64,000 bases of DNA from Neomicrococcus lactis (lineage in GTDB: Bacteria; Actinomycetota; Actinomycetes; Actinomycetales; Micrococcaceae): the NCBI RefSeq assembly GCF_014200305.1, contig NZ_JACHBL010000001.1:1302001-1366000 (forward strand), given 5' to 3'. The notes under the pieces were generated by a model. That model saw only the letters and a program-made list of their open reading frames with translations, was not told the origin of the DNA and made no database searches. A program made the translations under genes and the position numbers. Below, piece after piece: positions 1-64,000 of this stretch (position 1 is its first letter; the number at the start of each line of letters is the position of its first letter).

Positions 1-78
1 TGCCTTCTTGACATCCATCATGCCGGCGCCGGTGCGCTCGCGTAGTTCCTTGATGTCTGCTGCCGTGTAGTTGGCCAT
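1..78 (-). CDS. tsf: Elongation factor Ts, N-terminal part (runs off the window)
   Basis: Only the first 26 codons are present. Reading leftward from the ATG at 78 gives [19 protein letters not shown] followed by MMDVKKA, the standard EF-Ts N-terminus (UBA-like domain that contacts EF-Tu). EF-Ts is the cytoplasmic nucleotide exchange factor of EF-Tu. It lies directly downstream of rpsB on the same strand, the near-universal rpsB-tsf order, which supports the call despite the short fragment. No strong Shine-Dalgarno is visible in front of the ATG. Confidence 0.93.
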
Positions 79-151
79 GTTCAACCCCATTCGTTGAAAG
101 TAGTAACTGTGGGGCCGCACCCCGCGAGCGGCGAGGTCCGGCCGGTCCGCA

Positions 152-189
152 ACTGCGGGCGCTTCACGGATAAGTCAAGCGCCCGCAGT
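152..189 (-). terminator. Strong hairpin between rpsB and tsf (attenuator-like)
   Basis: A 13-bp perfect inverted repeat (152-164 with 177-189; arm ACTGCGGGCGCTT) lies in the 139-nt gap between the rpsB stop and the tsf start. In the transcribed direction no U-run follows, so it is more likely a partial terminator, processing or mRNA-stabilising structure than a full stop. It would set the rpsB:tsf ratio. The structure is seen; the role is inferred. Confidence 0.6.
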
Positions 190-217
190 CAACGGTAGGT
201 AGTTGGGTTTTCGCTGG

Positions 218-1078
218 TTACTTTTCTTCCGCGGCAGCGTCGGCAGAAGCCTCAGCAGCTGGTGCGGCCTCTTCTGCAGCTGCGGCTGGAGCCTCAGCTG
301 CCTTTTCGTCAGCTTTGCCCTCGAGCAATTCGCGCTCCCACTCAGCAAGTGGCTCTGCAGCCTGCTCGGTGGAGTTGGAGTTGCGGTTGTGACGAGCAAT
401 CAAGCCCTCAGCAACAGCGTCAGCGATAACGCGGGTCAACAAGTTGACGGAGCGGATGGCGTCGTCGTTGCCCGGGATCGGGAAGTCGACTTCGTCAGGA
501 TCGCAGTTGGTGTCGAGGATAGCGACAACAGGGATACCAAGCTTCTTGGCCTCGTCAACGGCGAGGTGTTCCTTCTTGGTGTCAACAACCCAGAGGATGG
601 AAGGCGTCTTGGTGAGGTTACGGATACCACCAAGGTTTGCCTGCAACTTCTCGAGCTCGCGGTTGAGGAGCAAGAGTTCCTTCTTGGTGTGGCCGGAGCC
701 TGCAACGTCCTCGAAGTTGATCTCTTCGAGTTCCTTCATGCGAGCAACACGCTTGGAAACGGTCTGGAAGTTCGTGAGCATACCGCCCAACCAACGGTGG
801 TTGACGTATGGCTGGTTCACGCGGGTAGCCTGCTCAGCAATTGCTTCCTGAGCCTGCTTCTTCGTGCCAACGAAAAGAACGGTGCCACCGTGGGCAACGG
901 TTTCCTTGACGAACTCGTAAGCGCGGTCAATGAAGGACAGCGACTGCTGAAGGTCAATGATGTAGATGCCGTTGCGCTCGGTGAAGATGAAACGCTTCAT
1001 CTTCGGGTTCCAACGACGGGTCTGGTGACCGAAGTGAACGCCGCTATCGAGGAGCTGGCGCATAGTTACGACTGGCAT
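218..1078 (-). CDS. rpsB: 30S ribosomal protein S2
   Basis: 286 aa. Starts [20 protein letters not shown] and continues with the conserved [12 protein letters not shown] stretch, the diagnostic N-terminus of bacterial S2. The central region carries [12 protein letters not shown] and [13 protein letters not shown]2 is assembled late on the back of the small subunit and is needed for S1 binding. The last ~45 residues are an Ala/Glu-rich low-complexity tail, common in actinobacterial S2. The start is an ATG with AAAGGAATG eight bases upstream. It is followed by tsf. Confidence 0.98.
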
Positions 1079-1505
1079 GTCGCATTCCTTTCGGCAGTAG
1101 CGGCCGACTCAGTATTGAGCCGCGGTAACTGCACTGTGTTTAGTGGTTGAACGGTGACTCCTGGTGGAGCACCCCTAGCTAACGTCCTCGAAGAATTCGA
1201 GCGCACCACCCACCGGATGAACCGGACCACGGGAGGCACGTAGCATCGATCTGAATTCAGGTTGAATTTTCAATCTCTGCTCGCCATTAGCGCGAAGTCA
1301 GAATCCTTCGTTTGTTGCGCCCCTGAGGGCACGACTCATCCAAGGAAAACTGCTGTATCCATCGTACTACAGCCAACGGTCACCCACAGCACGGTGGGAA
1401 GTGAGATTTTCGCCTCCGTTCTCCACGGATTCTCGCTTTCCCACACGATCCAACGACGCTGCTTGCCAGACTTCCTTGAGAAGGAATCGAAGGAGGCGCT
1501 GACTT
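1079..1505. other. Intergenic region: rpsB leader and M23 gene upstream region
   Basis: 427 nt between the divergent starts of rpsB and the M23-like gene. The rpsB side must hold the S2 operon promoter and leader; I see short GC-rich inverted repeats but no structure I can name. The M23 side ends in a very good Shine-Dalgarno, AGGAGG at 1491-1496. No RNA gene or convincing small ORF was found. Confidence 0.5.
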
Positions 1506-2039
1506 TTGTTCAAACTCTTACTTGCAATCTCATTTTTGATGACGACGGCGCAGCTCGCCTTCCCGGCGTCGCTTTCCGAAGCGCCGGGGTCTTGGAGATG
1601 GCCTGTGCCAGTTGTGGGGCACGCGGCCGGATCTACGACGCCGGGCTATCTCACTCCCGTCATTCTTGAGCCCTACGAACAACCGGAATTCAAGTGGTCA
1701 CCTGGTCATCGCGGGATCGATCTCGGCGGAACCTCTCCCCAAGAAGTGACTGCTCCTGCATCAGGGCGCGTGTCATTCCGGGGCACTGTGGTGGACCGAC
1801 CAGTGATCTCAATTGATCATGGCGACGGACATGTCTCTTCTTTTGAGCCTGTTTCTTCAGAGCTCAAGGTTGGGGACGTAGTCACACTGGGGCAGGTCAT
1901 CGGCACCATTGCGGACGGCGGGCACTGTTCGCAGCGCTGCGTTCATTGGGGTGTGAGGCTCAACGGTGAATACGTGGACCCGATGCTGTTCATCGTGGAT
2001 ACGCGCCCATCGATCCTGTTGCCATGGGAGGACGGCTAG
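1506..2039 (+). CDS. Exported M23/LytM-type peptidase-like protein
   Basis: 177 aa starting at a TTG, chosen because AGGAGG lies 9 nt upstream and translation then opens with a signal peptide (FKLLLAISFLMTTAQLAFPA, residues 2-21). The M23 fold follows: HRGIDL (residues ~69-74) supplies the His and Asp zinc ligands, and CVHWGVRL (~145-152) the third His. As in many actinobacterial relatives, the first His of the usual HxH pair is Cys, so peptidase activity is not assured. The likely role is in peptidoglycan remodelling or regulating a hydrolase outside the membrane. The gene stands alone. A copy of the dispersed 13-mer falls inside the signal-peptide codons (1542-1554). Confidence 0.85.
   Translation: MFKLLLAISFLMTTAQLAFPASLSEAPGSWRWPVPVVGHAAGSTTPGYLTPVILEPYEQPEFKWSPGHRGIDLGGTSPQEVTAPASGRVSFRGTVVDRPVISIDHGDGHVSSFEPVSSELKVGDVVTLGQVIGTIADGGHCSQRCVHWGVRLNGEYVDPMLFIVDTRPSILLPWEDG
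1542..1554 (+). repeat. Dispersed 13-mer ACGACGNCGCAGC, copy 1 (GGC variant)
   Basis: ACGACGGCGCAGC followed by TCGCC, preceded by ATG. It lies in the M23 gene and encodes TTAQ. See the motif finding. Confidence 0.7.
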
Positions 2040-2073
2040 CTAACAGAGGAACGGCTAGCTGAAGGAAGCGACG

Positions 2074-3324
2074 CTAGCTAGTGCTTGCGCGCTGCCCGAG
2101 GGCCTCGCGATACAACTCAAGCATGAGCTCGGTCTTGGCGCTCTGGAAGAAGCTCGTGGGGTCATAGGCCGCGGTCGAGGGGCCAGAACCGTTACTGATG
2201 TCAGCTGTCGCTGTCTCGAGGGCGTGTGCAAGACCGGCGACGTCATCGCTCGTGGTCAGCCACATGCTGCCCTCGGGAAGATCGGCAGCAATGCGATGGT
2301 CCGCCAAGATGGACGGCGTGCCCAAGGCGGCTGCCTCGAAGACCGTCATGCCTTGGGATTCGAAGCCAATCGAGGTCTGCACCAGAGCGTCCGCTAGCTG
2401 GAGCTCGCGCAACATGGTGGGGTACGGAACCGATCCGCGGAAGTGGACGGTCGCCGTCGTAATGGATCCGGCAATCGCCTCTGCCTGTTTCTGCAAAGCG
2501 CCACCGCCGAAAATATGAATATCGGCATCGATGCCACTGAGCTTCACGGCTTCTAAGAAGGGCAAGAGTCGCTTTTCCTGGCTGAAGCGTCCTGTCCAGG
2601 AGAGGCGTGGTCGCGCACGCTTTTCAGCTTCACGTGACCCAACGCCGTTTGAGGAGATGGGAAAAGTCGTGGACGCTTGGGATGAAGCGCCAGAGAGCAG
2701 TTCGGTGGCGATGTCGTCATCGAGCCCGTTGGAGACCACGCGAACGGGCTGAAAAACTTGCTCGTCTTCCAGGAGCTGAGCAAAGTGGGACGACGGCGCT
2801 GTGACCGCGTTAGCCCGCTGGGCGAAGTTCCCCAAGAACTCCCATGCCGTCGAAGCGGCCGGGCCACGCAATCCCAGCGAACGCTTTTGCCATTCGCCGA
2901 GTCCTCGAACGACGACCTTCGGCACGGGCATGGTCGCTTCGATTCCCACATGGACGTTGTTATGCATCGTGTGAACCACGGGAAGTCGTCGGCGATCTGC
3001 CAGCTGGTAGCCGGCGATCGCCGCCCAAAAGTCGCCCTGAATATGAATCAGATCCAGCGGCGGACGCTTGGCGAGCTCTCGGTCAAGGACAGCACGAGTG
3101 AAGCCGTTCGGGACAAACATCGCGTACTCCCCCGGACCAGCCGGAATGGACGGAAGTTCAATGATGTATGGATCCGCGTCGTGGCGATGTCGCAGCGCCG
3201 GTGACACGAGCGTCACGCGGTGGCCTAGGCGTTCAAGGAATTTCTTCTGCAGCCGTACCGAGGTCTGCATCCCGCCCAGCGTTTCAGAGTGTTGATCAAT
3301 GAAAATCGCGACGTGAAGGGGCAT
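2074..3324 (-). CDS. Glycosyltransferase family 4 (GT-B) protein
   Basis: 416 aa. The N-terminal Rossmann-like half begins HVAIFIDQHSETLGGMQTSV, the acceptor-side glycine loop of GT4 enzymes. The C-terminal half has the nucleotide-sugar signature: SWTGRFSQEKRLLPFLEA (~residues 242-259) and the E-x7-E motif in GFESQGMTVFEAAALG (~336-351). These are retaining transferases on the cytoplasmic face of the membrane, building glycolipids or cell-surface glycans. ATG start with GGAAGGA 7 nt upstream. A second GT4 gene follows on the same strand beyond a tRNA, so the two may serve one pathway; donor and acceptor cannot be told from sequence. Confidence 0.88.
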   Translation of the reverse strand: MPLHVAIFIDQHSETLGGMQTSVRLQKKFLERLGHRVTLVSPALRHRHDADPYIIELPSIPAGPGEYAMFVPNGFTRAVLDRELAKRPPLDLIHIQGDFWAAIAGYQLADRRRLPVVHTMHNNVHVGIEATMPVPKVVVRGLGEWQKRSLGLRGPAASTAWEFLGNFAQRANAVTAPSSHFAQLLEDEQVFQPVRVVSNGLDDDIATELLSGASSQASTTFPISSNGVGSREAEKRARPRLSWTGRFSQEKRLLPFLEAVKLSGIDADIHIFGGGALQKQAEAIAGSITTATVHFRGSVPYPTMLRELQLADALVQTSIGFESQGMTVFEAAALGTPSILADHRIAADLPEGSMWLTTSDDVAGLAHALETATADISNGSGPSTAAYDPTSFFQSAKTELMLELYREALGQRASTS

Positions 3325-3433
3325 GTGAGTCCTTCCAGACGGGAGGAGAACGTGGCGATTCTGGCCGTTTCATCCTCTGTGGCTCGCGTGTCCCGGTGCG
3401 GCGCCTCTTGCGGTTCCGCACCGGGATAGTTCG

Positions 3434-3507
3434 TAGGGAGTGCGGGGCTTGAACCCGCGACCAAAGGATTATGAGTCCTCTGCTCTGACCAACTGAGCTA
3501 ACTCCCC
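3434..3507 (-). tRNA. tRNA with CAT anticodon (tRNA-Ile2 or elongator tRNA-Met)
   Basis: A 74-nt cloverleaf on the minus strand: acceptor GGGGAGT pairing with ACTCCCT, D-arm TAGCTCAGTTGGTCAGAGCA, anticodon arm GGACTCATAATCC, T-arm GCGGGTTCAAGCCCCGC. CCA is not encoded. The anticodon stem-loop and following TTGGTCGC resemble E. coli tRNA-Ile2 more than elongator Met, so Ile2 (lysidine-modified by TilS) is favoured. The two cannot be separated with certainty without a model search. Confidence 0.92.
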
Positions 3508-3562
3508 TTGCGAGATCGCACACCGCCTACCGGCGATAATGCGACCTCCATACTATCGGCAA

Positions 3563-4786
3563 TTAGGACGCCGCTGGCTCGCTAGGGCTGTTCGGGTCGT
3601 CGTTCAAGAATGGCTGCGCGCTCGAACCCCGATACAGCGCTTCGAAGGTTTCGATGGTCTTCTGCATTGAGTGGCGAACGGCCTTTTGGTGACCCTTTTC
3701 GCCCATCTCGGCACGCTCGGCTGGAGTCTTACCCAAAATCGCATCGATCTTATTAGCCAAGTCCTGCGGATTGCCTGGTTCAAAAAGGTAACCGTTGACG
3801 CCTTCGTCCACCAAGTGCGGCAATGCCATGGCGTTCGCAAGCACCACGGGACGCGACGCAGAAAGCGCCTCGAGTGTCACTAGCGACTGCAATTCGGCAG
3901 TTCCTGGCTGACAGAAAACATCGCATGCCAAGTACGCCTCGCGCAGCTCTTCGTCAGAAACGTGACCACGGAAGTGGACGCGATCCGTAACACCCAGATC
4001 AGCGGCCTTCTTCTCCAAATTGGGGCGCTGCTCACCGCCGCCTACCACCACAAGGTGAGGCTGCGGCGTCGTAGTGGAAAGCGAAATTGCCTCGATCAAC
4101 TGATCAACGTTTTTCTCCACCGCAAGGCGTCCCGCGAACAGCACCACCGGGTAATCCGGCTTCGGGATGACTTCGCCTTCGTGCAGTTCGTAATGGCTAG
4201 AGTCAATGCCGTTAGACAGCGGCAGAACTTCCTTGAGGCGCGCCTTCTCTCGCATTGCTTTCGCAGCGAGAGGGGTGGGGGTCGTGACGACGTCCGCGCG
4301 TCCCATGACCTTGCCCATGTCCTTCCACGAGTTCTTGGAAATGATGTCCAAGAACGGCTGAGGGAATGGCAAGAATGGTTCCAAGTTTTCTGGCATGAAG
4401 TGATTAGTAGCAATCACTCGAATGCCGCGGCGCTTAGCTTCCTTGATGGCCGCATGGCCAATCATGTAGTGGCACTGCGCGTGAACAACGTCAGGCTTGA
4501 CCTCGTCCAAGATCTTCGCGATATCCCGTGTGGCAGTCCACGGCAAGCAGAGTCGGTAGGACTCATGCGTAAACGCGCGCAGGGACTTCAAACGGTGCAC
4601 TACGGCTTCAGGCTGTTCCACCGTGGTGTTGGGGCCGGGCTCGTTACGAGCGGCAATCACATGAACTTCGTGACCCCGGGCGTGCATCGCAGTTGCAAGC
4701 CGGAAGCAAAAGACTGCTGCACCGTTGACGTCTGGTGGGTACGTGTCTGCGGCAATCAGAATCTTCAGCGGTTTCTTGGCGATCAC
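3563..4786 (-). CDS. Glycosyltransferase family 4 (GT-B) protein
   Basis: 407 aa. Opens KILIAADTYPPDVNGAAVF (~residues 8-26), the GT4 N-terminal strand and glycine loop. The C-terminal half has VLFAGRLAVEKNVDQLI (~214-230) and the E-x7-E motif in AELQSLVTLEALSASRPVV. It resembles actinobacterial mannosyl/glucosyl transferases of glycolipid synthesis (PimB/MgtA-like), but the substrate is unresolved. A GTG start is chosen because AGGAG lies 8 nt upstream. The run STTTPQP is encoded by a copy of the dispersed 13-mer (4060-4072). Confidence 0.87.
   Translation of the reverse strand: MIAKKPLKILIAADTYPPDVNGAAVFCFRLATAMHARGHEVHVIAARNEPGPNTTVEQPEAVVHRLKSLRAFTHESYRLCLPWTATRDIAKILDEVKPDVVHAQCHYMIGHAAIKEAKRRGIRVIATNHFMPENLEPFLPFPQPFLDIISKNSWKDMGKVMGRADVVTTPTPLAAKAMREKARLKEVLPLSNGIDSSHYELHEGEVIPKPDYPVVLFAGRLAVEKNVDQLIEAISLSTTTPQPHLVVVGGGEQRPNLEKKAADLGVTDRVHFRGHVSDEELREAYLACDVFCQPGTAELQSLVTLEALSASRPVVLANAMALPHLVDEGVNGYLFEPGNPQDLANKIDAILGKTPAERAEMGEKGHQKAVRHSMQKTIETFEALYRGSSAQPFLNDDPNSPSEPAAS
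4060..4072 (-). repeat. Dispersed 13-mer ACGACGNCGCAGC, copy 2 (exact GCC form)
   Basis: ACGACGCCGCAGC on the minus strand inside the GT4 gene (encodes TTPQ), followed by CTCACC. Confidence 0.75.
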
Positions 4787-4862
4787 GAGTGCGTGCTCCT
4801 GGTGGCTTCTTGAAAAATTTCAACGCCGCGATCTCTCATCACCCGTGTGAAGCGGGAAGAAC

Positions 4863-5798
4863 CTAGTCTTCAGCTCGCAGAGTCGTAACCGGCTGATGCT
4901 CGGCCTCGCTGCGACGCCGTTGAATGTCAGGGTGATAACGAGCCAGCGCGGCGACTCCCACGATAGCAACTAGACCCGCCGCAACCATGGATATTGATAC
5001 CCACCACGGCACATTTGCCCCAAGTTCACCCAAAATGATGATGCCGATCATGATGCCCACCATGGGATCAATGACGGTCAAACCCGCAATCACAAGCTCC
5101 GGCGGTCCGCTCGAATACGCATTTTGAACGAAGTAGGAACCCAACAGGCCTGCGACCGCGATGGCCACGTACTCCCACCAGCTGACGTTGCCGAACATGA
5201 GGCCGTTCGGATCCGTCAGCTCCATGGACATGGTGCGAACCATGACAGCGCAGAAGCCAAAGAGCACGCCGGCGGCAATGATGTAGAAAATCGGGTGATG
5301 CTTGTGACGCACCATCAGCCACACCACAACGCTCGCCACGACAACAGCCGCGAGAATGCCCACGGTGATGAGCTCTTGCCGGGACGTGATGTGGTGGACG
5401 TCCTTCGTGGCCCTCAGCGCCAGCAGCACAAAAGCAACGGATCCCAAGAGACACAAACTAATGGCGCGGACGGTTCCGCGATTGATTTTCAGGCCTTGGT
5501 CTTTGGCGTTGACCACGGTAGCGATCACCAAGGCCACGGCACCCAAGGGCTGCACCACCGTCAGCGGCGCGGTGGCCAACGCGTAGACGTTCAGGACCAT
5601 GCCCAAAACAGTGAGGCTCAAGCCAAAGAGCCACCGGGGGTTCCGCAAGAGCTGGAGGAAGTGTGATCCACTCACACGCAGGCTTGAGGAGCCTAACCGG
5701 ACGGCCTTGCTCTGCTGTTGTGCACCAAGCGCCAAGAACACGGCGCCGATCAGCGCGCAGCCAATGGCCACGAGCATGGCTATGCGTTCAGGTGACAC
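4863..5798 (-). CDS. EamA/NIPA-like (DMT superfamily) membrane transporter
   Basis: 311 aa from a GTG at 5798, chosen because it overlaps the upstream stop in TAGTG; a longer frame to 5873 would run back into the neighbouring gene. About nine hydrophobic helices, starting with MLVAIGCALIGAVFLALGAQ. PLTVVQPLGAVALVIATVVNA and YSSGPPELVIAGLTVIDPM match the NIPA-like branch of the DMT superfamily, which includes magnesium transporters in eukaryotes. Bacterial substrates are unknown. Translationally coupled to a CDP-alcohol phosphatidyltransferase, which may hint at a lipid or envelope role. Confidence 0.82.
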   Translation of the reverse strand: MSPERIAMLVAIGCALIGAVFLALGAQQQSKAVRLGSSSLRVSGSHFLQLLRNPRWLFGLSLTVLGMVLNVYALATAPLTVVQPLGAVALVIATVVNAKDQGLKINRGTVRAISLCLLGSVAFVLLALRATKDVHHITSRQELITVGILAAVVVASVVVWLMVRHKHHPIFYIIAAGVLFGFCAVMVRTMSMELTDPNGLMFGNVSWWEYVAIAVAGLLGSYFVQNAYSSGPPELVIAGLTVIDPMVGIMIGIIILGELGANVPWWVSISMVAAGLVAIVGVAALARYHPDIQRRRSEAEHQPVTTLRAED

Positions 5799-6403
5799 TA
5801 GAGCTTCTCTCGCTGAGCTTTGGCGCGGGCTTTCACGAAGTAATCTATCGATGCCACCCAGTGCAGGACACACGCGATAGCCAAGAGCGTTAAAGCAATG
5901 TTGCTAACCGAAGGCTGATGGATGCCGTCCACTTGCCCCAGCATCAGCAACGGTACGGCCAGCATCAAGAGCGCGGTGCGGATCTTGCCGATGTTCGTCA
6001 CGGGGAGTTCTGGAGAACCGCGGAACAGCAACCACGAGTTGATGGCCAGAATGATGTCTGGAATCAGAATGGCCCAGACCAGCCACATCGGCGCAATGCC
6101 GGTGAGCACAAGCGTGGCGGTAACGATAATGAGGGACAAGCGGTCCGCGAGCGGGTCAAGCCACATGCCCACGGTGGAGATCATGTTGAAGCGCCGGGCC
6201 ACGAAGCCGTCCACCCAGTCGGTGGAGAACAGAATAGCCAGCACCCACGTGGCTGGTAGGTAGTCCACGGCGAATGCCGTGAGGTACACGAACACGGGGA
6301 CCAAGAGGAATCGGACCACGGTGATGAGGTTGGGAATGGTCCAGAATTTGTTCGTCACGGTGTACTCAAAGCCGTCACGTGTGCCCGCGCCTATGAGTCG
6401 CAT
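5798..6403 (-). CDS. CDP-alcohol phosphatidyltransferase family protein
   Basis: 201 aa. The ATG at 6403 is chosen because a GGGGGAGGAGG stretch precedes it; an in-frame start at 6484 gives a poor N-terminus. The family signature D-x2-D-G-x2-A-R-x8-G-x3-D-x3-D is intact: DWVDGFVARRF then GMWLDPLAD (~residues 69-95). This is the metal-binding catalytic site that transfers a phosphatidyl group from CDP-diacylglycerol to an alcohol. Five to six transmembrane helices follow the usual topology. The acceptor (glycerol phosphate, inositol phosphate or other) cannot be read from the motif. Overlaps the DMT transporter start. Confidence 0.9.
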   Translation of the reverse strand: MRLIGAGTRDGFEYTVTNKFWTIPNLITVVRFLLVPVFVYLTAFAVDYLPATWVLAILFSTDWVDGFVARRFNMISTVGMWLDPLADRLSLIIVTATLVLTGIAPMWLVWAILIPDIILAINSWLLFRGSPELPVTNIGKIRTALLMLAVPLLMLGQVDGIHQPSVSNIALTLLAIACVLHWVASIDYFVKARAKAQREKL

Positions 6404-6517
6404 GGTCCTCCTCCCCCGTCTGTCCCTGCTCCTGGAACTAATTTTACCGGTCCACACGTCATTCGAGATGAGCCAGATGGACAAGCATCTGCGTCATAAA
6501 GAATCGTGCCATAACAA

Positions 6518-6553
6518 AAGTGGTGGATCATCCCGAAGGATGACCCACCACTT
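6518..6553 (-). terminator. Rho-independent terminator of the holin-like gene
   Basis: A 16-nt-arm hairpin (AAGTGGTGGATCATCC / GGATGACCCACCACTT, one mismatch, loop CGAA) followed on the minus strand by a U-rich run. It lies 17 nt beyond the stop of the 6571-7458 gene. Confidence 0.88.
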
Positions 6554-6570
6554 GGTTGTTAATGCTTGAA

Positions 6571-7458
6571 TTACTTCTCGCCGAGCTTCTTCAAGAAGTA
6601 GGCCATAGCGGCAAGCGAGCCACCCATGACGGCTAGCGGCTGCCAGCGTTCCTTGAGAACCTTGGCTGCGTCATCGCGCAAAGGCTGCGAGTTATCGGTG
6701 AAGGCTACAACTCCGCGGTCCAACTTCTCCTGGGCGGTGCCCACGAGTGCGGATGCGCGCTGTGCAGCGGATGGGCCAGACTTCGGTGCGGCTGCCGCCT
6801 TGTGAGCGGAACGATCAGCTGCGAAGCGAGCCTTGGTGTCCGCGATCTGTGCCTTGACATCGATCTTTTCGCCAACGCCATCGCGAAGTTCAACCAAGTG
6901 CTGACGGCGGCGGTTAGCGCGCGTCAACAAGTCGTCATAAGAAGGGCCTTGCGGCTTAGGCTCGCGTGCTTGAGCGGCCTTTTCGCGCTGCTTAGCGGCC
7001 TTCTTCTTGGCCTCCTCTGCAGGATCCTTGTCAAGGGTGCGAGGATCGAACGCTGAGCCTTCCTTAAGGACGCCGAGGTCATGCTTGATGCCTCGAATAG
7101 CGTCTTCCGGAACCAACGGCAACGCTGCTTTGACGCGCGATGCTGCAATGGCCCCCAGGATGGCGGCGATGATCAAGAACACGCCAGCCACGATGAGCGC
7201 GGCGGCCCAAGGCTGGAAGATGTTCGAAAGTCCGGCGATGATTGCCACGATGAGCGCAATGGCCATGAACAAGAGAAGGACCGCCGCAACGGCACCGATG
7301 GCACCAGCTACGCCAACCTGAACGCCCTTCTTCTTCATCTGCTGAAGAGCGAGCTGCCCTTCATCGATCAGTTGCTTCGGGGCGAGCCGTCCAGCAACTT
7401 TCACCATCGAGGGCAGGGATAATCCCAATCGCGACTTCCGTGATGGGCTGCTTGCCAT
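6571..7458 (-). CDS. Phage-holin-family (Holin-X) membrane protein
   Basis: 295 aa from the ATG at 7458, supported by GGAGGA nine bases upstream. Residues ~20-45 carry a basic/amphipathic stretch. Two long helices follow (AVAAVLLLFMAIALIVAIIAG and AALIVAGVFLIIAAILGAIAA, ~58-110), the layout of actinobacterial Holin-X/holin superfamily III proteins. The rest is a charged Lys/Ala-rich cytoplasmic tail with a final short hydrophobic segment (VMGGSLAAMAYFLKKLG). Despite the family name these are chromosomal proteins of unknown role, and no phage genes are nearby. Single gene with its own terminator. Confidence 0.8.
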   Translation of the reverse strand: MASSPSRKSRLGLSLPSMVKVAGRLAPKQLIDEGQLALQQMKKKGVQVGVAGAIGAVAAVLLLFMAIALIVAIIAGLSNIFQPWAAALIVAGVFLIIAAILGAIAASRVKAALPLVPEDAIRGIKHDLGVLKEGSAFDPRTLDKDPAEEAKKKAAKQREKAAQAREPKPQGPSYDDLLTRANRRRQHLVELRDGVGEKIDVKAQIADTKARFAADRSAHKAAAAPKSGPSAAQRASALVGTAQEKLDRGVVAFTDNSQPLRDDAAKVLKERWQPLAVMGGSLAAMAYFLKKLGEK

Positions 7459-7625
7459 GTGTAAGTCCTCCTGAAACTCCCGGTCCTTTGGCAGACCGGC
7501 ATACGTAGCAAAACTATCACTAAGCGGCGCACGAAATATCACTTTTGGGCCTCTTGTCAATGATCAGTGCCTCTAAATTCGCTTTTTCCATTCAACTCAG
7601 AGCTTGTTTGTGGTGAGCTTGATGC

Positions 7626-8753
7626 ATGTTCCACGATCAGCCCACGCCGTTTTTGTCCGTTGATAAAGCCGTCATGACGGCAAATATTGCGCGCATGGCC
7701 AAGTTCGCCGCGGCCCGGGGGGTATCCCTGCGCCCGCATGCGAAGACCCATAAAAGCTGGGATATTGCGCGCCTCCAGGTTCAGCACGGCGCGGTGGGGC
7801 TGACGGTCGCGACCGTCTCGGAGGCGGAAGCCTTCGCGCGCGGCGGCTTCAGCGATCTTTTGATCGCCTATCCGCTGTGGATTGATGAGGCGAAAGCAGC
7901 CCGGATTGTTGCGCTCTTAAGTACGACGACGAAGCTCGCCATCGGCGTCGATTCCACCGTGAGTGCCACTCGTCTCGGCGAATACTTAAGCACGGCGGAG
8001 CATGCGGACCGCTTACGAGTACTCGTGGAAGTCGATTCTGGACACCATCGCTCTGGGGTGACACCCGAGCGTGCTGGCGACGTGGCGCTCGCTGCACAAC
8101 GAGCAGGGTTGGTTGTCGATGGCATTTTCACGTTCCCCGGTCACGGTTATGGGTTAAGCGAGAGCCGCGAGCGCGCCGCGCAGGACGAGGTTCGAGCGTT
8201 GGCTATTGCCCGGGATTCGCTATTGACCTCCGGCGTGAATTGTCGCGTGGTCAGTGGCGGTTCGACGCCCACGGCCGCTTTGGTGAATCCCCAGTTCTCC
8301 GGGGCCGATCCCGTCATCAACGAATTGCGTCCTGGCGTTTACGTCTTCAACGATGCGCAGCAGTGGGAAATCGGTTCATGCCAACCAGCAGAGATTGCCT
8401 TGAGCGTCGTGGCAACCGTGGTCAGCATGCGGGATAATCGTGTGGTGGTGGATGCCGGTAGCAAGGTTTTGGGAGCTGACCGAGCCGCCTGGTCCACGGG
8501 TCATGGACGTCTTCTGGACTACCCAGAAGCCCGCATTGTGGCGTTGTCCGAGCATCACGCCACCATCGAATTCGGTGGCGTACCCGCCGGTTCCGAACAG
8601 CCACTTGAATACGGCGATCGCTTGCGGCTGGTGCCAAACCACGTGTGCAACGCCGTCAATCTTGTAGACCACTACTTTGTTTCCTCGAGTGCACCCGACG
8701 CCCCACACCTCGAAGAGCAATGGCAGGTTCACGCGCGCGGCGCGAATACCTAG
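7626..8753 (+). CDS. DSD1/D-threonine aldolase-type PLP enzyme (alanine racemase-like fold)
   Basis: 375 aa. The N-terminal TIM-barrel domain carries the PLP lysine in LRPHAKTHKSWDIARLQ (~residues 35-51). The C-terminal beta domain has PNHVCNAVNLVDHY (~337-350), whose His and Cys match the zinc ligands of eukaryotic D-serine dehydratase (DSD1) and D-threonine aldolase. The likely reaction is elimination or aldol cleavage of a D-3-hydroxy amino acid (D-Ser, D-Thr or a 3-hydroxyaspartate). The exact substrate is unknown. Monocistronic, no obvious regulator. The start is the ATG at 7626; another ATG lies 4 nt upstream out of frame. Confidence 0.85.
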   Translation: MFHDQPTPFLSVDKAVMTANIARMAKFAAARGVSLRPHAKTHKSWDIARLQVQHGAVGLTVATVSEAEAFARGGFSDLLIAYPLWIDEAKAARIVALLSTTTKLAIGVDSTVSATRLGEYLSTAEHADRLRVLVEVDSGHHRSGVTPERAGDVALAAQRAGLVVDGIFTFPGHGYGLSESRERAAQDEVRALAIARDSLLTSGVNCRVVSGGSTPTAALVNPQFSGADPVINELRPGVYVFNDAQQWEIGSCQPAEIALSVVATVVSMRDNRVVVDAGSKVLGADRAAWSTGHGRLLDYPEARIVALSEHHATIEFGGVPAGSEQPLEYGDRLRLVPNHVCNAVNLVDHYFVSSSAPDAPHLEEQWQVHARGANT

Positions 8754-8885
8754 ACGCGAACACCTCATCGCGGATATCTAGTGCTGAGCACATAGTGGGC
8801 AACAGCTAGGGCCCGCCCTTTTTCACCGTGCTTCGCGTGCTTCTTGACTGCCGCAATTTGGCTCACTTCATCTGTTTACAGACTG

Positions 8886-8929
8886 TTGACGCGTGCCCAC
8901 TGTTCGTATATTCTGAACGAACGGTCGGT
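8886..8929 (+). promoter_or_regulatory. paaA promoter with PaaR-type operator O1
   Basis: A -35 box TTGACG (8886-8891) and TATTCT (8909-8914) are 17 nt apart. The palindrome AACGAACGGTCGGT (8916-8929) fits ACCGNNCGNNCGGT with one mismatch and covers the expected transcription start, a textbook repressor position. The same palindrome recurs at four other sites in this cluster. Confidence 0.82.
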
Positions 8930-8977
8930 AATTATTGGAACGCTTGAGTTCCCCCGTCAAACATCTGTGAGGAAACC

Positions 8978-9982
8978 ATGGCTGCACACCACGAATCAGG
9001 CGCTGACCTCAGCGCTGTCCTTTCCCCGGAAGATCTTGCCGGGCAAGCGAACTTTGATCGCATCATCAGCGAGGACTCACGCATTGAGCCACGCGACTGG
9101 ATGCCCGCCGCGTACCGCAAGTCGCTCACGCGTCAGGTATCGCAGCACGCACACTCCGAAATCATCGGCATGCAACCAGAGGCCAACTGGATCACTCGAG
9201 CACCGTCGCTCAAGCGCAAGGCCATCTTGATGGCCAAGGTTCAGGACGAAGCCGGCCACGGTCTCTACCTCTACTCGGCAGCCGAAACTCTCGGCACCCG
9301 CCGCGACGAGCTCAACAACCAGCTCCTCGAAGGCCGCGCGAAGTACTCCTCGATCTTCAACTACCCTGCACGCACGTGGGCTGACATGGGCGCCATCGGC
9401 TGGCTCGTGGATGGCGCTGCCATCGCCAACCAGGTCCCACTTTGCCGCGCTTCGTACGGCCCTTACGGCCGCGCGATGGTTCGCATTTGTAAGGAAGAGT
9501 CCTTCCACCAGCGTCAGGGCTGGGAGATCTTGTACGAACTCTCCAACGGCACGCCGGAGCAGAAGAAGATGGCGCAAGACGCTGTCAACCGCATGTACGC
9601 CCCGGCACTTCAGATGTTCGGCCCACCGGACTCTGACTCCCCTCACTCCCAGCAGTCCATGAAGTGGAACGTCAAGCGTTTCTCCAACGATGAGCTGCGT
9701 CAGCGCTTCGTGGACATGATCGTGGTGCAGGCTGAGGCCCTGGGTCTCACCCTTCCCGATCCTGACTTGAAGTGGAACGAAGAACGCGGTCACTACGACT
9801 ACGGCCAGCTGGACTGGGAGGAATTCTCTTCTGTCATCGCTGGAAATGGCCCTTGCAATACCCAACGTATGCAGCGCCGTCGTACTGCCCATGAAGAAGG
9901 CGCCTGGGTCCGCGAAGCTGCGGCCGCCTACGCCGCCAAGACTGCAGCCGCCGCTGCTGCAACTGAATTGATCGGAGCTTAA
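8978..9982 (+). CDS. paaA: 1,2-phenylacetyl-CoA epoxidase, catalytic subunit A
   Basis: 334 aa. Ferritin-like diiron oxygenase component of the PaaABCE multicomponent monooxygenase, which epoxidises the aromatic ring of phenylacetyl-CoA using O2 and NADPH. Diiron ligand motifs are visible: VQDEAGHG (~residues 87-94) and KEESFHQ (~170-176). The C-terminus ends in the family's [15 protein letters not shown] segment plus an Ala-rich tail. The ATG follows GAGGAAACC. First gene of a tightly packed paaABCDE operon under operator O1. Confidence 0.97.
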
Positions 9983-9988
9983 GACCTC

Positions 9989-10288
9989 ATGACTGAATCA
10001 CTATCTTCTGCCGAGTGGCCCCTCTGGGAAGTTTTCGTGCGGTCCTCGCGCGGCCTGTCCCACGTGCACGCAGGATCTTTGCACGCACCGGACGCCACCA
10101 TGGCGTTGCGCAATGCGCGCGATCTGTACACGCGCCGCAACGAAGGCACCTCCTTGTGGGTTGTTCCTTCGGACGCCATCGCAGCCTCTGATCCAGATTC
10201 CAAGGGCGGCTTCTTCGAGTCGGCCCAGGGCAAAAGCTACCGCCACGCGGTGTACTACACCAAGAGTGAAGGAGTGAAGCACCTATGA
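9989..10288 (+). CDS. paaB: 1,2-phenylacetyl-CoA epoxidase, subunit B
   Basis: 99 aa, the normal size for PaaB. Starts after PaaA with a 6-nt gap and contains WPLWEVFVRSSRGLSHVHAG and ALRNARDLYTRRNEGTSLWVV, hallmarks of the family. PaaB bridges two PaaAC heterodimers in the epoxidase complex and has no catalytic residues of its own. Its stop overlaps the paaC start. Confidence 0.96.
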   Translation: MTESLSSAEWPLWEVFVRSSRGLSHVHAGSLHAPDATMALRNARDLYTRRNEGTSLWVVPSDAIAASDPDSKGGFFESAQGKSYRHAVYYTKSEGVKHL

Positions 10289-11118
10289 GTTTTGCTTCCC
10301 ACGATTCCGCTACCAAGCAGTCCGCTGGCGTGGCGATTACCGCTGAAGAAATTGGCGAATCCGGCGCCGTCGCATCTGAAGATGTGGCTAACTACGCACT
10401 GTATTTGGGCGACGATGCCCTGATGCTTGCGCAGCGTTTGGGCTGGTGGATTTCTCGCGGCCCTGAGCTCGAAGAAGACATCGCTCTCGGCAACATCGCA
10501 CTGGATCTCTTGGGCCACGCCCGCTTCTTCCTCACCTACGCTGGCACGGCATGGGGTAAGTCCGAGGACGACCTCGCATACTTCCGCGACGAAGAAGAGT
10601 TCCGCTCCGTGCGTCTCGTGGAACAGGAAAACGGCGACTACGGACAGACCATTGCGCGCCAGTTCTTGTTCTCCTTCTACCAGCGTGAGCTTTACTCGCG
10701 CTTGGTGAACTCGAAGGATGCCACGCTCGCCGCAATTGCCGACAAGGCACTCAAGGAAGTCCAGTACCACCAGGACCACGCGTACCAGTGGGTGCTTCGT
10801 TTTGGCATGGGCACGGAAGAGTCCATGCGCCGCATCAAGGAAGGCCTCTACTACATGTGGCCTTACGTTGAGGAACTCTTTAACGATGACGAGCTCACGG
10901 TGCGTCTCGCCGAACAGGGCATCGCCGTTTTGCCATCCAGCATGCGCGAGTCCTACATGGAGACCATCACGCGTCTCTTGGGCGAAGCCGACCTCGAAGT
11001 TCCTACCGTGCCGTTTGCTCGCGGCGGGGATCGCTCCGGCGAATACTCGGAGCAGCGCGGTCACATCTTGACGGAAATGCAGGTACTTGCGCGCCGCCAC
11101 CCTGGGGCGAAGTGGTAA
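10285..11118 (+). CDS. paaC: 1,2-phenylacetyl-CoA epoxidase, structural subunit C
   Basis: 277 aa. Ferritin-like partner of PaaA that has lost most iron ligands and scaffolds the catalytic subunit. Visible family stretches are LMLAQRLGWWISRGPELEED (~residues 46-65), LLGHARFFLTYAG and EVQYHQDHAYQWVLRFG. Overlaps paaB by ATGA and paaD by TAATG, so the block is translationally coupled and stoichiometry is probably maintained co-translationally. Confidence 0.96.
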   Translation: MSFASHDSATKQSAGVAITAEEIGESGAVASEDVANYALYLGDDALMLAQRLGWWISRGPELEEDIALGNIALDLLGHARFFLTYAGTAWGKSEDDLAYFRDEEEFRSVRLVEQENGDYGQTIARQFLFSFYQRELYSRLVNSKDATLAAIADKALKEVQYHQDHAYQWVLRFGMGTEESMRRIKEGLYYMWPYVEELFNDDELTVRLAEQGIAVLPSSMRESYMETITRLLGEADLEVPTVPFARGGDRSGEYSEQRGHILTEMQVLARRHPGAKW

Positions 11119-11672
11119 TGAATACCCCGGCTGTTGATCCCACTTCGGAGCCTGCCGGCGATCCTCAGGGATCGTTGGCGCTCCGTCCCACGGACCCGGC
11201 TCACCGGGCCGTGTGGGACATCGCTTCTCATGTTCCCGATCCGGAAGTTCCCGTCCTCACGATTGAGGATTTGGGGATTTTGCGCGGGGCATCTGCAGAG
11301 GGTGACACCGCTCGAGTGGTCATTACGCCGACCTACTCCGGTTGCCCTGCCATGGGAACCATTTCGGCTGACGTCACGGCAGCGCTCAAGGCGGCCGGAT
11401 ACCAGGATGTTCAGATTGATTTGGTGCTCCAGCCAGCCTGGACCACGGACTGGATGACGGAATCTGGAAAGCAGAAGCTCGAAGAGTACGGCATCGCCCC
11501 ACCCACCGGACACAGTGCTGTTTCCCGCGTGGGCGTTGGCCTTTCGGTGAAGTGCCCTCGTTGTCACTCCCGCAACACAAAAGAAATGACTCGCTTCGGT
11601 TCCACCGCGTGCAAGGCGCTTTACCAGTGCCTGGACTGCCTCGAACCGTTTGATTACTTCAAGGTGCACTAA
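11118..11672 (+). CDS. paaD: PaaD, Fe-S assembly-type protein of the epoxidase operon
   Basis: 184 aa. The ATG at 11118 is taken because it overlaps the paaC stop (TAATG); a GTG 6 nt earlier is possible. The N-terminal MIP18/DUF59 domain has the pattern PDPEVPVLTIEDLGILRG and YSGCPAMGTI with its conserved Cys. The C-terminal zinc ribbon is CPRC...CKALYQCLDC (~residues 154-175). PaaD is thought to help build or insert the Fe-S/diiron centres of the complex and is not part of the core enzyme. Confidence 0.95.
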   Translation: MNTPAVDPTSEPAGDPQGSLALRPTDPAHRAVWDIASHVPDPEVPVLTIEDLGILRGASAEGDTARVVITPTYSGCPAMGTISADVTAALKAAGYQDVQIDLVLQPAWTTDWMTESGKQKLEEYGIAPPTGHSAVSRVGVGLSVKCPRCHSRNTKEMTRFGSTACKALYQCLDCLEPFDYFKVH

Positions 11673-12844
11673 TGACTGAAACCACCACGGCTACTGCTTC
11701 TACGTCGAAGCGCCGCGCCTCTTTCAACACGCTCACGGTCTCCGAAGTGCGCAAGCTGACCACGGACGCCATTGAGGTCACGTTCGCGATCCCCGAAGAA
11801 CTCGCAGATGACTACGATTACGCGCCAGGCCAGTACGTTGCTCTCCGCACCGAACTGAACGGCCACGAAGTGCGCCGCTCTTACTCGATCTGTGCGGAGC
11901 CTGTTCGCGGTCAGATCAAGGTGGCTATCAAGCGCGACGTCGGCGGCCTGTTCTCCAACTGGGCCAATGACAACCTCGCAGCCGGTGCCACCCTCGACGT
12001 CATGAACCCGCAGGGCGCGTTCACCTCCCGCTCCCACATCACTTCTCTCAACGACGCTGAGAAGCTTGCGGCTGAAGAGGTGGAGAAGAAGCAGAACATT
12101 CACTTGGTGGCATTCGCTGCTGGTTCCGGCATCACGCCAATCATGGCGATCGCCCGGGCAGTCCTAAAGGCCTCCCCCGTGTCCTCCTTCGACTTGGTGT
12201 ACGCCAACCGTTCCGCAATGGACGTGATGTTCGTTGAAGAACTCGGCGACCTCAAGGACAAGTACCCGTCCCGCCTCGCAGTGCACCACGTGCTCTCTCG
12301 CGAACAGCGCGTCTCCCCCATCATGTCCGGCCGCATTGACCAGGAAAAGCTGGATCAGATCCTCGATGAGGTCATCCAGGTCAACAAGACGGACGAATGG
12401 TTCTTGTGTGGTCCGTTCGAGCTCGTGCAGATGTGCCGCGATACCCTCGCAGCCCGCGGCATTCCCGAGGACAGCATCCGCTTTGAGCTCTTCACCACCG
12501 GCCGGCCGGAAAACCCAGAAGGCCAGCAGGGCCGCGTAGTTGAGGTGGATCCAGCGGGAGAGAACTTCGAAATTGAGTTCACCCTCGATGGCCTCTCCGC
12601 GAGCGTGAAGTCGCCAAAGAATGCCCGCGAGACCGTCCTCAACGCCGCATTGCGCGTCCGCCCGGATGTGCCATTCGCATGTGCTGGCGGCGTCTGCGGA
12701 ACGTGCCGCGCAAAGGTGGTTTCCGGCGACTTCGTGATGGAAGAGAACTACGCGCTCGAGAAGGAAGAGGTCGATGCCGGCTACGTCTTGACGTGCCAGA
12801 CTCGCGCAGCCTCTGACAATCTCGTCGTGAATTTCGACGCCTAA
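11672..12844 (+). CDS. paaE: 1,2-phenylacetyl-CoA epoxidase, reductase subunit E
   Basis: 390 aa. Order: FAD-binding domain (YAPGQYVALRTE, then RRSYSICAEP, ~residues 49-75), NAD(P)-binding domain (VAFAAGSGITPIMAIARAVL, ~145-165; WFLCGPFELVQMC) and a C-terminal plant-type [2Fe-2S] domain (CAGGVCGTCRAKV plus a fourth Cys in LTCQTRA). It passes electrons from NADPH to the PaaA diiron site. Starts in the paaD stop (TAATG). Last of the epoxidase subunits; paaG follows after 36 nt. Confidence 0.96.
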   Translation: MTETTTATASTSKRRASFNTLTVSEVRKLTTDAIEVTFAIPEELADDYDYAPGQYVALRTELNGHEVRRSYSICAEPVRGQIKVAIKRDVGGLFSNWANDNLAAGATLDVMNPQGAFTSRSHITSLNDAEKLAAEEVEKKQNIHLVAFAAGSGITPIMAIARAVLKASPVSSFDLVYANRSAMDVMFVEELGDLKDKYPSRLAVHHVLSREQRVSPIMSGRIDQEKLDQILDEVIQVNKTDEWFLCGPFELVQMCRDTLAARGIPEDSIRFELFTTGRPENPEGQQGRVVEVDPAGENFEIEFTLDGLSASVKSPKNARETVLNAALRVRPDVPFACAGGVCGTCRAKVVSGDFVMEENYALEKEEVDAGYVLTCQTRAASDNLVVNFDA

Positions 12845-12880
12845 TCCCCACGCACACAAGTTCGTAGGTCAAGGAGAATC

Positions 12881-13651
12881 ATGATCGATCTCAAGATCAC
12901 CGGCGCCGTTGCCGAAGTGGTGCTGAATGCCCCGCAGAAGATGAACGCGCTGGACGAGTCCGCATTGCAGGAACTACATTCCGCGTACGACGACGCCGCT
13001 CAAGCAGGCGTGCGGGCTTTGGTGCTGCGCGGCGAGGGCCGGGGATTTTGCGCAGGTCGCGATATTTCCAACGTCATTCCCGCGACGGACGATGCATACG
13101 ACTACCTCGCCAACAAGGTCACTCCCCTGTTGAAGAAGATGGCTGCGTTCCCAGCGCCGACTTTCGCAGCAGTTCAGGGCGCCTGCTTGGGCGTGGGACT
13201 GGGCCTGGCTATCGCCACGGACGTCGTGTACGTCGGCGAAAAAGCGAAAATCGGTTCTCCTTTTGCGAACCTCGGCGCCACGCTGGATTCCGGTGGACAT
13301 GCATTGTTCACCGAACGCTTGGGAGCTCACCGCACGCTGGACTTGATCTACACCGCTGAGCTCATGAGCGGCGCCGACGCTGTCCGTGCCGGCCTTTTCA
13401 GCCGGGCGATTCCAGATGAAGAGCTGCTCGAATTCACCCTTGCGAAGGCACATGCCGTTTCCGAAGGTGCCACGAAAGCGTTCCTTGCCTCGCGTCAGCT
13501 CGTCGCTGAGATTCGCGATCAGCGCTTGGGGCTGTGGGAATCCATGGAGAACGAGAACCGCGTTCAAGGTGAATTGTGCAGTTCGAGCGACTACTCGGAG
13601 GGCTTTGCCGCCTTCCAAGAAAAGCGAAAGCCGAACTTTTCAGGGAACTGA
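12881..13651 (+). CDS. paaG: 1,2-epoxyphenylacetyl-CoA isomerase (crotonase family)
   Basis: 256 aa. Crotonase fold with the CoA-binding GRGFCAGRDISN (~residues 46-57) and oxyanion-hole QGACLGVGLGLAIATD. The catalytic Asp of PaaG-type isomerases is seen in ATLDSGGHALF (~residue 132), where hydratases usually have Glu. The C-terminus, SSDYSEGFAAFQEKRKPNF, is PaaG-like. It converts the ring epoxide to oxepin-CoA. Preceded by AAGGAG and followed by a terminator. PaaF at 16736 is the alternative label, but the active-site Asp argues for PaaG. Confidence 0.87.
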   Translation: MIDLKITGAVAEVVLNAPQKMNALDESALQELHSAYDDAAQAGVRALVLRGEGRGFCAGRDISNVIPATDDAYDYLANKVTPLLKKMAAFPAPTFAAVQGACLGVGLGLAIATDVVYVGEKAKIGSPFANLGATLDSGGHALFTERLGAHRTLDLIYTAELMSGADAVRAGLFSRAIPDEELLEFTLAKAHAVSEGATKAFLASRQLVAEIRDQRLGLWESMENENRVQGELCSSSDYSEGFAAFQEKRKPNFSGN

Positions 13652-13680
13652 AGCGGCGTCGTCGTCCTCTAAATATCGAA

Positions 13681-13717
13681 AATAACCCCGGAATCCCGCA
13701 AGATTTCCGAGGTTATT
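13681..13717 (+). terminator. Terminator-like hairpin after paaG
   Basis: An inverted repeat AATAACCCCGGAATC / GATTTCCGAGGTTATT with a 6-nt loop lies 30 nt past the paaG stop, ending the paaABCDE-paaG unit before the separately controlled permease gene. Confidence 0.75.
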
Positions 13718-13818
13718 GCTACGCCTACAGCCCCAGCAATACGGCGTAAAAATTTCTCAAGAAATTCCCAGTCTTAACGTGACACGGCTCACCTAAGCGG
13801 CTACTATTTTATTTATTG

Positions 13819-13832
13819 ACCGAACGGTCAGT
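13819..13832 (+). promoter_or_regulatory. PaaR-type operator O2, upstream of the permease gene
   Basis: ACCGAACGGTCAGT matches ACCGNNCGNNCGGT with one mismatch, about 95 nt before the permease ATG. It also contains the perfect half-sites TGACCG / CGGTCA. Confidence 0.75.
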
Positions 13833-13924
13833 TGACAAACATATCCCTCAGGATCGCCGGTCACCACGCAAGGTCCGCACCGCAGCCCCTTGCTACTACG
13901 CCGATCCGCGGCCATGGAGATGCC

Positions 13925-15334
13925 ATGACTACTCACTACCCCACCGCTCCCGCGGAGCCAGCTCGTCGCGTGACGCGCGAAGAGCGTCGCGTTCTCGCCG
14001 GCACCCTCGTGGGCACGACCATCGAATGGTACGACTTCTTCATCTACGCACAGGCAGCAGCGTTCGTCTTGACGCCACTGTTTTTCGCCCCTATCGCTTC
14101 TCAGAACCCCGGACTTGCTCAAGTGTTCTCCTGGGCATCGCTGGGTATTAGCTTCCTCTTCCGTCCACTCGGCGCCATCATCGCAGGCCACCTTGGCGAC
14201 AAGTTTGGCCGCAAGATGGTTCTCGTTTTGACGCTGTTCGGCATGGGCGCGGCGACGGTCCTCATTGGCCTCTTGCCGACCTACGCCCAAATCGGCGTTG
14301 GTGCACCGATCCTCTTGGTGCTCTTGCGCATCCTCCAGGGCTTCTCCGCCGGCGGTGAATGGGGCGGCGCTGCCCTCATGGCCGTGGAGCACGCACCTCG
14401 CAACAAGCGCGGCCTCTTCGGTTCCTACCCTCAGATTGGCGTGCCGATCGGCATGATCTTGGCGACGCTCTTCATGTTCGCCGTAACCAACCTGACCACC
14501 AAGGAACAGTTCTTGGCTTGGGGATGGCGTATTCCATTCCTCTCATCCGTCGTCTTGATCCTGGTGGGCTACTGGATCCGCAAGGCCGTTGAAGAGTCCC
14601 CAGTCTTCAAGGAAATGCAACTTCGCAAGAAGGAGTCTTCCGCTCCTTTGAGCCAGCTCTTCAAGGGCAACACCAAGGAAGTTGTTCTTGCCGCTCTGAT
14701 CTTCGCCGCCAACAACGCCGCTGGCTACTTGGTGATTGCATTCTTCGCGTCCTATGGCGTGAAGACCCTGCACATGCAGCAGTCCACGACTCTCGTCGCA
14801 TCCCTCGTCGGCGGCTTCGGCTGGCTGGTCTTCACCATGCTGGGTGGCTGGATATCGGACAAGATTGGTCGCGTCCGCACCTTCCAGATTGGCTACGCGA
14901 TCATCATCCTTTGGGCCATCCCTATGTGGTTCCTGCTTGATACCGCATCCTTGCCGCTGTTCACGCTCGCAATCTTGATCCTGACGATGGGCCTTGGCCC
15001 GTCCTACGGCCCACAGTCCGCTCTGTACGCAGAAATGTTCCCGGCACGCATCCGCTACTCCGGCGTTTCGATCGGCTACGCACTCGGCTCCATCATCGGT
15101 GGCGCATTTGCTCCAATGATCGCCGAAATGTTGCTCGGCGGCACCGGAAAGTCGTGGACCATCGGCGTCTACATCGCAGCCCTTGCTCTGGTCTCCTTCA
15201 TCGCCGTCTCCATGGTTCCGAAGTCCCTCCAGGAATCGGATCTACACGTGGAAGAAGTGCACGAAGAGTTCTTGGCAGCTCACCCTGAGGTTGAAATTCC
15301 AGCCACCGTGGCTGAGAAGCTCAACCACAAGTAG
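13925..15334 (+). CDS. MFS permease of the MHS (metabolite:H+ symporter) family, probable phenylacetate uptake
   Basis: 469 aa from the ATG at 13925 (GGAGATGCC just upstream); the longer TTG frame from 13832 starts inside the operator and lacks a ribosome site. Twelve helices. MHS signatures are GTTIEWYDFFIYAQAAAF (~residues 35-52), GHLGDKFGRKMVL between TM2 and TM3, and LRILQGFSAGGEWGGAAL. It has its own PaaR-type operator and a strong terminator inside the catabolon, so phenylacetate or a related aromatic acid is the likely substrate. That is inferred from context; the family also moves shikimate, proline and citrate. Confidence 0.88.
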   Translation: MTTHYPTAPAEPARRVTREERRVLAGTLVGTTIEWYDFFIYAQAAAFVLTPLFFAPIASQNPGLAQVFSWASLGISFLFRPLGAIIAGHLGDKFGRKMVLVLTLFGMGAATVLIGLLPTYAQIGVGAPILLVLLRILQGFSAGGEWGGAALMAVEHAPRNKRGLFGSYPQIGVPIGMILATLFMFAVTNLTTKEQFLAWGWRIPFLSSVVLILVGYWIRKAVEESPVFKEMQLRKKESSAPLSQLFKGNTKEVVLAALIFAANNAAGYLVIAFFASYGVKTLHMQQSTTLVASLVGGFGWLVFTMLGGWISDKIGRVRTFQIGYAIIILWAIPMWFLLDTASLPLFTLAILILTMGLGPSYGPQSALYAEMFPARIRYSGVSIGYALGSIIGGAFAPMIAEMLLGGTGKSWTIGVYIAALALVSFIAVSMVPKSLQESDLHVEEVHEEFLAAHPEVEIPATVAEKLNHK

Positions 15335-15352
15335 TTTCTTCGCAGTACCTAG

Positions 15353-15387
15353 GTGGCCGTCGACTCCATTCGTGGAGCGACGGCCAC
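15353..15387 (+). terminator. Rho-independent-type terminator after the permease gene
   Basis: A 16-nt-arm stem, GTGGCCGTCGACTCCA / TGGAGCGACGGCCAC (one bulge) around TTCG, 18 nt past the stop, followed by TTCTAT. Confidence 0.85.
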
Positions 15388-15491
15388 TTCTATATGCATC
15401 GATCCCCCGAAGCCGCCTTTTATGACACCCGCTCTTCGGGCAATTGACGGCCGCTATTGACCCACTCGGCAGATCGTGTCAAAGTAAAGTG

Positions 15492-15505
15492 AACGATCGG
15501 TCGGT
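15492..15505 (+). promoter_or_regulatory. PaaR-type operator O3, upstream of paaJ
   Basis: AACGATCGGTCGGT, one mismatch to ACCGNNCGNNCGGT and nearly identical to O1, followed by the same TAATTAT. It lies 21 nt before the paaJ start codon, so repression would block paaJ-paaF-paaH. Confidence 0.8.
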
Positions 15506-15525
15506 AATTATATTTGAGGAGCCTC

Positions 15526-16731
15526 ATGACTCAGCCCCAAGCATTCCTTGTCGGCGGAAATCGCACACCTGTAGGACGCTACGGCGGAGCACTCTCCAGC
15601 GTTCGTCCCGATGACTTAGCAGCACTTGTGGTCAAGCACGTCGTGACCTCCGCAGGCATTGACCCCGCCGATGTTGACGAGGTCATTTTGGGCAACGCCA
15701 ACGGCGCCGGCGAAGAGAACCGCAACGTGGCCCGCATGGCTTGGTTGTTGGCAGGTTTCCCTGACACGGTTCCAGGCATCACAGTCAACCGTTTGTGCGC
15801 TTCCGGAATGAGCGCCATCACCATGGCTTCCCACATGATCAAGTCCGGCGCTGCTGACATCGTTGTGGCTGGCGGCGTCGAGTCCATGTCCCGCGCTCCG
15901 TGGGTCATGGAAAAGCCCAGCACGCCATTCGCAAAGCCCGGCCAGGTCTTCGACACCTCCATTGGTTGGCGCTTCACGAACCCCGTCTTCGCCGCACAGG
16001 ACAAGATGACCTTCTCGATGCCAGAAACGGCCGAGGAAGTTGCTCGCGTCGACAACATCACCCGCGAAGAAGCAGATGCGTTCGCCGTCGCTTCCCACGA
16101 GAAGTCCCTCGCCGCGATTGCCGCCGGCCGCTTGGCCGAAGAAATCCTTCCCGTCACCGTGACCGGGCGCAAGGGCGCGCAGACGGTGGTGGACACGGAC
16201 GAAGGACCACGCGAAGGCACCACTCTTGAAGTCCTCAGCAAACTGCGCCCTGTAGTTGCTGGCGGTTCCGTGGTGACTGCCGGAAACTCGTCCACGTTGA
16301 ATGACGGCGCCTCCGCGGTCCTCGTGGTCTCCGAACGTGCCGCTGAGAAGTACGGATTGAACGTCCGCGCTCGCATCGTCGATGGCACGGCCGCCGGCCT
16401 CGCTCCAGAGATCATGGGTCTTGGACCTGTTCCTGCCACCGAGAAGCTCATGGAGCGCACCGGTTGGAATGTCGGCTCGCTTGAAGCAGTAGAGATCAAC
16501 GAAGCCTTTGCCACGCAGTCGATTGCGTCGATCCGCCGCCTCAACCTTGATCCGTCGATCGTCAATAACGACGGCGGAGCCATCTCCTTGGGACACCCGC
16601 TGGGATCCTCAGGTTCTCGATTGGTAGTGACCCTCATGCGCCGCATGGAGCGCGAAGGCGCGCAGCGCGGCCTCGCCACGATGTGCATTGGCGTGGGCCA
16701 GGGTGCCGCGATCGCGATCGAGGCGGTCTAA
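15526..16731 (+). CDS. paaJ: 3-oxoadipyl-CoA/3-oxo-5,6-dehydrosuberyl-CoA thiolase
   Basis: 401 aa from the ATG at 15526 (GAGGAG 6 nt upstream). Thiolase active-site residues are all visible: nucleophilic Cys in VNRLCASGMSAI (~residue 91), His in NNDGGAISLGHPLGSSG (~360) and the second Cys in TMCIGVGQGAAI (~388). In this setting it performs the two thiolytic steps that release acetyl-CoA and succinyl-CoA from the PAA chain. A general acetyl-CoA acetyltransferase is possible from sequence alone. Followed after 4 nt by paaF. Confidence 0.9.
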   Translation: MTQPQAFLVGGNRTPVGRYGGALSSVRPDDLAALVVKHVVTSAGIDPADVDEVILGNANGAGEENRNVARMAWLLAGFPDTVPGITVNRLCASGMSAITMASHMIKSGAADIVVAGGVESMSRAPWVMEKPSTPFAKPGQVFDTSIGWRFTNPVFAAQDKMTFSMPETAEEVARVDNITREEADAFAVASHEKSLAAIAAGRLAEEILPVTVTGRKGAQTVVDTDEGPREGTTLEVLSKLRPVVAGGSVVTAGNSSTLNDGASAVLVVSERAAEKYGLNVRARIVDGTAAGLAPEIMGLGPVPATEKLMERTGWNVGSLEAVEINEAFATQSIASIRRLNLDPSIVNNDGGAISLGHPLGSSGSRLVVTLMRRMEREGAQRGLATMCIGVGQGAAIAIEAV

Positions 16732-16735
16732 GTCG

Positions 16736-17545
16736 ATGCTGGTTGATTCCTACTCTCACGCATTCGAGGCCCTCGCAATCGAAGAGCGCGAAGATCGCGT
16801 CCACGTCTCGCTGAACCGGCCCGTAGTCCGCAACGCGATCGACGCCACCATGGTGGCCGAACTCCACGCCGTATGTGCCTACCTTGAGCGCACACCGAAG
16901 ATCCTCATCATTTCGGGAACGCCGGCCGACGAAGCCACCGGGCGCAAGGGAATCTTCGCGTCCGGCGCGGACATTGGACAGCTGCGCGAGCGCCGCCGTG
17001 AAGACGCCCTCGCCGGCATCAACTCGCAGATCTTTGACCGCATCCACAAGCTCCCGATGCCCGTCATCGCGGCTATCGACGGCTTTGCACTTGGCGGAGG
17101 TGCCGAACTCGCGTACGCCGCGGACTTCCGCATCGCCACCGAGAGCGTCAAGCTCGGCCAGCCGGAAACCAACCTCGGCATCATCGCCGCGGCTGGCGCG
17201 CTGTGGCGCCTCAAGGAACTCGTGGGTGAACCCGTTGCCCTCGAGCTCGTTCTCGCAGGCCGAATCCTCGACGCTCAAGAAGCCCTCGAGCTCAAGCTCG
17301 TGACCGAGATCCACCCAGCGGCAGACCTCGTCAACGCCGCGCATGCACTCGCTGATCGCATCGGAGCACAGGATCCGCTCGCAGTCCGCATCACGAAGCG
17401 CGTCTTCCACATGCCACGCGAAGCACACCCCCATGTGGACGAACTCGCTCAAGCGATCCTCTTCGAGTCGCAAGCGAAGTTTGACCGCATGCAAGCATTT
17501 TTGGACAAGAACGCCGCTAAGAAAGCGGCTAAGGAGCAACAGTGA
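16736..17545 (+). CDS. paaF: 2,3-dehydroadipyl-CoA hydratase (enoyl-CoA hydratase)
   Basis: 269 aa from the ATG at 16736; the longer frame from 16688 runs inside paaJ. The crotonase fold has both hydratase glutamates: GFALGGGAELAYAADFR (~residue 122) and GQPETNLGIIAAAG (~142). It hydrates the double bond of 2,3-dehydroadipyl-CoA. The tail is Ala/Lys-rich and its last codons overlap the next start (ATGA-type overlap at 17542). Confidence 0.88.
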   Translation: MLVDSYSHAFEALAIEEREDRVHVSLNRPVVRNAIDATMVAELHAVCAYLERTPKILIISGTPADEATGRKGIFASGADIGQLRERRREDALAGINSQIFDRIHKLPMPVIAAIDGFALGGGAELAYAADFRIATESVKLGQPETNLGIIAAAGALWRLKELVGEPVALELVLAGRILDAQEALELKLVTEIHPAADLVNAAHALADRIGAQDPLAVRITKRVFHMPREAHPHVDELAQAILFESQAKFDRMQAFLDKNAAKKAAKEQQ

Positions 17546-18402
17546 ACACTTCGGAACCAGTAGTTCCAGCACACGTTGGCGTCTTGGGCGGCGGCCGCAT
17601 GGGCGGTGGCATCGCGCACGCGTTCCTCACGAAGGGCGCTAGCGTCGTCGTAGTGGAGCGGGACGAGCCCTCTGCAAGCGCCGCGCGCGAACGCATCCAG
17701 AAGGATATTCGCGCCTCTCTCGAGCGAGGCAAGATTGAGGGCACGTTTGAAGATTGGGATGCCAAGCTTGCAGTCACCACGTCCTACCAGGACTTCGGCC
17801 CGTGCGAGCTCGTGGTTGAGGCCGTTCCTGAAATCTGGGATTTGAAGGTCGAATCACTACAGGCCGTGGAGAAGCAATTGAGCGAGACCGCATGGCTGGC
17901 CACGAACACGTCGTCGCTGTCCGTCGATGGCCTGGCCGAGCAGTTGCAGCGCCCCGATCGCTTCGTGGGCCTGCACTTCTTCAACCCGGTTCCAGCCTCG
18001 AAGCTCGTGGAAGTTGTCATCTCCAAGGACACGGGCGAGGAGCTGCGCGGACTGAGCGTTGCGTGGGTCAAGGCTCTCGGCAAGACGCCGGTGGTCGTCA
18101 ACGATGCGCCTGGTTTCGCGTCCTCACGCTTGGGCGTAGCGATTGCGCTTGAGGCCATCCGCATGGTCGAAGAAGGCGTGGCCTCCCCCGCCGACATCGA
18201 CGCCGCGATGGTTCTGGGCTACAAATTCCCCGTGGGACCGCTCGAGCTTACGGACATCGTGGGCTTGGACGTGCGCCTCGGCATCGCCGAATACCTCGAA
18301 TCCACGCTCGGCGAACGCTTCGCTCCCCCGCAGCTCATGCGAGACATGGTGGCGCGCGGCGAGTTGGGCCGCAAATCCGGCAAGGGCTTCTATAGCTACT
18401 AA
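17542..18402 (+). CDS. paaH: 3-hydroxyadipyl-CoA dehydrogenase (3-hydroxyacyl-CoA dehydrogenase)
   Basis: 286 aa, the single-copy length, shorter than the duplicated E. coli PaaH. The NAD-binding Rossmann motif is VLGGGRMGGGIAHAF (~residues 13-27). The catalytic His and Asn are in GLHFFNPVPASKLVEVV (~138-154), and KTPVVVNDAPGFASSRL opens the C-terminal domain. It oxidises 3-hydroxyadipyl-CoA to 3-oxoadipyl-CoA. Translationally coupled to paaF; convergent with the following thioesterase gene. Confidence 0.9.
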   Translation: MNTSEPVVPAHVGVLGGGRMGGGIAHAFLTKGASVVVVERDEPSASAARERIQKDIRASLERGKIEGTFEDWDAKLAVTTSYQDFGPCELVVEAVPEIWDLKVESLQAVEKQLSETAWLATNTSSLSVDGLAEQLQRPDRFVGLHFFNPVPASKLVEVVISKDTGEELRGLSVAWVKALGKTPVVVNDAPGFASSRLGVAIALEAIRMVEEGVASPADIDAAMVLGYKFPVGPLELTDIVGLDVRLGIAEYLESTLGERFAPPQLMRDMVARGELGRKSGKGFYSY

Positions 18403-18418
18403 CGTCGCCGTCCGCGGT

Positions 18419-18466
18419 GCGGCGGGCTGCCGTGTTCTCTTGAGGACGACGACGCAGCCCTGCCGC
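18419..18466. terminator. Bidirectional hairpin between paaH and the thioesterase gene, containing the dispersed 13-mer
   Basis: GCGGCGGGCTGC (18419-18430) pairs with GCAGCCCTGCCGC (18454-18466) with one bulge, in the convergent gap. One arm contains the 13-mer ACGACGACGCAGC (18446-18458). Confidence 0.7.
18446..18458 (+). repeat. Dispersed 13-mer ACGACGNCGCAGC, copy 3 (GAC variant)
   Basis: ACGACGACGCAGC, intergenic, preceded by TTGAGG and followed by CCTGCC. Confidence 0.72.
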
Positions 18467-18897
18467 TACTTCCGGTCTTTGATGAAGTTGGTAATGCGCA
18501 CGGTGCACAAACGAATGCCGTTTTCGTGCTCAATGATGACTTCGTGACAGGTCACCGTCCTGCCCAGTGAAATGGGTGTGGCGGTGGCCTTTACCATTCC
18601 ATCCGTCGACGACTTGTGGTGCGTGGCGCTAATGTCCATGCCGACGGCGACTTTGCCCATCGTGGACGCGTGAATCACCGCGGCCCAGGAACCCACGGCT
18701 TCGCCGAGCGCCACCATGGCGCCGCCGTGCAAGAGGCCGAAGGACTGGCGGTTACCCGCGACGGGCATCGTCGCCACCACGCGTTCCACGGACTCTTCAA
18801 GAATCTTGACGCCCATCTTTTCATCCAACTCGCCCAAATGTATCCGCCAGAGTTCGGGCGTGAGGCGAGCTGCGTCGTCGTCATTTCTTTGATTCAT
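18466..18897 (-). CDS. PaaI-family hotdog thioesterase
   Basis: 143 aa. Hotdog fold with the family active-site loop SFGLLHGGAMVALGEAVGSW (~residues 52-71), GKVAVGMDISATHHKSS and a final LCTVRITNF strand. It probably hydrolyses dead-end acyl-CoAs that trap CoA in the PAA pathway. The ATG is preceded by AGGAGG. Divergent from paaZ across operator O4, so it is probably part of the same regulon. The second homologue at 23496 fits the canonical PaaI better. Codons 5-11 (NDDDAAR) are encoded by a dispersed 13-mer copy. Confidence 0.85.
   Translation of the reverse strand: MNQRNDDDAARLTPELWRIHLGELDEKMGVKILEESVERVVATMPVAGNRQSFGLLHGGAMVALGEAVGSWAAVIHASTMGKVAVGMDISATHHKSSTDGMVKATATPISLGRTVTCHEVIIEHENGIRLCTVRITNFIKDRK
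18869..18881 (-). repeat. Dispersed 13-mer ACGACGNCGCAGC, copy 4 (GAC variant)
   Basis: ACGACGACGCAGC on the minus strand at the start of the thioesterase gene (encodes DDDAA), preceded by ATG and followed by TCGCCTCAC. Confidence 0.72.
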
Positions 18898-18943
18898 ATC
18901 TGCCTCCTAGTGGCTTCACTCACAGCAATACGCTAACCTTGAG

Positions 18944-18963
18944 TATATTACCGACCGAATGGT
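18944..18963 (+). promoter_or_regulatory. PaaR-type operator O4 between the thioesterase gene and paaZ
   Basis: ACCGACCGAATGGT (18950-18963) fits ACCGNNCGNNCGGT with one mismatch and abuts a possible -10 box TATATT (18944-18949) reading toward paaZ. It sits in the 96-nt divergent gap and could repress both genes. Confidence 0.77.
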
Positions 18964-18993
18964 CAGGATTTATTTTTCGATGAAGGACGGTCC

Positions 18994-21141
18994 ATGAGCG
19001 CCGAGGTTCAGAACCCCCAGACGGCAATGTCGATTCTCCCCAGCTACGTGCAAGGCGCGTGGTGGACGCCGGAAAATCCAGAACGAGTTGTAGAGGTCAC
19101 GGATGCCTCGACGGGCGCTCTGGTAGCGCGCGTTTCCACCGATGGTCTCGACACTGAAGCCGCCATCAACTACGCCCGCACGGTGGGTCAGGCCGCCTTG
19201 GGCGAGCTCACCATCCACGAGCGCGCACTCAAGCTCAAGGAGCTGGCGCAGTACCTCACGGAGCACAAAGACGCGCTCTATGACTTGTCCTTCGCTACCG
19301 GTTCCACGCAGCGCGACCACTACATCGACGTAGATGGTGGCATTGGCACGCTCTTCACGTTCTCTTCCAAGGGCCGCCGGGAGCTTCCGAACTCCAACGT
19401 GGTCATTGACGGCTCCACCGAAGTCTTGTCCAAGGACGGCTCCTTCATCGGTGAGCACATCTACCGGCGCATGACCGGCGTTGCCGTAGAAATCAACGCA
19501 TTCAACTTCCCCGTGTGGGGCATGTTGGAGAAGTTCGCTCCTGCATTCGTTGCCGGCATGCCGAGCATCGTGAAGCCAGCGACACCAACCGGCTACGTCA
19601 CCGAGGCGTGCGTGCGTTTGATGGTGGATTCGGGAATCGTTCCAGAAGGCTCCATCCAGCTCATCTCCGGCTCCGCTCGTGACTTGTTGGATCACCTGGA
19701 TTACCGCGATCACGTGGCATTCACCGGTTCGGCCGCGACGGCAGAATCCCTGCGCAAGCACCCGAACGTTGTCACGGGCGGCGTGAAGTTCACGGCCGAG
19801 ACGGACTCGCTCAACGCGGCCATCTTGGGTCCGGACGCTACGACGGAGACCCCTGAATTCGACGCGTTCGTGAAGGCGATCTTCACCGAAATCACGGCCA
19901 AGGCTGGCCAGAAATGTACTGCAATTCGCCGCGTGATTGTGCCCCAGGCAATGGTTGAAGATGTGGTTTCTGCGGTGGCGACTCGCGTGACCGAGAAAGT
20001 TGTCATTGGCGATCCTCGCACCGAGGGCGTCACGATGGGCGGCTTGGCCTCCAAGGAGCAGCAGTCCGAGGTTCGCAAGGCCGTGCAGCGCCTCATCGAC
20101 GCGGGCGGCTCCGTGCGCTTGGGCGGACCGGATGCTTCCGTGGGTTCCGCCGACGCCGAAGCTGGCGCGTTTTTCCCTGTCACGATCTTGAGCTTCGAAG
20201 AAGCCGACACCCCAGAAGTGCACTTCGTTGAGGCGTTCGGCCCCGTCACCTCCGTGATTGGCTACTCTTCAATCGAGGACGCCATTCGCTTGGCTGCTTT
20301 GGGCGGCGGTTCGCTGGTAGCCACCGTTTGCACGAACGACGGCGCCGCTGCCGCAGAGTTCGCTGCCGGCATTGGAGCCCACCATGGTCGCGTTCACTTC
20401 TTGAACCGTCAGACGGCGAGGACGTCCACGGGACACGGTTCACCGATGCCTCACTTGATCCACGGCGGCCCTGGCCGCGCTGGTGGCGGCGAAGAACTTG
20501 GCGGCGTTCGTGGCATCAAGCACTACATGCAGCGCACTGCCATCCAGGGTTCACCTGACATGCTCACGGCCATCACGGGCGTGTGGCATTCCGGCGCAGC
20601 GGCTCAGACGGTCACTCGTGCATCCGTGGATGCGGGCACCGGCGAGCACCCGTTCCGCAAGTCCCTCGAGACGCTTCAGATTGGCGATCAGTTCGCGTCC
20701 GAGCTGCGCGAGGTCAAGCTCGAAGACATCTTGAAGTTTGCCGAAGAGACCGGCGATAAGTTCTACGCGCACACGGACGAAGAGGCCGCCATGGCCAACC
20801 CATTCTTCCCACGCCGCGTGGCCCACGGCTACTTGTTGGTGTCTTGGGCAGCTGGCCTGTTCGTGGACGCCGCTCCAGGTCCCGTGCTGGCCAACTACGG
20901 TCTTGAGAACCTGCGCTTCATCACGCCGGTTACCTACGACGATTCCATCCGCGTCACCTTGACCGCCAAGAAGATCACTCCGCGCGTCACGGACGAATAC
21001 GGAGAGGTCGCCTGGGACTGCGTCATTCACAACCAGAATGACGAGCTCGTGGCCAGCTACGACGTCCTGACGCTCGTTGCCAAAGTGTGGCCAATGCCAA
21101 CTATCGCCGAAGACGCAGCCAAGGCCGAGCTACAGGCTTAA
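18994..21141 (+). CDS. paaZ: Bifunctional oxepin-CoA hydrolase / 3-oxo-5,6-dehydrosuberyl-CoA semialdehyde dehydrogenase
   Basis: 715 aa, a fusion. Residues ~10-535 are an aldehyde dehydrogenase (EINAFNFPVWGMLEKFAPAF, FTGSAATAESLRKH, catalytic Cys in AKAGQKCTAIRRVIV ~residue 309). Residues ~555-705 are a MaoC-type hotdog hydratase (GDKFYAHTDEEAAMANPFF). The hydratase domain opens the oxepin ring and the dehydrogenase domain oxidises the aldehyde before it cyclises to tropone-type products. Somewhat longer than E. coli PaaZ. ATG start, 31 nt after operator O4. Convergent with paaR. Confidence 0.95.
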   Translation: MSAEVQNPQTAMSILPSYVQGAWWTPENPERVVEVTDASTGALVARVSTDGLDTEAAINYARTVGQAALGELTIHERALKLKELAQYLTEHKDALYDLSFATGSTQRDHYIDVDGGIGTLFTFSSKGRRELPNSNVVIDGSTEVLSKDGSFIGEHIYRRMTGVAVEINAFNFPVWGMLEKFAPAFVAGMPSIVKPATPTGYVTEACVRLMVDSGIVPEGSIQLISGSARDLLDHLDYRDHVAFTGSAATAESLRKHPNVVTGGVKFTAETDSLNAAILGPDATTETPEFDAFVKAIFTEITAKAGQKCTAIRRVIVPQAMVEDVVSAVATRVTEKVVIGDPRTEGVTMGGLASKEQQSEVRKAVQRLIDAGGSVRLGGPDASVGSADAEAGAFFPVTILSFEEADTPEVHFVEAFGPVTSVIGYSSIEDAIRLAALGGGSLVATVCTNDGAAAAEFAAGIGAHHGRVHFLNRQTARTSTGHGSPMPHLIHGGPGRAGGGEELGGVRGIKHYMQRTAIQGSPDMLTAITGVWHSGAAAQTVTRASVDAGTGEHPFRKSLETLQIGDQFASELREVKLEDILKFAEETGDKFYAHTDEEAAMANPFFPRRVAHGYLLVSWAAGLFVDAAPGPVLANYGLENLRFITPVTYDDSIRVTLTAKKITPRVTDEYGEVAWDCVIHNQNDELVASYDVLTLVAKVWPMPTIAEDAAKAELQA

Positions 21142-21183
21142 GACGGAAACACTAGGACTGCATCAAGACTGACGTAGTTCCAG

Positions 21184-21228
21184 AAAGACGTGTGGCGCCC
21201 CGATTCGTCGGGACGCCACACGTCTTTT
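21184..21228. terminator. Bidirectional terminator between paaZ and paaR
   Basis: A near-perfect stem of about 19 bp (arms AAAGACGTGTGGCG and CGCCACACGTCTTT plus CCCGA/TCGGG) with loop TTCG and a T-run on the + side. Serves the convergent pair. Confidence 0.92.
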
Positions 21229-21286
21229 GAGTTTTAGAGGTATCAGTTGCCGAACGGCAACGGACACTTCACGGCAACGGACTCTT

Positions 21287-21898
21287 CTACGCCTTGAGAC
21301 CGTTGAAGGTCATGTTGACGATGCTGTTCTGCACGTCCTCCACCGAGTAGCCGCCGTTAGGGCGGTACCAGTCAACGAGTGAGTTGATCATGCCGAGGAT
21401 CAAACGAGCGCCGGCGCGGTTGTCGATTTCGGAGCGCACGGCTCCGGATGCTTGAGCCTGCTCCACAATTTGTGCAAAGGTCCGCGTAAGTTCACGACGG
21501 CGCACTAGCGCGCGTTCTTCAACTTCCGAGTTGCCGCGCAAGCGAAGCAGCAGCGTGACGGACGGAAGCTGCTTGATGAGGGCATCGACCGTGCCACGGA
21601 TAGCGCGTTCGAGGTGCTCTCCCCCATCGCCTTCTGAATTCAGCGTCTCTTCCAGCACCAATTCAAGGGAGTCCAGGGCGCGGTCCAGCGCTTGCTCGAG
21701 GATCTCTTCCTTCGAGTTCACGTGGTGGTAGATCGCGGACTTGGAGATCCCGAGTGCCTCTGAGAGTGCTTCCATGGAGGTCGCTTCGTAGCCGCGCTCG
21801 TTGAACACCTTGACGCAGATGCTCAGAAGCGTTTCCCGGTCATAGCCGGGGCGTCCGCGGCGCGGGGCGGTCTTCTTCGTATCGCTAGTCGAGGTCAC
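21287..21898 (-). CDS. paaR: TetR-family repressor, probable PaaR
   Basis: 203 aa from the GTG at 21898, chosen because AAGGAAAAG lies just upstream (an in-frame start at 21940 is possible). The TetR helix-turn-helix at ~residues 12-60 reads YDRETLLSICVKVFNERGYE then TSMEALSEALGISKSAIYHH. The C-terminal ligand/dimer domain is helical. Its position inside the PAA cluster and the five TetR-like palindromes there make it the likely repressor, with phenylacetyl-CoA as effector as known for other PaaR proteins. Its own upstream region shows no clear copy of the operator, so autoregulation is not supported. Confidence 0.85.
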   Translation of the reverse strand: MTSTSDTKKTAPRRGRPGYDRETLLSICVKVFNERGYEATSMEALSEALGISKSAIYHHVNSKEEILEQALDRALDSLELVLEETLNSEGDGGEHLERAIRGTVDALIKQLPSVTLLLRLRGNSEVEERALVRRRELTRTFAQIVEQAQASGAVRSEIDNRAGARLILGMINSLVDWYRPNGGYSVEDVQNSIVNMTFNGLKA

Positions 21899-22013
21899 AA
21901 TCTTTTCCTTATACGGACTACGGACATTCCTAGTGGACAACGTCCAGGCTAGAAAGTCTTGAGGTTCGAGAGGGGGGGGCCGGCCCTGAAAGCGGCCTCA
22001 TCGATAATACAGT

Positions 22014-22067
22014 GATGCCGAGCCGGGGCTCCTCATACTTTTCGCATGAAGTCCGCGACTCGGCATC
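22014..22067 (-). terminator. Long-loop hairpin downstream of paaK
   Basis: GATGCCGAG (22014-22022) pairs with CTCGGCATC (22059-22067), 37 nt past the paaK stop. The loop is long (36 nt) and no clear U-run follows, so termination is uncertain. Confidence 0.45.
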
Positions 22068-22103
22068 CTCTGACTCAGGAGGGTCTCATCGACCCATTCC
22101 TAC

Positions 22104-23438
22104 TTACTTATCCCGCATGTCGTAGATGCGGCGAAGCTTTCCGGAAGAACGCTCGAGAGATCCCGGCTCACAAATCTTGATGGTGGCGCTAGAACCAATC
22201 TTGGTCTTGATCTCCTTGAGCAAGACCTTGCCGCCTTCTTCAGCATCCTCGAAGCTGTACTCTTCGCGGCGCTCGATGTTGATGGTCATCTGGTCCATGC
22301 GAGCTGGACGGGTGATTTCCAAAGTGAAGTGCGGCGACAAGGACGGCACCTGAAGCGCCAATTCCTCAATCTGAGATGGGAACAAGTTCACGCCGCGAAG
22401 GATGATCATGTCATCCGAACGTCCCGTGATGCGGCCCATGCGACGGTGGCCCGGACGCGAAGTACCGGGCAACAAACGAGTGAGGTCGTGCGTGCGGTAG
22501 CGGATGATCGGCAGTGCTTCCTTCGTCAACGACGTGAAGACCAGTTCGCCGGGGTGACCGGTTGGCAGGACCTCATCCGTGAACGGGTCGATGATCTCCG
22601 GACGGAAGTGATCTTCCCAAATGTGAGATCCGTCCTTCGTCTCAGCGGATTCGCCAGCAACGCCTGGGCCCATGACTTCGGAGAGACCGTAGATATCGCA
22701 CGCGGTGATGTTGAAGGTCTGCTCGATCTCGCGACGCATCTCGTCGGTCCACGGCTCGGCACCGAGCACGGCGTACTTCAAAGAGGTCTTGCGCGGATCT
22801 AAGCCTTGCTTGCGGAAACCGTCAGCGATGGTCAGCAAGTAAGTTGGCGTAGACAAGATGGCCTGAGGCTCGAAGTCCTGAATCATCTGGACCTGCTTCT
22901 CCGTCTGACCACCGGACATCGGGATGACGGCGCAGCCCAGACGCTCAGCTCCGTAGTGCGCTCCGAGTCCACCCGTGAACAAGCCGTAGCCATACGCGTT
23001 GTGGACCTTGTCGCCGGGGCGAATTCCGGAGGCGCGGAAACAGCGGGCCACAAGAGTTGCCCACGTCTTCAGGTCATTCTCGGTGTAAGCAACCACGGTT
23101 GGCTGGCCGGTAGTTCCCGAAGACGCATGAATGCGGCGGATGTCCTTCATGGGCACCGCGAACGCCTTGAACGGGTAGTTCTTACGCAGGAATTCTTTGT
23201 CCGTGTAAGGGAACAGCTTGAGGTCTTCGAGCGCCTTGAAGTCGTTCGGGTGCACGCCATGAGAGTCATAGAGCTCGCGGTACGCAGGAACGTTTTCGTA
23301 AGCGTGGTGCAGCGTCCAGCGCAGTCGTTCGAACTGCAGTTCCTCAATCTGCTCACGCGTCATGAGCTCTTCAGGATCCGGTTGCGAAGGATCCTCGGAA
23401 AAGAGTGCTGGGGAGTAAGGGTTGGCCACAGTGGTCAT
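22104..23438 (-). CDS. paaK: Phenylacetate-CoA ligase
   Basis: 444 aa from the ATG at 23438 (AAAGGAC 7 nt upstream). Adenylate-forming enzyme with the P-loop-like ASSGTTGQPTVVAYT (~residues 104-118), YGLSEVMGPGVAGE, the hinge GRSDDMIILRGVNLFPSQIE (~336-355) and a C-terminal SGKLRRIYD lysine region. It activates phenylacetate to phenylacetyl-CoA with ATP and CoA, the committed entry step. Forms a unit with paaI, 57 nt upstream, under operator O5. Confidence 0.95.
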   Translation of the reverse strand: MTTVANPYSPALFSEDPSQPDPEELMTREQIEELQFERLRWTLHHAYENVPAYRELYDSHGVHPNDFKALEDLKLFPYTDKEFLRKNYPFKAFAVPMKDIRRIHASSGTTGQPTVVAYTENDLKTWATLVARCFRASGIRPGDKVHNAYGYGLFTGGLGAHYGAERLGCAVIPMSGGQTEKQVQMIQDFEPQAILSTPTYLLTIADGFRKQGLDPRKTSLKYAVLGAEPWTDEMRREIEQTFNITACDIYGLSEVMGPGVAGESAETKDGSHIWEDHFRPEIIDPFTDEVLPTGHPGELVFTSLTKEALPIIRYRTHDLTRLLPGTSRPGHRRMGRITGRSDDMIILRGVNLFPSQIEELALQVPSLSPHFTLEITRPARMDQMTINIERREEYSFEDAEEGGKVLLKEIKTKIGSSATIKICEPGSLERSSGKLRRIYDMRDK

Positions 23439-23495
23439 GAGGTTGTCCTTTGAAGCTGGCAATGAATGCAATAGGTGGAAGAAAAGTGCGCAGTT

Positions 23496-23906
23496 TTAGG
23501 CTTTAGGCGCGGGGATGGTGCGTGATCGTCCTCGGAATTCGGCAACAACCTTGTCACCGGAAAACACCTGAATGTCGTAGAGGCCGCTTCGCCCCTGCTG
23601 GGCTCGAACGGTTCCTACCGCGCGTAGCTCTTGACCTTCGTAGGTGGGAGCAATGAAGTTCACGTCAACGCCAGAGGCCACGGTCACCGTGGTGCCGTCG
23701 CCTTCGGGATCGTTGCAAGCGAGCGCAAAGCACGTGTCCGCAAACGCGAAAATCATGCCGCCGTGAGCGATTCCGAAACCGTTGAGCATCTCTTGCTTGA
23801 GCGTCATACGAATTTCCGCACGCCCATATTCGACGTAATCAACTTTGATCCCCATCCACTCAGAGGTGTAGTCATCCTTGAGGATGGGATGCGCAAAATC
23901 CTGCAC
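23496..23906 (-). CDS. paaI: Hydroxyphenylacetyl-CoA thioesterase
   Basis: 136 aa. Hotdog thioesterase with GFGIAHGGMIFAFADTCFAL (~residues 44-63; the Asp of the ADTCF segment is the PaaI catalytic acid) and SGVDVNFIAPTYEG. It rescues CoA from non-productive hydroxylated intermediates. GTG start with GGAG 5-9 nt upstream. First gene of the paaI-paaK unit. Confidence 0.9.
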   Translation of the reverse strand: MQDFAHPILKDDYTSEWMGIKVDYVEYGRAEIRMTLKQEMLNGFGIAHGGMIFAFADTCFALACNDPEGDGTTVTVASGVDVNFIAPTYEGQELRAVGTVRAQQGRSGLYDIQVFSGDKVVAEFRGRSRTIPAPKA

Positions 23907-23927
23907 AGTATCTCCGCTCTTTTTTAT

Positions 23928-23941
23928 ACCGAACGATCATT
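23928..23941 (-). promoter_or_regulatory. PaaR-type operator O5 upstream of paaI-paaK
   Basis: ACCGAACGATCATT, two mismatches to ACCGNNCGNNCGGT and thus the weakest of the five. On the minus strand it overlaps a TATAAA -10-like box. An additional half-site TGGT follows. Confidence 0.65.
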
Positions 23942-24003
23942 TGGTAATTCTACGGTGTGACGGACGTCAAGTCCATCCATCTTTCAAAGGCGGGCATTAA
24001 ATG

Positions 24004-24016
24004 ACGACGCCGCAGC
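24004..24016 (+). repeat. Dispersed 13-mer ACGACGNCGCAGC, copy 5 (exact GCC form)
   Basis: Intergenic, in the left arm of the tct-usp terminator; preceded by ATG and followed by TCACC. Confidence 0.78.
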
Positions 24017-24081
24017 TCACCACTTCTCCCCTCCTCGCGGACACTTGGGGGAAATGTCCGAAAGGAAAAGGAAGAAGGTGA

Positions 24082-24094
24082 GCTGCGGCGTCGT
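24082..24094 (-). repeat. Dispersed 13-mer ACGACGNCGCAGC, copy 6 (exact GCC form)
   Basis: Intergenic, in the right arm of the same hairpin; preceded by AGT and followed by TCACC. Confidence 0.78.
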
Positions 24095-24111
24095 ACTTTT
24101 GAGCGGGTTCT

Positions 24112-24501
24112 TTACGCCTTGACGGCCAGAACCGGGCTTTCGGCCTGGAGCAAAATGCGCTGCGCGGTTGAGCCCATGATCAGCTTGCCGACCGGAGAGC
24201 GCTTGCGCAGACCGATCACGATGAGCGATGCGTTCCGGCGGGCGGCGAGCTCAATGATCTCGTCGGCAGGATCGTGTCCGCGCATCGGCTGCAAGATCTC
24301 GTGATCAACGCCAGCTTCCTGGAGACGCTGTTCAACGTTCGCGAGCTCTTCTTCTTGAGCAAAGCGTGCGTCCACGAGGCGGTCGCCACGAGTGGTATTG
24401 AGCACCAAGAGCTTGTCGCCCGTGAGCTTCGCGTGACGAATGGCTGCCTCGAATGCGGCCTCGCCTTCGTCAGTGGAAATGTAGCCAACCACGATGGTCA
24501 T
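24112..24501 (-). CDS. Universal stress protein (UspA family)
   Basis: 129 aa, single Usp domain. Begins [20 protein letters not shown]. The ATP-binding loop is seen near the C-terminus as [20 protein letters not shown] (~residues 96-115, G-2x-G-9x-G-S/T type). Its ATG overlaps the tctA stop (ATGA), so it is made with the transporter; UspA genes coupled to solute transporters are a recurring arrangement. It probably modulates transport or signals energy state, but no direct evidence is visible. Confidence 0.92.
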
Positions 24502-26099
24502 CGGTTGTCCTCCTCAGGAGTGTTAGAACCAGCTGGGGAAACGTGCGTCTCCTCTGCCGTGACGGATCCATCCCCAGGAACTTCGCCAGCAGCGACAGCT
24601 GCGAGCGCGCTCTGCGGACGTGCCTTGCGGTACGCCTTGATGAGGAACGGAGCAATAAGGACCAGCACGATGATGATGTAGCAGATGATTGCTACTGGCT
24701 CATTGAACAAGCCAGCCACATCGCCAGAGCTGAGCATGAGCGACTTGCGCAACTGCTCTTCGGCACGAGGGCCAAGGATGACACCGATGATCAACGGCAG
24801 AACCGGAAGACCAAAGCGTCGCATCATGAAGCCAAGCGCACCCAAGACAATCAAGATGATCAAGTCGAAGGTCTGCAAGTTCACGGCGTAGGCGCCGAGC
24901 GTTGCGAAGAACAAGATGCCTGCGTACAAGTACGGGCGAGGAATCTGGAGCAAGCGAGCCCACATTGGAGCCAGCGGCAAGTTCACGAGCAAGAGCAGCG
25001 TGTTACCGATGAACAACGAGGCGATCAGAGCCCAGATCAGATCTGGTTCCTTTTCGAAGAGCAACGGACCAGGCTGGATGCCGAACTGCACGAAAGCTGC
25101 GAGCATCACGGCGGCCGTAGCGTTTGTGGGCAAGCCAAGTGCGAGCATAGGCGTTAGGGTGCCGGCTGCAGCTGCGTTGTTTGCAGCTTCTGGACCAGCA
25201 ACACCTTCAATGGCGCCGTGACCGAATTCTTCAGGGTGCTTCGAGAGCTTCTTTTCCGTGATGTAGGAAAGGAACGTTGGGATTTCAGCGCCACCTGCAG
25301 GCAGGGCACCGAAGGGGAAACCGTAAGCGGTACCGCGAAGCCATGGCTTCCACGAACGCTTCCAGTCTTCCTTGCCCATCCAAGGACGACCCACAGGGAT
25401 GGTCTTGAGCGGGGTGCGGCGCAAGTGAGCGGCAATCCAAAGTGCTTCACCGATGGCGAAGATCGCCACTGCGACCACCACGATGTCCATGCCGTCGTTC
25501 AAGAGCGGAATGTCGAAGACCAAACGCTGCTGGCCAGTCACCTTGTCGATACCGATGAGGCCGATAGCCAGACCGAGTGCCAGCGAGGCGAAGCCGCGGA
25601 TCTTGGAGGAACCAAGCACTGCGGTCACTGCAACGAGGGCCAACATCATGATGGCGAGGTAGCTCGGCGAGCCGAGGCTCACGGCGAACTGCACCACGAG
25701 CGGCGCAAAGGCCACCAAGAGTGCGGTACCGATGGTGCCGGCGACGAACGAGCCGATAGCGGCGGTGGCGAGCGCTTGAGCAGCGCGGCCAGCCTTCGCC
25801 ATCTTGTGGCCTTCGAGGGCGGTAATAACCGTTGCTGATTCACCAGGGGTATTCAGCAAAATGGAGGTTGTTGACCCGCCGTACATGCCGCCGTAGTAAA
25901 TACCGGCAAACATAATGAACGCACTCGTGGGCTCCATCGCGTAGGTGATGGGAAGCAACAGTGCGATAGACATTGCCGGGCCGATGCCTGGCAACACACC
26001 AACAGCCGTACCGAGCAAAACGCCGATAACAGCAAACAACAAGTTCATGGGGGTCAGCGCGGTGGCGAACCCGTCCATCAATAGTCCCCAGGTATCCAT
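24498..26099 (-). CDS. tctA: Tripartite tricarboxylate transporter, large membrane subunit TctA
   Basis: 533 aa, about twelve helices. The family signatures are [20 protein letters not shown] (~residues 19-38) and [20 protein letters not shown] (~63-82), plus a second [18 protein letters not shown] repeat-half motif. It forms the translocation channel with TctB and takes substrate from TctC, driven by an ion gradient. A basic, Pro/Glu-rich tail (~490-533) follows the last helix. Coupled to tctB (TAATG) and usp (ATGA). Confidence 0.95.
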
Positions 26100-26602
26100 T
26101 AGAGAATTCCTTCCAAGGGGCCGGCCGGGAGCTTAATGCCCAGGCCCAAATAAAAACCGTAGAAAGACGCCAGTGCCAAGACGATCGAAATGATCGCCAT
26201 GCGAATGTAGCTGCGTCCACCGAGAGCCCATACCGATGCAAAGAACATGATGGCTCCGGAGATCACCCATCCCACTGTGTCAATGATCAAGATGTTCAAT
26301 ACGAAAGCGCCGACGAGAGGAATAAGGGTCTTCCAGTCCGTGCCGCTTTCGAGGTCAACGTCTTCACCGTCTTCTGCTTCGCCGTGTCCGCCGCGCATCA
26401 CATCGACCGCCAGTAGGACCGCGACCAGCACAAGCATTCCGCCAATAATGAACGGGAAGGTGCGCGGTCCTACTGGATCGGTGTGAGAGAAAGGGGCCGA
26501 CATTGTGGCCCCGTTCCAGAGAACGACGGCGCCCACGATTAAGAGGAACGCCGCCACTCCCAGCTCGGACCGGCCTTTGAGGCTGGTCGTTGCGTTTGTC
26601 AT
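26099..26602 (-). CDS. tctB: Tripartite tricarboxylate transporter, small membrane subunit TctB
   Basis: 167 aa with four hydrophobic helices ([75 protein letters not shown]), the usual TctB layout. A short acidic linker ([15 protein letters not shown]) lies between helices 2 and 3. Its start overlaps the tctC stop (ATGA). Confidence 0.9.
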
Positions 26603-27621
26603 CCCAGGCCCAATTCCTTCAGGACGTCAGCTACGCGCTTGTCCTGATCGGTCAAGAAGGTCTTGAATTCGTCACCGGTGATGAATGCGTCGGTCCAGCC
26701 GCGAGTCTTGAGCTCGGCCTTCCACTCATCGGAATCGTGCATCTTGGTGAGTGCGTCGATCCACTTCTTGGAGTCTTCTTCAGAGATACCTGGAGGGGCA
26801 ACAACGCCGCGCCAGTTGGTGAAGACCAAGTCGATGTTGGATTCCTTCAAGGTTGGGGCGTCGATGCCCTCAAGGCGCGAATCGCCAGAAACGGCCAACA
26901 CGCGGATGGAACCCTTAGCGATCTGGTCAACGAACTCGCCGGCACCGGAAGCTGCGAAAGCAACCTTGTTGCCGAGGATGGCTGGGAGCAAGTCGCCGCC
27001 ACCGTCGTAGGATACGTAGTTCACCTTGGTTGCGTCGATGCCAACAGCCTTAGCAAGCTGCATTGGCAACAAGTGGTCCGGTCCACCAGCGGAGGAACCG
27101 CCACCTACGGAGATCTTGGAAGGATCCTTCTTCCAAGCTTCTACGAGGTCGGTGATGGTCTTGTATGGGGAATCCTTTGGAACCATGATGGCGCCTGGCT
27201 CTTCGATGAGCTTAGCGATCGGGGTGGTTTCCGTAAGCTTGGCTGGGGACTTGTTCGTGTAGGAAGCACCTACAACGCCGAGGCCCATGAGCATGCTGAG
27301 GTCGCCATTGGCCTTTTCGTTGACCAAGCGAGCGAGGCCAACAGTTCCGCCTGCGCCTGCAAGGTTGAAGACCTCAACGCTCTTGGCGATGTCAGCGTCT
27401 TCCATTGCCTTAGCGGCAACGCGAGCGGTGGTGTCGTAACCGCCACCTGGGGTGTTAGGAACCATGATGCGCAGATCGGTCACAGGACCAGCAGCAGCAG
27501 AGGAACCTGAATTGTTTGCGGAGCCCGAAGCGGCTCCACCGCCTGTGACGCCACAGCCGGTGACGGCCAATACCAGCGCCGACGCAACGGCAGCAAGCCG
27601 AAGCTTCTTACCAGCGATCAT
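26599..27621 (-). CDS. tctC: Tripartite tricarboxylate transporter, substrate-binding lipoprotein TctC
   Basis: 340 aa from the ATG at 27621 (AAAGGAAATC upstream). The lipoprotein signal peptide LAAVASALVLAVTGC gives a lipidated Cys at ~residue 23, followed by a Gly/Ser linker. The mature protein is a Bug/TctC-type binding protein: LRIMVPNTPGGGYDTTARVA (~57-76) binds the carboxylates. Substrates of this family include citrate, tricarballylate and aromatic acids. First gene of tctC-tctB-tctA-usp, divergent from a CitA/CitB-type regulator. Confidence 0.93.
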   Translation of the reverse strand: MIAGKKLRLAAVASALVLAVTGCGVTGGGAASGSANNSGSSAAAGPVTDLRIMVPNTPGGGYDTTARVAAKAMEDADIAKSVEVFNLAGAGGTVGLARLVNEKANGDLSMLMGLGVVGASYTNKSPAKLTETTPIAKLIEEPGAIMVPKDSPYKTITDLVEAWKKDPSKISVGGGSSAGGPDHLLPMQLAKAVGIDATKVNYVSYDGGGDLLPAILGNKVAFAASGAGEFVDQIAKGSIRVLAVSGDSRLEGIDAPTLKESNIDLVFTNWRGVVAPPGISEEDSKKWIDALTKMHDSDEWKAELKTRGWTDAFITGDEFKTFLTDQDKRVADVLKELGLG

Positions 27622-27766
27622 CTGATTTCCTTTCAAGGGAAGTGAGTGAGAACACAAGAAAGCTATCCCGCTTTGTGATTGAGGTCATACTTGCGTTCGC
27701 AATGATCGTTTTGGTCATTGTGTAAACGCGATCTATGTCACTAAGTCGCGGTAATCTCAGTAGGCC
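27622..27766. promoter_or_regulatory. Divergent promoter region of tctC and the two-component system, with a palindrome
   Basis: 145 nt between divergent starts. CAATGA (27700-27705) and TCATTG (27715-27720) form an inverted repeat with a 9-nt AT/GT-rich spacer, a plausible binding site for the adjacent response regulator. The palindrome is seen; the binding is inferred. Confidence 0.55.
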
Positions 27767-29488
27767 ATGTCTCCCACTTCAGCCCCAGCCAACGAACCGT
27801 TTCCCGCTCACCGCGAGCTGCGGCGTCGTCATCCCCGCCATCTCACTCTTGCGAGCCAATTTCTGCTCTTGCAATTGCTGATTGTGGCGGCTGTTGTGGT
27901 GGGAACTATGGGTTTTTCATTCGCGCAATCCACCGCAGCCTTCGAGCGGACCGAGAGCCGCCGCGCTCTGGCCGTCGCGGAAACCCTGGCCTCGATGCCT
28001 ACAGTTCGCGCCTTGATGCCGGATGAAAACGCGCGGCACGGGGCCGCCCTCCCAGCGGTCACGCAATCTACTTCTGGAACTTCTGGTTTTGACTACGTGT
28101 TTCTCGCGGACACCGTGGGAAACATCGTGAGCTCTTCCCAGCCCACCCTGCTTGACGACAGACTGCCCGTCCACGAGTGGATTGAAACCATGGGACGCGC
28201 GGTCACCGGTCCACTGACCATCGACCATACGGACATCTTGATGGCTCGCGTGCCGATCATGGATGACGGTGGCAAGCTCGTGGGCATCGCGGGGGTCGCG
28301 CGTGTGTATCCCACGGTGCTCGAGCGCATTGAGCAGTCTTTGTCCAACGTCATTGTGTACGGCGGGCTGGCGCTCGGCAGCGGTGCGATCGGCTCGCTGC
28401 TTCTCTCCAACCGCGTGAAGCGTCAGACCTTCGGCATGGAGCCTCAGGAAATTGCCGAGCTCGCCAACCACCTCGATACCGTGGTCAACGGTGTCAAAGA
28501 AGGCATCGTGGCCCTCGATTCCGAACGACGCATCACGCTCATCAATCAGCCGGCCGAAGAGCTCCTCAACCTTCCCGCGCAAGTGATTGGCGAGCGAGTA
28601 GAGGACATCGCCCCGAATCCACTGGTAGCGCGTTTGCTCACGTCAGATCAGGAAACGCCGGACCGCCTGGTGATTGTGGGGCAGCGCTTGTTGGCATTCA
28701 ACCGCAAGATGCTGGTCTCCTTCGGAAAGCCGGTGGGATCCGTCACCACTATCCGCGACCACACCGAATTGGCCACCCTCGAGCGCGAGCTGGGCCTGCA
28801 AAGCACCAGCACCGAAATGATGCGCGCTCAGACCCACGAGTTCGCCAACCAGCTACACACCATTTCCGGGCTCATCCAGCTCGAAGAGTATGACGAAGTG
28901 GTCAATTTCGTGGACGGCGTGCGCTTGTCCATGACCAAGCTCAACGAGGAAGTCACCTCCACGATTCACGATCCGTCCATCGCGGCTCTCTTGATCGCCA
29001 AAGCCAGCATCGCGGCCGAGCGAAACATCGACTTTGACCTCACCGAGGATTCCTCCTTGCCGCGACTGCCTGACGTCATTGCGCGCGAATTCACCACCGT
29101 TATTGGCAACCTCATCGACAATGCGATGGACGCAGTGCATGACATGCAGGACCGCCACGTCAGCGTGACCGTCGTGAGCGAAGCCGCCCCGGACGCGGAG
29201 AAGGAACAGGTCATTCATCTGACCGTCCGCGACTCCGGAAACGGGGTTTCGGAAGAGCTGATGGACAAGATTTTCATTCAGGGATTCTCTACCAAGGACG
29301 ACGACGCCGCTCCCCACTCGCAGCGAGGCTTCGGCTTGGCATTGACGAAGCTTATTTGTGAGCGGCAAGGCGGTAGCGTTACGGTACGAAACGGGGGTAA
29401 CTTACGAACAACGATGTCGCGCGGCCCTGGTGCCGTCTTCGAAGCACATATCCCCTGGAGCCCTTCAAAGATGATTGAGACCCCATAG
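27767..29488 (+). CDS. CitA/DcuS-family sensor histidine kinase
   Basis: 573 aa. A basic N-terminus, TM1 (~residues 29-50), an extracytoplasmic Cache/PAS sensor (~55-185), TM2 (~192-212), a cytoplasmic PAS domain (~230-320) and a CitA-type kinase core. The phospho-acceptor is in QTHEFANQLHTISGLIQLEE (~355-374), and the ATP domain has NLIDNAMDAV and RDSGNGV with FIQGFSTK...RGFGLAL. It likely senses an external carboxylate and controls the divergent tct operon through the response regulator 2 nt downstream. Residues 16-23 (HRELRRRH) are encoded by a dispersed 13-mer copy. Confidence 0.92.
   Translation: MSPTSAPANEPFPAHRELRRRHPRHLTLASQFLLLQLLIVAAVVVGTMGFSFAQSTAAFERTESRRALAVAETLASMPTVRALMPDENARHGAALPAVTQSTSGTSGFDYVFLADTVGNIVSSSQPTLLDDRLPVHEWIETMGRAVTGPLTIDHTDILMARVPIMDDGGKLVGIAGVARVYPTVLERIEQSLSNVIVYGGLALGSGAIGSLLLSNRVKRQTFGMEPQEIAELANHLDTVVNGVKEGIVALDSERRITLINQPAEELLNLPAQVIGERVEDIAPNPLVARLLTSDQETPDRLVIVGQRLLAFNRKMLVSFGKPVGSVTTIRDHTELATLERELGLQSTSTEMMRAQTHEFANQLHTISGLIQLEEYDEVVNFVDGVRLSMTKLNEEVTSTIHDPSIAALLIAKASIAAERNIDFDLTEDSSLPRLPDVIAREFTTVIGNLIDNAMDAVHDMQDRHVSVTVVSEAAPDAEKEQVIHLTVRDSGNGVSEELMDKIFIQGFSTKDDDAAPHSQRGFGLALTKLICERQGGSVTVRNGGNLRTTMSRGPGAVFEAHIPWSPSKMIETP
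27817..27829 (-). repeat. Dispersed 13-mer ACGACGNCGCAGC, copy 7 (exact GCC form)
   Basis: Minus-strand copy inside the sensor kinase gene (its complement encodes LRRR), preceded by GATG and followed by TCGCGG. Confidence 0.75.
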
Positions 29489-29490
29489 CC

Positions 29491-30156
29491 ATGATCAAGG
29501 TACTAGTAGTCGACGATGACTTCATGGTGGCCAAGGTCAATGCGGGCTTTGTCAAGCAGGTTCCCGGATTTTCCGTCATCGGAGCCACTCATACGGGCGC
29601 TGCCGCGCTCGAGGCGGTGCGCAAGTATGAGCCGGACCTGGTGTTGCTGGACATTTATTTGCCCGACATGAGCGGGTTGGAACTCCTGCAGAAGCTGCGC
29701 GAAGTGGACCCCGAGCTGGACGTACTGATCATCAGCGCAGCCCGTGAAGCAGATACCGTTCGCAAAGCGTTGCGCGGCGGCATTGTGCACTACCTCATGA
29801 AGCCTTTTTCAGCCTCTGACCTGCGCGAACGCTTGGTGCACTACCAAAACACCTACCACCCCTTGTCTCAAGTTTCAGAGACCGCGGATCAGCAAGACAT
29901 CGACAAGATTTTCGGCTTTGGCGTGCAGGACAAACGCCTGCCCAAGGGCTTTAGTGCAGAAACCCTCGAAAAAGTCATTGAAATTCTCCGATGTTCTGAA
30001 GCCAATATCTCCGCGGCCGAAGCGGCGGAAGTCTTGGGAACGTCTCGCGTGAGCGCACGGCGCTACCTCGAGTACCTCAACGAGCAGGGCAAGGTCGAGA
30101 TCGATCTGCGTTACGGTATGGGCAGACCAGAACGTCGATACGGCTGGAAACCGTAA
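29491..30156 (+). CDS. CitB/DcuR-family response regulator
   Basis: 221 aa. The receiver domain starts IKVLVVDDDFMVAKVNAGF; the phosphorylated Asp is in PDLVLLDIYLPDMSG (~residue 54) and the switch Lys in HYLMKPFSASDL (~105). The C-terminal DNA-binding domain is of the CitB type: NISAAEAAEVLGTSRVSARR (~172-191) is its helix-turn-helix. It follows the kinase after 2 nt and is expected to activate tctCBA. Confidence 0.93.
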   Translation: MIKVLVVDDDFMVAKVNAGFVKQVPGFSVIGATHTGAAALEAVRKYEPDLVLLDIYLPDMSGLELLQKLREVDPELDVLIISAAREADTVRKALRGGIVHYLMKPFSASDLRERLVHYQNTYHPLSQVSETADQQDIDKIFGFGVQDKRLPKGFSAETLEKVIEILRCSEANISAAEAAEVLGTSRVSARRYLEYLNEQGKVEIDLRYGMGRPERRYGWKP

Positions 30157-30198
30157 TTCTCTCCGCAAATAGGCCGGCAAAAACTCCTCATTCAGCAG

Positions 30199-30783
30199 CT
30201 ACATCGTCCTCCCAGTACCCCACGGGTGTGCTTGAAGCACTGGCTCTCCGTCGCTTGAGAGCACTAAAGCGTAGGCCGGGATGTCCTGCCGTTCTTCGGC
30301 GAGACGCCGCTGAATACACCGGAGCACCCTCTGCCATTCGAGGGACTGCCACCGAACCCGGTCTTTCAAAGAGTCCATGAGCGACTCAAACAGTGATGGG
30401 TCCGTTGATCTCCGAGTAGAGCAAGTTATGGATGGCACAACGGCCTGCTTCATTGGTCTGCGTCGAGCGAGCGAGAATCACGTCTCGAATCTCGTTCCAA
30501 CGCGCAGTCAGAAACTCGATGAACGCGGGGCCATCAGCAGTGTCGAGAACCCACATCAGGCATCGGGAGCTGAATCCTCGTCGGAAACGGTCTCGCCGGA
30601 GAGAAAGCGTGCAGCTGCAAACACGGGGTTCGGTTGGCGCTCAATCTGTGGAAGCTCTGCGATGCGCTCCTGTGCCTGCGGCGAGTTCACCACCGCCATG
30701 AACCAGTCCACAAATACCGGCGCGTTAGTGATCTTACGCTCGGCAAAACGTCGGTAGCTCGAGGCAACATCCTCGAAATCCAT
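30199..30783 (-). pseudogene. Decayed DUF2332-family gene
   Basis: Three reading-frame pieces on the minus strand together resemble a DUF2332 protein. 30783-30556 gives the N-terminus (YRRFAERKITNAPVFVDWF, RQPNPVFAAARFLSGE). A +1 shift then continues MWVLDTADGPAFIEFLTARW and the family hallmark RSTQTNEAGRCAIHNLLY before stopping near 30390. The frame 30453-30199 ends with a C-terminal-like YALVLSSDGEPVLQAHPWG. The long central part of the family (usually ~300+ aa in total) is missing. Frameshift plus internal deletion: non-functional. The family's function is unknown. Confidence 0.78.
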
Positions 30784-30900
30784 GTCCGTAGTCAGACTCT
30801 AACCGCGCACGGATCTTTTACCTCGGAAGGCCAAGTTTCGAGACAAAACAACGAACGAAGGAACAGAGCTTCGCCGTCGTTATTGAGAAGACGGAAACCG

Positions 30901-31176
30901 TCAGGGATTGACGACCTCGTGCCGAAGCAGCACTGGCAGAGACACCGCCACAATGCTCTTGACGGCCTTGCGAATCTCGCTGCGCGTCGCGTTATCAAGG
31001 TCATCCCAAGCGCGTGAGAGCTTCATGCCACGCGAATAATTACTGGCAATCTCATCGATCATTTCAGGTGAAATTTCATCCATGAGCACTTGAGGATTCG
31101 AGAAGAACGCTTCCTGATCTTGCAGGAGAGCGCCATCAGTCTCGGTATAGGTCAGCGCCTTGATCCCTTGGTTCAT
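30901..31176 (-). CDS. Small hypothetical protein
   Basis: 91 aa, not recognised. The ATG has a good ribosome site (GGGAG, 6 nt upstream). Acidic N-terminal half with EAFFSNPQVLMDEISPEMID, helical C-terminal half RSEIRKAVKSIVAVSLPVLL; no signal peptide or clear transmembrane helix. It lies upstream of, and on the same strand as, the decayed DUF2332 gene, in a stretch that looks eroded. It may be a small regulator or a truncated remnant of something larger. The 117 nt between it and the pseudogene hold nothing recognisable. Confidence 0.5.
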   Translation of the reverse strand: MNQGIKALTYTETDGALLQDQEAFFSNPQVLMDEISPEMIDEIASNYSRGMKLSRAWDDLDNATRSEIRKAVKSIVAVSLPVLLRHEVVNP

Positions 31177-31325
31177 GATGTACTCCCATCGAGTGTCAAC
31201 ACAAAGTCCGGGGGAAGAACTTTGGGTGACTCTGTGAACCCCAACACACCTAGCCTATCGGCGCCTTCGCGAGAAATCGTTGGCCATTTGGCTAGAGTTT
31301 CGCGAGGAGCGCAGTGCTACAGGGC

Positions 31326-33035
31326 CTACCGGCTGCTGACCTTTCCAAAGAGACGAGCGATGGGCGCCAGGACCATCGGCCGGGCCGCAAACCAAGCGCC
31401 AGCGATCACCACAAGAGACGCCACAAAGATCCAGAATCCCAGCCAATTGCCCGCAAACACCGAAGGATCCGCCGATCCCTGCGCAGCAAACATGTGGTTC
31501 AAATTCCGCAGCGCACCGGTCGCGAAGACCAGCGCCACGTGCACCACGATGAACGCCACGAAGTAGATCATGACCGGGAAATGCAGCTTGCGGGCCAGCT
31601 CCGCCGGGAACAGCCGGTTGAGCGTCTTGTTCTTCTCCGGCCACACCGTGCTCATCCGGAATCCAGTGAGCACGGAGAGCGGCGCCGCGATAAACACCGT
31701 GATGAAGTACGCGAGCAGCTGGAGCCCGTTGTAATTCACCCAACCGTTTTCCGTGGGCCAATCGAGCGAAGCGTATTGCAGCCCTGCGGATAGCGCGTTA
31801 GGGAAAACGTCCCAGCTCGTGGGCACAATCTTCATCCACTGCCCCGTCGCAAAAAGGAGAACCACAAAAATCAGGCCGTTCACGAGCCACAACAAGTCCA
31901 GCGCTTGATGGAACCAAATGGTCAGGCTGACCTTCTTGGAGCTTCCCTTCGGCGACCAGAACGCGGCCGGTTTTGTCTCCCGCCGCACCTGCAGACCGGA
32001 ACGAATAATCAGCACCATCAGGAACATGTTGAAGAAGTGCTGCCAGCCCAGCCATGCGGGCACGCCCACGGGAGCGCCTTCCGGCAGCTCCGAGTGACCC
32101 GGGTACGTGCGTACAAAGTCCTGCACTGCATCCAGTTGCAGCAGTCCACGAGCGGCCAACACCACCACGAGCGCCAGAATCTCTAGCCCAATGATGACGG
32201 TTGCGATGGTGCCAATCCATTGCCGCAACGTGTATGCGCCGTAGCGCTTCGGCTCCGCGCTCTTCGCAGCTGGTTTGGTGGCAGCCGGTTTTGCACCTGG
32301 TTTTGCCGTCTGCTGCGGCGGACGGCTCACATTTGAGGACGACGACGCAGCTTGCGTCGCGGAAATCGGCTTAGCCAGTTGCGGTGCTGGTTCTGCGACC
32401 TTAGCGGCCGGCTGCTCCGCGATGAACTCAGGTTTAACTGCCGTTGGTTTCGGTGCCTCTGGCACTGCTGCTTCAGGCTTTGAAGCCTCAGGCTCAGCAA
32501 CGGCCGACGTCATGACAGCTGGCTCCGACTTTGGTTCAGACGATGCCTGGTTTGTTACCGGAGCGGTCGTAGCCGCAGTCGCCGGCGTAGCGGCAGACGC
32601 ATTGGCGGCCACAGCTGGCGGCCATGGCTCGCCGTTCTTCACGCGCGGAAGGCCGCGCCGCAGTGCAGTCGACACGGCAGCACCGCTCGGCACGGTGGCT
32701 GCGGAAGTTGCTGGGGACTCTGCAGACACAGCACCGGCAGGCGCTGATGTGTTCCTTGCCGCTGCCTCAGTAGCTACTGGTGCAATAGGAACTTCAGCTG
32801 TGCTTTCGCGCGTTTGAAGAGCGGAGCCATCGAGCGGTGGCCACGCCTCTCCCTCGGCAACCCGAGGCAAACCTTGCCGCAAGGTGGTGTTTGGGAGTGG
32901 AGCGGCGGCGTCGTACTCAGAAGGACTTTCCTGAAGCGGAACGTCGGCGAGCGGCGAAACCGAACCGGTGACAACTGGCCACGGTTCGCCGCCTGGCGTG
33001 CGCGGGAGGCCGCGACGAATGTTTGGTGTGCTCAT
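31326..33035 (-). CDS. Membrane diheme cytochrome b (b561-type) with N-terminal GLPR...WPP repeats, linked to ETF
   Basis: 569 aa from the ATG at 33035, 5 nt after the etfA stop with GGAAGTA upstream. Residues 1-~250 are disordered, Pro/Ala/Glu-rich and contain three copies of a motif like [16 protein letters not shown] (~5-20, 47-62, 123-140). Residues ~262-565 form a cytochrome b/b6-like membrane domain with paired His: GWQHFFNMF (~331), [10 protein letters not shown] (~376), LHFPVMIYF (~481), VVHVALVF (~499), enough for two hemes. The operon with etfBA suggests it passes electrons from ETF to quinone, or reacts with another membrane partner. That is inference; classical ETF:quinone oxidoreductase is unrelated. 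Confidence 0.83.
32339..32351 (+). repeat. Dispersed 13-mer ACGACGNCGCAGC, copy 8 (GAC variant)
   Basis: Plus-strand copy within the disordered region of the cytochrome b gene (its complement encodes AASSS), preceded by TTGAGG and followed by TTGCG. Confidence 0.72.
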
Positions 33036-33039
33036 GGGG

Positions 33040-34017
33040 TTACTTCCGGCGCGCGTCGAGGGCTTCGATGAGCGCGGGAACCACCGTGAACACGTCACCC
33101 ACAATGCCGAAGTCGGCGATCTCGAAGATCGGGGCTTCGGCGTCCTGGTTAATCGCAACAATGGTCTTGGCGGTCTGCATGCCAGCGCGGTGCTGGATAG
33201 CGCCAGAAATTCCAAGCGCTACGTAGAGCTGCGGCGAGACCCAAACACCCGTCTGGCCTACCTGCGCAGTGTGCTCGACGTATCCGGCGTCAACCGCGGC
33301 GCGCGAAGCACCGACGGCTGCACCTAATGCGTCGGCAAGCTGTTCGGCGAGCTTAAAGCCTTCTTCCGAGCCCAAACCACGGCCGCCAGAAACAACCTTT
33401 TGGGCGCCGCGAAGATCGGGGCGCTTGGAGTTTGCCTCAGCCTTCTGAGCACTCTCAACGGTTGCGACGCGGCGCCGGGTGTTCTGGATGGTGAGCTTTT
33501 CGATGCTTCCGGCAGCAGCGTTTGCGCGGTCCTCCACCGAGCCCTGACGAATGGTGATGATCGGGGCGCCGAAGGTGACGCTCGAATCCACGAGATAAGT
33601 GCCGCCGTACGCCGAGTGATGAGCCAGAATGCCCTGATCATCGCGGGAAACGTTGACGGCATCCGTGATGAGACCGCGGCGCTTGCGGGCAGCAAAACGG
33701 CCGGCGACTTCGCGGCTCTCCACCGAATGCGAGACCAGGATGGCCTGTGGGTTTACGAGCTGATCCGCTGCTTCGAGCGCATCCACGAGCGCGTTGGGGT
33801 TCTTGATGTCAGCGATGTCAGCTGTGAGAACGTGCTCGGCGCCTTGCTGGCCCAAGTTTGCGGCGGCATCCACTGTTTCCGAAGTGTGCGGGAAGACGGC
33901 AACCGGGGTTCCGAGTAGCGAAGCCGCACCGAGAAGCTCCGCCGAAGACTTTGCCGGCTGGCCGTCGAGAGTGGTGTCCACGAGGACAAGGATGGAGTTA
34001 GTTGGGAACTCAGTCAC
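33040..34017 (-). CDS. etfA: Electron transfer flavoprotein, alpha subunit
   Basis: 325 aa. The C-terminal FAD-binding domain is clear: [20 protein letters not shown] (~residues 207-226), [34 protein letters not shown] and [20 protein letters not shown] (~273-292). Receives electrons from acyl-CoA dehydrogenases with EtfB. Starts 9 nt after etfB. Confidence 0.96.
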
Positions 34018-34026
34018 GGTGTCCTC

Positions 34027-34803
34027 CTAGGCCAAACGGTTCTTGACAAGGAAATCTGCAAGCTGTGCGGCGGCATCGCCTTCATCGACAATCTTCACGC
34101 CAGCCTCGCGTGGCGGCCGTTCGGAAACGGCAGTCATGATGACATGAGGAACGCTGAAGTCCTCTGCATTCACGCCCAAGTCAGCAAGGGAGAGCACCTC
34201 GAACGGCTTCTTCTTAGCGGCCATGATTCCCTTGAAATTCGGGAAGCGGCCGTCGGGGAAGGATTCGGTGACAGAGATGATCGCGGGAAGGTCCGCGCGA
34301 AGCTCGTAAGTTCCGGATTCCGTGGCGCGGGTGGCCTTGAGTGCGCCACTCTCGAAGTCGACGGTAGTGAGTTCGGTCAGCGCGGGAAGATCCAGCAGTT
34401 CGGCAAGCATCGACGGAATGACGCCGCCGGAGCCGTCTGTGGACTGATTGCCAGCGATGATCACGTCGAACTCTTTACGCTTGAGCGCAGCTGCCAGCAC
34501 CTCGGCGGTGAGGTTGGTATCAGCGCCTCTAAGCGCAGGATCCACGATCTGCGTAGCCGTGTCTGCACCCATCGCAAGTCCCCTGCGAATCACGGTTTGG
34601 GCTTCCTCTTGCGCCATCGAGAGGAGCTCCACCGTGGACTCAGGTTCTTTCGCGGCCAACGTGAGGGCGGCTTCGACGGCGCGCTCACTAATCTCGTCAA
34701 GGACGGCGTCGCTCGCAGCGCGGTCGGTCAGACCCGTCTCGAGCTCCAATTTTCGGTCCCCATTGGTGTCGGGAACACTCTTCACCAGCACGACGATGCG
34801 CAT
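34027..34803 (-). CDS. etfB: Electron transfer flavoprotein, beta subunit
   Basis: 258 aa. Starts MRIVVLVKSVPDTNGDRKLE. It has the AMP-site region IIAGNQSTDGSGGVIPSMLA (~residues 115-134) and the C-terminal IMAAKKKPFEVLSLADLG recognition loop used to dock on dehydrogenases. ATG preceded by GGAAAGGAG. Heads etfB-etfA-cytochrome b. The IS element inserted about 240 nt upstream may affect its promoter. Confidence 0.96.
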   Translation of the reverse strand: MRIVVLVKSVPDTNGDRKLELETGLTDRAASDAVLDEISERAVEAALTLAAKEPESTVELLSMAQEEAQTVIRRGLAMGADTATQIVDPALRGADTNLTAEVLAAALKRKEFDVIIAGNQSTDGSGGVIPSMLAELLDLPALTELTTVDFESGALKATRATESGTYELRADLPAIISVTESFPDGRFPNFKGIMAAKKKPFEVLSLADLGVNAEDFSVPHVIMTAVSERPPREAGVKIVDEGDAAAQLADFLVKNRLA

Positions 34804-34974
34804 CGTCGCTCCTTTCCGCAGTCAGTACGTCAGGTCCACTGTCTTGGACCACACACATGACTCAACGGTGATCCAGGCACACGTGGAGTCTATCCTTCCA
34901 AATTCTTGCCAAGTGAGGCGAATCTTCACGATGACCGGTTGAGCAAACATAAAATCATAGAAATTCGGTCAGGC

Positions 34975-35022
34975 ACCCGCGGGCTCGGGTTATAGGCCAG
35001 AAAGTGTGTAACCCGCGGGCTC
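34975..35022. repeat. Solo IS-end-like sequence flanked by 12-bp direct repeats
   Basis: ACCCGCGGGCTC occurs at 34975-34986 and again at 35011-35022. The 24 nt between start GGGTTATAGGCCAG and end AAGTGTGTA, very close to the terminal inverted repeat of the adjacent IS (GGGTTATAGGACAT...AAGTGTGT). It lies 56 nt left of the IS left end, in the etfB upstream region. Confidence 0.7.
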
Positions 35023-35042
35023 TCAAGCAGGGGGTCCAGAGG

Positions 35043-36346
35043 AGGGTTATAGGACATTAAAGTGTGTCTGATGGGGCTTGGTTGCCTTTATCGGCGCGGC
35101 TAAACGGGTGTTGGCATACTTTTCGTTGTTTATTCGGGAAGCGTGGTTGACAACGAGCGTTTATGCGTCCTGTGTGGTGGCGGGCTGAAAAGGAACGGTT
35201 CCACGAGTGCTGGAGCTACCAGGTATCGCTGTAAATCGTGTGGCGCGAGTAGTTCTGAACGGATACAACGCGTCGACGTGCGTCGACGCCACGAGCTCTC
35301 CCGATTCCTGGAATGGCTGCTGGGAAACAAGACTCAATCCCAAGTCGCTCAGGGCGTGGATCCACGCTCGTTTCGTCGCTCCACACACTGGTGCTGGAAC
35401 ATTACTCCCGCGATCGAGGTCACCGGAGAGATCTATCCGGAAGTCCAGCTCGACGGCATCTATCTCGGTTCCTGGTGTTGCTTGATCGCGATCGCTGGCG
35501 AACACGTCATCGGTTATCAATGGTGTGACACGGAAAAACGCGTGGCGTGGGAACAGCTCCTAACTCGTTTCCCCGCACCAGATTTGGTCGTGATTGATGG
35601 TGGTTCCGGGCTGGCATCCGCGCTGAAACATTGCTGGCCCGAGACCCCTGTTCAACGCTGCCTGGTGCATATTCAACGCAACGTGCGCGTGCTGATCACG
35701 ATGCGCCCCCGCACGACCGCGGGCCGCGAACTACGGGCTATTTCCCTTGCCCTGACACGGATCACGAGCCAGGATCAAGCGCGTGCATGGCTACTTGCAC
35801 TCAACCAGTGGCACGGAAAACATCACCAGATGCTGAACGAGAAAACCTACCGTTCGCACCACCGTGGTTCGCTGCCGCAAAGCGTGAGGCCGCACCAGCG
35901 CTGGTGGTTCACACACGACCGGCTACGCAAGGCCTACCAACTCCTCGAGCGCGCCAGCCAACAAGAAGTCCTGTTCACCTATCTCAAAGACGAGCACCGC
36001 TCACGGAACGCCTCATCAACAACGAACAGGATCGAAGGAGGCATCAACGCGCAGCTACGCAATCTTCTACGCAACCATCGCGGACTGACCCCTGAGCACG
36101 CTAAACGAGCCGTGGAATGGTTCCTCTACAAGCACTCCCAGAACCCAGCACCAGCCCACCAACTCATCAAAAAAGAACACTACGAGCCCGTCGCCTACAC
36201 GCAAGAAATCGAGGAACACATCGGACCCGCAGAACTCGGAACAGGACTCAACGCAAACGAAGGACTCTGGCACCGAAAAGGATGGGCCGGCCGCGCCTCC
36301 TAAAAAGACACGCCCGACCCAGACACACATTTATGTCCTATAACCC
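35043..36346 (+). mobile_element. IS1249-like insertion sequence (IS256 superfamily), apparently complete
   Basis: About 1.3 kb bounded by terminal inverted repeats. The left end reads GGGTTATAGGACATTAAAG then TGTGTCTG; the right end, read inward from 36346, GGGTTATAGGACATAAATG then TGTGTCTG (two mismatches in 27). It encloses one full transposase gene. Flanks share CCAGAG (35036-35041 and 36347-36352), but no exact 8-bp target duplication is seen. It lies between etfB and tRNA-Asn. Confidence 0.88.
35143..36303 (+). CDS. IS1249-type transposase
   Basis: 386 aa from a GTG with GGAAG 3-7 nt upstream. An N-terminal zinc ribbon CVLCGG...YRCKSCGASSS (~residues 8-38), then the DDE core: D in VQLDGIYLGSWCC (~104), D in LVVIDGGSGLASALKH (~152) and E in NRIEGGINAQLRNLLR (~302). 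It cuts and joins at the terminal repeats. The intact frame and matching ends suggest recent activity. GC and codon use do not differ sharply from neighbours. Confidence 0.92.
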   Translation: MVDNERLCVLCGGGLKRNGSTSAGATRYRCKSCGASSSERIQRVDVRRRHELSRFLEWLLGNKTQSQVAQGVDPRSFRRSTHWCWNITPAIEVTGEIYPEVQLDGIYLGSWCCLIAIAGEHVIGYQWCDTEKRVAWEQLLTRFPAPDLVVIDGGSGLASALKHCWPETPVQRCLVHIQRNVRVLITMRPRTTAGRELRAISLALTRITSQDQARAWLLALNQWHGKHHQMLNEKTYRSHHRGSLPQSVRPHQRWWFTHDRLRKAYQLLERASQQEVLFTYLKDEHRSRNASSTTNRIEGGINAQLRNLLRNHRGLTPEHAKRAVEWFLYKHSQNPAPAHQLIKKEHYEPVAYTQEIEEHIGPAELGTGLNANEGLWHRKGWAGRAS

Positions 36347-36374
36347 CCAGAGGAAGTTAAAGGGCAAGAAAAAA

Positions 36375-36402
36375 ACCCCGGAAATCCTTAGATTTCCGGG
36401 GT
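36375..36402 (-). terminator. Strong terminator downstream of tRNA-Asn
   Basis: ACCCCGGAAATC / GATTTCCGGGGT, 12-bp perfect stem with a 4-nt loop, followed on the minus strand by eight U residues (T-run complement 36368-36375). Confidence 0.93.
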
Positions 36403-36407
36403 ACTCG

Positions 36408-36480
36408 CTCCCCCGACTGGACTCGAACCAGTAACCCTTCGATTAACAGTCGAATGCTCTGCCAATTGAGCTACGGGGGA
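36408..36480 (-). tRNA. tRNA-Asn (anticodon GTT)
   Basis: 73-nt cloverleaf on the minus strand: acceptor TCCCCCG/CGGGGGA with discriminator G, D-arm TAGCTCAATTGGCAGAGCA, anticodon arm TTCGACTGTTAATCGAA (GTT), T-arm ACTGGTTCGAGTCCAGT. No encoded CCA. Terminator immediately downstream. Confidence 0.96.
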
Positions 36481-36594
36481 AAGCAACAGAGAATACTCTA
36501 TCTCAAAATCACGCCAGAATAAAAATCGAGGGCTCCTATCTCGACGTGGCATCCATCACTTTTTCTGGCGGAGTTGGCTCTGAGTAGCAAGAAC

Positions 36595-38499
36595 CTACGC
36601 TTGATCCGCTTGATGAAGCGCCCGACGCTCCAATTCGAGCGCAAACAACTCTCGATTCAACTGCGTGAATTTCTCACCATCTACCGCAGGATCTAGCCGC
36701 TGCAATCGCCCCAACAGGTCCTCCTTGCGGTGGCGGATCTGTAGTTCTTGCAATCGAGACATGATGTCGGAGCAATAGCGTGCGAGCGCGTCCTCGTTGC
36801 GAGCGGGCAAAGGGCGCACGGCAAGCTCGGAAATGTAGTTTGTCAGCTCCGGCGGAGCGGCCTCACGAATGGCCTCAACCCACAGCGCAGCCGCGGTACC
36901 GGCAGCAGCCGCCACCTGGATCGCCGTATGAATTGCGGTGTGCGCAGGCGCTACAAAACGCGAAGCATAGAACGCGTGCCATTGCGCTTCCGTCACCAGT
37001 CCCGGCTGCTGCAGCACCACCTCGAGCGACTCCCGCTCCATCCGGATCATGGGATCCCGCGCGTCCGGCTTCTCAAACGTCTCACGAGGGCTCTCCCCCG
37101 CTACCTGGGGCACACTCTGTTCTTCGCTGACGACGACGCCGCTCGTCTCCGCAGGCTCGCTCGGTTTTGCAGGCTGTTGCGCTGCAAGGTGGACGGCACG
37201 GTTAACTTCGTTGAGATCCATGCCCAGCCAGCTCGCAAGCTCACGGGCGTATGCAGGGCGCATCGCGTGATCGCGGATGGCGGCGACGATGGGAGCCGCG
37301 GCACGCAGTGCGTTGACGCGACCTTCGACCGTGTCGAGGTCGTACTTCTTCAGGCTCACTTTGATAGCGAACTCGAACAACGGACGCTTCGAGTCGATCA
37401 GTTCCCGCACCGCCAACGCTCCGCGCTCTTGGCGCAGGTCGCACGGGTCAAGGCCGTTAGGTTCAACGGCAACGTAGGTCTGAGCCAGGAAGCGCTGGTC
37501 TTCGTCGAAAGCGCGTAGCGCGGCCTTCTGGCCTGCAGCGTCGCCGTCGAAGGTGAAGATCACGGAGCCACCCGTGCCGTCGTCGGAGAGCAAGCGGCGC
37601 ACGATCTTGATGTGATCCGTGCCGAAAGCGGTGCCACAGGTAGCCACGGCGGTTTCGATGCCGGACAGGTGACACGCCATCACGTCGGTGTAGCCTTCCA
37701 CGACCACGAGCTCGCGGTTCTTGGTGATGGCTCGCTTGGCCAGATCCACGCCGTACAACACCTGGCTCTTCTTATAGAGCTGGGTTTCGGGCGTATTCAG
37801 GTACTTAGGACCCTTGTCATCCTCGAACAGCTTGCGCGCACCGAAGCCGATCGTGGCCCCCGTGAGGTCGCGGATAGGCCACATGAGGCGTCCACGGAAG
37901 CGGTCGTAAATGCCACGCTGGCCCTCGGAAAACATGCCGGTGGACTGAAGCTCTTCGCGAGTGAAGCCTTTAGCGGTCAAGTGCTTGAGCAAGGCGTCCC
38001 AGCCTTGCGGCGCGTAACCCACACCGAACTTGGCGGCGGCCGCCGGATCAAAACCACGCCCCGCAAGGAATCGCTGAGCGGTGACTGCACGGCGATCCCG
38101 CAACTGAGACTGGAAAAATTCTTCGGCGACTTTATGGGCATCGAGTAGCCGCTGACGGCGTCCATAATCCTGCTTCGAAGGGCCGCTTCCGCCGTCTTCA
38201 TAGCGCAGCTCCATGCCAAGGCGGGCCGCGAGACGTTCGACGGTTTCGGAGAAGGTGGTGTGGTCCATCTTCATCACGAAGGAGATCACGTCACCAGATT
38301 CGCCACAGCCAAAGCAATGGTAAGTGCCCACTTGAGGACGGACGTGGAACGACGGCGAGCGCTCGTCGTGAAAAGGGCACAGTCCCTTGAAAGAACCGAT
38401 GCCAGCGGATCTCAGGCTGACGTAGCCTTCGATGACTTCTTTAATGTCAGAACGGGTGCGGACTTCATCAATGTCTTCTCTCTTGATTAGTCCAGCCAT
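36595..38499 (-). CDS. dnaG: DNA primase
   Basis: 634 aa. The N-terminal CHC2 zinc domain CPFHDERSPSFHVRP...YHCFGCGESGDVISF (~residues 41-72) is followed by the catalytic core and TOPRIM domain: VVEGYTDVMACHLSG (~266-280) and FTFDGDAAGQKAALRAF (~311-327). The C-terminal ~130 residues form the DnaB-binding domain. It synthesises RNA primers at the fork. Last gene of the actinobacterial dusB-dgt-dnaG order, 89 nt after dgt. Confidence 0.97.
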   Translation of the reverse strand: MAGLIKREDIDEVRTRSDIKEVIEGYVSLRSAGIGSFKGLCPFHDERSPSFHVRPQVGTYHCFGCGESGDVISFVMKMDHTTFSETVERLAARLGMELRYEDGGSGPSKQDYGRRQRLLDAHKVAEEFFQSQLRDRRAVTAQRFLAGRGFDPAAAAKFGVGYAPQGWDALLKHLTAKGFTREELQSTGMFSEGQRGIYDRFRGRLMWPIRDLTGATIGFGARKLFEDDKGPKYLNTPETQLYKKSQVLYGVDLAKRAITKNRELVVVEGYTDVMACHLSGIETAVATCGTAFGTDHIKIVRRLLSDDGTGGSVIFTFDGDAAGQKAALRAFDEDQRFLAQTYVAVEPNGLDPCDLRQERGALAVRELIDSKRPLFEFAIKVSLKKYDLDTVEGRVNALRAAAPIVAAIRDHAMRPAYARELASWLGMDLNEVNRAVHLAAQQPAKPSEPAETSGVVVSEEQSVPQVAGESPRETFEKPDARDPMIRMERESLEVVLQQPGLVTEAQWHAFYASRFVAPAHTAIHTAIQVAAAAGTAAALWVEAIREAAPPELTNYISELAVRPLPARNEDALARYCSDIMSRLQELQIRHRKEDLLGRLQRLDPAVDGEKFTQLNRELFALELERRALHQADQA

Positions 38500-38588
38500 G
38501 TTCCCCAGCTTAGTATCGCCCCAATAATGTTCTTGTTATACCAAATACTGAACGCTTCGAAACGAAGAATTCTGATCAAACCTTCTGA

Positions 38589-39893
38589 TTAGAAGAGCTC
38601 CGCACGGAAGCTCTTGCCTTGTACCAAAGTGGAATGCCATTCAATGGCGCTCGCGTCTGTCAACGAAGCTACTTGGTCGATGATCGCTCGCAAGCGCGCT
38701 TCGTCCGTGTCTGCCTCGTTCCAGTCGGCTGAAAACATGGGTTCCAGATACTGGTCCCCCGTGTCAGTCAACAACGTCACGAGATCCTGCAGTACTTCGC
38801 GCTGGCGCACGTAGATCGGCTGACGCTCTTCCGAGGTCATCACGTAGGCCGTAGCCAGGCCCTTCATCGCGGCAATCTCAAACTCGGTCTCGCGCGGCAC
38901 AATCAGTTCGGCGTTGAAGCGCGTCAACGGCTCGTCGCCATACTGCTTGCGCGTCGCCACTAGTGCGGCGGTGCTGAAACGTCCGATGAACTGGCTCGTC
39001 ATGTCTTTCAATGCTGCCAATGAGCGGCGCGAGCCATTCACGGCCGGCACCCACTCAGGGGTGGCTTCGAGACGTTGGAGTGCAGCGTTGATTTCGTCGT
39101 CGTCCGCTCCCGGCAAATACCAACGGCGCGTGTACTCGATGACGCGAGCCCGCTGGTCCGGATCCGTAATCCAGCGCAACTGGAAGCGGCCCGCCACCAC
39201 TGAGTCTTCGACGTCGTGTACGGAGTAGGAAATATCATCCGCAAGGTCCATGACCTGCGCTTCCAAGCAGCGATTCCCGGCGAACTCTTCGTTGCCCTGG
39301 CGTAGCCACTCGAAAACCGGCATGTCATCGGCATAGACACCGAACTTCTTAGACTGTTTTCCGTCTGCGCGCATCGGCGCATTCTCACGAGTCCACGGGT
39401 ATTTGCAGACCGCGTCGAGGCTCGCCCGGGACAAGTTCAGGCCGGCGGACTGACCGTTAGACCGGAACTTCTTGGTCTCGAGGCGCGTCAGCAAACGCAA
39501 TGTCTGCGCGTTACCTTCGAAGCCGCCAATCTCCTGAGCAGCGGCGTTCAAAGCCTTCTCGCCGTTGTGACCAAACGGAGGGTGTCCGAGGTCGTGTGAC
39601 AAGCACGCGGCGTCGACCACATCCGGATCACAGCCCAAAGCCGCACCCAATTCGCGACCGACTTGAGCTACTTCGAGGGAGTGCGTGAGGCGTGTGCGCA
39701 CAAAGTCGTCGCTGTAAGGCGCCACTACCTGAGTCTTGGCGCCCAGTCGGCGCAAGGCTGATGAGTGCAAAACTCGGGCACGGTCGCGCTCGAAGGAAGT
39801 CCGATATGCCTTCTTTGGCGGCTCTTCCACCCAGCGCTCTTCATCGGCCGCGGTGTAGCCCGGTATGAAGCGGGGGTCAGTTCTCATGGGCAC
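38589..39893 (-). CDS. dgt: dGTP triphosphohydrolase-like HD-domain protein
   Basis: 434 aa. HD-domain metal ligands are visible: RTRLTHSLEVAQVGRELG (~residues 66-83) with the first His, ACLSHDLGHPPFGHNGEKAL (~96-115) with the HD pair, and a downstream Asp in MDLADDISYSVHDVED. It hydrolyses dGTP (or dNTPs) to the nucleoside and triphosphate. The start may be the GTG at 39893 or the ATG 6 nt later. Separated by 3 nt from the dusB stop, so probably co-translated. Confidence 0.93.
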   Translation of the reverse strand: MPMRTDPRFIPGYTAADEERWVEEPPKKAYRTSFERDRARVLHSSALRRLGAKTQVVAPYSDDFVRTRLTHSLEVAQVGRELGAALGCDPDVVDAACLSHDLGHPPFGHNGEKALNAAAQEIGGFEGNAQTLRLLTRLETKKFRSNGQSAGLNLSRASLDAVCKYPWTRENAPMRADGKQSKKFGVYADDMPVFEWLRQGNEEFAGNRCLEAQVMDLADDISYSVHDVEDSVVAGRFQLRWITDPDQRARVIEYTRRWYLPGADDDEINAALQRLEATPEWVPAVNGSRRSLAALKDMTSQFIGRFSTAALVATRKQYGDEPLTRFNAELIVPRETEFEIAAMKGLATAYVMTSEERQPIYVRQREVLQDLVTLLTDTGDQYLEPMFSADWNEADTDEARLRAIIDQVASLTDASAIEWHSTLVQGKSFRAELF

Positions 39894-39896
39894 TGA

Positions 39897-41081
39897 CTAA
39901 CCGCCCGAAACGTCGAGCTCGGCAGCGGAAATCATGGCGCGGTGGTTCTCATCCAGCTCGCGAGAATTCAACCAGCCATCCGGCAGTGCGGGGCGCTTTG
40001 GAGTGCCAGCACGGCCGCGTGGACCTTCGGCGTCCTTGCCCGGGTACGGAGCTTCTGGATCCAGCTGGCTCAAGAGCCCCCGCAACACCTCGAGGCTCGG
40101 CACGGTAGCCAAAGCCGCGCGCAAATCGCCGCCGACTTGGTAACCCTTGAAGTACCAGGCCACGTGCTTGCGAATGTCGCGCAGTGCCTGAAGCTCGTCA
40201 CCGAAGTAGTCCACCAACAATTCGGCGTGACGGTAGAACGTCTCGGCGACCTTCGCGAGGCCCGGCGTGTAGCGATCATCGCGGCCTTCAAAGGCAGCTT
40301 GCAAATCACCAAACAACCATGGACGTCCCTGGCAGCCACGGCCAATGACCACGCCGTCTACGCCGGTTTCCCGCACCATGCGGACGGCGTCCTCGGCGCT
40401 CCAAATGTCGCCGTTTCCAAGCACCGGCATGTCCGGCAAAGCTTCGCGAAGAGCGGCAATCGCGGACCAGTCAGCGGTGCCGGAATAGAACTGATTTGCC
40501 GTACGACCATGCAAAGCAACAGCAGCGACGCCGTGATCGCGCGCAATTCGGCCAGCCTCGAGGTACGTCAAGTGATCTTCATCAATGCCCTTGCGCATCT
40601 TGATGGTCAACGGAATTTCGCCCTTGGCGGCTTCCTCCGTTGCAGACTTGATGATGGACGTGAACAGATTCGTCTTCCACGGCAGCGCGGATCCGCCGCC
40701 CTTGCGGGTCACCTTCGGAACGGGGCAACCAAAGTTTAAGTCGATGTGGTCGGCGCGGTCTTCTTCCACGAGCAGTCGCACGGCGGCACCCACGGTCTTC
40801 GGATCCACGCCATAAAGCTGTACAGAACGGACCTTCTCATCATCGTCGTGAGAAATGATCCGGAACGAGGTCTTGTTCCGCTCCACCAAGGCGCGGCTCG
40901 TCACCATCTCAGTGACGTACAGACCGCCGCCGTATTCGCGGCACAACCGGCGATACGCCTTGTTAGTAATGCCCGCCATCGGCGCCAAGACCACGGGCAC
41001 GTCAACAGTGAGCTTCCCCAATTTCAATGGTGGAAGCTCGAGTCGGGTGGCGCTGGCGGATTGATCGGCGGTTAAAGTCAC
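39897..41081 (-). CDS. dusB: tRNA dihydrouridine synthase (DusB family)
   Basis: 394 aa. The FMN barrel begins VPVVLAPMAGITNKAYRRLC (~residues 29-48). The catalytic Cys is in HIDLNFGCPVPKVTRKGGGS (~118-137), and the FMN phosphate site is GVVIGRGCQGRPWLF. It reduces specific uridines in tRNA D-loops with NADPH. An extended C-terminal part (KDAEGPRGRAGTPKRPALP) is longer than in E. coli. Head gene of the block leading to dnaG. Confidence 0.95.
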   Translation of the reverse strand: MTLTADQSASATRLELPPLKLGKLTVDVPVVLAPMAGITNKAYRRLCREYGGGLYVTEMVTSRALVERNKTSFRIISHDDDEKVRSVQLYGVDPKTVGAAVRLLVEEDRADHIDLNFGCPVPKVTRKGGGSALPWKTNLFTSIIKSATEEAAKGEIPLTIKMRKGIDEDHLTYLEAGRIARDHGVAAVALHGRTANQFYSGTADWSAIAALREALPDMPVLGNGDIWSAEDAVRMVRETGVDGVVIGRGCQGRPWLFGDLQAAFEGRDDRYTPGLAKVAETFYRHAELLVDYFGDELQALRDIRKHVAWYFKGYQVGGDLRAALATVPSLEVLRGLLSQLDPEAPYPGKDAEGPRGRAGTPKRPALPDGWLNSRELDENHRAMISAAELDVSGG

Positions 41082-41341
41082 CTATCCATTCTCCCAAACA
41101 GCACCAAATCCTTCACCGTATCTAAGGTCTCCGGGGAAAAAGTGGTGCAAATTACCAGTGCAGCGGCGCCTGTGCGTGAACATTTTCAGGCGTTTCGCGA
41201 TTCCGGAACACAGCATAAGTTCTAAGTGTCAGAGGCATCGGGGAATCTTTCACTGTGACCGAAAGAGCACAGAGATCACTCAGATCACTGAACTCTCGAA
41301 GCCACGCTTCCCTTTTCATATCTCTCAAGAAGGAGGATCAA

Positions 41342-42562
41342 GTGTCTAACACTTCGCTCCCCGCCGGCCCTCAGGTGCCGGATACCCCGGAGAACCAGCC
41401 GTCCCCGTACGCGCCGGTTTCCAACCCGCAGTATGCCTCGAGCGATCAGTACGCTGCGAACAACCAGTTCGCGGCTAACTCGCCGTACAACTACAACTCG
41501 CCTGTGCAGGCGCAGACCTCTGACAAGTCATTCATCGTGACGTGGCTGCTGTCTTTGATCATCGGTTTCTTGGGTGCCGACCGCTTCTACCTTGGCAAGA
41601 TCGGAACGGGCCTGGCCAAGCTGTTCACCTTTGGCGGTTTGGGCATTTGGTACCTCGTTGACTTGGTCATGACCCTTGCCGGCGCCACAAAGGATAAGTA
41701 CCGCCGCCCGCTCGAGGGCTATGACAAGCACAAAAAGATCGCGTGGATTGTCAGCGCTATTGTCCTGGTCTTCGGCATGATTACGGGCCAGCAGAACATG
41801 AGCGGCGGAGTTACCTCGAACTTTGGTTCCGCTGGTTCTTCTTCCAGTACGACGGCGCCAGCTACAGCAGCGTCGTCGTCCTCCGAGAATGCCGTCCCGG
41901 CTGCCGCGGAAGTAACTGAAGCCACGGCTGCCGCAGAAACGACCGCTGCTGCCGAGACCACCGCTGCGGCAGAGACTAAGCAAGCCGCCGAAGAACCGCA
42001 GGCCAGCGGTGCATCTGCGTGGGCCGCCGGCAAGTTCGGCGAGTTCGAGACCATCTCGAAGAAGGGCACGGGCGATTCCATCGTCAAGCTGCCCGCTGGC
42101 GTCACGAATGCCATGGTCACGTCCACGCATAACGGCGCAGGAAACTTCGCCATTATCGGTTTGGACGAATCGAACGAATCCGTGGATCTGCTGGTCAACG
42201 AGATTGGCTCCTACAAAGGCACCACGGCACTCGGTGTGAACGCGTTCCAGGAAGTCAAGAACGTTCAGATCAAGGCGTCCGGTGCGTGGACCATCACCAT
42301 CGAACCACTGGCCAACGCCAAGCCGTTCGCATCTAAGGGTTCCGGCGACCAGGTCATGCTGTACGACGGCGACGCCTCCATGCTCACACTGACGAATAAG
42401 GGCAAGAGCAACTTCGTGGTCTACGAGGAGAACGACGAGCTCTTCAACATGGGCTTGCTCGTCAACGAGATCGGCAACTACAAAGGCACCGTTCCGATGT
42501 CCGGTGGACCGTCCGTGATCATCGTGAAGAGCGACGGATCCTGGACGCTAGCCGCTGAGTAG
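41342..42562 (+). CDS. TM2-domain protein with duplicated C-terminal beta domain
   Basis: 406 aa from the GTG at 41342, chosen for the AAGGAGGA 5 nt upstream; the frame opens earlier but without a ribosome site. Residues ~1-60 are Pro/Asn/Tyr-rich. The TM2 domain follows (FIVTWLLSLIIGFLGADRFY, ~64-83; a second helix GLGIWYLVDLVMTLAG). A third helix at ~137-155 precedes an Ala/Thr/Glu-rich linker (~165-225). Residues ~230-406 hold two similar beta modules: LVNEIGSYKGTTAL and LVNEIGNYKGTVPM are their matching ends. Probably a surface or envelope-facing protein of unknown role. Confidence 0.83.
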   Translation: MSNTSLPAGPQVPDTPENQPSPYAPVSNPQYASSDQYAANNQFAANSPYNYNSPVQAQTSDKSFIVTWLLSLIIGFLGADRFYLGKIGTGLAKLFTFGGLGIWYLVDLVMTLAGATKDKYRRPLEGYDKHKKIAWIVSAIVLVFGMITGQQNMSGGVTSNFGSAGSSSSTTAPATAASSSSENAVPAAAEVTEATAAAETTAAAETTAAAETKQAAEEPQASGASAWAAGKFGEFETISKKGTGDSIVKLPAGVTNAMVTSTHNGAGNFAIIGLDESNESVDLLVNEIGSYKGTTALGVNAFQEVKNVQIKASGAWTITIEPLANAKPFASKGSGDQVMLYDGDASMLTLTNKGKSNFVVYEENDELFNMGLLVNEIGNYKGTVPMSGGPSVIIVKSDGSWTLAAE

Positions 42563-42569
42563 TACGTCG

Positions 42570-42592
42570 GCTGAGCGGCAGTGCCGCTCAGC
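42570..42592 (+). terminator. Hairpin after the TM2-domain gene
   Basis: GCTGAGCGGCA / TGCCGCTCAGC, an essentially perfect 11-bp stem, 8 nt past the stop. Confidence 0.75.
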
Positions 42593-42644
42593 ACAAGACG
42601 CTTCAACAGAAGCAAACACGCTCTAGATAACTGCATAGAGTTCA

Positions 42645-42684
42645 TGCCGTGAGTGACCGGGTTGGGGTGCGGCCACTCACGGCA
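42645..42684 (+). terminator. Second hairpin upstream of the SAM riboswitch
   Basis: TGCCGTGAGTG / CACTCACGGCA, perfect 11-bp stem with an 18-nt loop. It may be a back-up terminator isolating the sulfur block. Role inferred. Confidence 0.55.
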
Positions 42685-42841
42685 CCTCGCTGTCTCCAGT
42701 TACATCTCGACGGTCGCTGCAGGGGGTCCGAATAATCCAGCATCAGATTCCAGCATTTCGAATATTCTGCGAATGACGACACTCTTTGTCACAAACGCGC
42801 GAACATTCTTTGATATGGGGGATTTTTGTGTTCAAATTATT

Positions 42842-42935
42842 TCACCATCCCGAGCGGCCGAGAGATCTGGTTCTATGACGCCGCAGCAACTCCCGGATCA
42901 TGCCGGGTCAGTGCTACCGCCAGAAACGATGGAGA
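42842..42935 (+). promoter_or_regulatory. SAM riboswitch (S-box/SAM-I-type core) upstream of sfnG-metNIQ
   Basis: Core elements in order: P1 CCATC (42845-42849) with GATGG (42928-42932); GAGCGGCCGAGAGATCTGG, then TATGACGCCGCAGCAAC, a GC hairpin CCCGG...CCGGG, then the invariant GTGCTA and CCAGA. GCGGC/GCCGC form P2, and TCTGG with CCAGA can form the S-box pseudoknot. P4 is absent or very short, so a SAM-I/IV variant class is possible. A small hairpin GAAAGC/GCTTTC follows. It senses S-adenosylmethionine and should lower expression of the sulfur genes when SAM is ample. Confidence 0.85.
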
Positions 42936-43029
42936 AAGCTCACGCTTTCGTGGACGTGTCATCGCTAGCTGTGCACGCTCACCGTTGTACGGGATTCCTC
43001 ACGAATATTGCCCCACCAAGGAATCAACC

Positions 43030-44223
43030 ATGAGCTCAATCAATGTCACCCCTGAAGCTGACCTCGAGACCCCGCTGAAGTTCGCGTACTGGGTACCGAA
43101 CGTGTCCGGTGGTCTGGTCATTTCCACCATTGAACAGCGCACCAGCTGGGACTTTGAATACAACAAGAAGCTCGCGCGCATCGCAGAAAATTCGGGCTTC
43201 GAATACGCGCTCTCCCAGACCCGCTACACCGCCAGCTACGGCGCGGACAAGCAGCACGAAGCAACCGCATTCACGCTCGGTTTGCTCGGCGCAACTGAGC
43301 GCCTCAAGATCATCGCCGCCGTTCACCCCGGCATGTGGCACCCAGGCGTTCTCGCCAAGTGGCTCATCACGGCTGACCACATCTCCAACGGCCGTGCAGC
43401 CGTAAACATCGTCTCAGGTTGGCTCAAGGACGAATTCACCAACTTCGGTCTGCCATGGCTCGAGCACGACGAGCGCTACGTCCGCACGGAAGAATTCATC
43501 ACCGTCCTTCGTGGCTTGCTGACCGAGAAGGACTTCTCCTTCAGCGGCAAGTACTACAACATCAAGGACTTCACGCTCTCCCCTGCGCCGCTCGAGATTC
43601 CAGGCCGCGCACATCCAGACATCTTCTTCGGCGGAAATTCCACGGCTGCTCAGGCTGCCGCTGGCCGCACCGCCGACTGGTACTTCTCCAACGGCCGCAC
43701 GTTCGAGGGCTTCCGCGAGAACATCGCCGGCGTCACCGCTGCCGCGAATTCGGGCAAGCGAACCGCCCCGGTCAAGCCACGCTTTGGCATCAACGGATTC
43801 GTGATCGCTCGCGATTCGGAACAAGAAGCCAAGGACACGCTGCGCGAGATCGTGGCAAAGGCACACCGCCCAGCCGTGGACGGCTTCGCCTCGGCGGTCA
43901 AGGAAGCCGGCCAGTCCACCAAGGACGGCAAGGGCATGTGGGAAGACTCCACGTACGAGGATCTCATCCAGTACAACGACGGCTTCCGCACCGGCCTCAT
44001 CGGCACCCCTGAGCAGATCGCAGAGCGCATCGTCGACTTAAAGAAGATCGGCGTAAACCTCATCCTCACCGCGTACCTGCACTTCCAGGAAGAGGTCGAG
44101 GCATTCGGCCGCGACGTCCTCCCGATCGTCCGCGAACTCGAAGCTGACCTCGCCCGCAAGAACGGCAAGGAACTCAACACCAGCCTTCTTCCGGAAACCT
44201 CTTTCGAGGGTGCTTCCGCCTAA
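43030..44223 (+). CDS. sfnG: FMNH2-dependent dimethylsulfone monooxygenase (SfnG-like)
   Basis: 397 aa from the ATG at 43030 (AAGGAATCA upstream); the open frame back to 42826 crosses the riboswitch and is not coding. Luciferase-like TIM barrel of the SsuD/SfnG group: LKFAYWVPNVSGGLVISTIE (~residues 16-35), AAVHPGMWHPGVLAKW, GRAAVNIVSGWLKDEFTNFG (~123-142), HPDIFFGGNSTAAQ. It oxidises dimethylsulfone to methanesulfinate with reduced flavin, giving sulfur for methionine. No flavin reductase gene is adjacent. The SAM riboswitch and neighbouring metNIQ agree with a sulfur-scavenging role. Confidence 0.87.
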   Translation: MSSINVTPEADLETPLKFAYWVPNVSGGLVISTIEQRTSWDFEYNKKLARIAENSGFEYALSQTRYTASYGADKQHEATAFTLGLLGATERLKIIAAVHPGMWHPGVLAKWLITADHISNGRAAVNIVSGWLKDEFTNFGLPWLEHDERYVRTEEFITVLRGLLTEKDFSFSGKYYNIKDFTLSPAPLEIPGRAHPDIFFGGNSTAAQAAAGRTADWYFSNGRTFEGFRENIAGVTAAANSGKRTAPVKPRFGINGFVIARDSEQEAKDTLREIVAKAHRPAVDGFASAVKEAGQSTKDGKGMWEDSTYEDLIQYNDGFRTGLIGTPEQIAERIVDLKKIGVNLILTAYLHFQEEVEAFGRDVLPIVRELEADLARKNGKELNTSLLPETSFEGASA

Positions 44224-44252
44224 CGCGGGTTTCGCTTCCGAATATTTACTGA

Positions 44253-44302
44253 GTACGACGCCGCAGCTCGGCTCCTAGGGCTCGGGCTGCGGTCAGTCGT
44301 AC
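44253..44302 (+). terminator. Hairpin between sfnG and metN containing the dispersed 13-mer and a degenerate inverted copy
   Basis: GTACGAC/GTCGTAC and, inside, CCGCAGC/GCTGCGG form a stepped stem, followed by CCCTCTTTC. The left arm has the exact 13-mer; the right arm is a copy interrupted by two extra bases. May attenuate transcription into metNIQ or mark a terminator after sfnG. Confidence 0.72.
44255..44267 (+). repeat. Dispersed 13-mer ACGACGNCGCAGC, copy 9 (exact GCC form)
   Basis: Intergenic, preceded by TGAGT and followed by TCGGC. Confidence 0.78.
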
Positions 44303-44372
44303 CCTCTTTCACCCCAAACAACGCCTCTTCCTTCAGTGCGCCCATTTTCCGGTTCAACCGAAAGCTCCCACC

Positions 44373-45422
44373 ATGATTAGTCTTCATCAACTCACCAAGG
44401 TCTATGGCCAGGGTCCAGATGCTGTGACCGTGCTCGACAAGCTCGATATCGAAGTGCAAGCGGGCGAAATCTTGGCTGTGGTCGGTCCCTCCGGCGCCGG
44501 CAAGAGCACGCTGGCGCAATGCATCAACTTGCTCGAGCGTCCTACGTCCGGGCAGGTCATCGTCAACGGCGAAGAGCTCTCCGGACTGCCCGAGAGCAAA
44601 CTGCGGGTAGCCCGCCGTCGTATTGGAACGGTGTTCCAGTCAGCCAGCTTGCTTTCGCGCAAGACGGTGGCGGAGAACATCGCGTTGCCGCTCGAGTACT
44701 TGGGCGTGACGAAAGCCGAAACCAACTCGCGCGTCAACGAACTGATCGAGCGCGTGGGACTCTCCCACCGCGCCAATCACTACCCGTTCGAACTCTCCGG
44801 CGGTCAGCGTCAGCGCGTGGGTATTGCCCGCGCTTTGGCACTGCGTCCGTCCGTACTGCTCTCAGATGAGGCCACCTCGGGACTCGATCCCGAGACGACG
44901 CGCTCCGTCGTCCAGTTGCTGCGAGAGCTACGCGATGACCTCAATCTCGCGGTCGTCTTCATTACCCACGAGATGGACACCGTTCTGCAGGTCGCTGATT
45001 CGGCTGCGCGTTTGGATCACGGCCGGATTATCGAACAGGGCCGCCTCGTGGACTTGCTGACCAACCACGAATCCGCGCTGGGCCGTGCGCTCCAGCCGAA
45101 CTTGAATCCTTCGGCGCCGCTTCCCGGAACTCGTTCCTGGGTCGTCACCTACGACTCTCGTGACGTCCCGGCCGACTGGCTCCAGCGAGTGTCATCGGAG
45201 CTTGGCGAACCAGCAGCATTGTTGGCCGCCACCATTCAGAGCATCGATGGCGTCAGCACGGGCAACGCGACGGTCGGCGTTTCCAACGAAAACGATGCGA
45301 TCGTCAAGGACGCATTTGCCCGCCACGGACTGCGCGCATCTCTGCCCAATGTGTCCCGCGAATCCATCTCAATTTCGTCAGTTCAAAACTCAGCACAGAA
45401 GGAGGCCGCGCTGTGGGCGTAG
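44373..45422 (+). CDS. metN: Methionine ABC transporter, ATP-binding protein
   Basis: 349 aa. Walker A GPSGAGKSTLAQC (~residues 37-49), Q-loop FQSASLL, signature LSGGQRQRVGIARAL (~141-155), Walker B SVLLSDEATSGLD, and His in FITHEMDTV. The C-terminal ~100 residues are the NIL regulatory domain of MetN, which binds methionine. Energises methionine (and sulfoxide) import. The last codons overlap metI. Confidence 0.94.
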   Translation: MISLHQLTKVYGQGPDAVTVLDKLDIEVQAGEILAVVGPSGAGKSTLAQCINLLERPTSGQVIVNGEELSGLPESKLRVARRRIGTVFQSASLLSRKTVAENIALPLEYLGVTKAETNSRVNELIERVGLSHRANHYPFELSGGQRQRVGIARALALRPSVLLSDEATSGLDPETTRSVVQLLRELRDDLNLAVVFITHEMDTVLQVADSAARLDHGRIIEQGRLVDLLTNHESALGRALQPNLNPSAPLPGTRSWVVTYDSRDVPADWLQRVSSELGEPAALLAATIQSIDGVSTGNATVGVSNENDAIVKDAFARHGLRASLPNVSRESISISSVQNSAQKEAALWA

Positions 45423-46159
45423 CAACCACTACACACTTGATTCTCGCGGGGCTTCCCGCCCTGCGTCCTGCGAGCGCGCTCTCGGATACCGCTTTGAGCG
45501 ACCTGCCTGGACTGTTGATTCCGGCCCTGGGCGAAACGCTCACCATGGTGGGCATCGTGATGGTCCTGGTGGTGGCAGTCGGCACGGTGATCGCCGTGTG
45601 TCTGCACAATATGGCACCAGGCGGGCTCTTCGAGAACGCGAAGATCTACAACGTCCTGAGTTGGATTGTGAACGTGGGCCGATCCCTTCCGTTCCTGGTC
45701 CTCATGGCGGCCATTGTTCCGTTTACCCGGCTCATCACGGGAACGAACATCGGCATCGCAGCTGCTGTGGTCCCCATGACGATTGCGGGAATCCCGTTCT
45801 TCGCTCGCATCGTGGAGAACTCGTTGCGAGACGTTCCGCACAGCGTCACCCAGGCTGCCAAAGCATCCGGCGGCTCCACGTTGCAGATCATCCGCACCGC
45901 TCAATTGGGAGAAGCCATCCCAGCGATCATGGGCGGCTTGACCATCAACACCATCGCGATGATCGAGTACTCGGCGATCGCGGGAACCATCGGCGCTGGC
46001 GGCATCGGCTACGTCGCTGTCACCTACGGATATCAGCGCTTCGACAACACCGTGATGCTGGCAACCGTCATCTTGCTCATCCTTCTCGTCACCACAGTTC
46101 AGCTCATTGGCGACGGACTGGTCAAAGCCACTACGCCGCACTTACGCCGTCGTGCTTAA
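45413..46159 (+). CDS. metI: Methionine ABC transporter, permease
   Basis: 248 aa from a GTG with GAAGGAGG 8 nt upstream, inside the metN end. Five helices. The EAA-type coupling loop is NSLRDVPHSVTQAAKASGGS (~residues 143-162), and GRSLPFLVLMAAIVPFTR and SAIAGTIGAGGIGYVAVTYG are MetI hallmarks. The N-terminus is longer than in E. coli. Confidence 0.94.
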   Translation: MGVATTTHLILAGLPALRPASALSDTALSDLPGLLIPALGETLTMVGIVMVLVVAVGTVIAVCLHNMAPGGLFENAKIYNVLSWIVNVGRSLPFLVLMAAIVPFTRLITGTNIGIAAAVVPMTIAGIPFFARIVENSLRDVPHSVTQAAKASGGSTLQIIRTAQLGEAIPAIMGGLTINTIAMIEYSAIAGTIGAGGIGYVAVTYGYQRFDNTVMLATVILLILLVTTVQLIGDGLVKATTPHLRRRA

Positions 46160-46233
46160 GACCGCCTGAAGAACTCTCACCCAACCTCCTAGCTTTACCC
46201 CTCTCTTCTCACCCACACCCGAAAGGCTTCATC

Positions 46234-47145
46234 ATGACTATCACCGAAGAACGCACCACTCCGCCCGCTGACGGGCACGGCTTCACCATCCAGAAAAAGA
46301 AGAAGTGGCCGTGGGTGGCCGGCGGTCTCGTCGCCGTCGTTGCCATCGCAGCAGCCGTGGGCATCAACGCCAACGCAGGCACCAAGTCCCCCAATGAAAT
46401 TGCGGGCGCAACCCTCACCGTCGTGACGGCTGAAGGCAACCAGGCTGAGCAGGCCCTCGTGAACTTCGTGGCCGAGGAAGTTGCTCCGAAGTACGGCATC
46501 AAGGTGGCCTTCAAGGGCTTGGCTGACTCCACCACGTTGAACCGCGCAGTCTCAACCGGCGAAGTCGCAGCCACCGTCTACCAGCACAAGTTGTGGCTCA
46601 GCCAGGTCCTTGAAGCCAACCCGGACTTCAAGGAAGAAGCGGCCACGCCAGTCTTCCGTTGGGGCTTCGGCATTTGGAGCGATAAGTACAAGTCCGTGGA
46701 AGAGATTCCAGACGGCGCAACGATCTCGCTGTACTCGGATCCAGCGAACGAAGCTCAGGGTCTTTGGCTTCTCGAGCGCGCTGGCCTGATTACTCTGAAG
46801 GACGGCGTCAACAAGTGGCAGGCCACCCAGAAGGACATCGCCACCAACCCGAAGAACATCAAGTTCAAGCTCTTGGACTTCGCGGCTCAGTCCCGTTCAC
46901 TCCCGGACTTGGATGCTGCAGTCGGTTACACCGAGTACTACGTAGCGGCGAAGATCGACATTTCGAAGCAGATCTACGCGCCACCAGCACCGGACGAGTT
47001 CGCCGGCCAGCTGACCATCGGTTCGAAGTACAAGGACACCGAGAACATCAAGAACCTCGTCAAGGCCTTCCAGGATCCAGCCGTTCAGGAATTCCTGCGC
47101 ACAGATCCTTCCGTCAAGGACCTCTTGTTGCCAGTTGATAACTAA
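46234..47145 (+). CDS. metQ: MetQ/NlpA-family methionine-binding protein, membrane-anchored
   Basis: 303 aa from the ATG at 46234 (GAAAGG upstream); a much longer open frame back to 45160 is an artefact overlapping metI. The N-terminus is a basic stretch (QKKKKWPWVAG) and one helix (VAVVAIAAAVGINANAG, ~residues 32-48) with no lipobox Cys, so it is probably anchored by an uncleaved helix. The NlpA domain follows: LTVVTAEGNQAEQALVNFVA (~60-79), ATVYQHKLWLSQVLEAN, AVGYTEYYVAAKIDISKQIY. It binds methionine for MetNI. Confidence 0.9.
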   Translation: MTITEERTTPPADGHGFTIQKKKKWPWVAGGLVAVVAIAAAVGINANAGTKSPNEIAGATLTVVTAEGNQAEQALVNFVAEEVAPKYGIKVAFKGLADSTTLNRAVSTGEVAATVYQHKLWLSQVLEANPDFKEEAATPVFRWGFGIWSDKYKSVEEIPDGATISLYSDPANEAQGLWLLERAGLITLKDGVNKWQATQKDIATNPKNIKFKLLDFAAQSRSLPDLDAAVGYTEYYVAAKIDISKQIYAPPAPDEFAGQLTIGSKYKDTENIKNLVKAFQDPAVQEFLRTDPSVKDLLLPVDN

Positions 47146-47161
47146 GAAAAACTAGAAGCGG

Positions 47162-48050
47162 TCAGTCGCGGCACGAGGTGCCGTTGGCTGGCCGTTTCTG
47201 CTTAACAGCACGAAGATTGCCTTCGGAACGGCAACCGCGACGACCGCCCAGGTTAATTGCGTGTTCCAATTCACGGGCGCCCAAGGCCGGGCAAACATTG
47301 CACCCAACATCCAGACGCTCAGCCCCACCAGAGCGAGAGCCCGCTAGCGCGTCATACGAATAAGCACCACGGCCAAGACGAACCAGAGCGTGTACCAAGG
47401 CTGAACCGTGCGGCCCAACAAGAAGTAGAACCCGAATGCAACGATATTGACTTCCACCGGTTACTGCGGTCCCCACACGAGGAACAAACACACCGCGAGC
47501 AGGATGACCAGAACCATGGCCGCTGTTGGAACAATTTCCGGCACAGCGCTTCGGAATTTATCTCCGCCGAGAGCAATGGAAAGGCTGCTCGCAAGCTCGT
47601 AGAAGTATCGCAACGGAGTGGATCGGCCATAAGCGGACAGGCCCGTGGCCGTAGTCCATCCGAATCCCCAGCCGCTGACCCAGCCAGGCAGCAAAAACGC
47701 GGTTAGTCCTACAATTCCGGCGATGATTCCGGCAAGGATGAGCCGCCGCCAACGCGCCCAAAAACCGGTGGTCAGATGAGCAACGCTCAGTACGGCAACT
47801 GCAAAGAGGAACACCAAGACGAGCTGTTTGATGGCACCCGCGAGTCCCACCAAAAACCCGCCGAGCAATAGCCCACGAAGGCCCTTGAGCCTTCCGGCCA
47901 ACGCGACGCCGAACACCGCGAGACCACTTGCGAGCGCATCATTATGCCCATGGGAGTCACGTAGGGATTGTGGCCTTGGAGAACTGCCCAGCCTTGTTCT
48001 ACATAGTTGAACAGATCAAAACTCACGCTCGGCAACAAGGCACGCCGCAA
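47162..48050 (-). pseudogene. Decayed GT87/MptB-type polyprenol-phosphate mannosyltransferase gene
   Basis: Pieces of one integral-membrane glycosyltransferase lie in different frames on the minus strand. Near 48020-47945: DLFNYVEQGWAVLQGHNPYV (the EL1-type loop). After a frame change, 47916-47461: LKGLRGLLLGGFLVGLAGAI through LLPGWVSGWGFGW to a stop. Then 47455-47347: EVNIVAFGFYFLLGRTVQPW, YTLWFVLAVVL, stop. The last helices follow in another segment. The N-terminal third (catalytic Asp region) is missing. At least two stops/frameshifts, so non-functional. Intact homologues elongate lipid-linked mannans. Confidence 0.75.
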
Positions 48051-48102
48051 CGGCTAAACGAGAAGACTGATTAGCGCGCTGCGGCACGTCTTGTCACGAC
48101 AC

Positions 48103-49155
48103 CTAGAGTTCTTCAGTCGATGGTGCGGAGGTCTCCGCGGACTCAGTCGAGGCACCGTCTTCGGAAGCTTCCTCAGAGGATTCAGCCGTCGGCTCTCCCG
48201 TCTGAGGATCCACGCCGGACGCCACAATGATGGTGGTAGCAATGACCGTGGCAGATCCGCTAACCAGCAGCGCATCCACGAGGTCAGCCAGCGGCACCAT
48301 GGAATCGTCCACCTCGAGCTGCACCGGATACTGGTGCACCAGCATCGCGAGCAGTCCGCGCACGCTGTCACGAATGTCAGCGTCCGGAAGTGACGGGTCC
48401 CAGCCAATGAGAACGTCAGCTGGAGCATCCACGCGGGCCGACTCATATGAGACTGCAAACGTCAGGATGCGTCCGCCCTGAGTCTTCGGCTTGTCGCGCA
48501 GCACAATGCAGCCCTTGGCGCCCGTGTGGTCGCCCAGCAGCATGGTCTGTGCACGGCCGAGCGTCATCTCGGAGCGGTCCCAGTCGTGCGTCGCGTTGTA
48601 GTAGTCAGCCACCACACGCGTCAGCTCTACGGAACCGGTCGCGATTTCCTCGAGCGTGAGCCCGTTGTCATCAAACACCGGCAGCGGCAGCGCTTCAGGC
48701 TCCACCACAACCAAGCGCGAGCGCATGATCGGGTTGAGCCCCATCGCCATCGTGAACGCCTCGGCCGGGTTCGCATCGGCACTAGTGCCGGCGGCGAACG
48801 TAAAGCGGGTCTTCACTTCTTGAGAGGACGACGCCGCAGCTTCAGCCCGGAGCCGACGCGTCAGTTCCGTACCAATTCCTTGGCGACGGTGCTCGCGCGC
48901 GACCTCGACGTAGATCCAGTTGCGTTCTGGATGAAGCGAGGACTCGTAAATGGTGCCCGCGGCGATGGGAATTCCTTGGTCTTCCACCACGAGGGTGCGG
49001 GCCCATGGCTCGTTCGAGTTTTCACGCAACATGGTGCGTGCTTCGTGCGCTTGCGGGCTCGACGGGTCTCCCCAAATTTCGAGGAGTCGAAGGTCATCGC
49101 CTTCTTCCCACGAACGAATGGACAGGCCCTCTGGCAGAGTTTCAGAATTCATCAT
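48103..49155 (-). CDS. GNAT-family acetyltransferase (tandem-domain)
   Basis: 350 aa; the start is the ATG at 49155 or 49152, immediately after the glyS stop. The first GNAT domain has the acetyl-CoA loop EVAREHRRQGIGTELTRRLR (~residues 86-105). The second half (~160-300) is a degenerate GNAT-like domain (RILTFAVSYESARVDAPADV). The last ~50 residues are acidic and Ser/Glu-rich. The substrate is unknown. Coupling to glyS is unusual and may be only transcriptional. A 13-mer copy lies in AAASSS codons (48828-48840). Confidence 0.8.
   Translation of the reverse strand: MMNSETLPEGLSIRSWEEGDDLRLLEIWGDPSSPQAHEARTMLRENSNEPWARTLVVEDQGIPIAAGTIYESSLHPERNWIYVEVAREHRRQGIGTELTRRLRAEAAASSSQEVKTRFTFAAGTSADANPAEAFTMAMGLNPIMRSRLVVVEPEALPLPVFDDNGLTLEEIATGSVELTRVVADYYNATHDWDRSEMTLGRAQTMLLGDHTGAKGCIVLRDKPKTQGGRILTFAVSYESARVDAPADVLIGWDPSLPDADIRDSVRGLLAMLVHQYPVQLEVDDSMVPLADLVDALLVSGSATVIATTIIVASGVDPQTGEPTAESSEEASEDGASTESAETSAPSTEEL
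48828..48840 (+). repeat. Dispersed 13-mer ACGACGNCGCAGC, copy 10 (exact GCC form)
   Basis: Plus-strand copy antisense within the GNAT gene (complement encodes AAASS), preceded by TTGAGAGG and followed by TTCAGCC. Confidence 0.75.
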
Positions 49156-49161
49156 CGTCAC

Positions 49162-50550
49162 CTACTTAGCGCCACCTACCAGTCTTGCGGCCAGGTAAGA
49201 CTGGACCTGATCCAAAGCGACGCGCTCCTGAGACATGGTGTCGCGCTCGCGAATCGTCACAGCCTGATCATCCAAGGTGTCGAAGTCAACGGTGATGCAG
49301 AATGGCGTGCCAATCTCATCCTGACGGCGGTAACGTCGGCCGATCGCGCCAGCGTCGTCGTAATCTACGTTCCACAACTTACGCAACTGTGCCGCCAAAT
49401 CCTTAGCCTTCGGCGACAAATTCTCGTTACGGGACAACGGCAAGACCGCAGCCTTCACGGGAGCCAAGCGTGGGTCCAACTTCAAGACGGTGCGCTTGTC
49501 CACGCCACCCTTAGCGTTTGGAGCCTCATCCTCGGTGTAAGCGTCCACGAGGAACGCCATCATGGAACGGGTCAGGCCGAAGGACGGCTCGATAACGTAC
49601 GGCGTGTAGCGCTCGCCCGTGGTCTGGTCGAAGAACGCAAGGTCCGTGCCGGAAGCCTTCGAGTGGCTCGAGAGGTCAAAGTCCGTGCGGTTCGCGACGC
49701 CCATGAGCTCGCCCCACTCGGAACCGGTGAAGCCGAAGCGGTACTCAAAGTCGATGGTGCCAGCGGAGTAGTGCGCACGCTCGTCCTCAGGGACGTCGAA
49801 GCGGCGCATGTTCTCTTCTTTGATGCCCAAATCAAGGAACCAGTTCCAGCAGTCCTCGACCCAGCTCTTGAAGTATTCGTCTGCGTCGGCAGGAGCGGTG
49901 AAGTACTCGATTTCCATCTGCTCGAACTCGCGCGTACGGAAGATGAAGTTACCTGGCGTGATCTCGTTACGAAACGCCTTACCGATCTGGCCGATGCCGA
50001 AGGGTGGCTTCTTGCGGGACACCGTGAGCACGTTGTTGAAGTTCACGAAGATGCCCTGAGCGGTTTCGGGGCGCATGTAATGAAGGCCGGACTCGTTGTC
50101 CACGGGGCCCAAGAAGGTCTTCATGAGACCGGAGAAGAGCTGTGGTTCGGTCCATTCGCCGCGCGTGCCACAGTCCGGGCATACGATTTCTTCCATGCCG
50201 GTGGCAGCGCGCTTCTTCTTCGCCTCGAAGGCCTCCATGAGGTGATCCTGGCGGTGGCGTTTGTGGCAGCTGGTGCACTCGACAAGAGGATCCGTGAAGG
50301 TGGCGACGTGTCCGGATGCTTCCCAGACAGCCTTTGGAAGGATGACCGAGGAATCAAGGCCAACCATGTCTTCGCGTCCGCGCACGAAGGTCTGCCACCA
50401 TTCGCGCTTGATGTTCTCTTTGAGCTCGGTACCAAGCGGACCGTAATCCCACGCGGAACGCGAACCACCGTAGATCTCACCAGCCTGGAACACGAATCCG
50501 CGGCGCTTTGCCAGCGAGATAACTAGGTCAAGGGTGGACTGAGGTGCCAT
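49162..50550 (-). CDS. glyS: Glycyl-tRNA synthetase (alpha2 type)
   Basis: 462 aa. Class II synthetase of the homodimeric eukaryote/actinobacterial type: [20 protein letters not shown] (~residues 8-27), a Cys4-type insertion [12 protein letters not shown]...[10 protein letters not shown] (~91-134), motif 2 around [20 protein letters not shown] (~187-206) and motif 3 [17 protein letters not shown] (~322-338). The C-terminal anticodon-binding domain follows. It charges tRNA-Gly. The GNAT gene follows directly. Confidence 0.96.
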
Positions 50551-50656
50551 GTAAATTCGCTCCCATGGGTAACGCGGCCGCTGGATGCGGTCCGTTTAGC
50601 GGATGATGTGGCCGGTTCTTCGCGGAGGTTGATCCTCGTGAACACAGACCAGCGCC

Positions 50657-50672
50657 AATGCGGCGCCGCATT
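50657..50672. terminator. Perfect 16-bp palindrome between the YdcZ-type gene and glyS
   Basis: AATGCGGCGCCGCATT, 5 nt past the stop of the transporter gene. No U-run; could be a weak terminator or a protein-binding site. Confidence 0.45.
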
Positions 50673-50676
50673 AAGA

Positions 50677-51669
50677 CTAGCGTTTCTGTCTCGTCGCGCG
50701 ATCTTTCGAGGGCAAACTCGCAACGATCACGGCGACCAATGTGAGAAATGTCCCCGAAATCGTATAGAAAGTGACGCTTGAGCCCTCCACCGGGACCAGC
50801 AGATCCAGCGCGATACTTCCCAACAATTGCCCCGCCAAGAATCCCAAACCAGTCAGGAGCGTTCCCATGTAGCGCACCAACACCGCACTGGCGGCAATGA
50901 AGACGGCGCCTAACAGGCCGCCGGTGTACATCCACCATTCACTTGGGAAGTGCCCTGGCACCGGTTCAACGAGGGTGCTAATAAGTACGACGACGCCGAG
51001 CGCCACAGTGCCGGAGGCGAAATTGAAGAATGTGGCTGGGATAGGGGTTCCGTAGTACTTGGTTTGGGTGCCATTCATCGCTTGTTGGAAAGCAAAGAAG
51101 AACCCTGCGGAGATAGGGAAAAGAATCGGCAAGAGCCATTCGGTGCTGGCGCCGTGGGAAATCAGGCTGGGCCACACCGCCCAGATCACGCCGATGATCG
51201 CCAAAACGGAACCCAAGACTTGAAGGAAAGTGATTCGCCGTTTGTCTCCCCCAGCGAAACCGGTGGAGTCGGTGAGCAGCCCAGAGACAGTACGGCCAGC
51301 AATGTTGGCCACCGTGAAAAGTGCAACGCCGACGATCGGCACGGTGATGGTTTGAGCCAAGACGTAGTACGCGCCGATCAAACCCGCGAGCATGTACCAC
51401 CACGGGAACGTCTTCTCGCGAATCATCGTGGGAAGTTCGCGCATGGACTCCCGGCCGCTTCGAGTCAGGACCAGCACGAGTGAAACGGCTACCAGACCAG
51501 TGACGAAGCTGATGAGCGCGGCGGGCATACCGTCGCCCAGAGCGGTGGAGAGCGCTCCGTTCACGCGGCCTTGAGCTGGGGCAAACATTCCCGCGAAAAC
51601 AGCAGCGATCAAGCCCACCGGAGTTGAAAACTGGGTAACTCGGCGCTTTGTTTCTAAACTCTTAGACAT
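50677..51669 (-). CDS. DMT-superfamily transporter of the YdcZ (DUF606) type, two-domain
   Basis: 330 aa with about ten helices in two similar halves: LIAAVFAGMFAPAQGRVNGA (~residues 19-38) and LLPILFPISAGFFFAFQQAM (~183-202) begin each DUF606 repeat. Many bacterial members are single-repeat; this is a fused pair. Substrate unknown. The ATG has an excellent AGAGGAG 4 nt upstream, which lies inside the first codons of the divergent S4 gene; the two start codons overlap. Confidence 0.85.
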   Translation of the reverse strand: MSKSLETKRRVTQFSTPVGLIAAVFAGMFAPAQGRVNGALSTALGDGMPAALISFVTGLVAVSLVLVLTRSGRESMRELPTMIREKTFPWWYMLAGLIGAYYVLAQTITVPIVGVALFTVANIAGRTVSGLLTDSTGFAGGDKRRITFLQVLGSVLAIIGVIWAVWPSLISHGASTEWLLPILFPISAGFFFAFQQAMNGTQTKYYGTPIPATFFNFASGTVALGVVVLISTLVEPVPGHFPSEWWMYTGGLLGAVFIAASAVLVRYMGTLLTGLGFLAGQLLGSIALDLLVPVEGSSVTFYTISGTFLTLVAVIVASLPSKDRATRQKR

Positions 51670-51904
51670 GAGCTCCTCTCACCCTGATGACATTTCTATC
51701 CGTGACGAATCCATTCGCCTTGGTCAATTGCTGAAACTCGCGAACCTCGCAGAGGACGGCCACCAAGCCAAAGAGTTCGTGGAGCACGGCATGGTGACAG
51801 TTAACGGAGAGGTAGATACGCGCCGCGGCCGTCAGGTTCGCCACGGTGATGTGGTGGAAATCGACGGCCACGCGGTTCGCGTTGTGTCTGAGGCTTCACT
51901 CTAA
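51668..51904 (+). CDS. Small S4-domain RNA-binding protein
   Basis: 78 aa. S4 fold: IRLGQLLKLANLAEDGHQAK (~residues 15-34), EFVEHGMVTVNGEVDTRRGR (~35-54) and VRHGDVVEIDGHAVRVV. Related to the YaaA/RlbA-type S4 proteins that bind rRNA or stalled ribosomes. There is no Shine-Dalgarno, and the -10-like TAAACT at 51652-51657 lies 10 nt before the ATG, so translation may be leaderless. Confidence 0.85.
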   Translation: MSSSHPDDISIRDESIRLGQLLKLANLAEDGHQAKEFVEHGMVTVNGEVDTRRGRQVRHGDVVEIDGHAVRVVSEASL

Positions 51905-51935
51905 GTCTGAGACCTAGCCTCACAAAGGTTCTCGA

Positions 51936-52595
51936 CTAGGCAGCGAGTACTTTCACGCGTAAGTACTCGTTGATGTGCGCGATCTCCTGTGCGGAGATGG
52001 AGTGCATCATGTTGGAGTAGTTGATCTTGGTCAGATCAACGTGGCTGCGCGCCCACGTGTTGGTGAATTCGATTTTGTCATGAGTAATCACAGGATCCTG
52101 CTGGTCCCGGCCCCAGAACATGGCTGGCTTGCGGGCGGCTACGGCGTCGTCGTCAAAGAAGGGATCGCCAGCCGCGTCGATCGCGAAACCGGAGCACCCG
52201 ATCACTGCGTCGTATTCGTTTGGACGGCGGCGCTGCAAGGAAGTAGCCATCGCCATGCCCATCGAGAAGCCGAAGAGCACCACCTTGGTGTGGTTCTTCT
52301 TGACCTCGTCGAGCCAGGTCAACACCAATTCCACAGAAGCCTTGACCTCGTCGAACGAGTAGTCCAAAGAGTTCATGAGGTGGAACCACTTGTAGCCCAT
52401 GCCTTCGCGCATCGGCGCGCGCAAGGAGGCGATCGTGAACTCTTGCGGCAAGCGCGGCGCCAAGCTGATGAGATCAGCCTCGTTAGAGCCGAATCCGTGG
52501 AACATCACCAACAGCGGCGTGCCTTCACGTTCAGATTCTGGCTTGGACCACTGGACAACTAGTTCGTTGGATGCGGACTGAGTGTTTTCAAACAT
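51936..52595 (-). CDS. Alpha/beta hydrolase (carboxylesterase/phospholipase type)
   Basis: 219 aa. The oxyanion region is PLLVMFHGFGSNEADLISLA (~residues 23-42). The nucleophile is in VVLFGFSMGMAMATSL (GFSMG, Ser ~113). The Asp is in MFWGRDQQDPVITHDK (~161-176), and the His probably lies near HSISAQEIAHINEYL. It resembles YpfH/acyl-protein thioesterase-like esterases; substrate unknown. Convergent with the S4 gene. Confidence 0.88.
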   Translation of the reverse strand: MFENTQSASNELVVQWSKPESEREGTPLLVMFHGFGSNEADLISLAPRLPQEFTIASLRAPMREGMGYKWFHLMNSLDYSFDEVKASVELVLTWLDEVKKNHTKVVLFGFSMGMAMATSLQRRRPNEYDAVIGCSGFAIDAAGDPFFDDDAVAARKPAMFWGRDQQDPVITHDKIEFTNTWARSHVDLTKINYSNMMHSISAQEIAHINEYLRVKVLAA

Positions 52596-52737
52596 GTTGA
52601 ATATTCAACCATTCTTCCCGTGGCCTGGAGATCTCGCGTTACGTTTCGTGCCCATTCTCACGCACTTCCCGCACAGAATGCCAACCTGACTTCGGCGAGT
52701 GTCTTGATTTCCGGCGGTGAACTGGGAGTATGGAGAT

Positions 52738-53571
52738 GTGAGTGAAGCTGTAGAAATTCCTGTCAACGAACACCCTTGGCGCCGATATGTGGCGATCGGA
52801 GATTCCTTCACGGAAGGCATCGGCGATCCAGACGAGAATTCGGTAGGCGGAAACCGCGGCTGGGCGGACCGTGTGGCAGAAGAGCTCAGCCAAGACGTCG
52901 AGGATTTCTCCTACGCAAACCTGGCAATTCGCGGCCGACTCTTGCAACAGATCATGGATGAGCAAGTGGCTCCGGCCCTGGAACTCAAGCCAGACCTTAT
53001 TACTGTCTGCGCAGGCGGCAACGATTCCCTGCGCCGAGGCGCCGATCCAGATGCCCTCGCCGAACGCTTTGACACCATGATCCGCATCTTGGGAACGTCT
53101 GGCGCCACCATTGTGATTTTCACCGGTCCCGACATTGGAAACACTCCCGTTCTGGGATCCGTTCGTGGTCGCGTTGCTATCTATAACGAGAATTTGCGCG
53201 CGGTAGCTCAGCGTCACGACGCCGTGACGGCTGACATGTGGGCGCTCCGAGAGCTGCAGCGCCCCGAAATGTGGGCGGATGATCGCTTGCACTTTTCCCC
53301 CGTGGGTCACCACACCATCGCCGCGATGGTCTTAGACTCGCTCGGCGTGGAGCACACTCTCAAGCCGTTTGAGCCGAAGCCTGCAGTTGTGAAGAGTTGG
53401 CGTACCGCGCGAAGCGAGGACTTAGTGTGGGCACGCACGCATTTGGTTCCGTGGGTTGTCCGCCGTATTCGACACCAGTCCAGTGGTGATGGCCTTACGG
53501 CCAAGCGACCCTCGGCAAGCCCGGTCTTTGGCGGCGCCATGCCTCCAGGCCACGAGATCGCGGACCTCTAA
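52738..53571 (+). CDS. SGNH/GDSL-family hydrolase
   Basis: 277 aa from the GTG at 52738 (GGGAG 9 nt upstream); a GTG at 52717 is a possible alternative. Block I YVAIGDSFTEGIGD (~residues 17-30) has the catalytic Ser, block III LITVCAGGNDSLRRG (~83-97) the Gly/Asn of the oxyanion hole, and block V DDRLHFSPVGHHTIA (~180-194) the Asp-x-x-His pair. No signal peptide, so it is cytoplasmic. Acts on esters; substrate unknown. Confidence 0.9.
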   Translation: MSEAVEIPVNEHPWRRYVAIGDSFTEGIGDPDENSVGGNRGWADRVAEELSQDVEDFSYANLAIRGRLLQQIMDEQVAPALELKPDLITVCAGGNDSLRRGADPDALAERFDTMIRILGTSGATIVIFTGPDIGNTPVLGSVRGRVAIYNENLRAVAQRHDAVTADMWALRELQRPEMWADDRLHFSPVGHHTIAAMVLDSLGVEHTLKPFEPKPAVVKSWRTARSEDLVWARTHLVPWVVRRIRHQSSGDGLTAKRPSASPVFGGAMPPGHEIADL

Positions 53572-53638
53572 GGCCAGGCGTTCTTAGACTCCGGCCGGAA
53601 ATCCCGGGCGGCAGACTCCGATTTAAGGAGCAAAGCAC

Positions 53639-53959
53639 ATGTTTAACCAAGATGGAATGTACGGCCAAATGGCCTTCTGGTTCCCGATTCTGACCGGAAT
53701 CTTCATCATCTTGTTCGTGCTCGCCGCAGTTTTTATTGTGGTCTCGATCGTCCGCAATAGCGCTACCGCCCGCCGCCAAGGCTATGACCCCATGACCATG
53801 CAAACGGACATCGTGGGGCAGTTCGGCCAGAACTTACGCGCGTCAGCACCGAAAACCTCGCAGGAACGCCTCGATGAACTCGAAGCCTTACGTACCTCTC
53901 AAAAGATTACTTCCACGGAATACGACGACGCTCGCGCGCGTATCCTGCGCGAATTGTAG
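53639..53959 (+). CDS. SHOCT-domain membrane protein
   Basis: 106 aa. One helix near the N-terminus (FWFPILTGIFIILFVLAAVF, ~residues 13-32), a basic linker and a C-terminal SHOCT motif ERLDELEALRTSQKITSTEY with a final DARARILREL. SHOCT modules mediate oligomerisation; function unknown. ATG with AAGGAGCAAAG upstream. Confidence 0.82.
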   Translation: MFNQDGMYGQMAFWFPILTGIFIILFVLAAVFIVVSIVRNSATARRQGYDPMTMQTDIVGQFGQNLRASAPKTSQERLDELEALRTSQKITSTEYDDARARILREL

Positions 53960-53970
53960 GCTTCCACGAC

Positions 53971-54003
53971 GGGTGGGTTCCCCAAAGTCACAGGAACCCG
54001 CCC
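53971..54003. terminator. Bidirectional hairpin between the SHOCT and sortase-like genes
   Basis: GGGTGGGTTCC (53971-53981) pairs with GGAACCCGCCC (53993-54003), one G-T pair, 11-nt loop, in a convergent gap. Confidence 0.75.
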
Positions 54004-54030
54004 GGTGGTGAAGTCTTGGCCTTTGAGAAG

Positions 54031-54882
54031 TTAACCGCCCGTTGAAGAAGCGGTGACAACCCAGTGACCCTTGTAGTCAGCAGAGTTCGTCATGGCTTTG
54101 TCTTCGATCGTGACTAGTCGAAGATATGGCGCCGCAGCGCCCACTTGTGACCACACTTCGTTGAGATTGTTGGTGACTTCCGGGACCGTCAAGATATCCG
54201 CGCCGGTCATCGCCTCGCTGGTGGTGACCGTAAAGACGCGCTGCTTGGTGCCCTCGAAGTACGTGATGGTGTCGCCCGGGACAAGCTTGAAGATCTGGCT
54301 GAAGTCTTCTTTCGAGAACTCACCGCCTTCGTCAGTTCCAGCCGCATGACCGAACACCAACATGGGGTTCTGTTTCAGGCTGACATCGATGAGTCCGCCG
54401 ACGTTTTTAGCGACATCAATCTCATCGCCAGGTTCCGCGGTGACTGGTTTCAACTGAACCGTCGTCAGCACCGCACCTCCATGGGTCACCACAATGGAGC
54501 GCGACTCATTCGTCGCGGTATCTGAGCTTGACGCTCTCGCGCCCGCACTCGACGTATCCGTGGTTGAAGTGCTCGCAGATGAACCGGCGGAGGTTGAATC
54601 GGCTGAGGTTGAACCGGCGGAGGTTGAATCGGCTGAGGTTGAACCAGCCGAGACCGAAGCGCCAGACGTGGCTCCCACTGACGACCCCACTTGAGATCCA
54701 CCCGCCGAGCCCGGTCCAATGCGTACAGCACTAGAGTCGGTGGAACACCCGCTGAGGGCGATGGCGAGTGCGACCCCAAGCGCACTCCATCGCGCGCGAT
54801 GAATCAGTGTGTGTGAACCGCTAGCCGTGTGTGTTGAGCTAGCTGCGTTCCTGATCCCCGCGCGCCGTAAAAACGTGTTCAT
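54031..54882 (-). CDS. Sortase-fold lipoprotein lacking the catalytic Cys
   Basis: 283 aa. The lipobox ALAIALSGC puts the lipid Cys at ~residue 46. Then comes a Ser/Thr/Ala-rich stretch (~60-120) with an SAGSTSADST repeat. The C-terminal ~165 residues look like a class E/F sortase: PMLVFGHAAG with the His, LVPGDTITYFEGTKQRVFTV, and the strand LRLVTIEDKAM, where active sortases have a TLxTC-type Cys; here it is Ile. The usual Arg strand reads GHWVVTAS. Probably a non-catalytic binding protein. Its start overlaps the 3' end of metX by 44 nt. Confidence 0.72.
   Translation of the reverse strand: MNTFLRRAGIRNAASSTHTASGSHTLIHRARWSALGVALAIALSGCSTDSSAVRIGPGSAGGSQVGSSVGATSGASVSAGSTSADSTSAGSTSADSTSAGSSASTSTTDTSSAGARASSSDTATNESRSIVVTHGGAVLTTVQLKPVTAEPGDEIDVAKNVGGLIDVSLKQNPMLVFGHAAGTDEGGEFSKEDFSQIFKLVPGDTITYFEGTKQRVFTVTTSEAMTGADILTVPEVTNNLNEVWSQVGAAAPYLRLVTIEDKAMTNSADYKGHWVVTASSTGG
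54581..54645. repeat. 30-bp tandem repeat in the sortase-like gene
   Basis: Two consecutive identical 30-bp units (54581-54610 and 54611-54640; unit begins GAACCGGCGGAGGTTGAATC) plus part of a third, encoding SADSTSAGST. Prone to copy-number change. Confidence 0.85.
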
Positions 54883-55999
54883 TCAGCACCGGCCCGAGTT
54901 GGTGAATATCGGTCAAAAACCCATCATGCCCGATCGGCGAGTCAATCGTATAGACGCCGTCACCTTGATCTACTCGTTTGACGATCTCTTCCGACTGCGC
55001 CGGCCAGTACAAGCGGTCCGAATTCACCGCGGCCACCAAGAACTTCACGTCCGCCGCGCTTGCGAGTGCAGCGTCTACTCCCCCACGCGAACGGCCAACA
55101 TCGTGGCTCATGAGAGCCTCGGTCAGCACCACGTAAGAGTTCGCGTCGAACCGGTCTACGAGCTTGTCTGCTTGGTGATCAAGGTAGCTTTCCACTGCAT
55201 AACGACCGCGCTGGTGCGAGATGGACGCTCCGCCAAATGGATTCTCTTCACCCTGGTTCGCGCGGCTGAACCGCGTCTCCAGCTCAGGCTCCGAACGGTA
55301 CGTCACGTGCGCAATTCTCCGGGCAATGCCGAGGCCTGCGGCAGGTGAGCTGGCGGCGTCGTAATAATCTCCGGAACGGTAATTCGGGTCCAAACGAATC
55401 GCCGCGGTCTGAGCTTGCGCGAACGCAATTTGCTCGGCTGAGGATTGCGCGCAGGCCGCTACGACGACGCAGTGCGCTACCCGCTCAGGTGCCGTGACGG
55501 CCCACTCAAGTGCTCGAGCGCCGCCCATTGAACCGCCGACCACGGCATGGAATTTTTTGATGCCAAGATCGTCGGCGAGACGCAGTTCGAGGTTCACAGA
55601 ATCGCGAATGGTCGTGAATGGGAAACGGCTACCCCACGGGCGACCATCCGGCGCGATCGACGCCGGGCCGGTGGAGCCGTAGCAAGAGCCGATCATGTTC
55701 GGGGCCACCACAAAGTACTTGTTGGTGTCCACGATTCCGCCAGGACCAACGAGCTGATCCCACCAGCCAGGCTCGTTGGACTCACCCTTCGCGACGTGCG
55801 TGTCTCCGGTCAGGGCGTGTAGTAGCAGCACCGCGTTTGAGGCGTCTTGATTCAACGTGCCCCAAGTTTCGAAGGCCAGCGTGACGCTCGGGAGGTATCC
55901 GCCGGTCTCGAACGTATACTCGCCAACGTCAGCGAATTGCACGTGACCGTCAGGGACGGGACGCTGCTGCGAATCTAGCTCTCGGACAGTCAAGGTCAC
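54839..55999 (-). CDS. metX: Homoserine O-acetyltransferase
   Basis: 386 aa from a GTG that overlaps the metY stop (GTGA). Alpha/beta hydrolase fold with nucleophile in AVVGGSMGGARALEWA (Ser ~156), the family SYYGSTGPASI-like CYGSTGPASIAPDG stretch (~111-124), and C-terminal Asp and His in AVNSDRLYWPAQSEE and DSPIGHDGFL. Makes O-acetylhomoserine for MetY. Controlled by the SAM-IV riboswitch as second gene. Confidence 0.95.
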   Translation of the reverse strand: MTLTVRELDSQQRPVPDGHVQFADVGEYTFETGGYLPSVTLAFETWGTLNQDASNAVLLLHALTGDTHVAKGESNEPGWWDQLVGPGGIVDTNKYFVVAPNMIGSCYGSTGPASIAPDGRPWGSRFPFTTIRDSVNLELRLADDLGIKKFHAVVGGSMGGARALEWAVTAPERVAHCVVVAACAQSSAEQIAFAQAQTAAIRLDPNYRSGDYYDAASSPAAGLGIARRIAHVTYRSEPELETRFSRANQGEENPFGGASISHQRGRYAVESYLDHQADKLVDRFDANSYVVLTEALMSHDVGRSRGGVDAALASAADVKFLVAAVNSDRLYWPAQSEEIVKRVDQGDGVYTIDSPIGHDGFLTDIHQLGPVLNEHVFTARGDQERS

Positions 56000-57360
56000 G
56001 CGCGCTCCCCTGCAGCGACCGGCTCGGCGTCGATGCCCTGATCGCGTCCCGCAAGAACCTTCTGGAAGCCCTGCTTGAGGTCGTTGATGATGTCCGTGAT
56101 GTTCTCGATGCCCACCGCGAGACGCACCAGACCTGGCGTGACGCCGGCTTTCAATTGCTCAGCTTCAGTGAGCTGGGCGTGCGTGGTGGATGCTGGGTGA
56201 ACCACGAGCGAGCGGACGTCACCGAGGTTGGCAACGTGCGAGTGAAGCTCGAGAGAGTCGACGAAGAGCTGGCCTGCGTCCTTGCCACCCTTGATATTGA
56301 AGGCAACGATGGCGCCGGAACCGTGTGGCGCGTAGTGCTGGCCAAGTTCGTACCAAGGGCTGGACTTGAGGCCCACGAACTGGACGCTCTCGACCTGATC
56401 GTGGCCTTCGAGGAATTCTGCAACCCTCTGGGCGTTGGCGACGTGGCGCTCCATGCGGAGGCTCAGCGTTTCCAGACCCTGCTCGATGAGGAAGGCGTTG
56501 AATGGGCTGATCGAGGAGCCGAGGTCGCGAAGCAACTGGACGCGGGCCTTCAGGATGTAGGCAAGGTTCGCGCCGAGGATGCCGTTGACGCCAAGGTCCT
56601 TCGCGAACGTCAGACCATTGTATGACTCATCCGGGGTGTTGAAGCCAGGGAACTTCTCTGGATCCTTGGCGAAATCGAAGTTACCGGAGTCGACAATGAC
56701 GCCGCCGATGACCGTGCCATGGCCACCGAGGTACTTGGTGGCACTGTGCACCACGATGTCTGCGCCGTGCGTAATCGGGCGGATCAAGTATGGGGTGGCC
56801 AGAGTGTTGTCCACGATCAGCGGGACGCCCGCCTCATGGGCGACGTCCGCGACCTTGCGAATGTCCAGGACGTCCTGGCGTGGGTTGGACACGGATTCTG
56901 CGAAGAATGCTTTGGTGTTTGGCTTGACCGCGGCCTTCCAGGACTCAATGTCATCTGGGTTCTCAACGAAGCTGACCTCGATGCCGAGCTTCTTGAGGGA
57001 GTGCTTGAATAGGTTCTGGGTTCCGCCGTAGAGCGATGGGCTGGCAACAATGTGGTCGCCAACTTCGGCCAAGTTCAAGATCGAGTAAGTCGTTGCGGCC
57101 TGACCGGAAGACAGAAGAAGTGCGCCGACACCGCCTTCAAGTGCGGCAATGCGTTGCTCAACAACGTCCTGAGTGGGGTTGCCGATGCGCGTGTAGATCG
57201 GTCCGAGGTCCTGCAGAGCGAAACGTGCTGCAGCTGTGGAGGCGCTTGGGAATTCGAACGACGTGGTCAAGTAGATAGGAAGTGCCCGTGCACCCGTGCT
57301 GGGATCTGGCGTCTGACCTGCGTGAATCTGAAGCGTTTCGAAGTTCCATTGCTGGGACAT
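55996..57360 (-). CDS. metY: O-acetylhomoserine sulfhydrylase (aminocarboxypropyltransferase)
   Basis: 454 aa from the ATG at 57360, spaced 6 nt from GAGGAG (an earlier ATG abuts it). PLP enzyme of the Cys/Met family: LSSGQAATTYSILNLAEVGD (~residues 76-95), the Asp in PLIVDNTLATPYLI, and the PLP Lys in DIVVHSATKYLGGHGTVIGG (~206-225). Fixes sulfide (or methanethiol) onto O-acetylhomoserine to give homocysteine or methionine. First gene after the riboswitch. Confidence 0.95.
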   Translation of the reverse strand: MSQQWNFETLQIHAGQTPDPSTGARALPIYLTTSFEFPSASTAAARFALQDLGPIYTRIGNPTQDVVEQRIAALEGGVGALLLSSGQAATTYSILNLAEVGDHIVASPSLYGGTQNLFKHSLKKLGIEVSFVENPDDIESWKAAVKPNTKAFFAESVSNPRQDVLDIRKVADVAHEAGVPLIVDNTLATPYLIRPITHGADIVVHSATKYLGGHGTVIGGVIVDSGNFDFAKDPEKFPGFNTPDESYNGLTFAKDLGVNGILGANLAYILKARVQLLRDLGSSISPFNAFLIEQGLETLSLRMERHVANAQRVAEFLEGHDQVESVQFVGLKSSPWYELGQHYAPHGSGAIVAFNIKGGKDAGQLFVDSLELHSHVANLGDVRSLVVHPASTTHAQLTEAEQLKAGVTPGLVRLAVGIENITDIINDLKQGFQKVLAGRDQGIDAEPVAAGERA

Positions 57361-57435
57361 GTTCATCTCCTCAATATTTTGAGGGTGCGCCAAATAAAGG
57401 CAACACCGCGCTTGCCCTGCACACTTCGTACAGGA

Positions 57436-57518
57436 CCTGGTCTTCACCCGGGGCACCCCACCGCGGTTGGAGGGTTGCCGGCCAGCAAGCCGGGGCTATC
57501 TGCTGGCACTCATGACCT
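57436..57518 (-). promoter_or_regulatory. SAM-IV riboswitch controlling metY-metX
   Basis: On the minus strand: AGGTCATGAGTGCCAGC, then CCCCGGCTTGCTGGCCGGCA, ACCCTCC, the conserved GGGGTGCCCCGGGTGAAGAC and closing CCAGGT. GGTC and GACC form P1. This matches the actinobacterial SAM-IV pattern closely. Downstream, CCTGTAC...GTGCAGG can form an expression-platform hairpin before the metY ribosome site. Binds SAM and represses. Confidence 0.93.
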
Positions 57519-57523
57519 AGTTC

Positions 57524-57552
57524 ATTTTCTCTGGTGTGGTCGGTCTTTTCAA
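57524..57552 (-). promoter_or_regulatory. Candidate promoter of the metY-metX transcript
   Basis: Minus strand TTGAAA (57552-57547), 17-nt spacer, GAAAAT (57529-57524). It would start the RNA just before the riboswitch. The remaining upstream DNA to 57828 shows no other recognisable structure. Confidence 0.5.
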
Positions 57553-57828
57553 GCCAGCATCTTCTTGGCTTCATACTTGTCAACGTTTCGACGTTGAGAC
57601 CCTGCGCTTCCTGATCTCTGATGGGGCTTCTTCCTGAGGTGACGACCTGGTGCGCCTTCCTGAAGTGATGCACTACTGCGCATTCCGGGCTAGGCACTAG
57701 TTGCGGACAGCCAGCCTTCCTACACCCACGGCTACAAGATTGAGGACTCCCCTACATAAATAGAGCATCGAATGTAACTTAGGACACCCTAATTCGAACC
57801 TGAATTGCCAAAGTGCCAAGATGGAGCA

Positions 57829-58470
57829 ATGAGGCTTGATCACGTTTCCTACGCATGTGGACCAGACGGACTAGAGAAAACAGCGAACCGGATTTCTGAG
57901 GCTTTGGGTCTCGAATTCGTCAAGGGCGGTGTTCACCCACGCTTTGGTACGCGCAACGTGATTTTCCCGCTCAAAAACCGCCAATACCTTGAAGTCGTTG
58001 AGGTTCTGGATCATCCTTCCTCACTCAAGGCACCTTTCGGTCAAGCCGTTCGAGCCCGCTCCGAAATGGGCGGCGGCTGGATGAGCTGGGCTGTTTACGC
58101 CGAAGATCTGGCACCCTTCGAGGAGCGTCTTGGACGTGGATCCGTTCCAGGAAACCGTCGTTTCCCTGATGGCCGCGAACTCTTGTGGCGCCAGATTGGC
58201 ATCAACGATGTCATCGCCGATCCGCAGGTTCCTTACCTCTTGCGTTGGGACGACAACATGGAGGATCTGCACCCTTCCCAGGCACTTGAGCCGACTGGCA
58301 GCATTGACCGCATCACCATTGCAGGCTCGGCCGCTCGCGTTCGCGATTGGCTCGATTCACCAGCTGATGACGTTGTTGAAGACGTCTCCATGGACTTTGT
58401 TGCACCGTCCGGCGCTCCAGGCATCTTGTCCGTCGAATTTGAGACCCCCAAGGGCAAAGTCACAATCTAG
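57829..58470 (+). CDS. VOC/glyoxalase-like domain protein
   Basis: 213 aa from the ATG at 57829 (GGAG 5-8 nt upstream). Starts RLDHVSYACGPDGLEKTANR, with GTRNVIFPLKNRQYLEVVEV (~residues 40-59) as the second beta strand pair, typical of Glyoxalase_3-like proteins. A second half-repeat (SIDRITIAGSAARVRDWLD) is present. Such proteins bind a metal and a small substrate; the reaction is unknown. Monocistronic, followed by a long hairpin. Confidence 0.82.
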   Translation: MRLDHVSYACGPDGLEKTANRISEALGLEFVKGGVHPRFGTRNVIFPLKNRQYLEVVEVLDHPSSLKAPFGQAVRARSEMGGGWMSWAVYAEDLAPFEERLGRGSVPGNRRFPDGRELLWRQIGINDVIADPQVPYLLRWDDNMEDLHPSQALEPTGSIDRITIAGSAARVRDWLDSPADDVVEDVSMDFVAPSGAPGILSVEFETPKGKVTI

Positions 58471-58569
58471 TTTCTAGCGTTCGGCCGCTTTCGTGTTCCG
58501 CTTCCCGAGGTCCGGACAAACGGTTCACGAAACGCGCGCTCTGATCAATGCCGCCTTCTTCGTTTCACT

Positions 58570-58629
58570 TTGACGTCGATTGCTGCCAGCTCCATGAATG
58601 TTTGCTGGCACCAATCGACGTCAATTTTT
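58570..58629 (+). terminator. Long terminator after the VOC gene, made of two inverted TTGACGTC repeats
   Basis: Arms 58570-58590 and 58604-58624 (21 nt, one mismatch; TTGACGTCGATTG + CTGCCAGC) with a 13-nt loop and TTTTT after the second arm. Both arms belong to the local TTGACGTC repeat family. Confidence 0.85.
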
Positions 58630-58656
58630 AGTTCCACGTGGACCAAAATGACGTCA
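58570..58656. repeat. TTGACGTC repeat family, left cluster (three copies)
   Basis: GACGTC cores at 58572, 58617 and 58650. The first is inverted relative to the others; the last two are 33 nt apart and share TGG(C)ACCAA-ATSGACGTCAA. Together with the terminator these fill much of the 359-nt gap 58471-58829. Confidence 0.75.
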
Positions 58657-58751
58657 AAGCTTTTTGGGTAGGGCTCGAGCACTAACGAATAGATAACCAG
58701 GTGTCGTCTTAGACGAATGAATCAAGCAGGCGAGCGATGTGCCTTCAATGT

Positions 58752-58850
58752 GTGCAGGTGGATTTTGGGTGCCACGCTCATTGGGTGCAGGTGGATTTAG
58801 GGCGCCACGCTCAATGGCTGCATTTGACCTTAGGCCGCTACCATCAATTC
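58752..58850. repeat. 33-bp tandem repeats at the 3' end of the AbiEi/DUF559 gene
   Basis: Two near-identical 33-bp units (58752-58784, 58785-58817; each starts GTGCAGGTGGATTT, ends CACGCTCANTGG) and a diverged third (58818-58850) that crosses the stop of the gene at 58830. The reverse complement, GTGGCGCCCTAAATCCACCT, resembles the TTGACGTC repeat (TTGGCCTAAATCGACGTC). Confidence 0.8.
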
Positions 58851-59765
58851 GGTCCGACGTTCTTCAATAACCAGTCGCAGTCGTTGGCAGAAGGTTTTGA
58901 AGCCCTCGTTGAAATCCACGGCGCTGCACCGAAGGTTTCGCCATCCCGCCTTTTCCAAGTAGTAGTCCCGACTGTTATCACCATGGTGTTGTGCAGCGTT
59001 GCGGTGATCTCGGCCGTCATAGTGAACGGCAATTCGGAGCTTCTTGTAGCCCATGTCCGCGCTGAAACCAGGTATCCCAATGTGACCAAAGGTCAGCTGG
59101 AGCTCAGGTTCCGGCAGCCCTGAGCGAATAATCTCCAATCGAAGCAATGACTCGGCACGTGAGTCCGAACCGATGCGCGCCTGCTTCGTAGCGACAACCA
59201 GCTTCTTCTTTCCAGTTCCGTGAAAAGTGTCAAGTTCCGAGTTCCACTCAGCCAGCGTCATGAGTGGACGCTCAATACCTTCAAAAGCGAGTCGCGGCAG
59301 GCGGATGAGTTGGTCAATGAGCGCTGTCAGGTCATCAGTTGATAGGAAACAAGCTAAGTCCATCACAGTTCTGGCCGGGCTGGTTATCCGCAGAGGCCCA
59401 AGGTCAATGAGATTGCGACTGACTCGGGACTCATGAGACACAAGACCGGCACGGCGGATACGTGAATGCGGATACTCGACAGACACGTGTATTTGGTCTT
59501 GCGGCAACTCCCTCGGGATCCAGAGCCCATGAACTCGCGCTGCAGAGTAATAACTCACCCAGGCCCGCGGGTACTTCCTACAGACCGCTCGCAGAACATC
59601 CATCTCATCGAACTTTGTTTCCGCCGCAAAATACAGTCCATTCATCTTTGCGCGCTTGATGGATTTGGATCGCAGTTGCCGTCTGGACATTCCAATTTCA
59701 GGCAAGTCTGTGCTGAAAAACGGGCCAGCTTGTAGCTGCGCTGGCAATTGAAGTCTTTGGCTCAC
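58830..59765 (-). CDS. AbiEi-antitoxin-like / DUF559-type nuclease-like protein (orphan)
   Basis: About 311 aa from a GTG at 59765; the open frame reaches 59930, and the true start is uncertain. The N-terminal winged-helix region is FSTDLPEIGMSRRQLRSKSI (~residues 17-36), followed by YYSAARVHGLWIPRE and TSPARTVMDLACFLSTDDLT as in AbiEi/AbiEi_4-like proteins. The C-terminal ~95 residues resemble DUF559/Vsr-type nucleases: ESLLRLEIIRSGLPEPELQL, ADMGYKKLRIAVHYDGRDH, RDYYLEKAGWRNLRC. The usual EYDG acid is His here (HYDG). No AbiEii toxin gene is adjacent. Surrounded by TTGACGTC repeats. Role unknown; defence or DNA-binding functions are guesses. Confidence 0.72.
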   Translation of the reverse strand: MSQRLQLPAQLQAGPFFSTDLPEIGMSRRQLRSKSIKRAKMNGLYFAAETKFDEMDVLRAVCRKYPRAWVSYYSAARVHGLWIPRELPQDQIHVSVEYPHSRIRRAGLVSHESRVSRNLIDLGPLRITSPARTVMDLACFLSTDDLTALIDQLIRLPRLAFEGIERPLMTLAEWNSELDTFHGTGKKKLVVATKQARIGSDSRAESLLRLEIIRSGLPEPELQLTFGHIGIPGFSADMGYKKLRIAVHYDGRDHRNAAQHHGDNSRDYYLEKAGWRNLRCSAVDFNEGFKTFCQRLRLVIEERRTELMVAA

Positions 59766-59874
59766 ACCTCGATCTTTGCTGACTAATTGTGGCAAGCCTG
59801 AGTTATCCACAGATCCAGGTTGCTGATACGGCCCCAAAGCTGACGAAACCTGCCGGTTGGACGCTCCCCCAAAC

Positions 59875-59886
59875 TTTGACGTCGAT
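59875..59886 (+). repeat. TTGACGTC repeat upstream of the AbiEi/DUF559 gene (inverted copy)
   Basis: TTTGACGTCGAT, opposite in direction to the five-unit array that starts 45 nt to its right, so it could pair with the first unit. Confidence 0.65.
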
Positions 59887-59919
59887 AAGTACCAAATGAA
59901 GGCGAATTTGCAGGACTCG

Positions 59920-60143
59920 ATCGACGTCAATGAGGGGTGACTGAGATGAATCTCCCCGCAACCTGGTGCATTTTGACGTCAATGTCGCCGTAATGGCGGG
60001 GAATCGTGGATGCACTTGGCTGAAATTGACGTCAAAGGGCCTGTGACTGCGTGTCAGCAAGGACTCGCTTGGCCTAAATCGACGTCAAAGTGACCGTTGC
60101 TGAAGTTCGGCGAGGCCTCACGTGGCCTAGGTTGACGTTAAAG
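59920..60143 (+). repeat. Regular array of five diverged TTGACGTC repeats (52-53-bp period)
   Basis: GACGTC cores at 59923, 59975, 60028, 60081 and (as GACGTT) 60134: spacings 52, 53, 53, 53. Conserved part about CTTGGCCTAAATCGACGTCA; the middle ~28 nt of each unit differ. It fills most of the 59931-60182 intergenic gap. The repeat copies vary, unlike CRISPR repeats, and no cas genes are near. Confidence 0.8.
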
Positions 60144-60182
60144 TGTGTGCGTCGACGCAGCGAATTCCAGAGAATCCGAAAG

Positions 60183-60995
60183 CTAGGATCCGATTCCGAT
60201 CATCGGCCCGAGCAGCGCAAACCCCACGAAACCAACGGCGTCAAGCAAGAAGTGAGCATAGACGAGCGGCATGACTCGGCGGTACTTCAGATAGAACGCA
60301 CCGAAGATCAGGCCCATCGCGAAGTTGCCGATGAACGGACCCACGCCTTGATACAGGTGGTAGGACCCGCGGACCACAGCACTAATCAGCACCACCCACA
60401 TCGGGCTGAAAGACAATCGGTGAAGCCGGTCAAAGAACCAGCCCACCACCACAACTTCTTCCAAAATGCCGTGCCGAAGCGCGGACAGCAGCAGCACCGG
60501 CACGGTCCACCAATAGGAGTCCAGAGCCGAGGGCACAATCGTGGTGGTCAGTCCAAGTGCACGCCCGGCTGCATACACGGCCAGGGTCCCCAGCCCCATG
60601 GCCAGAAACAGCAAGAACCCCCACAGGGCATCGCGGCCAATGCGGGCAAAGTCGAAGCCCAATAACTTGAATGGCGACACTCGCAAAGACACATACAACA
60701 AGAACAGCACCAGAGCCACCGGCGCCAGTGTGAAGAAGATGTCCAGCAGCTGATACGTCAGATCAAAATACTCGCGCGAATTCAGCGAGTTATTCAGCGA
60801 CGTGGTCTGCGATCCCAGCGGCGCCCGCGTTGCCTTATCCAAGAGATTCACCAGAGCATAAATGCCGGACTTTCCCAGGGACAACGCCAGGACTATGAAG
60901 ATTTCAAACCAGAGAACACGCCGAATAAATCCAGCAGAAGCTCCAGTAGAAGACGACAAACCCCACACATCCATGATCGAAGAACGTGGCTGCAT
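60183..60995 (-). CDS. CPBP-family intramembrane protease homologue
   Basis: About 270 aa; the start is taken at the ATG 60995 (TTG 61013 and ATG 60974 are alternatives, none with a good ribosome site). Around eight helices. Motif 1 is GILEEVVVVGWFFDRL, where the family EExxxR has Val in place of Arg. Motif 2 is SYHLYQGVGPFIG with His, and motif 3 LVYAHFLLDAVGF with His. The two Glu and two His needed for a metal-type site are kept. Some CPBP members act as proteases (Rce1-like), others not. 26 nt after the tpx stop. Confidence 0.85.
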   Translation of the reverse strand: MQPRSSIMDVWGLSSSTGASAGFIRRVLWFEIFIVLALSLGKSGIYALVNLLDKATRAPLGSQTTSLNNSLNSREYFDLTYQLLDIFFTLAPVALVLFLLYVSLRVSPFKLLGFDFARIGRDALWGFLLFLAMGLGTLAVYAAGRALGLTTTIVPSALDSYWWTVPVLLLSALRHGILEEVVVVGWFFDRLHRLSFSPMWVVLISAVVRGSYHLYQGVGPFIGNFAMGLIFGAFYLKYRRVMPLVYAHFLLDAVGFVGFALLGPMIGIGS

Positions 60996-61021
60996 GGGGT
61001 GAGTCAAGCGCAACGCAGGGC

Positions 61022-61519
61022 TTAGTTCAGAGCTGCGAGAGCGGCGTCGTAATCAGGTTCAGAGGAAATCTGCGGAACCAATTCGCTGTGGATGACCTTG
61101 CCGTCTTCGTCGAGCACTACGACGGAGCGGGACAAGAGGCCTTCCATCGCGGAGTCAACGAGGGTCACACCAAAGTCTTCACCGAACGAAGAGCGGAACG
61201 AGGAAGTCGCTACGACGTTCTCGATGCCCTCGGCACCGCAGAAGCGGCCCAAAGCAAACGGAAGGTCTTCGGACACAGTGACCACGGTGGTGTTCTCGAG
61301 GCCAGCGGCGACCTCGTTGAACTTGCGCACCGAGGCGGCGCAAACGCCGGTGTCGACCGACGGGAAGATGTTGAGCACTACGCGCTTGCCGCGGAGGTCT
61401 TCAGAGGTGATGGTGCCGAGGTCGGCTCCGGTCAGCGCGAAAGAGGGCGCTTCCTGTCCAACGGATGGGAGGTCGCCAATGGTGTTTGCGGGCGTGCCGC
61501 GGAAATCTACTGTTGCCAT
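61022..61519 (-). CDS. tpx: Thiol peroxidase
   Basis: 165 aa. Atypical 2-Cys peroxiredoxin: the peroxidatic Cys is in [17 protein letters not shown] (~residue 60) and the resolving Cys in [15 protein letters not shown] (~94), with Arg in [13 protein letters not shown]. Reduces hydrogen peroxide and alkyl peroxides in the cytoplasm with thioredoxin. ATG preceded by AAAGAG. Probably co-transcribed with the CPBP gene. Confidence 0.96.
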
Positions 61520-61575
61520 AACTCTTTACTATCACGTCTCCTGACTCTCAAGCTGAGAGGTGGCAGGATGGCGTC

Positions 61576-62175
61576 ATGAAGACCACCAAGGCACTAGTGA
61601 TTGTTGATGTCCAAAATGACTTCGTCGAGGGCGGCGCGTTGGGCGTTGCTGGCGGCAACCGGGTGGCCGCTGGAATCGTTGATTTTCTGCGGCTGCACCC
61701 GGATGAGTACGCGCTGATCGCAACCAGCCAAGACTGGCACATTGACCCCGGCGAGCATTTCAGCACGTGGCCCGTCCACTGCGTCGCGGGCACGCCCGGC
61801 GCTGCGCTCGTTACTCCCTTAGCGGAAGCGCTGGCCGCACTTCACGTGCCCGTCCTTCATTTTCACAAAGGCCAGTACGACGACGGCTATTCAGCCGCGC
61901 ACGCCACCCCCGCGGGTGCCACTGACGAGGGCGACGCCACGTTGGCGGAACTCTTGGAGAATGAAGGCATCACTGAGGTGGACGTGGTGGGCATCGCGAC
62001 CGACCATTGCGTCCGCGCCACCGCTACAGATTTGGCTGCCGAGAAACGTCCATATGCACAGCGCGTCAAGGTTTTAGCTGACCTCGTGGCAGGGGTTTCA
62101 CCCGAGGTTTCGCAGCAGTTGTTGGATGAAGGATTCGCCCAGGCGAACGTGGTCGTGCGAGTTTCCGGAAACTAA
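61576..62175 (+). CDS. pncA: Nicotinamidase (pyrazinamidase)
   Basis: 199 aa. Catalytic triad: Asp in LVIVDVQNDFVEGG (~residue 10), Lys in VLHFHKGQYDDGY (~98) and Cys in VVGIATDHCVRATATD (~142). Metal-binding Asp and His residues are in TSQDWHIDPGEHFS (~52-65) and VHCV. Converts nicotinamide to nicotinate for NAD salvage. Divergent from tpx, convergent with hutI. Confidence 0.95.
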   Translation: MKTTKALVIVDVQNDFVEGGALGVAGGNRVAAGIVDFLRLHPDEYALIATSQDWHIDPGEHFSTWPVHCVAGTPGAALVTPLAEALAALHVPVLHFHKGQYDDGYSAAHATPAGATDEGDATLAELLENEGITEVDVVGIATDHCVRATATDLAAEKRPYAQRVKVLADLVAGVSPEVSQQLLDEGFAQANVVVRVSGN

Positions 62176-62248
62176 CGTCGATTAAAAAACGTTGACTAAA
62201 AAACTAGGGTCAGGCGGTCGCCGTCGACCGTCTCACACTAGCGATCAT

Positions 62249-63445
62249 TCACCTTGCGCCGTGAACCAGCTGGCCGCGCTTCCACGTTTGGTGGGTCAGC
62301 GGCATGCCGGGGCGGTACGCGATGTGGACGGCTGATGGTGCATTAAGAATGTGCAGGTCCGCGTACTTCCCCACTTCGAGCGAGCCGGTTTCCTGCTCAA
62401 TTCCCAAGGCAATGGCACCTGAGTGCGTCGCCGCCCGCAGAGCTTCCGCCACCGTCAGCTTCATTTGAAGCACCGCAGTGGTCACGCAATACGTGACCGA
62501 GGACGTAAAGCTCGAGCCCGGGTTGCAGTTGCTCGCGATAGCTACCACTACGCCGGCATCCAGCAACTCACGCGCTGGAGCGAGTGGCTCGCGCGTAGAG
62601 AGATCGCATGCTGGCAAGCACGTGGCCACCGTGCCTCGAGGTGAGGACGGGTCCGTCAACGAGAAGCTGCTCCAGGAATCTGCGAGCGCACGAACATCAG
62701 CGGCGGAGAGATGGTTCACGTGATCCACGCTCGCAGCGCCGAGCTCCACAGCAAGCTGCGTTCCAGGGCCTTCGCCCAGCTGATTGCCGTGAACGCGCAA
62801 TCCAAGACCCGCTGCCTTGCCCGCTTCCAAAACGGCCCGCGACTGTTCGGCATTGAACGCGCCGGTCTCGCAGAAGACATCGATCCACTCCACGTATGGT
62901 CGCACCGCGTCCAACATGGGTCCAGTCACCAATCGCGTGTACTCATCCGCGTCGGTTCCGGCGGGAACAACGTGGGCGCCCAGGAACGTGACGGTGTCGG
63001 CGATGGTCGAGGCCAATCGCGCGTGACGTGCTTCTTCCTCTACGTCCAGGCCGTAGCCGGTCTTTGTTTCCAGAGAGGTGGTTCCGCCAGCTGCGGCTTC
63101 GGCACGCCGACCCAACAGCAAACGCGTGAGGTCGTAGTCGCCCACGGCATGCGTGGCATCCGTGGTCACGCGAATGCCGCCGGCCGCGTACTTCTGACCC
63201 GCCATGCGCGCTTCAAACTCGGCAGAACGGTCGCCCGCAAATACCAAGTGCGAGTGCGAATCCACCCAGCCAGGCAAGACCGCACGCCCACCGACGTCCA
63301 CGAGAGTGTCAGCAGCTGGCGCCTCAGAGGCACGGCCAATCCACGCGATGCGCTCGCCTTCTACCACCAGCGCTGCGTCACGCAGCACGGTGTCTTCGGC
63401 GTCAATGGTTCGAAGTTCGGCGATGTTGGTAAAGAGAATGCTCAT
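62249..63445 (-). CDS. hutI: Imidazolonepropionase
   Basis: 398 aa. Amidohydrolase with metal ligands in LPGWVDSHSHLVFAGDRSAE (~residues 57-76), LGLRVHGNQLGEGPGTQLAV (~233-252; His) and VDHVNHLSAADVR (His); the Asp lies near AIASNCNPGSSF. Hydrolyses imidazolone-5-propionate to formiminoglutamate, the third step of histidine degradation. Its ATG overlaps the hutF stop (ATGA). Confidence 0.95.
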   Translation of the reverse strand: MSILFTNIAELRTIDAEDTVLRDAALVVEGERIAWIGRASEAPAADTLVDVGGRAVLPGWVDSHSHLVFAGDRSAEFEARMAGQKYAAGGIRVTTDATHAVGDYDLTRLLLGRRAEAAAGGTTSLETKTGYGLDVEEEARHARLASTIADTVTFLGAHVVPAGTDADEYTRLVTGPMLDAVRPYVEWIDVFCETGAFNAEQSRAVLEAGKAAGLGLRVHGNQLGEGPGTQLAVELGAASVDHVNHLSAADVRALADSWSSFSLTDPSSPRGTVATCLPACDLSTREPLAPARELLDAGVVVAIASNCNPGSSFTSSVTYCVTTAVLQMKLTVAEALRAATHSGAIALGIEQETGSLEVGKYADLHILNAPSAVHIAYRPGMPLTHQTWKRGQLVHGAR

Positions 63446-64000
63446 TGAAACTCCGGGTTGTCAGTCATGAACGCGCAGTACAGTTCGTCCACGCTACCGA
63501 GGGTGGCGTGGACGCCGTTCGTAGCGACCAATTGATCGTTGATGACCACCTTGTGCACGTCCGCGGAGGTAGCGGTCAGCGGCAACTGGTCGTCACGCGA
63601 ACCAAAAGTCCTGATGGATTCGGTATCCACCAAAACGTAGTCGCCGGTTACGGGGTTCAAGCCATAAGAAGGCATGCCCAAACTCTTCGCGCCGCCAGCA
63701 ACGGCGGCCTCCATAAGTTCGGCCGGCTGGAAACGCCCGCGCTGACCCGTGGCCAAACGTTCGCCATATTCCAGTCCGCGCATCTCCAAGTACGGGTCAA
63801 TCGAGGCGTGCTGATCCGTGCCCAAAGCAATCACCGCACCAGCGTCTGCGAGCTCCCGAGCCGGGCCAATGCCGTCAGCGAGGTCCGCCTCGGTGGTTGG
63901 GCACATGACCACAATGGACTGAGAGGCACCCAGCAGTTCAATGTCATGCTCGGTCAGATGCGTCGCGTGCACGGCACTAAAAGTCGGCGACAACAAGCCC
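63442..64000 (-). CDS. hutF: Formimidoylglutamate deiminase, C-terminal part (runs off the window)
   Basis: The last ~185 codons are present and the frame stays open to the window edge. SAVHATHLTEHDIELLGASQ has the metal-binding His, IVVMCPTTEADLADGIGPAR follows, and VIALGTDQHASIDPYLEMRG gives the catalytic Asp region of HutF-type amidohydrolases. Deiminates formiminoglutamate to formylglutamate, the actinobacterial/pseudomonad route. Coupled to hutI. Confidence 0.9.
   Translation of the reverse strand, partial: GLLSPTFSAVHATHLTEHDIELLGASQSIVVMCPTTEADLADGIGPARELADAGAVIALGTDQHASIDPYLEMRGLEYGERLATGQRGRFQPAELMEAAVAGGAKSLGMPSYGLNPVTGDYVLVDTESIRTFGSRDDQLPLTATSADVHKVVINDQLVATNGVHATLGSVDELYCAFMTDNPEFQ

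Follow-up and report, generated by a model that had tools for sequence, protein, structure and literature searches.

Repeat clusters on both sides of an AbiEi-type nuclease fusion gene point to an undescribed self-marking genetic element

Introduction

A stretch of 64,000 nucleotides from Neomicrococcus lactis (contig NZ_JACHBL010000001.1, positions 1,302,001 to 1,366,000 of assembly GCF_014200305.1), here called the window, contains a series of similar sites at intervals of 52 to 53 bp beside a gene of the AbiEi/DUF559 type. Do these sites belong to the gene, and what could they do for it? The initial annotation of this DNA had offered two readings of the regular period and palindromic core: protein binding and a structured RNA. 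We analyzed the sites, the protein encoded next to them, and the corresponding genes and flanks in related genomes.

Results

The repeats lie on both sides of a single gene

GACGTC hexamers are confirmed at 59923, 59975, 60028 and 60081, with steps of 52, 53, 53 and 53 bp leading to 60134. Five such cores had been listed in the initial annotation; their places and spacings and four of the hexamers stand, and the fifth, at 60134, reads GACGTT instead of GACGTC. An extra hexamer at 59878 (core at 59876), inverted and 45 bp from 59923, brings the upstream set to six cores, and three further hexamers at 58572, 58617 and 58650 (spacings of 45 and 33) are located on the downstream side of the gene. 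Read in the direction of the gene, the core steps are 53-53-53-52-45 upstream and 33-45 downstream, and the final core of either set is inverted. The ten-base core is TTGACGTCAA, with variants including TTGACGTCGA and TCGACGTCAA, and a half-site of ~23 bp has the layout core-N6-CCA, with a CCT arm in one copy. The features of this locus (locus A) are as follows.

60119..60141, minus strand: upstream half-site 1, outermost; core TTGACGTTAA at 60132
60066..60088, minus strand: upstream half-site 2; core at 60079
60013..60035, minus strand: upstream half-site 3; core at 60026
59960..59982, minus strand: upstream half-site 4; core at 59973
59908..59930, minus strand: upstream half-site 5; core at 59921, arm CCT
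59876..59898, plus strand: upstream half-site 6, inverted and gene-proximal; forms a 55-bp inverted pair with half-site 5, which was included in the folding
58830..59762, minus strand: predicted AbiEi-Vsr (DUF559/MTES_1575) fusion gene; open reading frame of 310 aa read from GTG
58635..58657, minus strand: downstream half-site 1; core at 58648
58602..58624, minus strand: downstream half-site 2; core at 58615, part of inverted repeat I3 (21-nt arms, 13-nt gap, 95% complementary)
58570..58592, plus strand: downstream half-site 3, inverted; core at 58570, part of inverted repeat I3
58472..60195, no strand: whole bracketed unit, not alignable to the same-genus genome G001 between two conserved neighbour genes

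Each 45-bp unit is an inverted pair, and the pair at 58570-58624 has 21-nt arms that are 95% complementary across a 13-nt gap. The repeat copies are 68-80% identical over 25 nt to a reference copy. With at most one mismatch, the pattern TTGACGTCRA matches 28 times in the window; 100 shuffles gave 9.4 matches on average and never more than 19. In a count where a single core may yield two matches, up to 11 fall within 270 bp, and none of 100 dinucleotide shuffles, counted equally, exceeded 3. The array is confirmed as real, larger than first described and far from chance.

In folding calculations the 55-bp downstream inverted pair reached −36.1 kcal/mol (z = −9.9). The remaining four stretches also folded better than shuffles (z = −3.5 to −4.3), and two 53-bp units (z = −4.1 and −3.5) were much weaker than the downstream inverted pair. 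Right after the stop codon of the nuclease gene, at 58745-58838, there is a tandem repeat of 33-bp units whose sequence does not resemble the cores; two of the downstream cores likewise stand 33 bp apart.

The gene between the clusters encodes a predicted AbiEi-Vsr fusion

The sole clear gene between the two repeat clusters is the AbiEi-Vsr gene, which is located in the intergenic space between a Glyoxalase_3 and an Rce1-like gene. The GTG start is our choice; the longest open reading frame of this gene starts at TTG, 59930. Profile searches with Pfam matched the protein to MTES_1575 (E = 1.5e-5) and DUF559 (E = 0.002), both below the gathering scores, and PADLOC matched residues 2-139 to AbiEi (E = 5.5e-11). 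An AlphaFold model built on a 38-row alignment (pLDDT 93.2, pTM 0.89) resembles the AbiEi antitoxin 6y8q over residues 4-196 (Z 11.3, rmsd 5.8, 171 aligned) and the homing endonuclease I-Bth0305I 3r3p over residues 201-304 (Z 12.3, rmsd 2.3, 95 aligned). The nuclease half also matches Vsr (1cw0, Z 10.0), and TnsA of Tn7 scores lower (Z 7.1). Foldseek alone returned nothing under E 0.001 for the model, its best match being Rv2827c at 0.0018.

The model of the window protein thus joins an antitoxin fold of the AbiEi type to an endonuclease fold of the Vsr/EDxHD type, EDxHD being the name of the nuclease class that includes I-Bth0305I. Residues E204, D236, H253 and D262 are invariant in all 38 aligned relatives, and we take this quartet to be catalytic in the Vsr/EDxHD-type nuclease half. 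Among 38 family members Pfam finds MTES_1575 in 23, DUF559 in 11 and AbiEi_1 in 3. A scan of the window neighbours and six more downstream neighbours revealed no gene for an AbiEii toxin (DUF1814 nucleotidyltransferase), profile searches with the window protein matched no transposase family, and the six proteins scanned around the array included no Cas protein.

Further copies of the repeats in the same genome

The genome of the window (2.70 Mb, two contigs) carries this array family at loci A, B and C, where all nine strict pair matches and the 10 listed of 14 looser matches are found. Locus B (contig C1 of this genome, G000, ~2,467,600-2,468,480) has the same design, with core steps of 53-53-52-45, then ~560 bp to the next core, then 53-45. 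Locus C (~1,534,070) consists of a single 45-bp inverted pair and is flanked by convergent genes. Isolated core matches were also read at 20 loci of the genome: one of them is locus C, and the other 19 are mostly coding-like by eye.

Relative to G001, locus B is an insertion of ~1,014 bp. A search of it for a remnant of the nuclease gene gave no credible match (best E = 0.02), and its 63-aa open reading frame may not be a gene, since it has no match in 98 other genomes. At locus A the neighbour genes are conserved, and judged by tblastn ends the distance between them is at most ~261 bp in G030 and 54 bp in G004. G001 carries a different gene at this spot, by eye a glycosyltransferase-like open reading frame (L119:2373-3095), and insertions in the gap between the glyoxalase gene and the Rce1-like gene seem to vary. 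The G+C content of both inserts (A and B) is 0.53, compared with 0.59 and 0.61 in their surroundings.

A half-site scan revealed a 53-bp array with a different core beside a second DUF559-type paralogue of this genome. Locus D (C1:179241-180116) has 53-bp units upstream and 31/32-bp units downstream in the opposite orientation. Locus E (C1:1854715-1855632) has a GTTAAC core, with inverted pairs on both sides (23-nt arms, 13-nt gap) and an extra half-site 52 bp away. Each of this genome's three matches to the window protein has repeats of its own on either side. The repeats of paralogue D also flank a small lipoprotein-like open reading frame (L101:6395-6898; region L101:6223-7339, G000:C1 ~180,200-181,340), so that the repeats may bracket non-nuclease genes, as in locus B.

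The window consensus is confined to this genome

We searched for the consensus of the window array at several levels of stringency. A strict pair pattern matched one of 395 family genomes, this genome alone. A looser pair pattern matched 12 other genomes, where the matches are coding-like by eye, and a still looser pattern used earlier matched 136 of 148 relatives and is uninformative in G+C-rich coding DNA. A three-core scan of 84,980 species yielded 57 stretches, most of which look by eye like coding repeats or like minisatellites with near-identical units, and a scan with a looser pattern yielded 58 stretches, none of which chained three or more sites. One repeat matched in viral contigs and is coding-like. 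The array DNA had no match in plasmid records, and a comparison of the window protein with the species collection found no relative.

Some arrays of similar appearance were seen in other genomes. A Clostridiales contig (L172:3075-3990) contains 17 sites in which TGACGTCR precedes GGTGCCA, in steps of ~30-53 bp, adjoining a 491-aa open reading frame; these may be replication-origin iterons, with a similar site by convergence. A Carboxylicivirga contig (L153:2273-2389 and L179:3792-3907) contains two arrays of three TGACGTCA cores, 54-55 bp apart, one of which adjoins an integrase-like open reading frame, and these are possibly attachment-site arms of an integrated element. Two loci of a Bifidobacteriaceae genome (L131:3620-3737 and L145:7472-7577) show repeats at 55 and 49 bp that combine a GACGTC core with an inverted AACTAATTCC motif.

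Most tested genes of this family are bracketed by their own repeats

Matches to the gene family (E ≤ 0.001) occur in 89 of the 118 relatives' genomes searched, often in multiple copies. For each gene tested, we compared the 450 bp upstream of the coding match with the first 400 bp past the stop codon, aligning them in either orientation. The test set comprised 81 loci (3 from this genome, 18 obtained together with the match list and 60 added from it), 66 of them in the same taxonomic family (3 own + 63) and 15 in other families of the order; the 60 added loci contributed 45 in the family and 15 in other families. The window's own gene is L079, and L097 was dropped at a contig end. The loci were chosen mainly from the top of one match list, among the matches listed, and the bracketed fraction is therefore not that of a random sample.

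The upstream and downstream flanks matched each other with a score of at least 18 at 57 of the 81 loci (48/66 in the family, 9/15 outside), leaving 24 below this score; at 61 of the 81 the score exceeded all 50 shuffles. Control open reading frames of at least 200 codons, drawn from the same windows of sequence and solely from those of at least 10 kb, never reached 18 (0/141; maximum 17.0; 3/141 at 16 or more). The window gene itself scores 17.0, which is above the maximum of 13.0 in its 50 shuffles, below 18 and equal to the top control. Both loci with an in-frame stop scored under 18. In a separate set made up of all eight matches in plasmid and phage records (Arthrobacter, Tsukamurella, Nonomuraea and one unannotated faecal phage scaffold), seven were bracketed, the miss being Nonomuraea.

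Strong inverted repeats (score ≥18) are present on both flanks at 20 of the 81 loci and at none of 144 controls. At a score of at least 12, they are found upstream of 45 and downstream of 51 of the 81 loci, compared with 10 and 23 of the 144 controls.

The link between repeats and gene is general: most related genes tested carry clusters, usually of their own sequences. This bears out the claim of the initial annotation that the array belongs with the AbiEi/DUF559-type gene. The co-occurrence that it proposed to look for in other genomes is found when each gene's own repeats are used; the window consensus finds this genome alone because repeat sequences mostly differ between genes.

Repeat styles, spacing and specificity

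The repeats come in two styles. In the hairpin style (e.g., G047, G070, G032), there is one element upstream and one shortly past the stop codon; in the array style, direct copies are spaced at 21, 32 or 53 bp. Where the choice of k-mer tracked the repeats (L082, L083, L089, L093 and locus D), the clusters face each other across the gene. Among 80 inverted repeats from 46 loci, 52 span 56-67 bp. Their gaps vary, with 4 and 13 nt the commonest (9/80 each), so the 13-nt match is not universal.

Same-strand spacings of direct copies, among which 21, 32 and 53 bp are common, are most coherent at 10.5 bp of eight periods compared (R = 0.49, n = 110), in a descriptive test that pools related loci and chance k-mer pairs and in which the automatic choice took chance k-mers at several loci. 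This coherence favours protein arranged along a single helical face.

Eight locus pairs have repeats that are alike (score ≥20), and their proteins are 62-95% identical; none of 1,629 pairs below 60% identity has such repeats. The overall rank correlation between repeat and protein likeness is weak (0.07, reached by 27 of 500 permutations). As the alike pairs may be orthologous loci sharing ancestry, these data are consistent with co-evolution of repeat and protein and leave it unproven.

Solo hairpins away from the gene

A hairpin of ~62 bp flanks one gene of this family in G047 and one in G070 (related genus). DNA matching placed the same hairpin at six further places in G047, eight in G070 and six in G020, and all 20 of these solo places hold the hairpin, 77-98% identical to a hairpin consensus. 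The gene family was not found (E ≤ 1e-3) in ~5 kb around any of the 20, one of which is 1.5 kb from a contig end; two gene loci included as positive controls did match. Since solo copies stand apart from the gene and locus B holds no credible trace of it, the repeats are not strictly tied to the nuclease gene.

Across 16 hairpins, pairing of the arms is kept while the letters change (2 of 20,000 permutations). Several solo hairpins sit at the identical place in two species, and these are accordingly old. At the one orthologous place compared across four genomes, each carries either a hairpin or a variant form. Our search of the solo hairpins found no target-site duplication, excision product or clean empty site.

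Discussion

Candidate binding sites of the encoded protein

We regard the two-sided repeat clusters as probable binding sites of the AbiEi-nuclease fusion encoded between them, acting on its own gene. The computed basis for this reading consists of the predicted fold, repeats that lie on both sides and differ between genes, inverted pairs that resemble operators, spacing in helical steps, and solo copies. We assign the sites to the AbiEi half because the inverted pairs are similar in size to published operators and, at loci A and E, have the same gap. AbiEi binds two 23-bp inverted repeats separated by 3 bp; Rv2827c occupies two pairs of sites, each made of 23-bp inverted repeats separated by 13 bp and all of them upstream of the gene (PMC7319586).

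In the mechanism that we propose, the AbiEi half would occupy neighbouring 23-bp half-sites along the same face of the DNA, 53 bp being about five turns, and the bound protein would cover and repress its own promoter as AbiEi antitoxins do. With the downstream cluster, the protein could mark both gene ends, loop them or hold them, and the nuclease would be tethered at these places. Repeat and protein would diverge jointly, each copy becoming its own specificity type. Together, these features point to an undescribed self-marking genetic element. Of the two readings in the initial annotation, protein binding is the better one, and structured RNA has lost ground as the primary explanation, since the 53-bp units fold weakly and several loci have direct repeats.

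Alternative explanations

The same sites could serve mobility. Tentatively, and with less than even confidence, we consider a self-bracketing selfish element in which the AbiEi-Vsr enzyme spreads or exchanges gene-specific repeats, and sometimes the intervening DNA, via its EDxHD-type nuclease, with a private specificity per paralogue; this would be a counterpart of REPIN/RAYT with an unrelated enzyme. A transposon-like form of this idea, in which the clusters form both termini of a small mobile unit, the nuclease nicks or cuts the inverted pairs and either the unit or the ~60-bp pair alone is copied in cis and in trans, is one that we consider possible and lean slightly against. It would account for the solo copies at loci B and C and at the 20 gene-free places in G047, G070 and G020, for the insertion at B that is missing from the equivalent place in G001, for the absence of the A unit between the same neighbour genes in G030 and G004, for hairpin arms that keep complementarity as their letters change, and for the lower G+C of both inserts. 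However, the solo hairpins yielded none of the footprints of movement listed above, the one place compared in four genomes always holds the hairpin or a variant, and some solo hairpins are old enough to share their place in two species. The protein also lacks a recognizable transposase domain, the best matches of its nuclease half being Vsr-like and TnsA of Tn7 reaching only Z 7.1. If the clusters instead formed an unusually long operator of an AbiEi-type repressor, plain autoregulation would suffice, with the downstream cluster as a by-product and the nuclease acting elsewhere, e.g., on phage DNA. This, too, is possible, and we lean somewhat against it. AbiEi proteins do repress their own promoter via inverted repeats (PMC7319586), and in many loci the upstream element is ~60-170 bp before the coding match, whereas the downstream element often starts close to the stop codon, distances that come from alignments with eleven loci in the wrong strand. 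Against an operator alone, inverted repeats are about as frequent downstream as upstream of the 81 genes, and the solo copy at locus C has convergent gene ends on both sides, a setting in which one would not expect a promoter.

That the repeats work in transcripts, as terminators or stabilisers at both gene ends, is improbable in our view. The fold of the 55-bp downstream pair and the other four folded stretches, all better than shuffles, favour such a role, and many loci have a hairpin soon after the stop codon; so too do 23 of the 144 control genes at an inverted-repeat score of at least 12. The two 53-bp units are much weaker in folding, several loci have direct repeats at 21, 32 or 53 bp, and control genes share no such element between their flanks (0/141 at score 18). 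Least credible, and already disfavoured to the point that we give it hardly any weight, is an unrelated interspersed tandem repeat, a minisatellite, standing beside the gene by chance. The 57 stretches of the three-core scan, which come from many genomes with a period of ~45-55 bp and contain GACGTCAA, are the kind of sequence it would predict and are by eye mostly coding or near-identical. Against it, the array family was seen at only three loci in this genome, among all strict and the listed looser matches, and bracketing is specific to the gene family relative to control open reading frames.

Implications

The repeats give each protein a readable candidate DNA target, and the function of a large orphan nuclease family thereby becomes directly testable. 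In the titles and abstract starts that we searched, no function is named for the DUF559/MTES_1575 family and no paper ties DUF559 or MTES_1575 proteins to flanking repeats; a literature search on mycobacterial interspersed repeats found no paper. The family could also supply natural proteins with diverse, predictable DNA specificities.

Comparison with known systems

The initial annotation could match the locus to no described system. This holds for the repeat-bracketed AbiEi-nuclease unit, of which we found no description in titles and abstract starts, and fails for the AbiEi half, which is described and binds 23-bp inverted repeats (PMC7319586). The locus resembles type IV AbiE toxin-antitoxin systems (S. 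agalactiae AbiEi, M. tuberculosis Rv2827c) in the predicted fold of residues 4-196. By analogy, its inverted repeats of ~23 bp would correspond to AbiE operators, with a 13-nt gap at loci A and E as reported for Rv2827c. It differs in that the window protein is predicted to be fused to a nuclease, has no AbiEii beside it, and has sites that are also downstream and dispersed.

With the Vsr/EDxHD homing endonucleases such as I-Bth0305I, the protein shares, in the model, the catalytic fold and the invariant E, D, H and D. Unlike them, the AbiEi-Vsr gene appears to stand alone between unrelated genes rather than in a split target gene, and it has a predicted AbiEi DNA-binding half and repeats on both sides.

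The annotation was right to set the array apart from CRISPR. A regularly spaced repeated motif is common to both, but the copies here are diverged, at 68-80% identity, have a palindromic core, and lie on both sides of one gene whose scanned neighbours are not cas genes. Unlike a transposon or insertion sequence, the unit holds no known transposase or recombinase; clusters that face each other across the gene are seen at array-type loci.

REPINs are abundant in the genomes in which they have been described. The few solo copies seen here (two loci in this genome, 6-8 per genome in one related genus) differ from that pattern, as do the helically spaced direct-repeat arrays of the AbiEi-Vsr units, and RAYTs are tyrosine (Y1, HUH) transposases, to which the Vsr-like fold of the enzyme here is unrelated. 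The two kinds of unit, REPIN/RAYT (REPtron) and AbiEi-Vsr, are nevertheless alike in having a single gene flanked by its own palindromic repeats, repeats that differ per copy, and solo hairpins elsewhere in the genome (PMC3116915, PMC3733652). If the AbiEi-Vsr units move, elements of the REPIN type would have a further route, one that uses no transposase.
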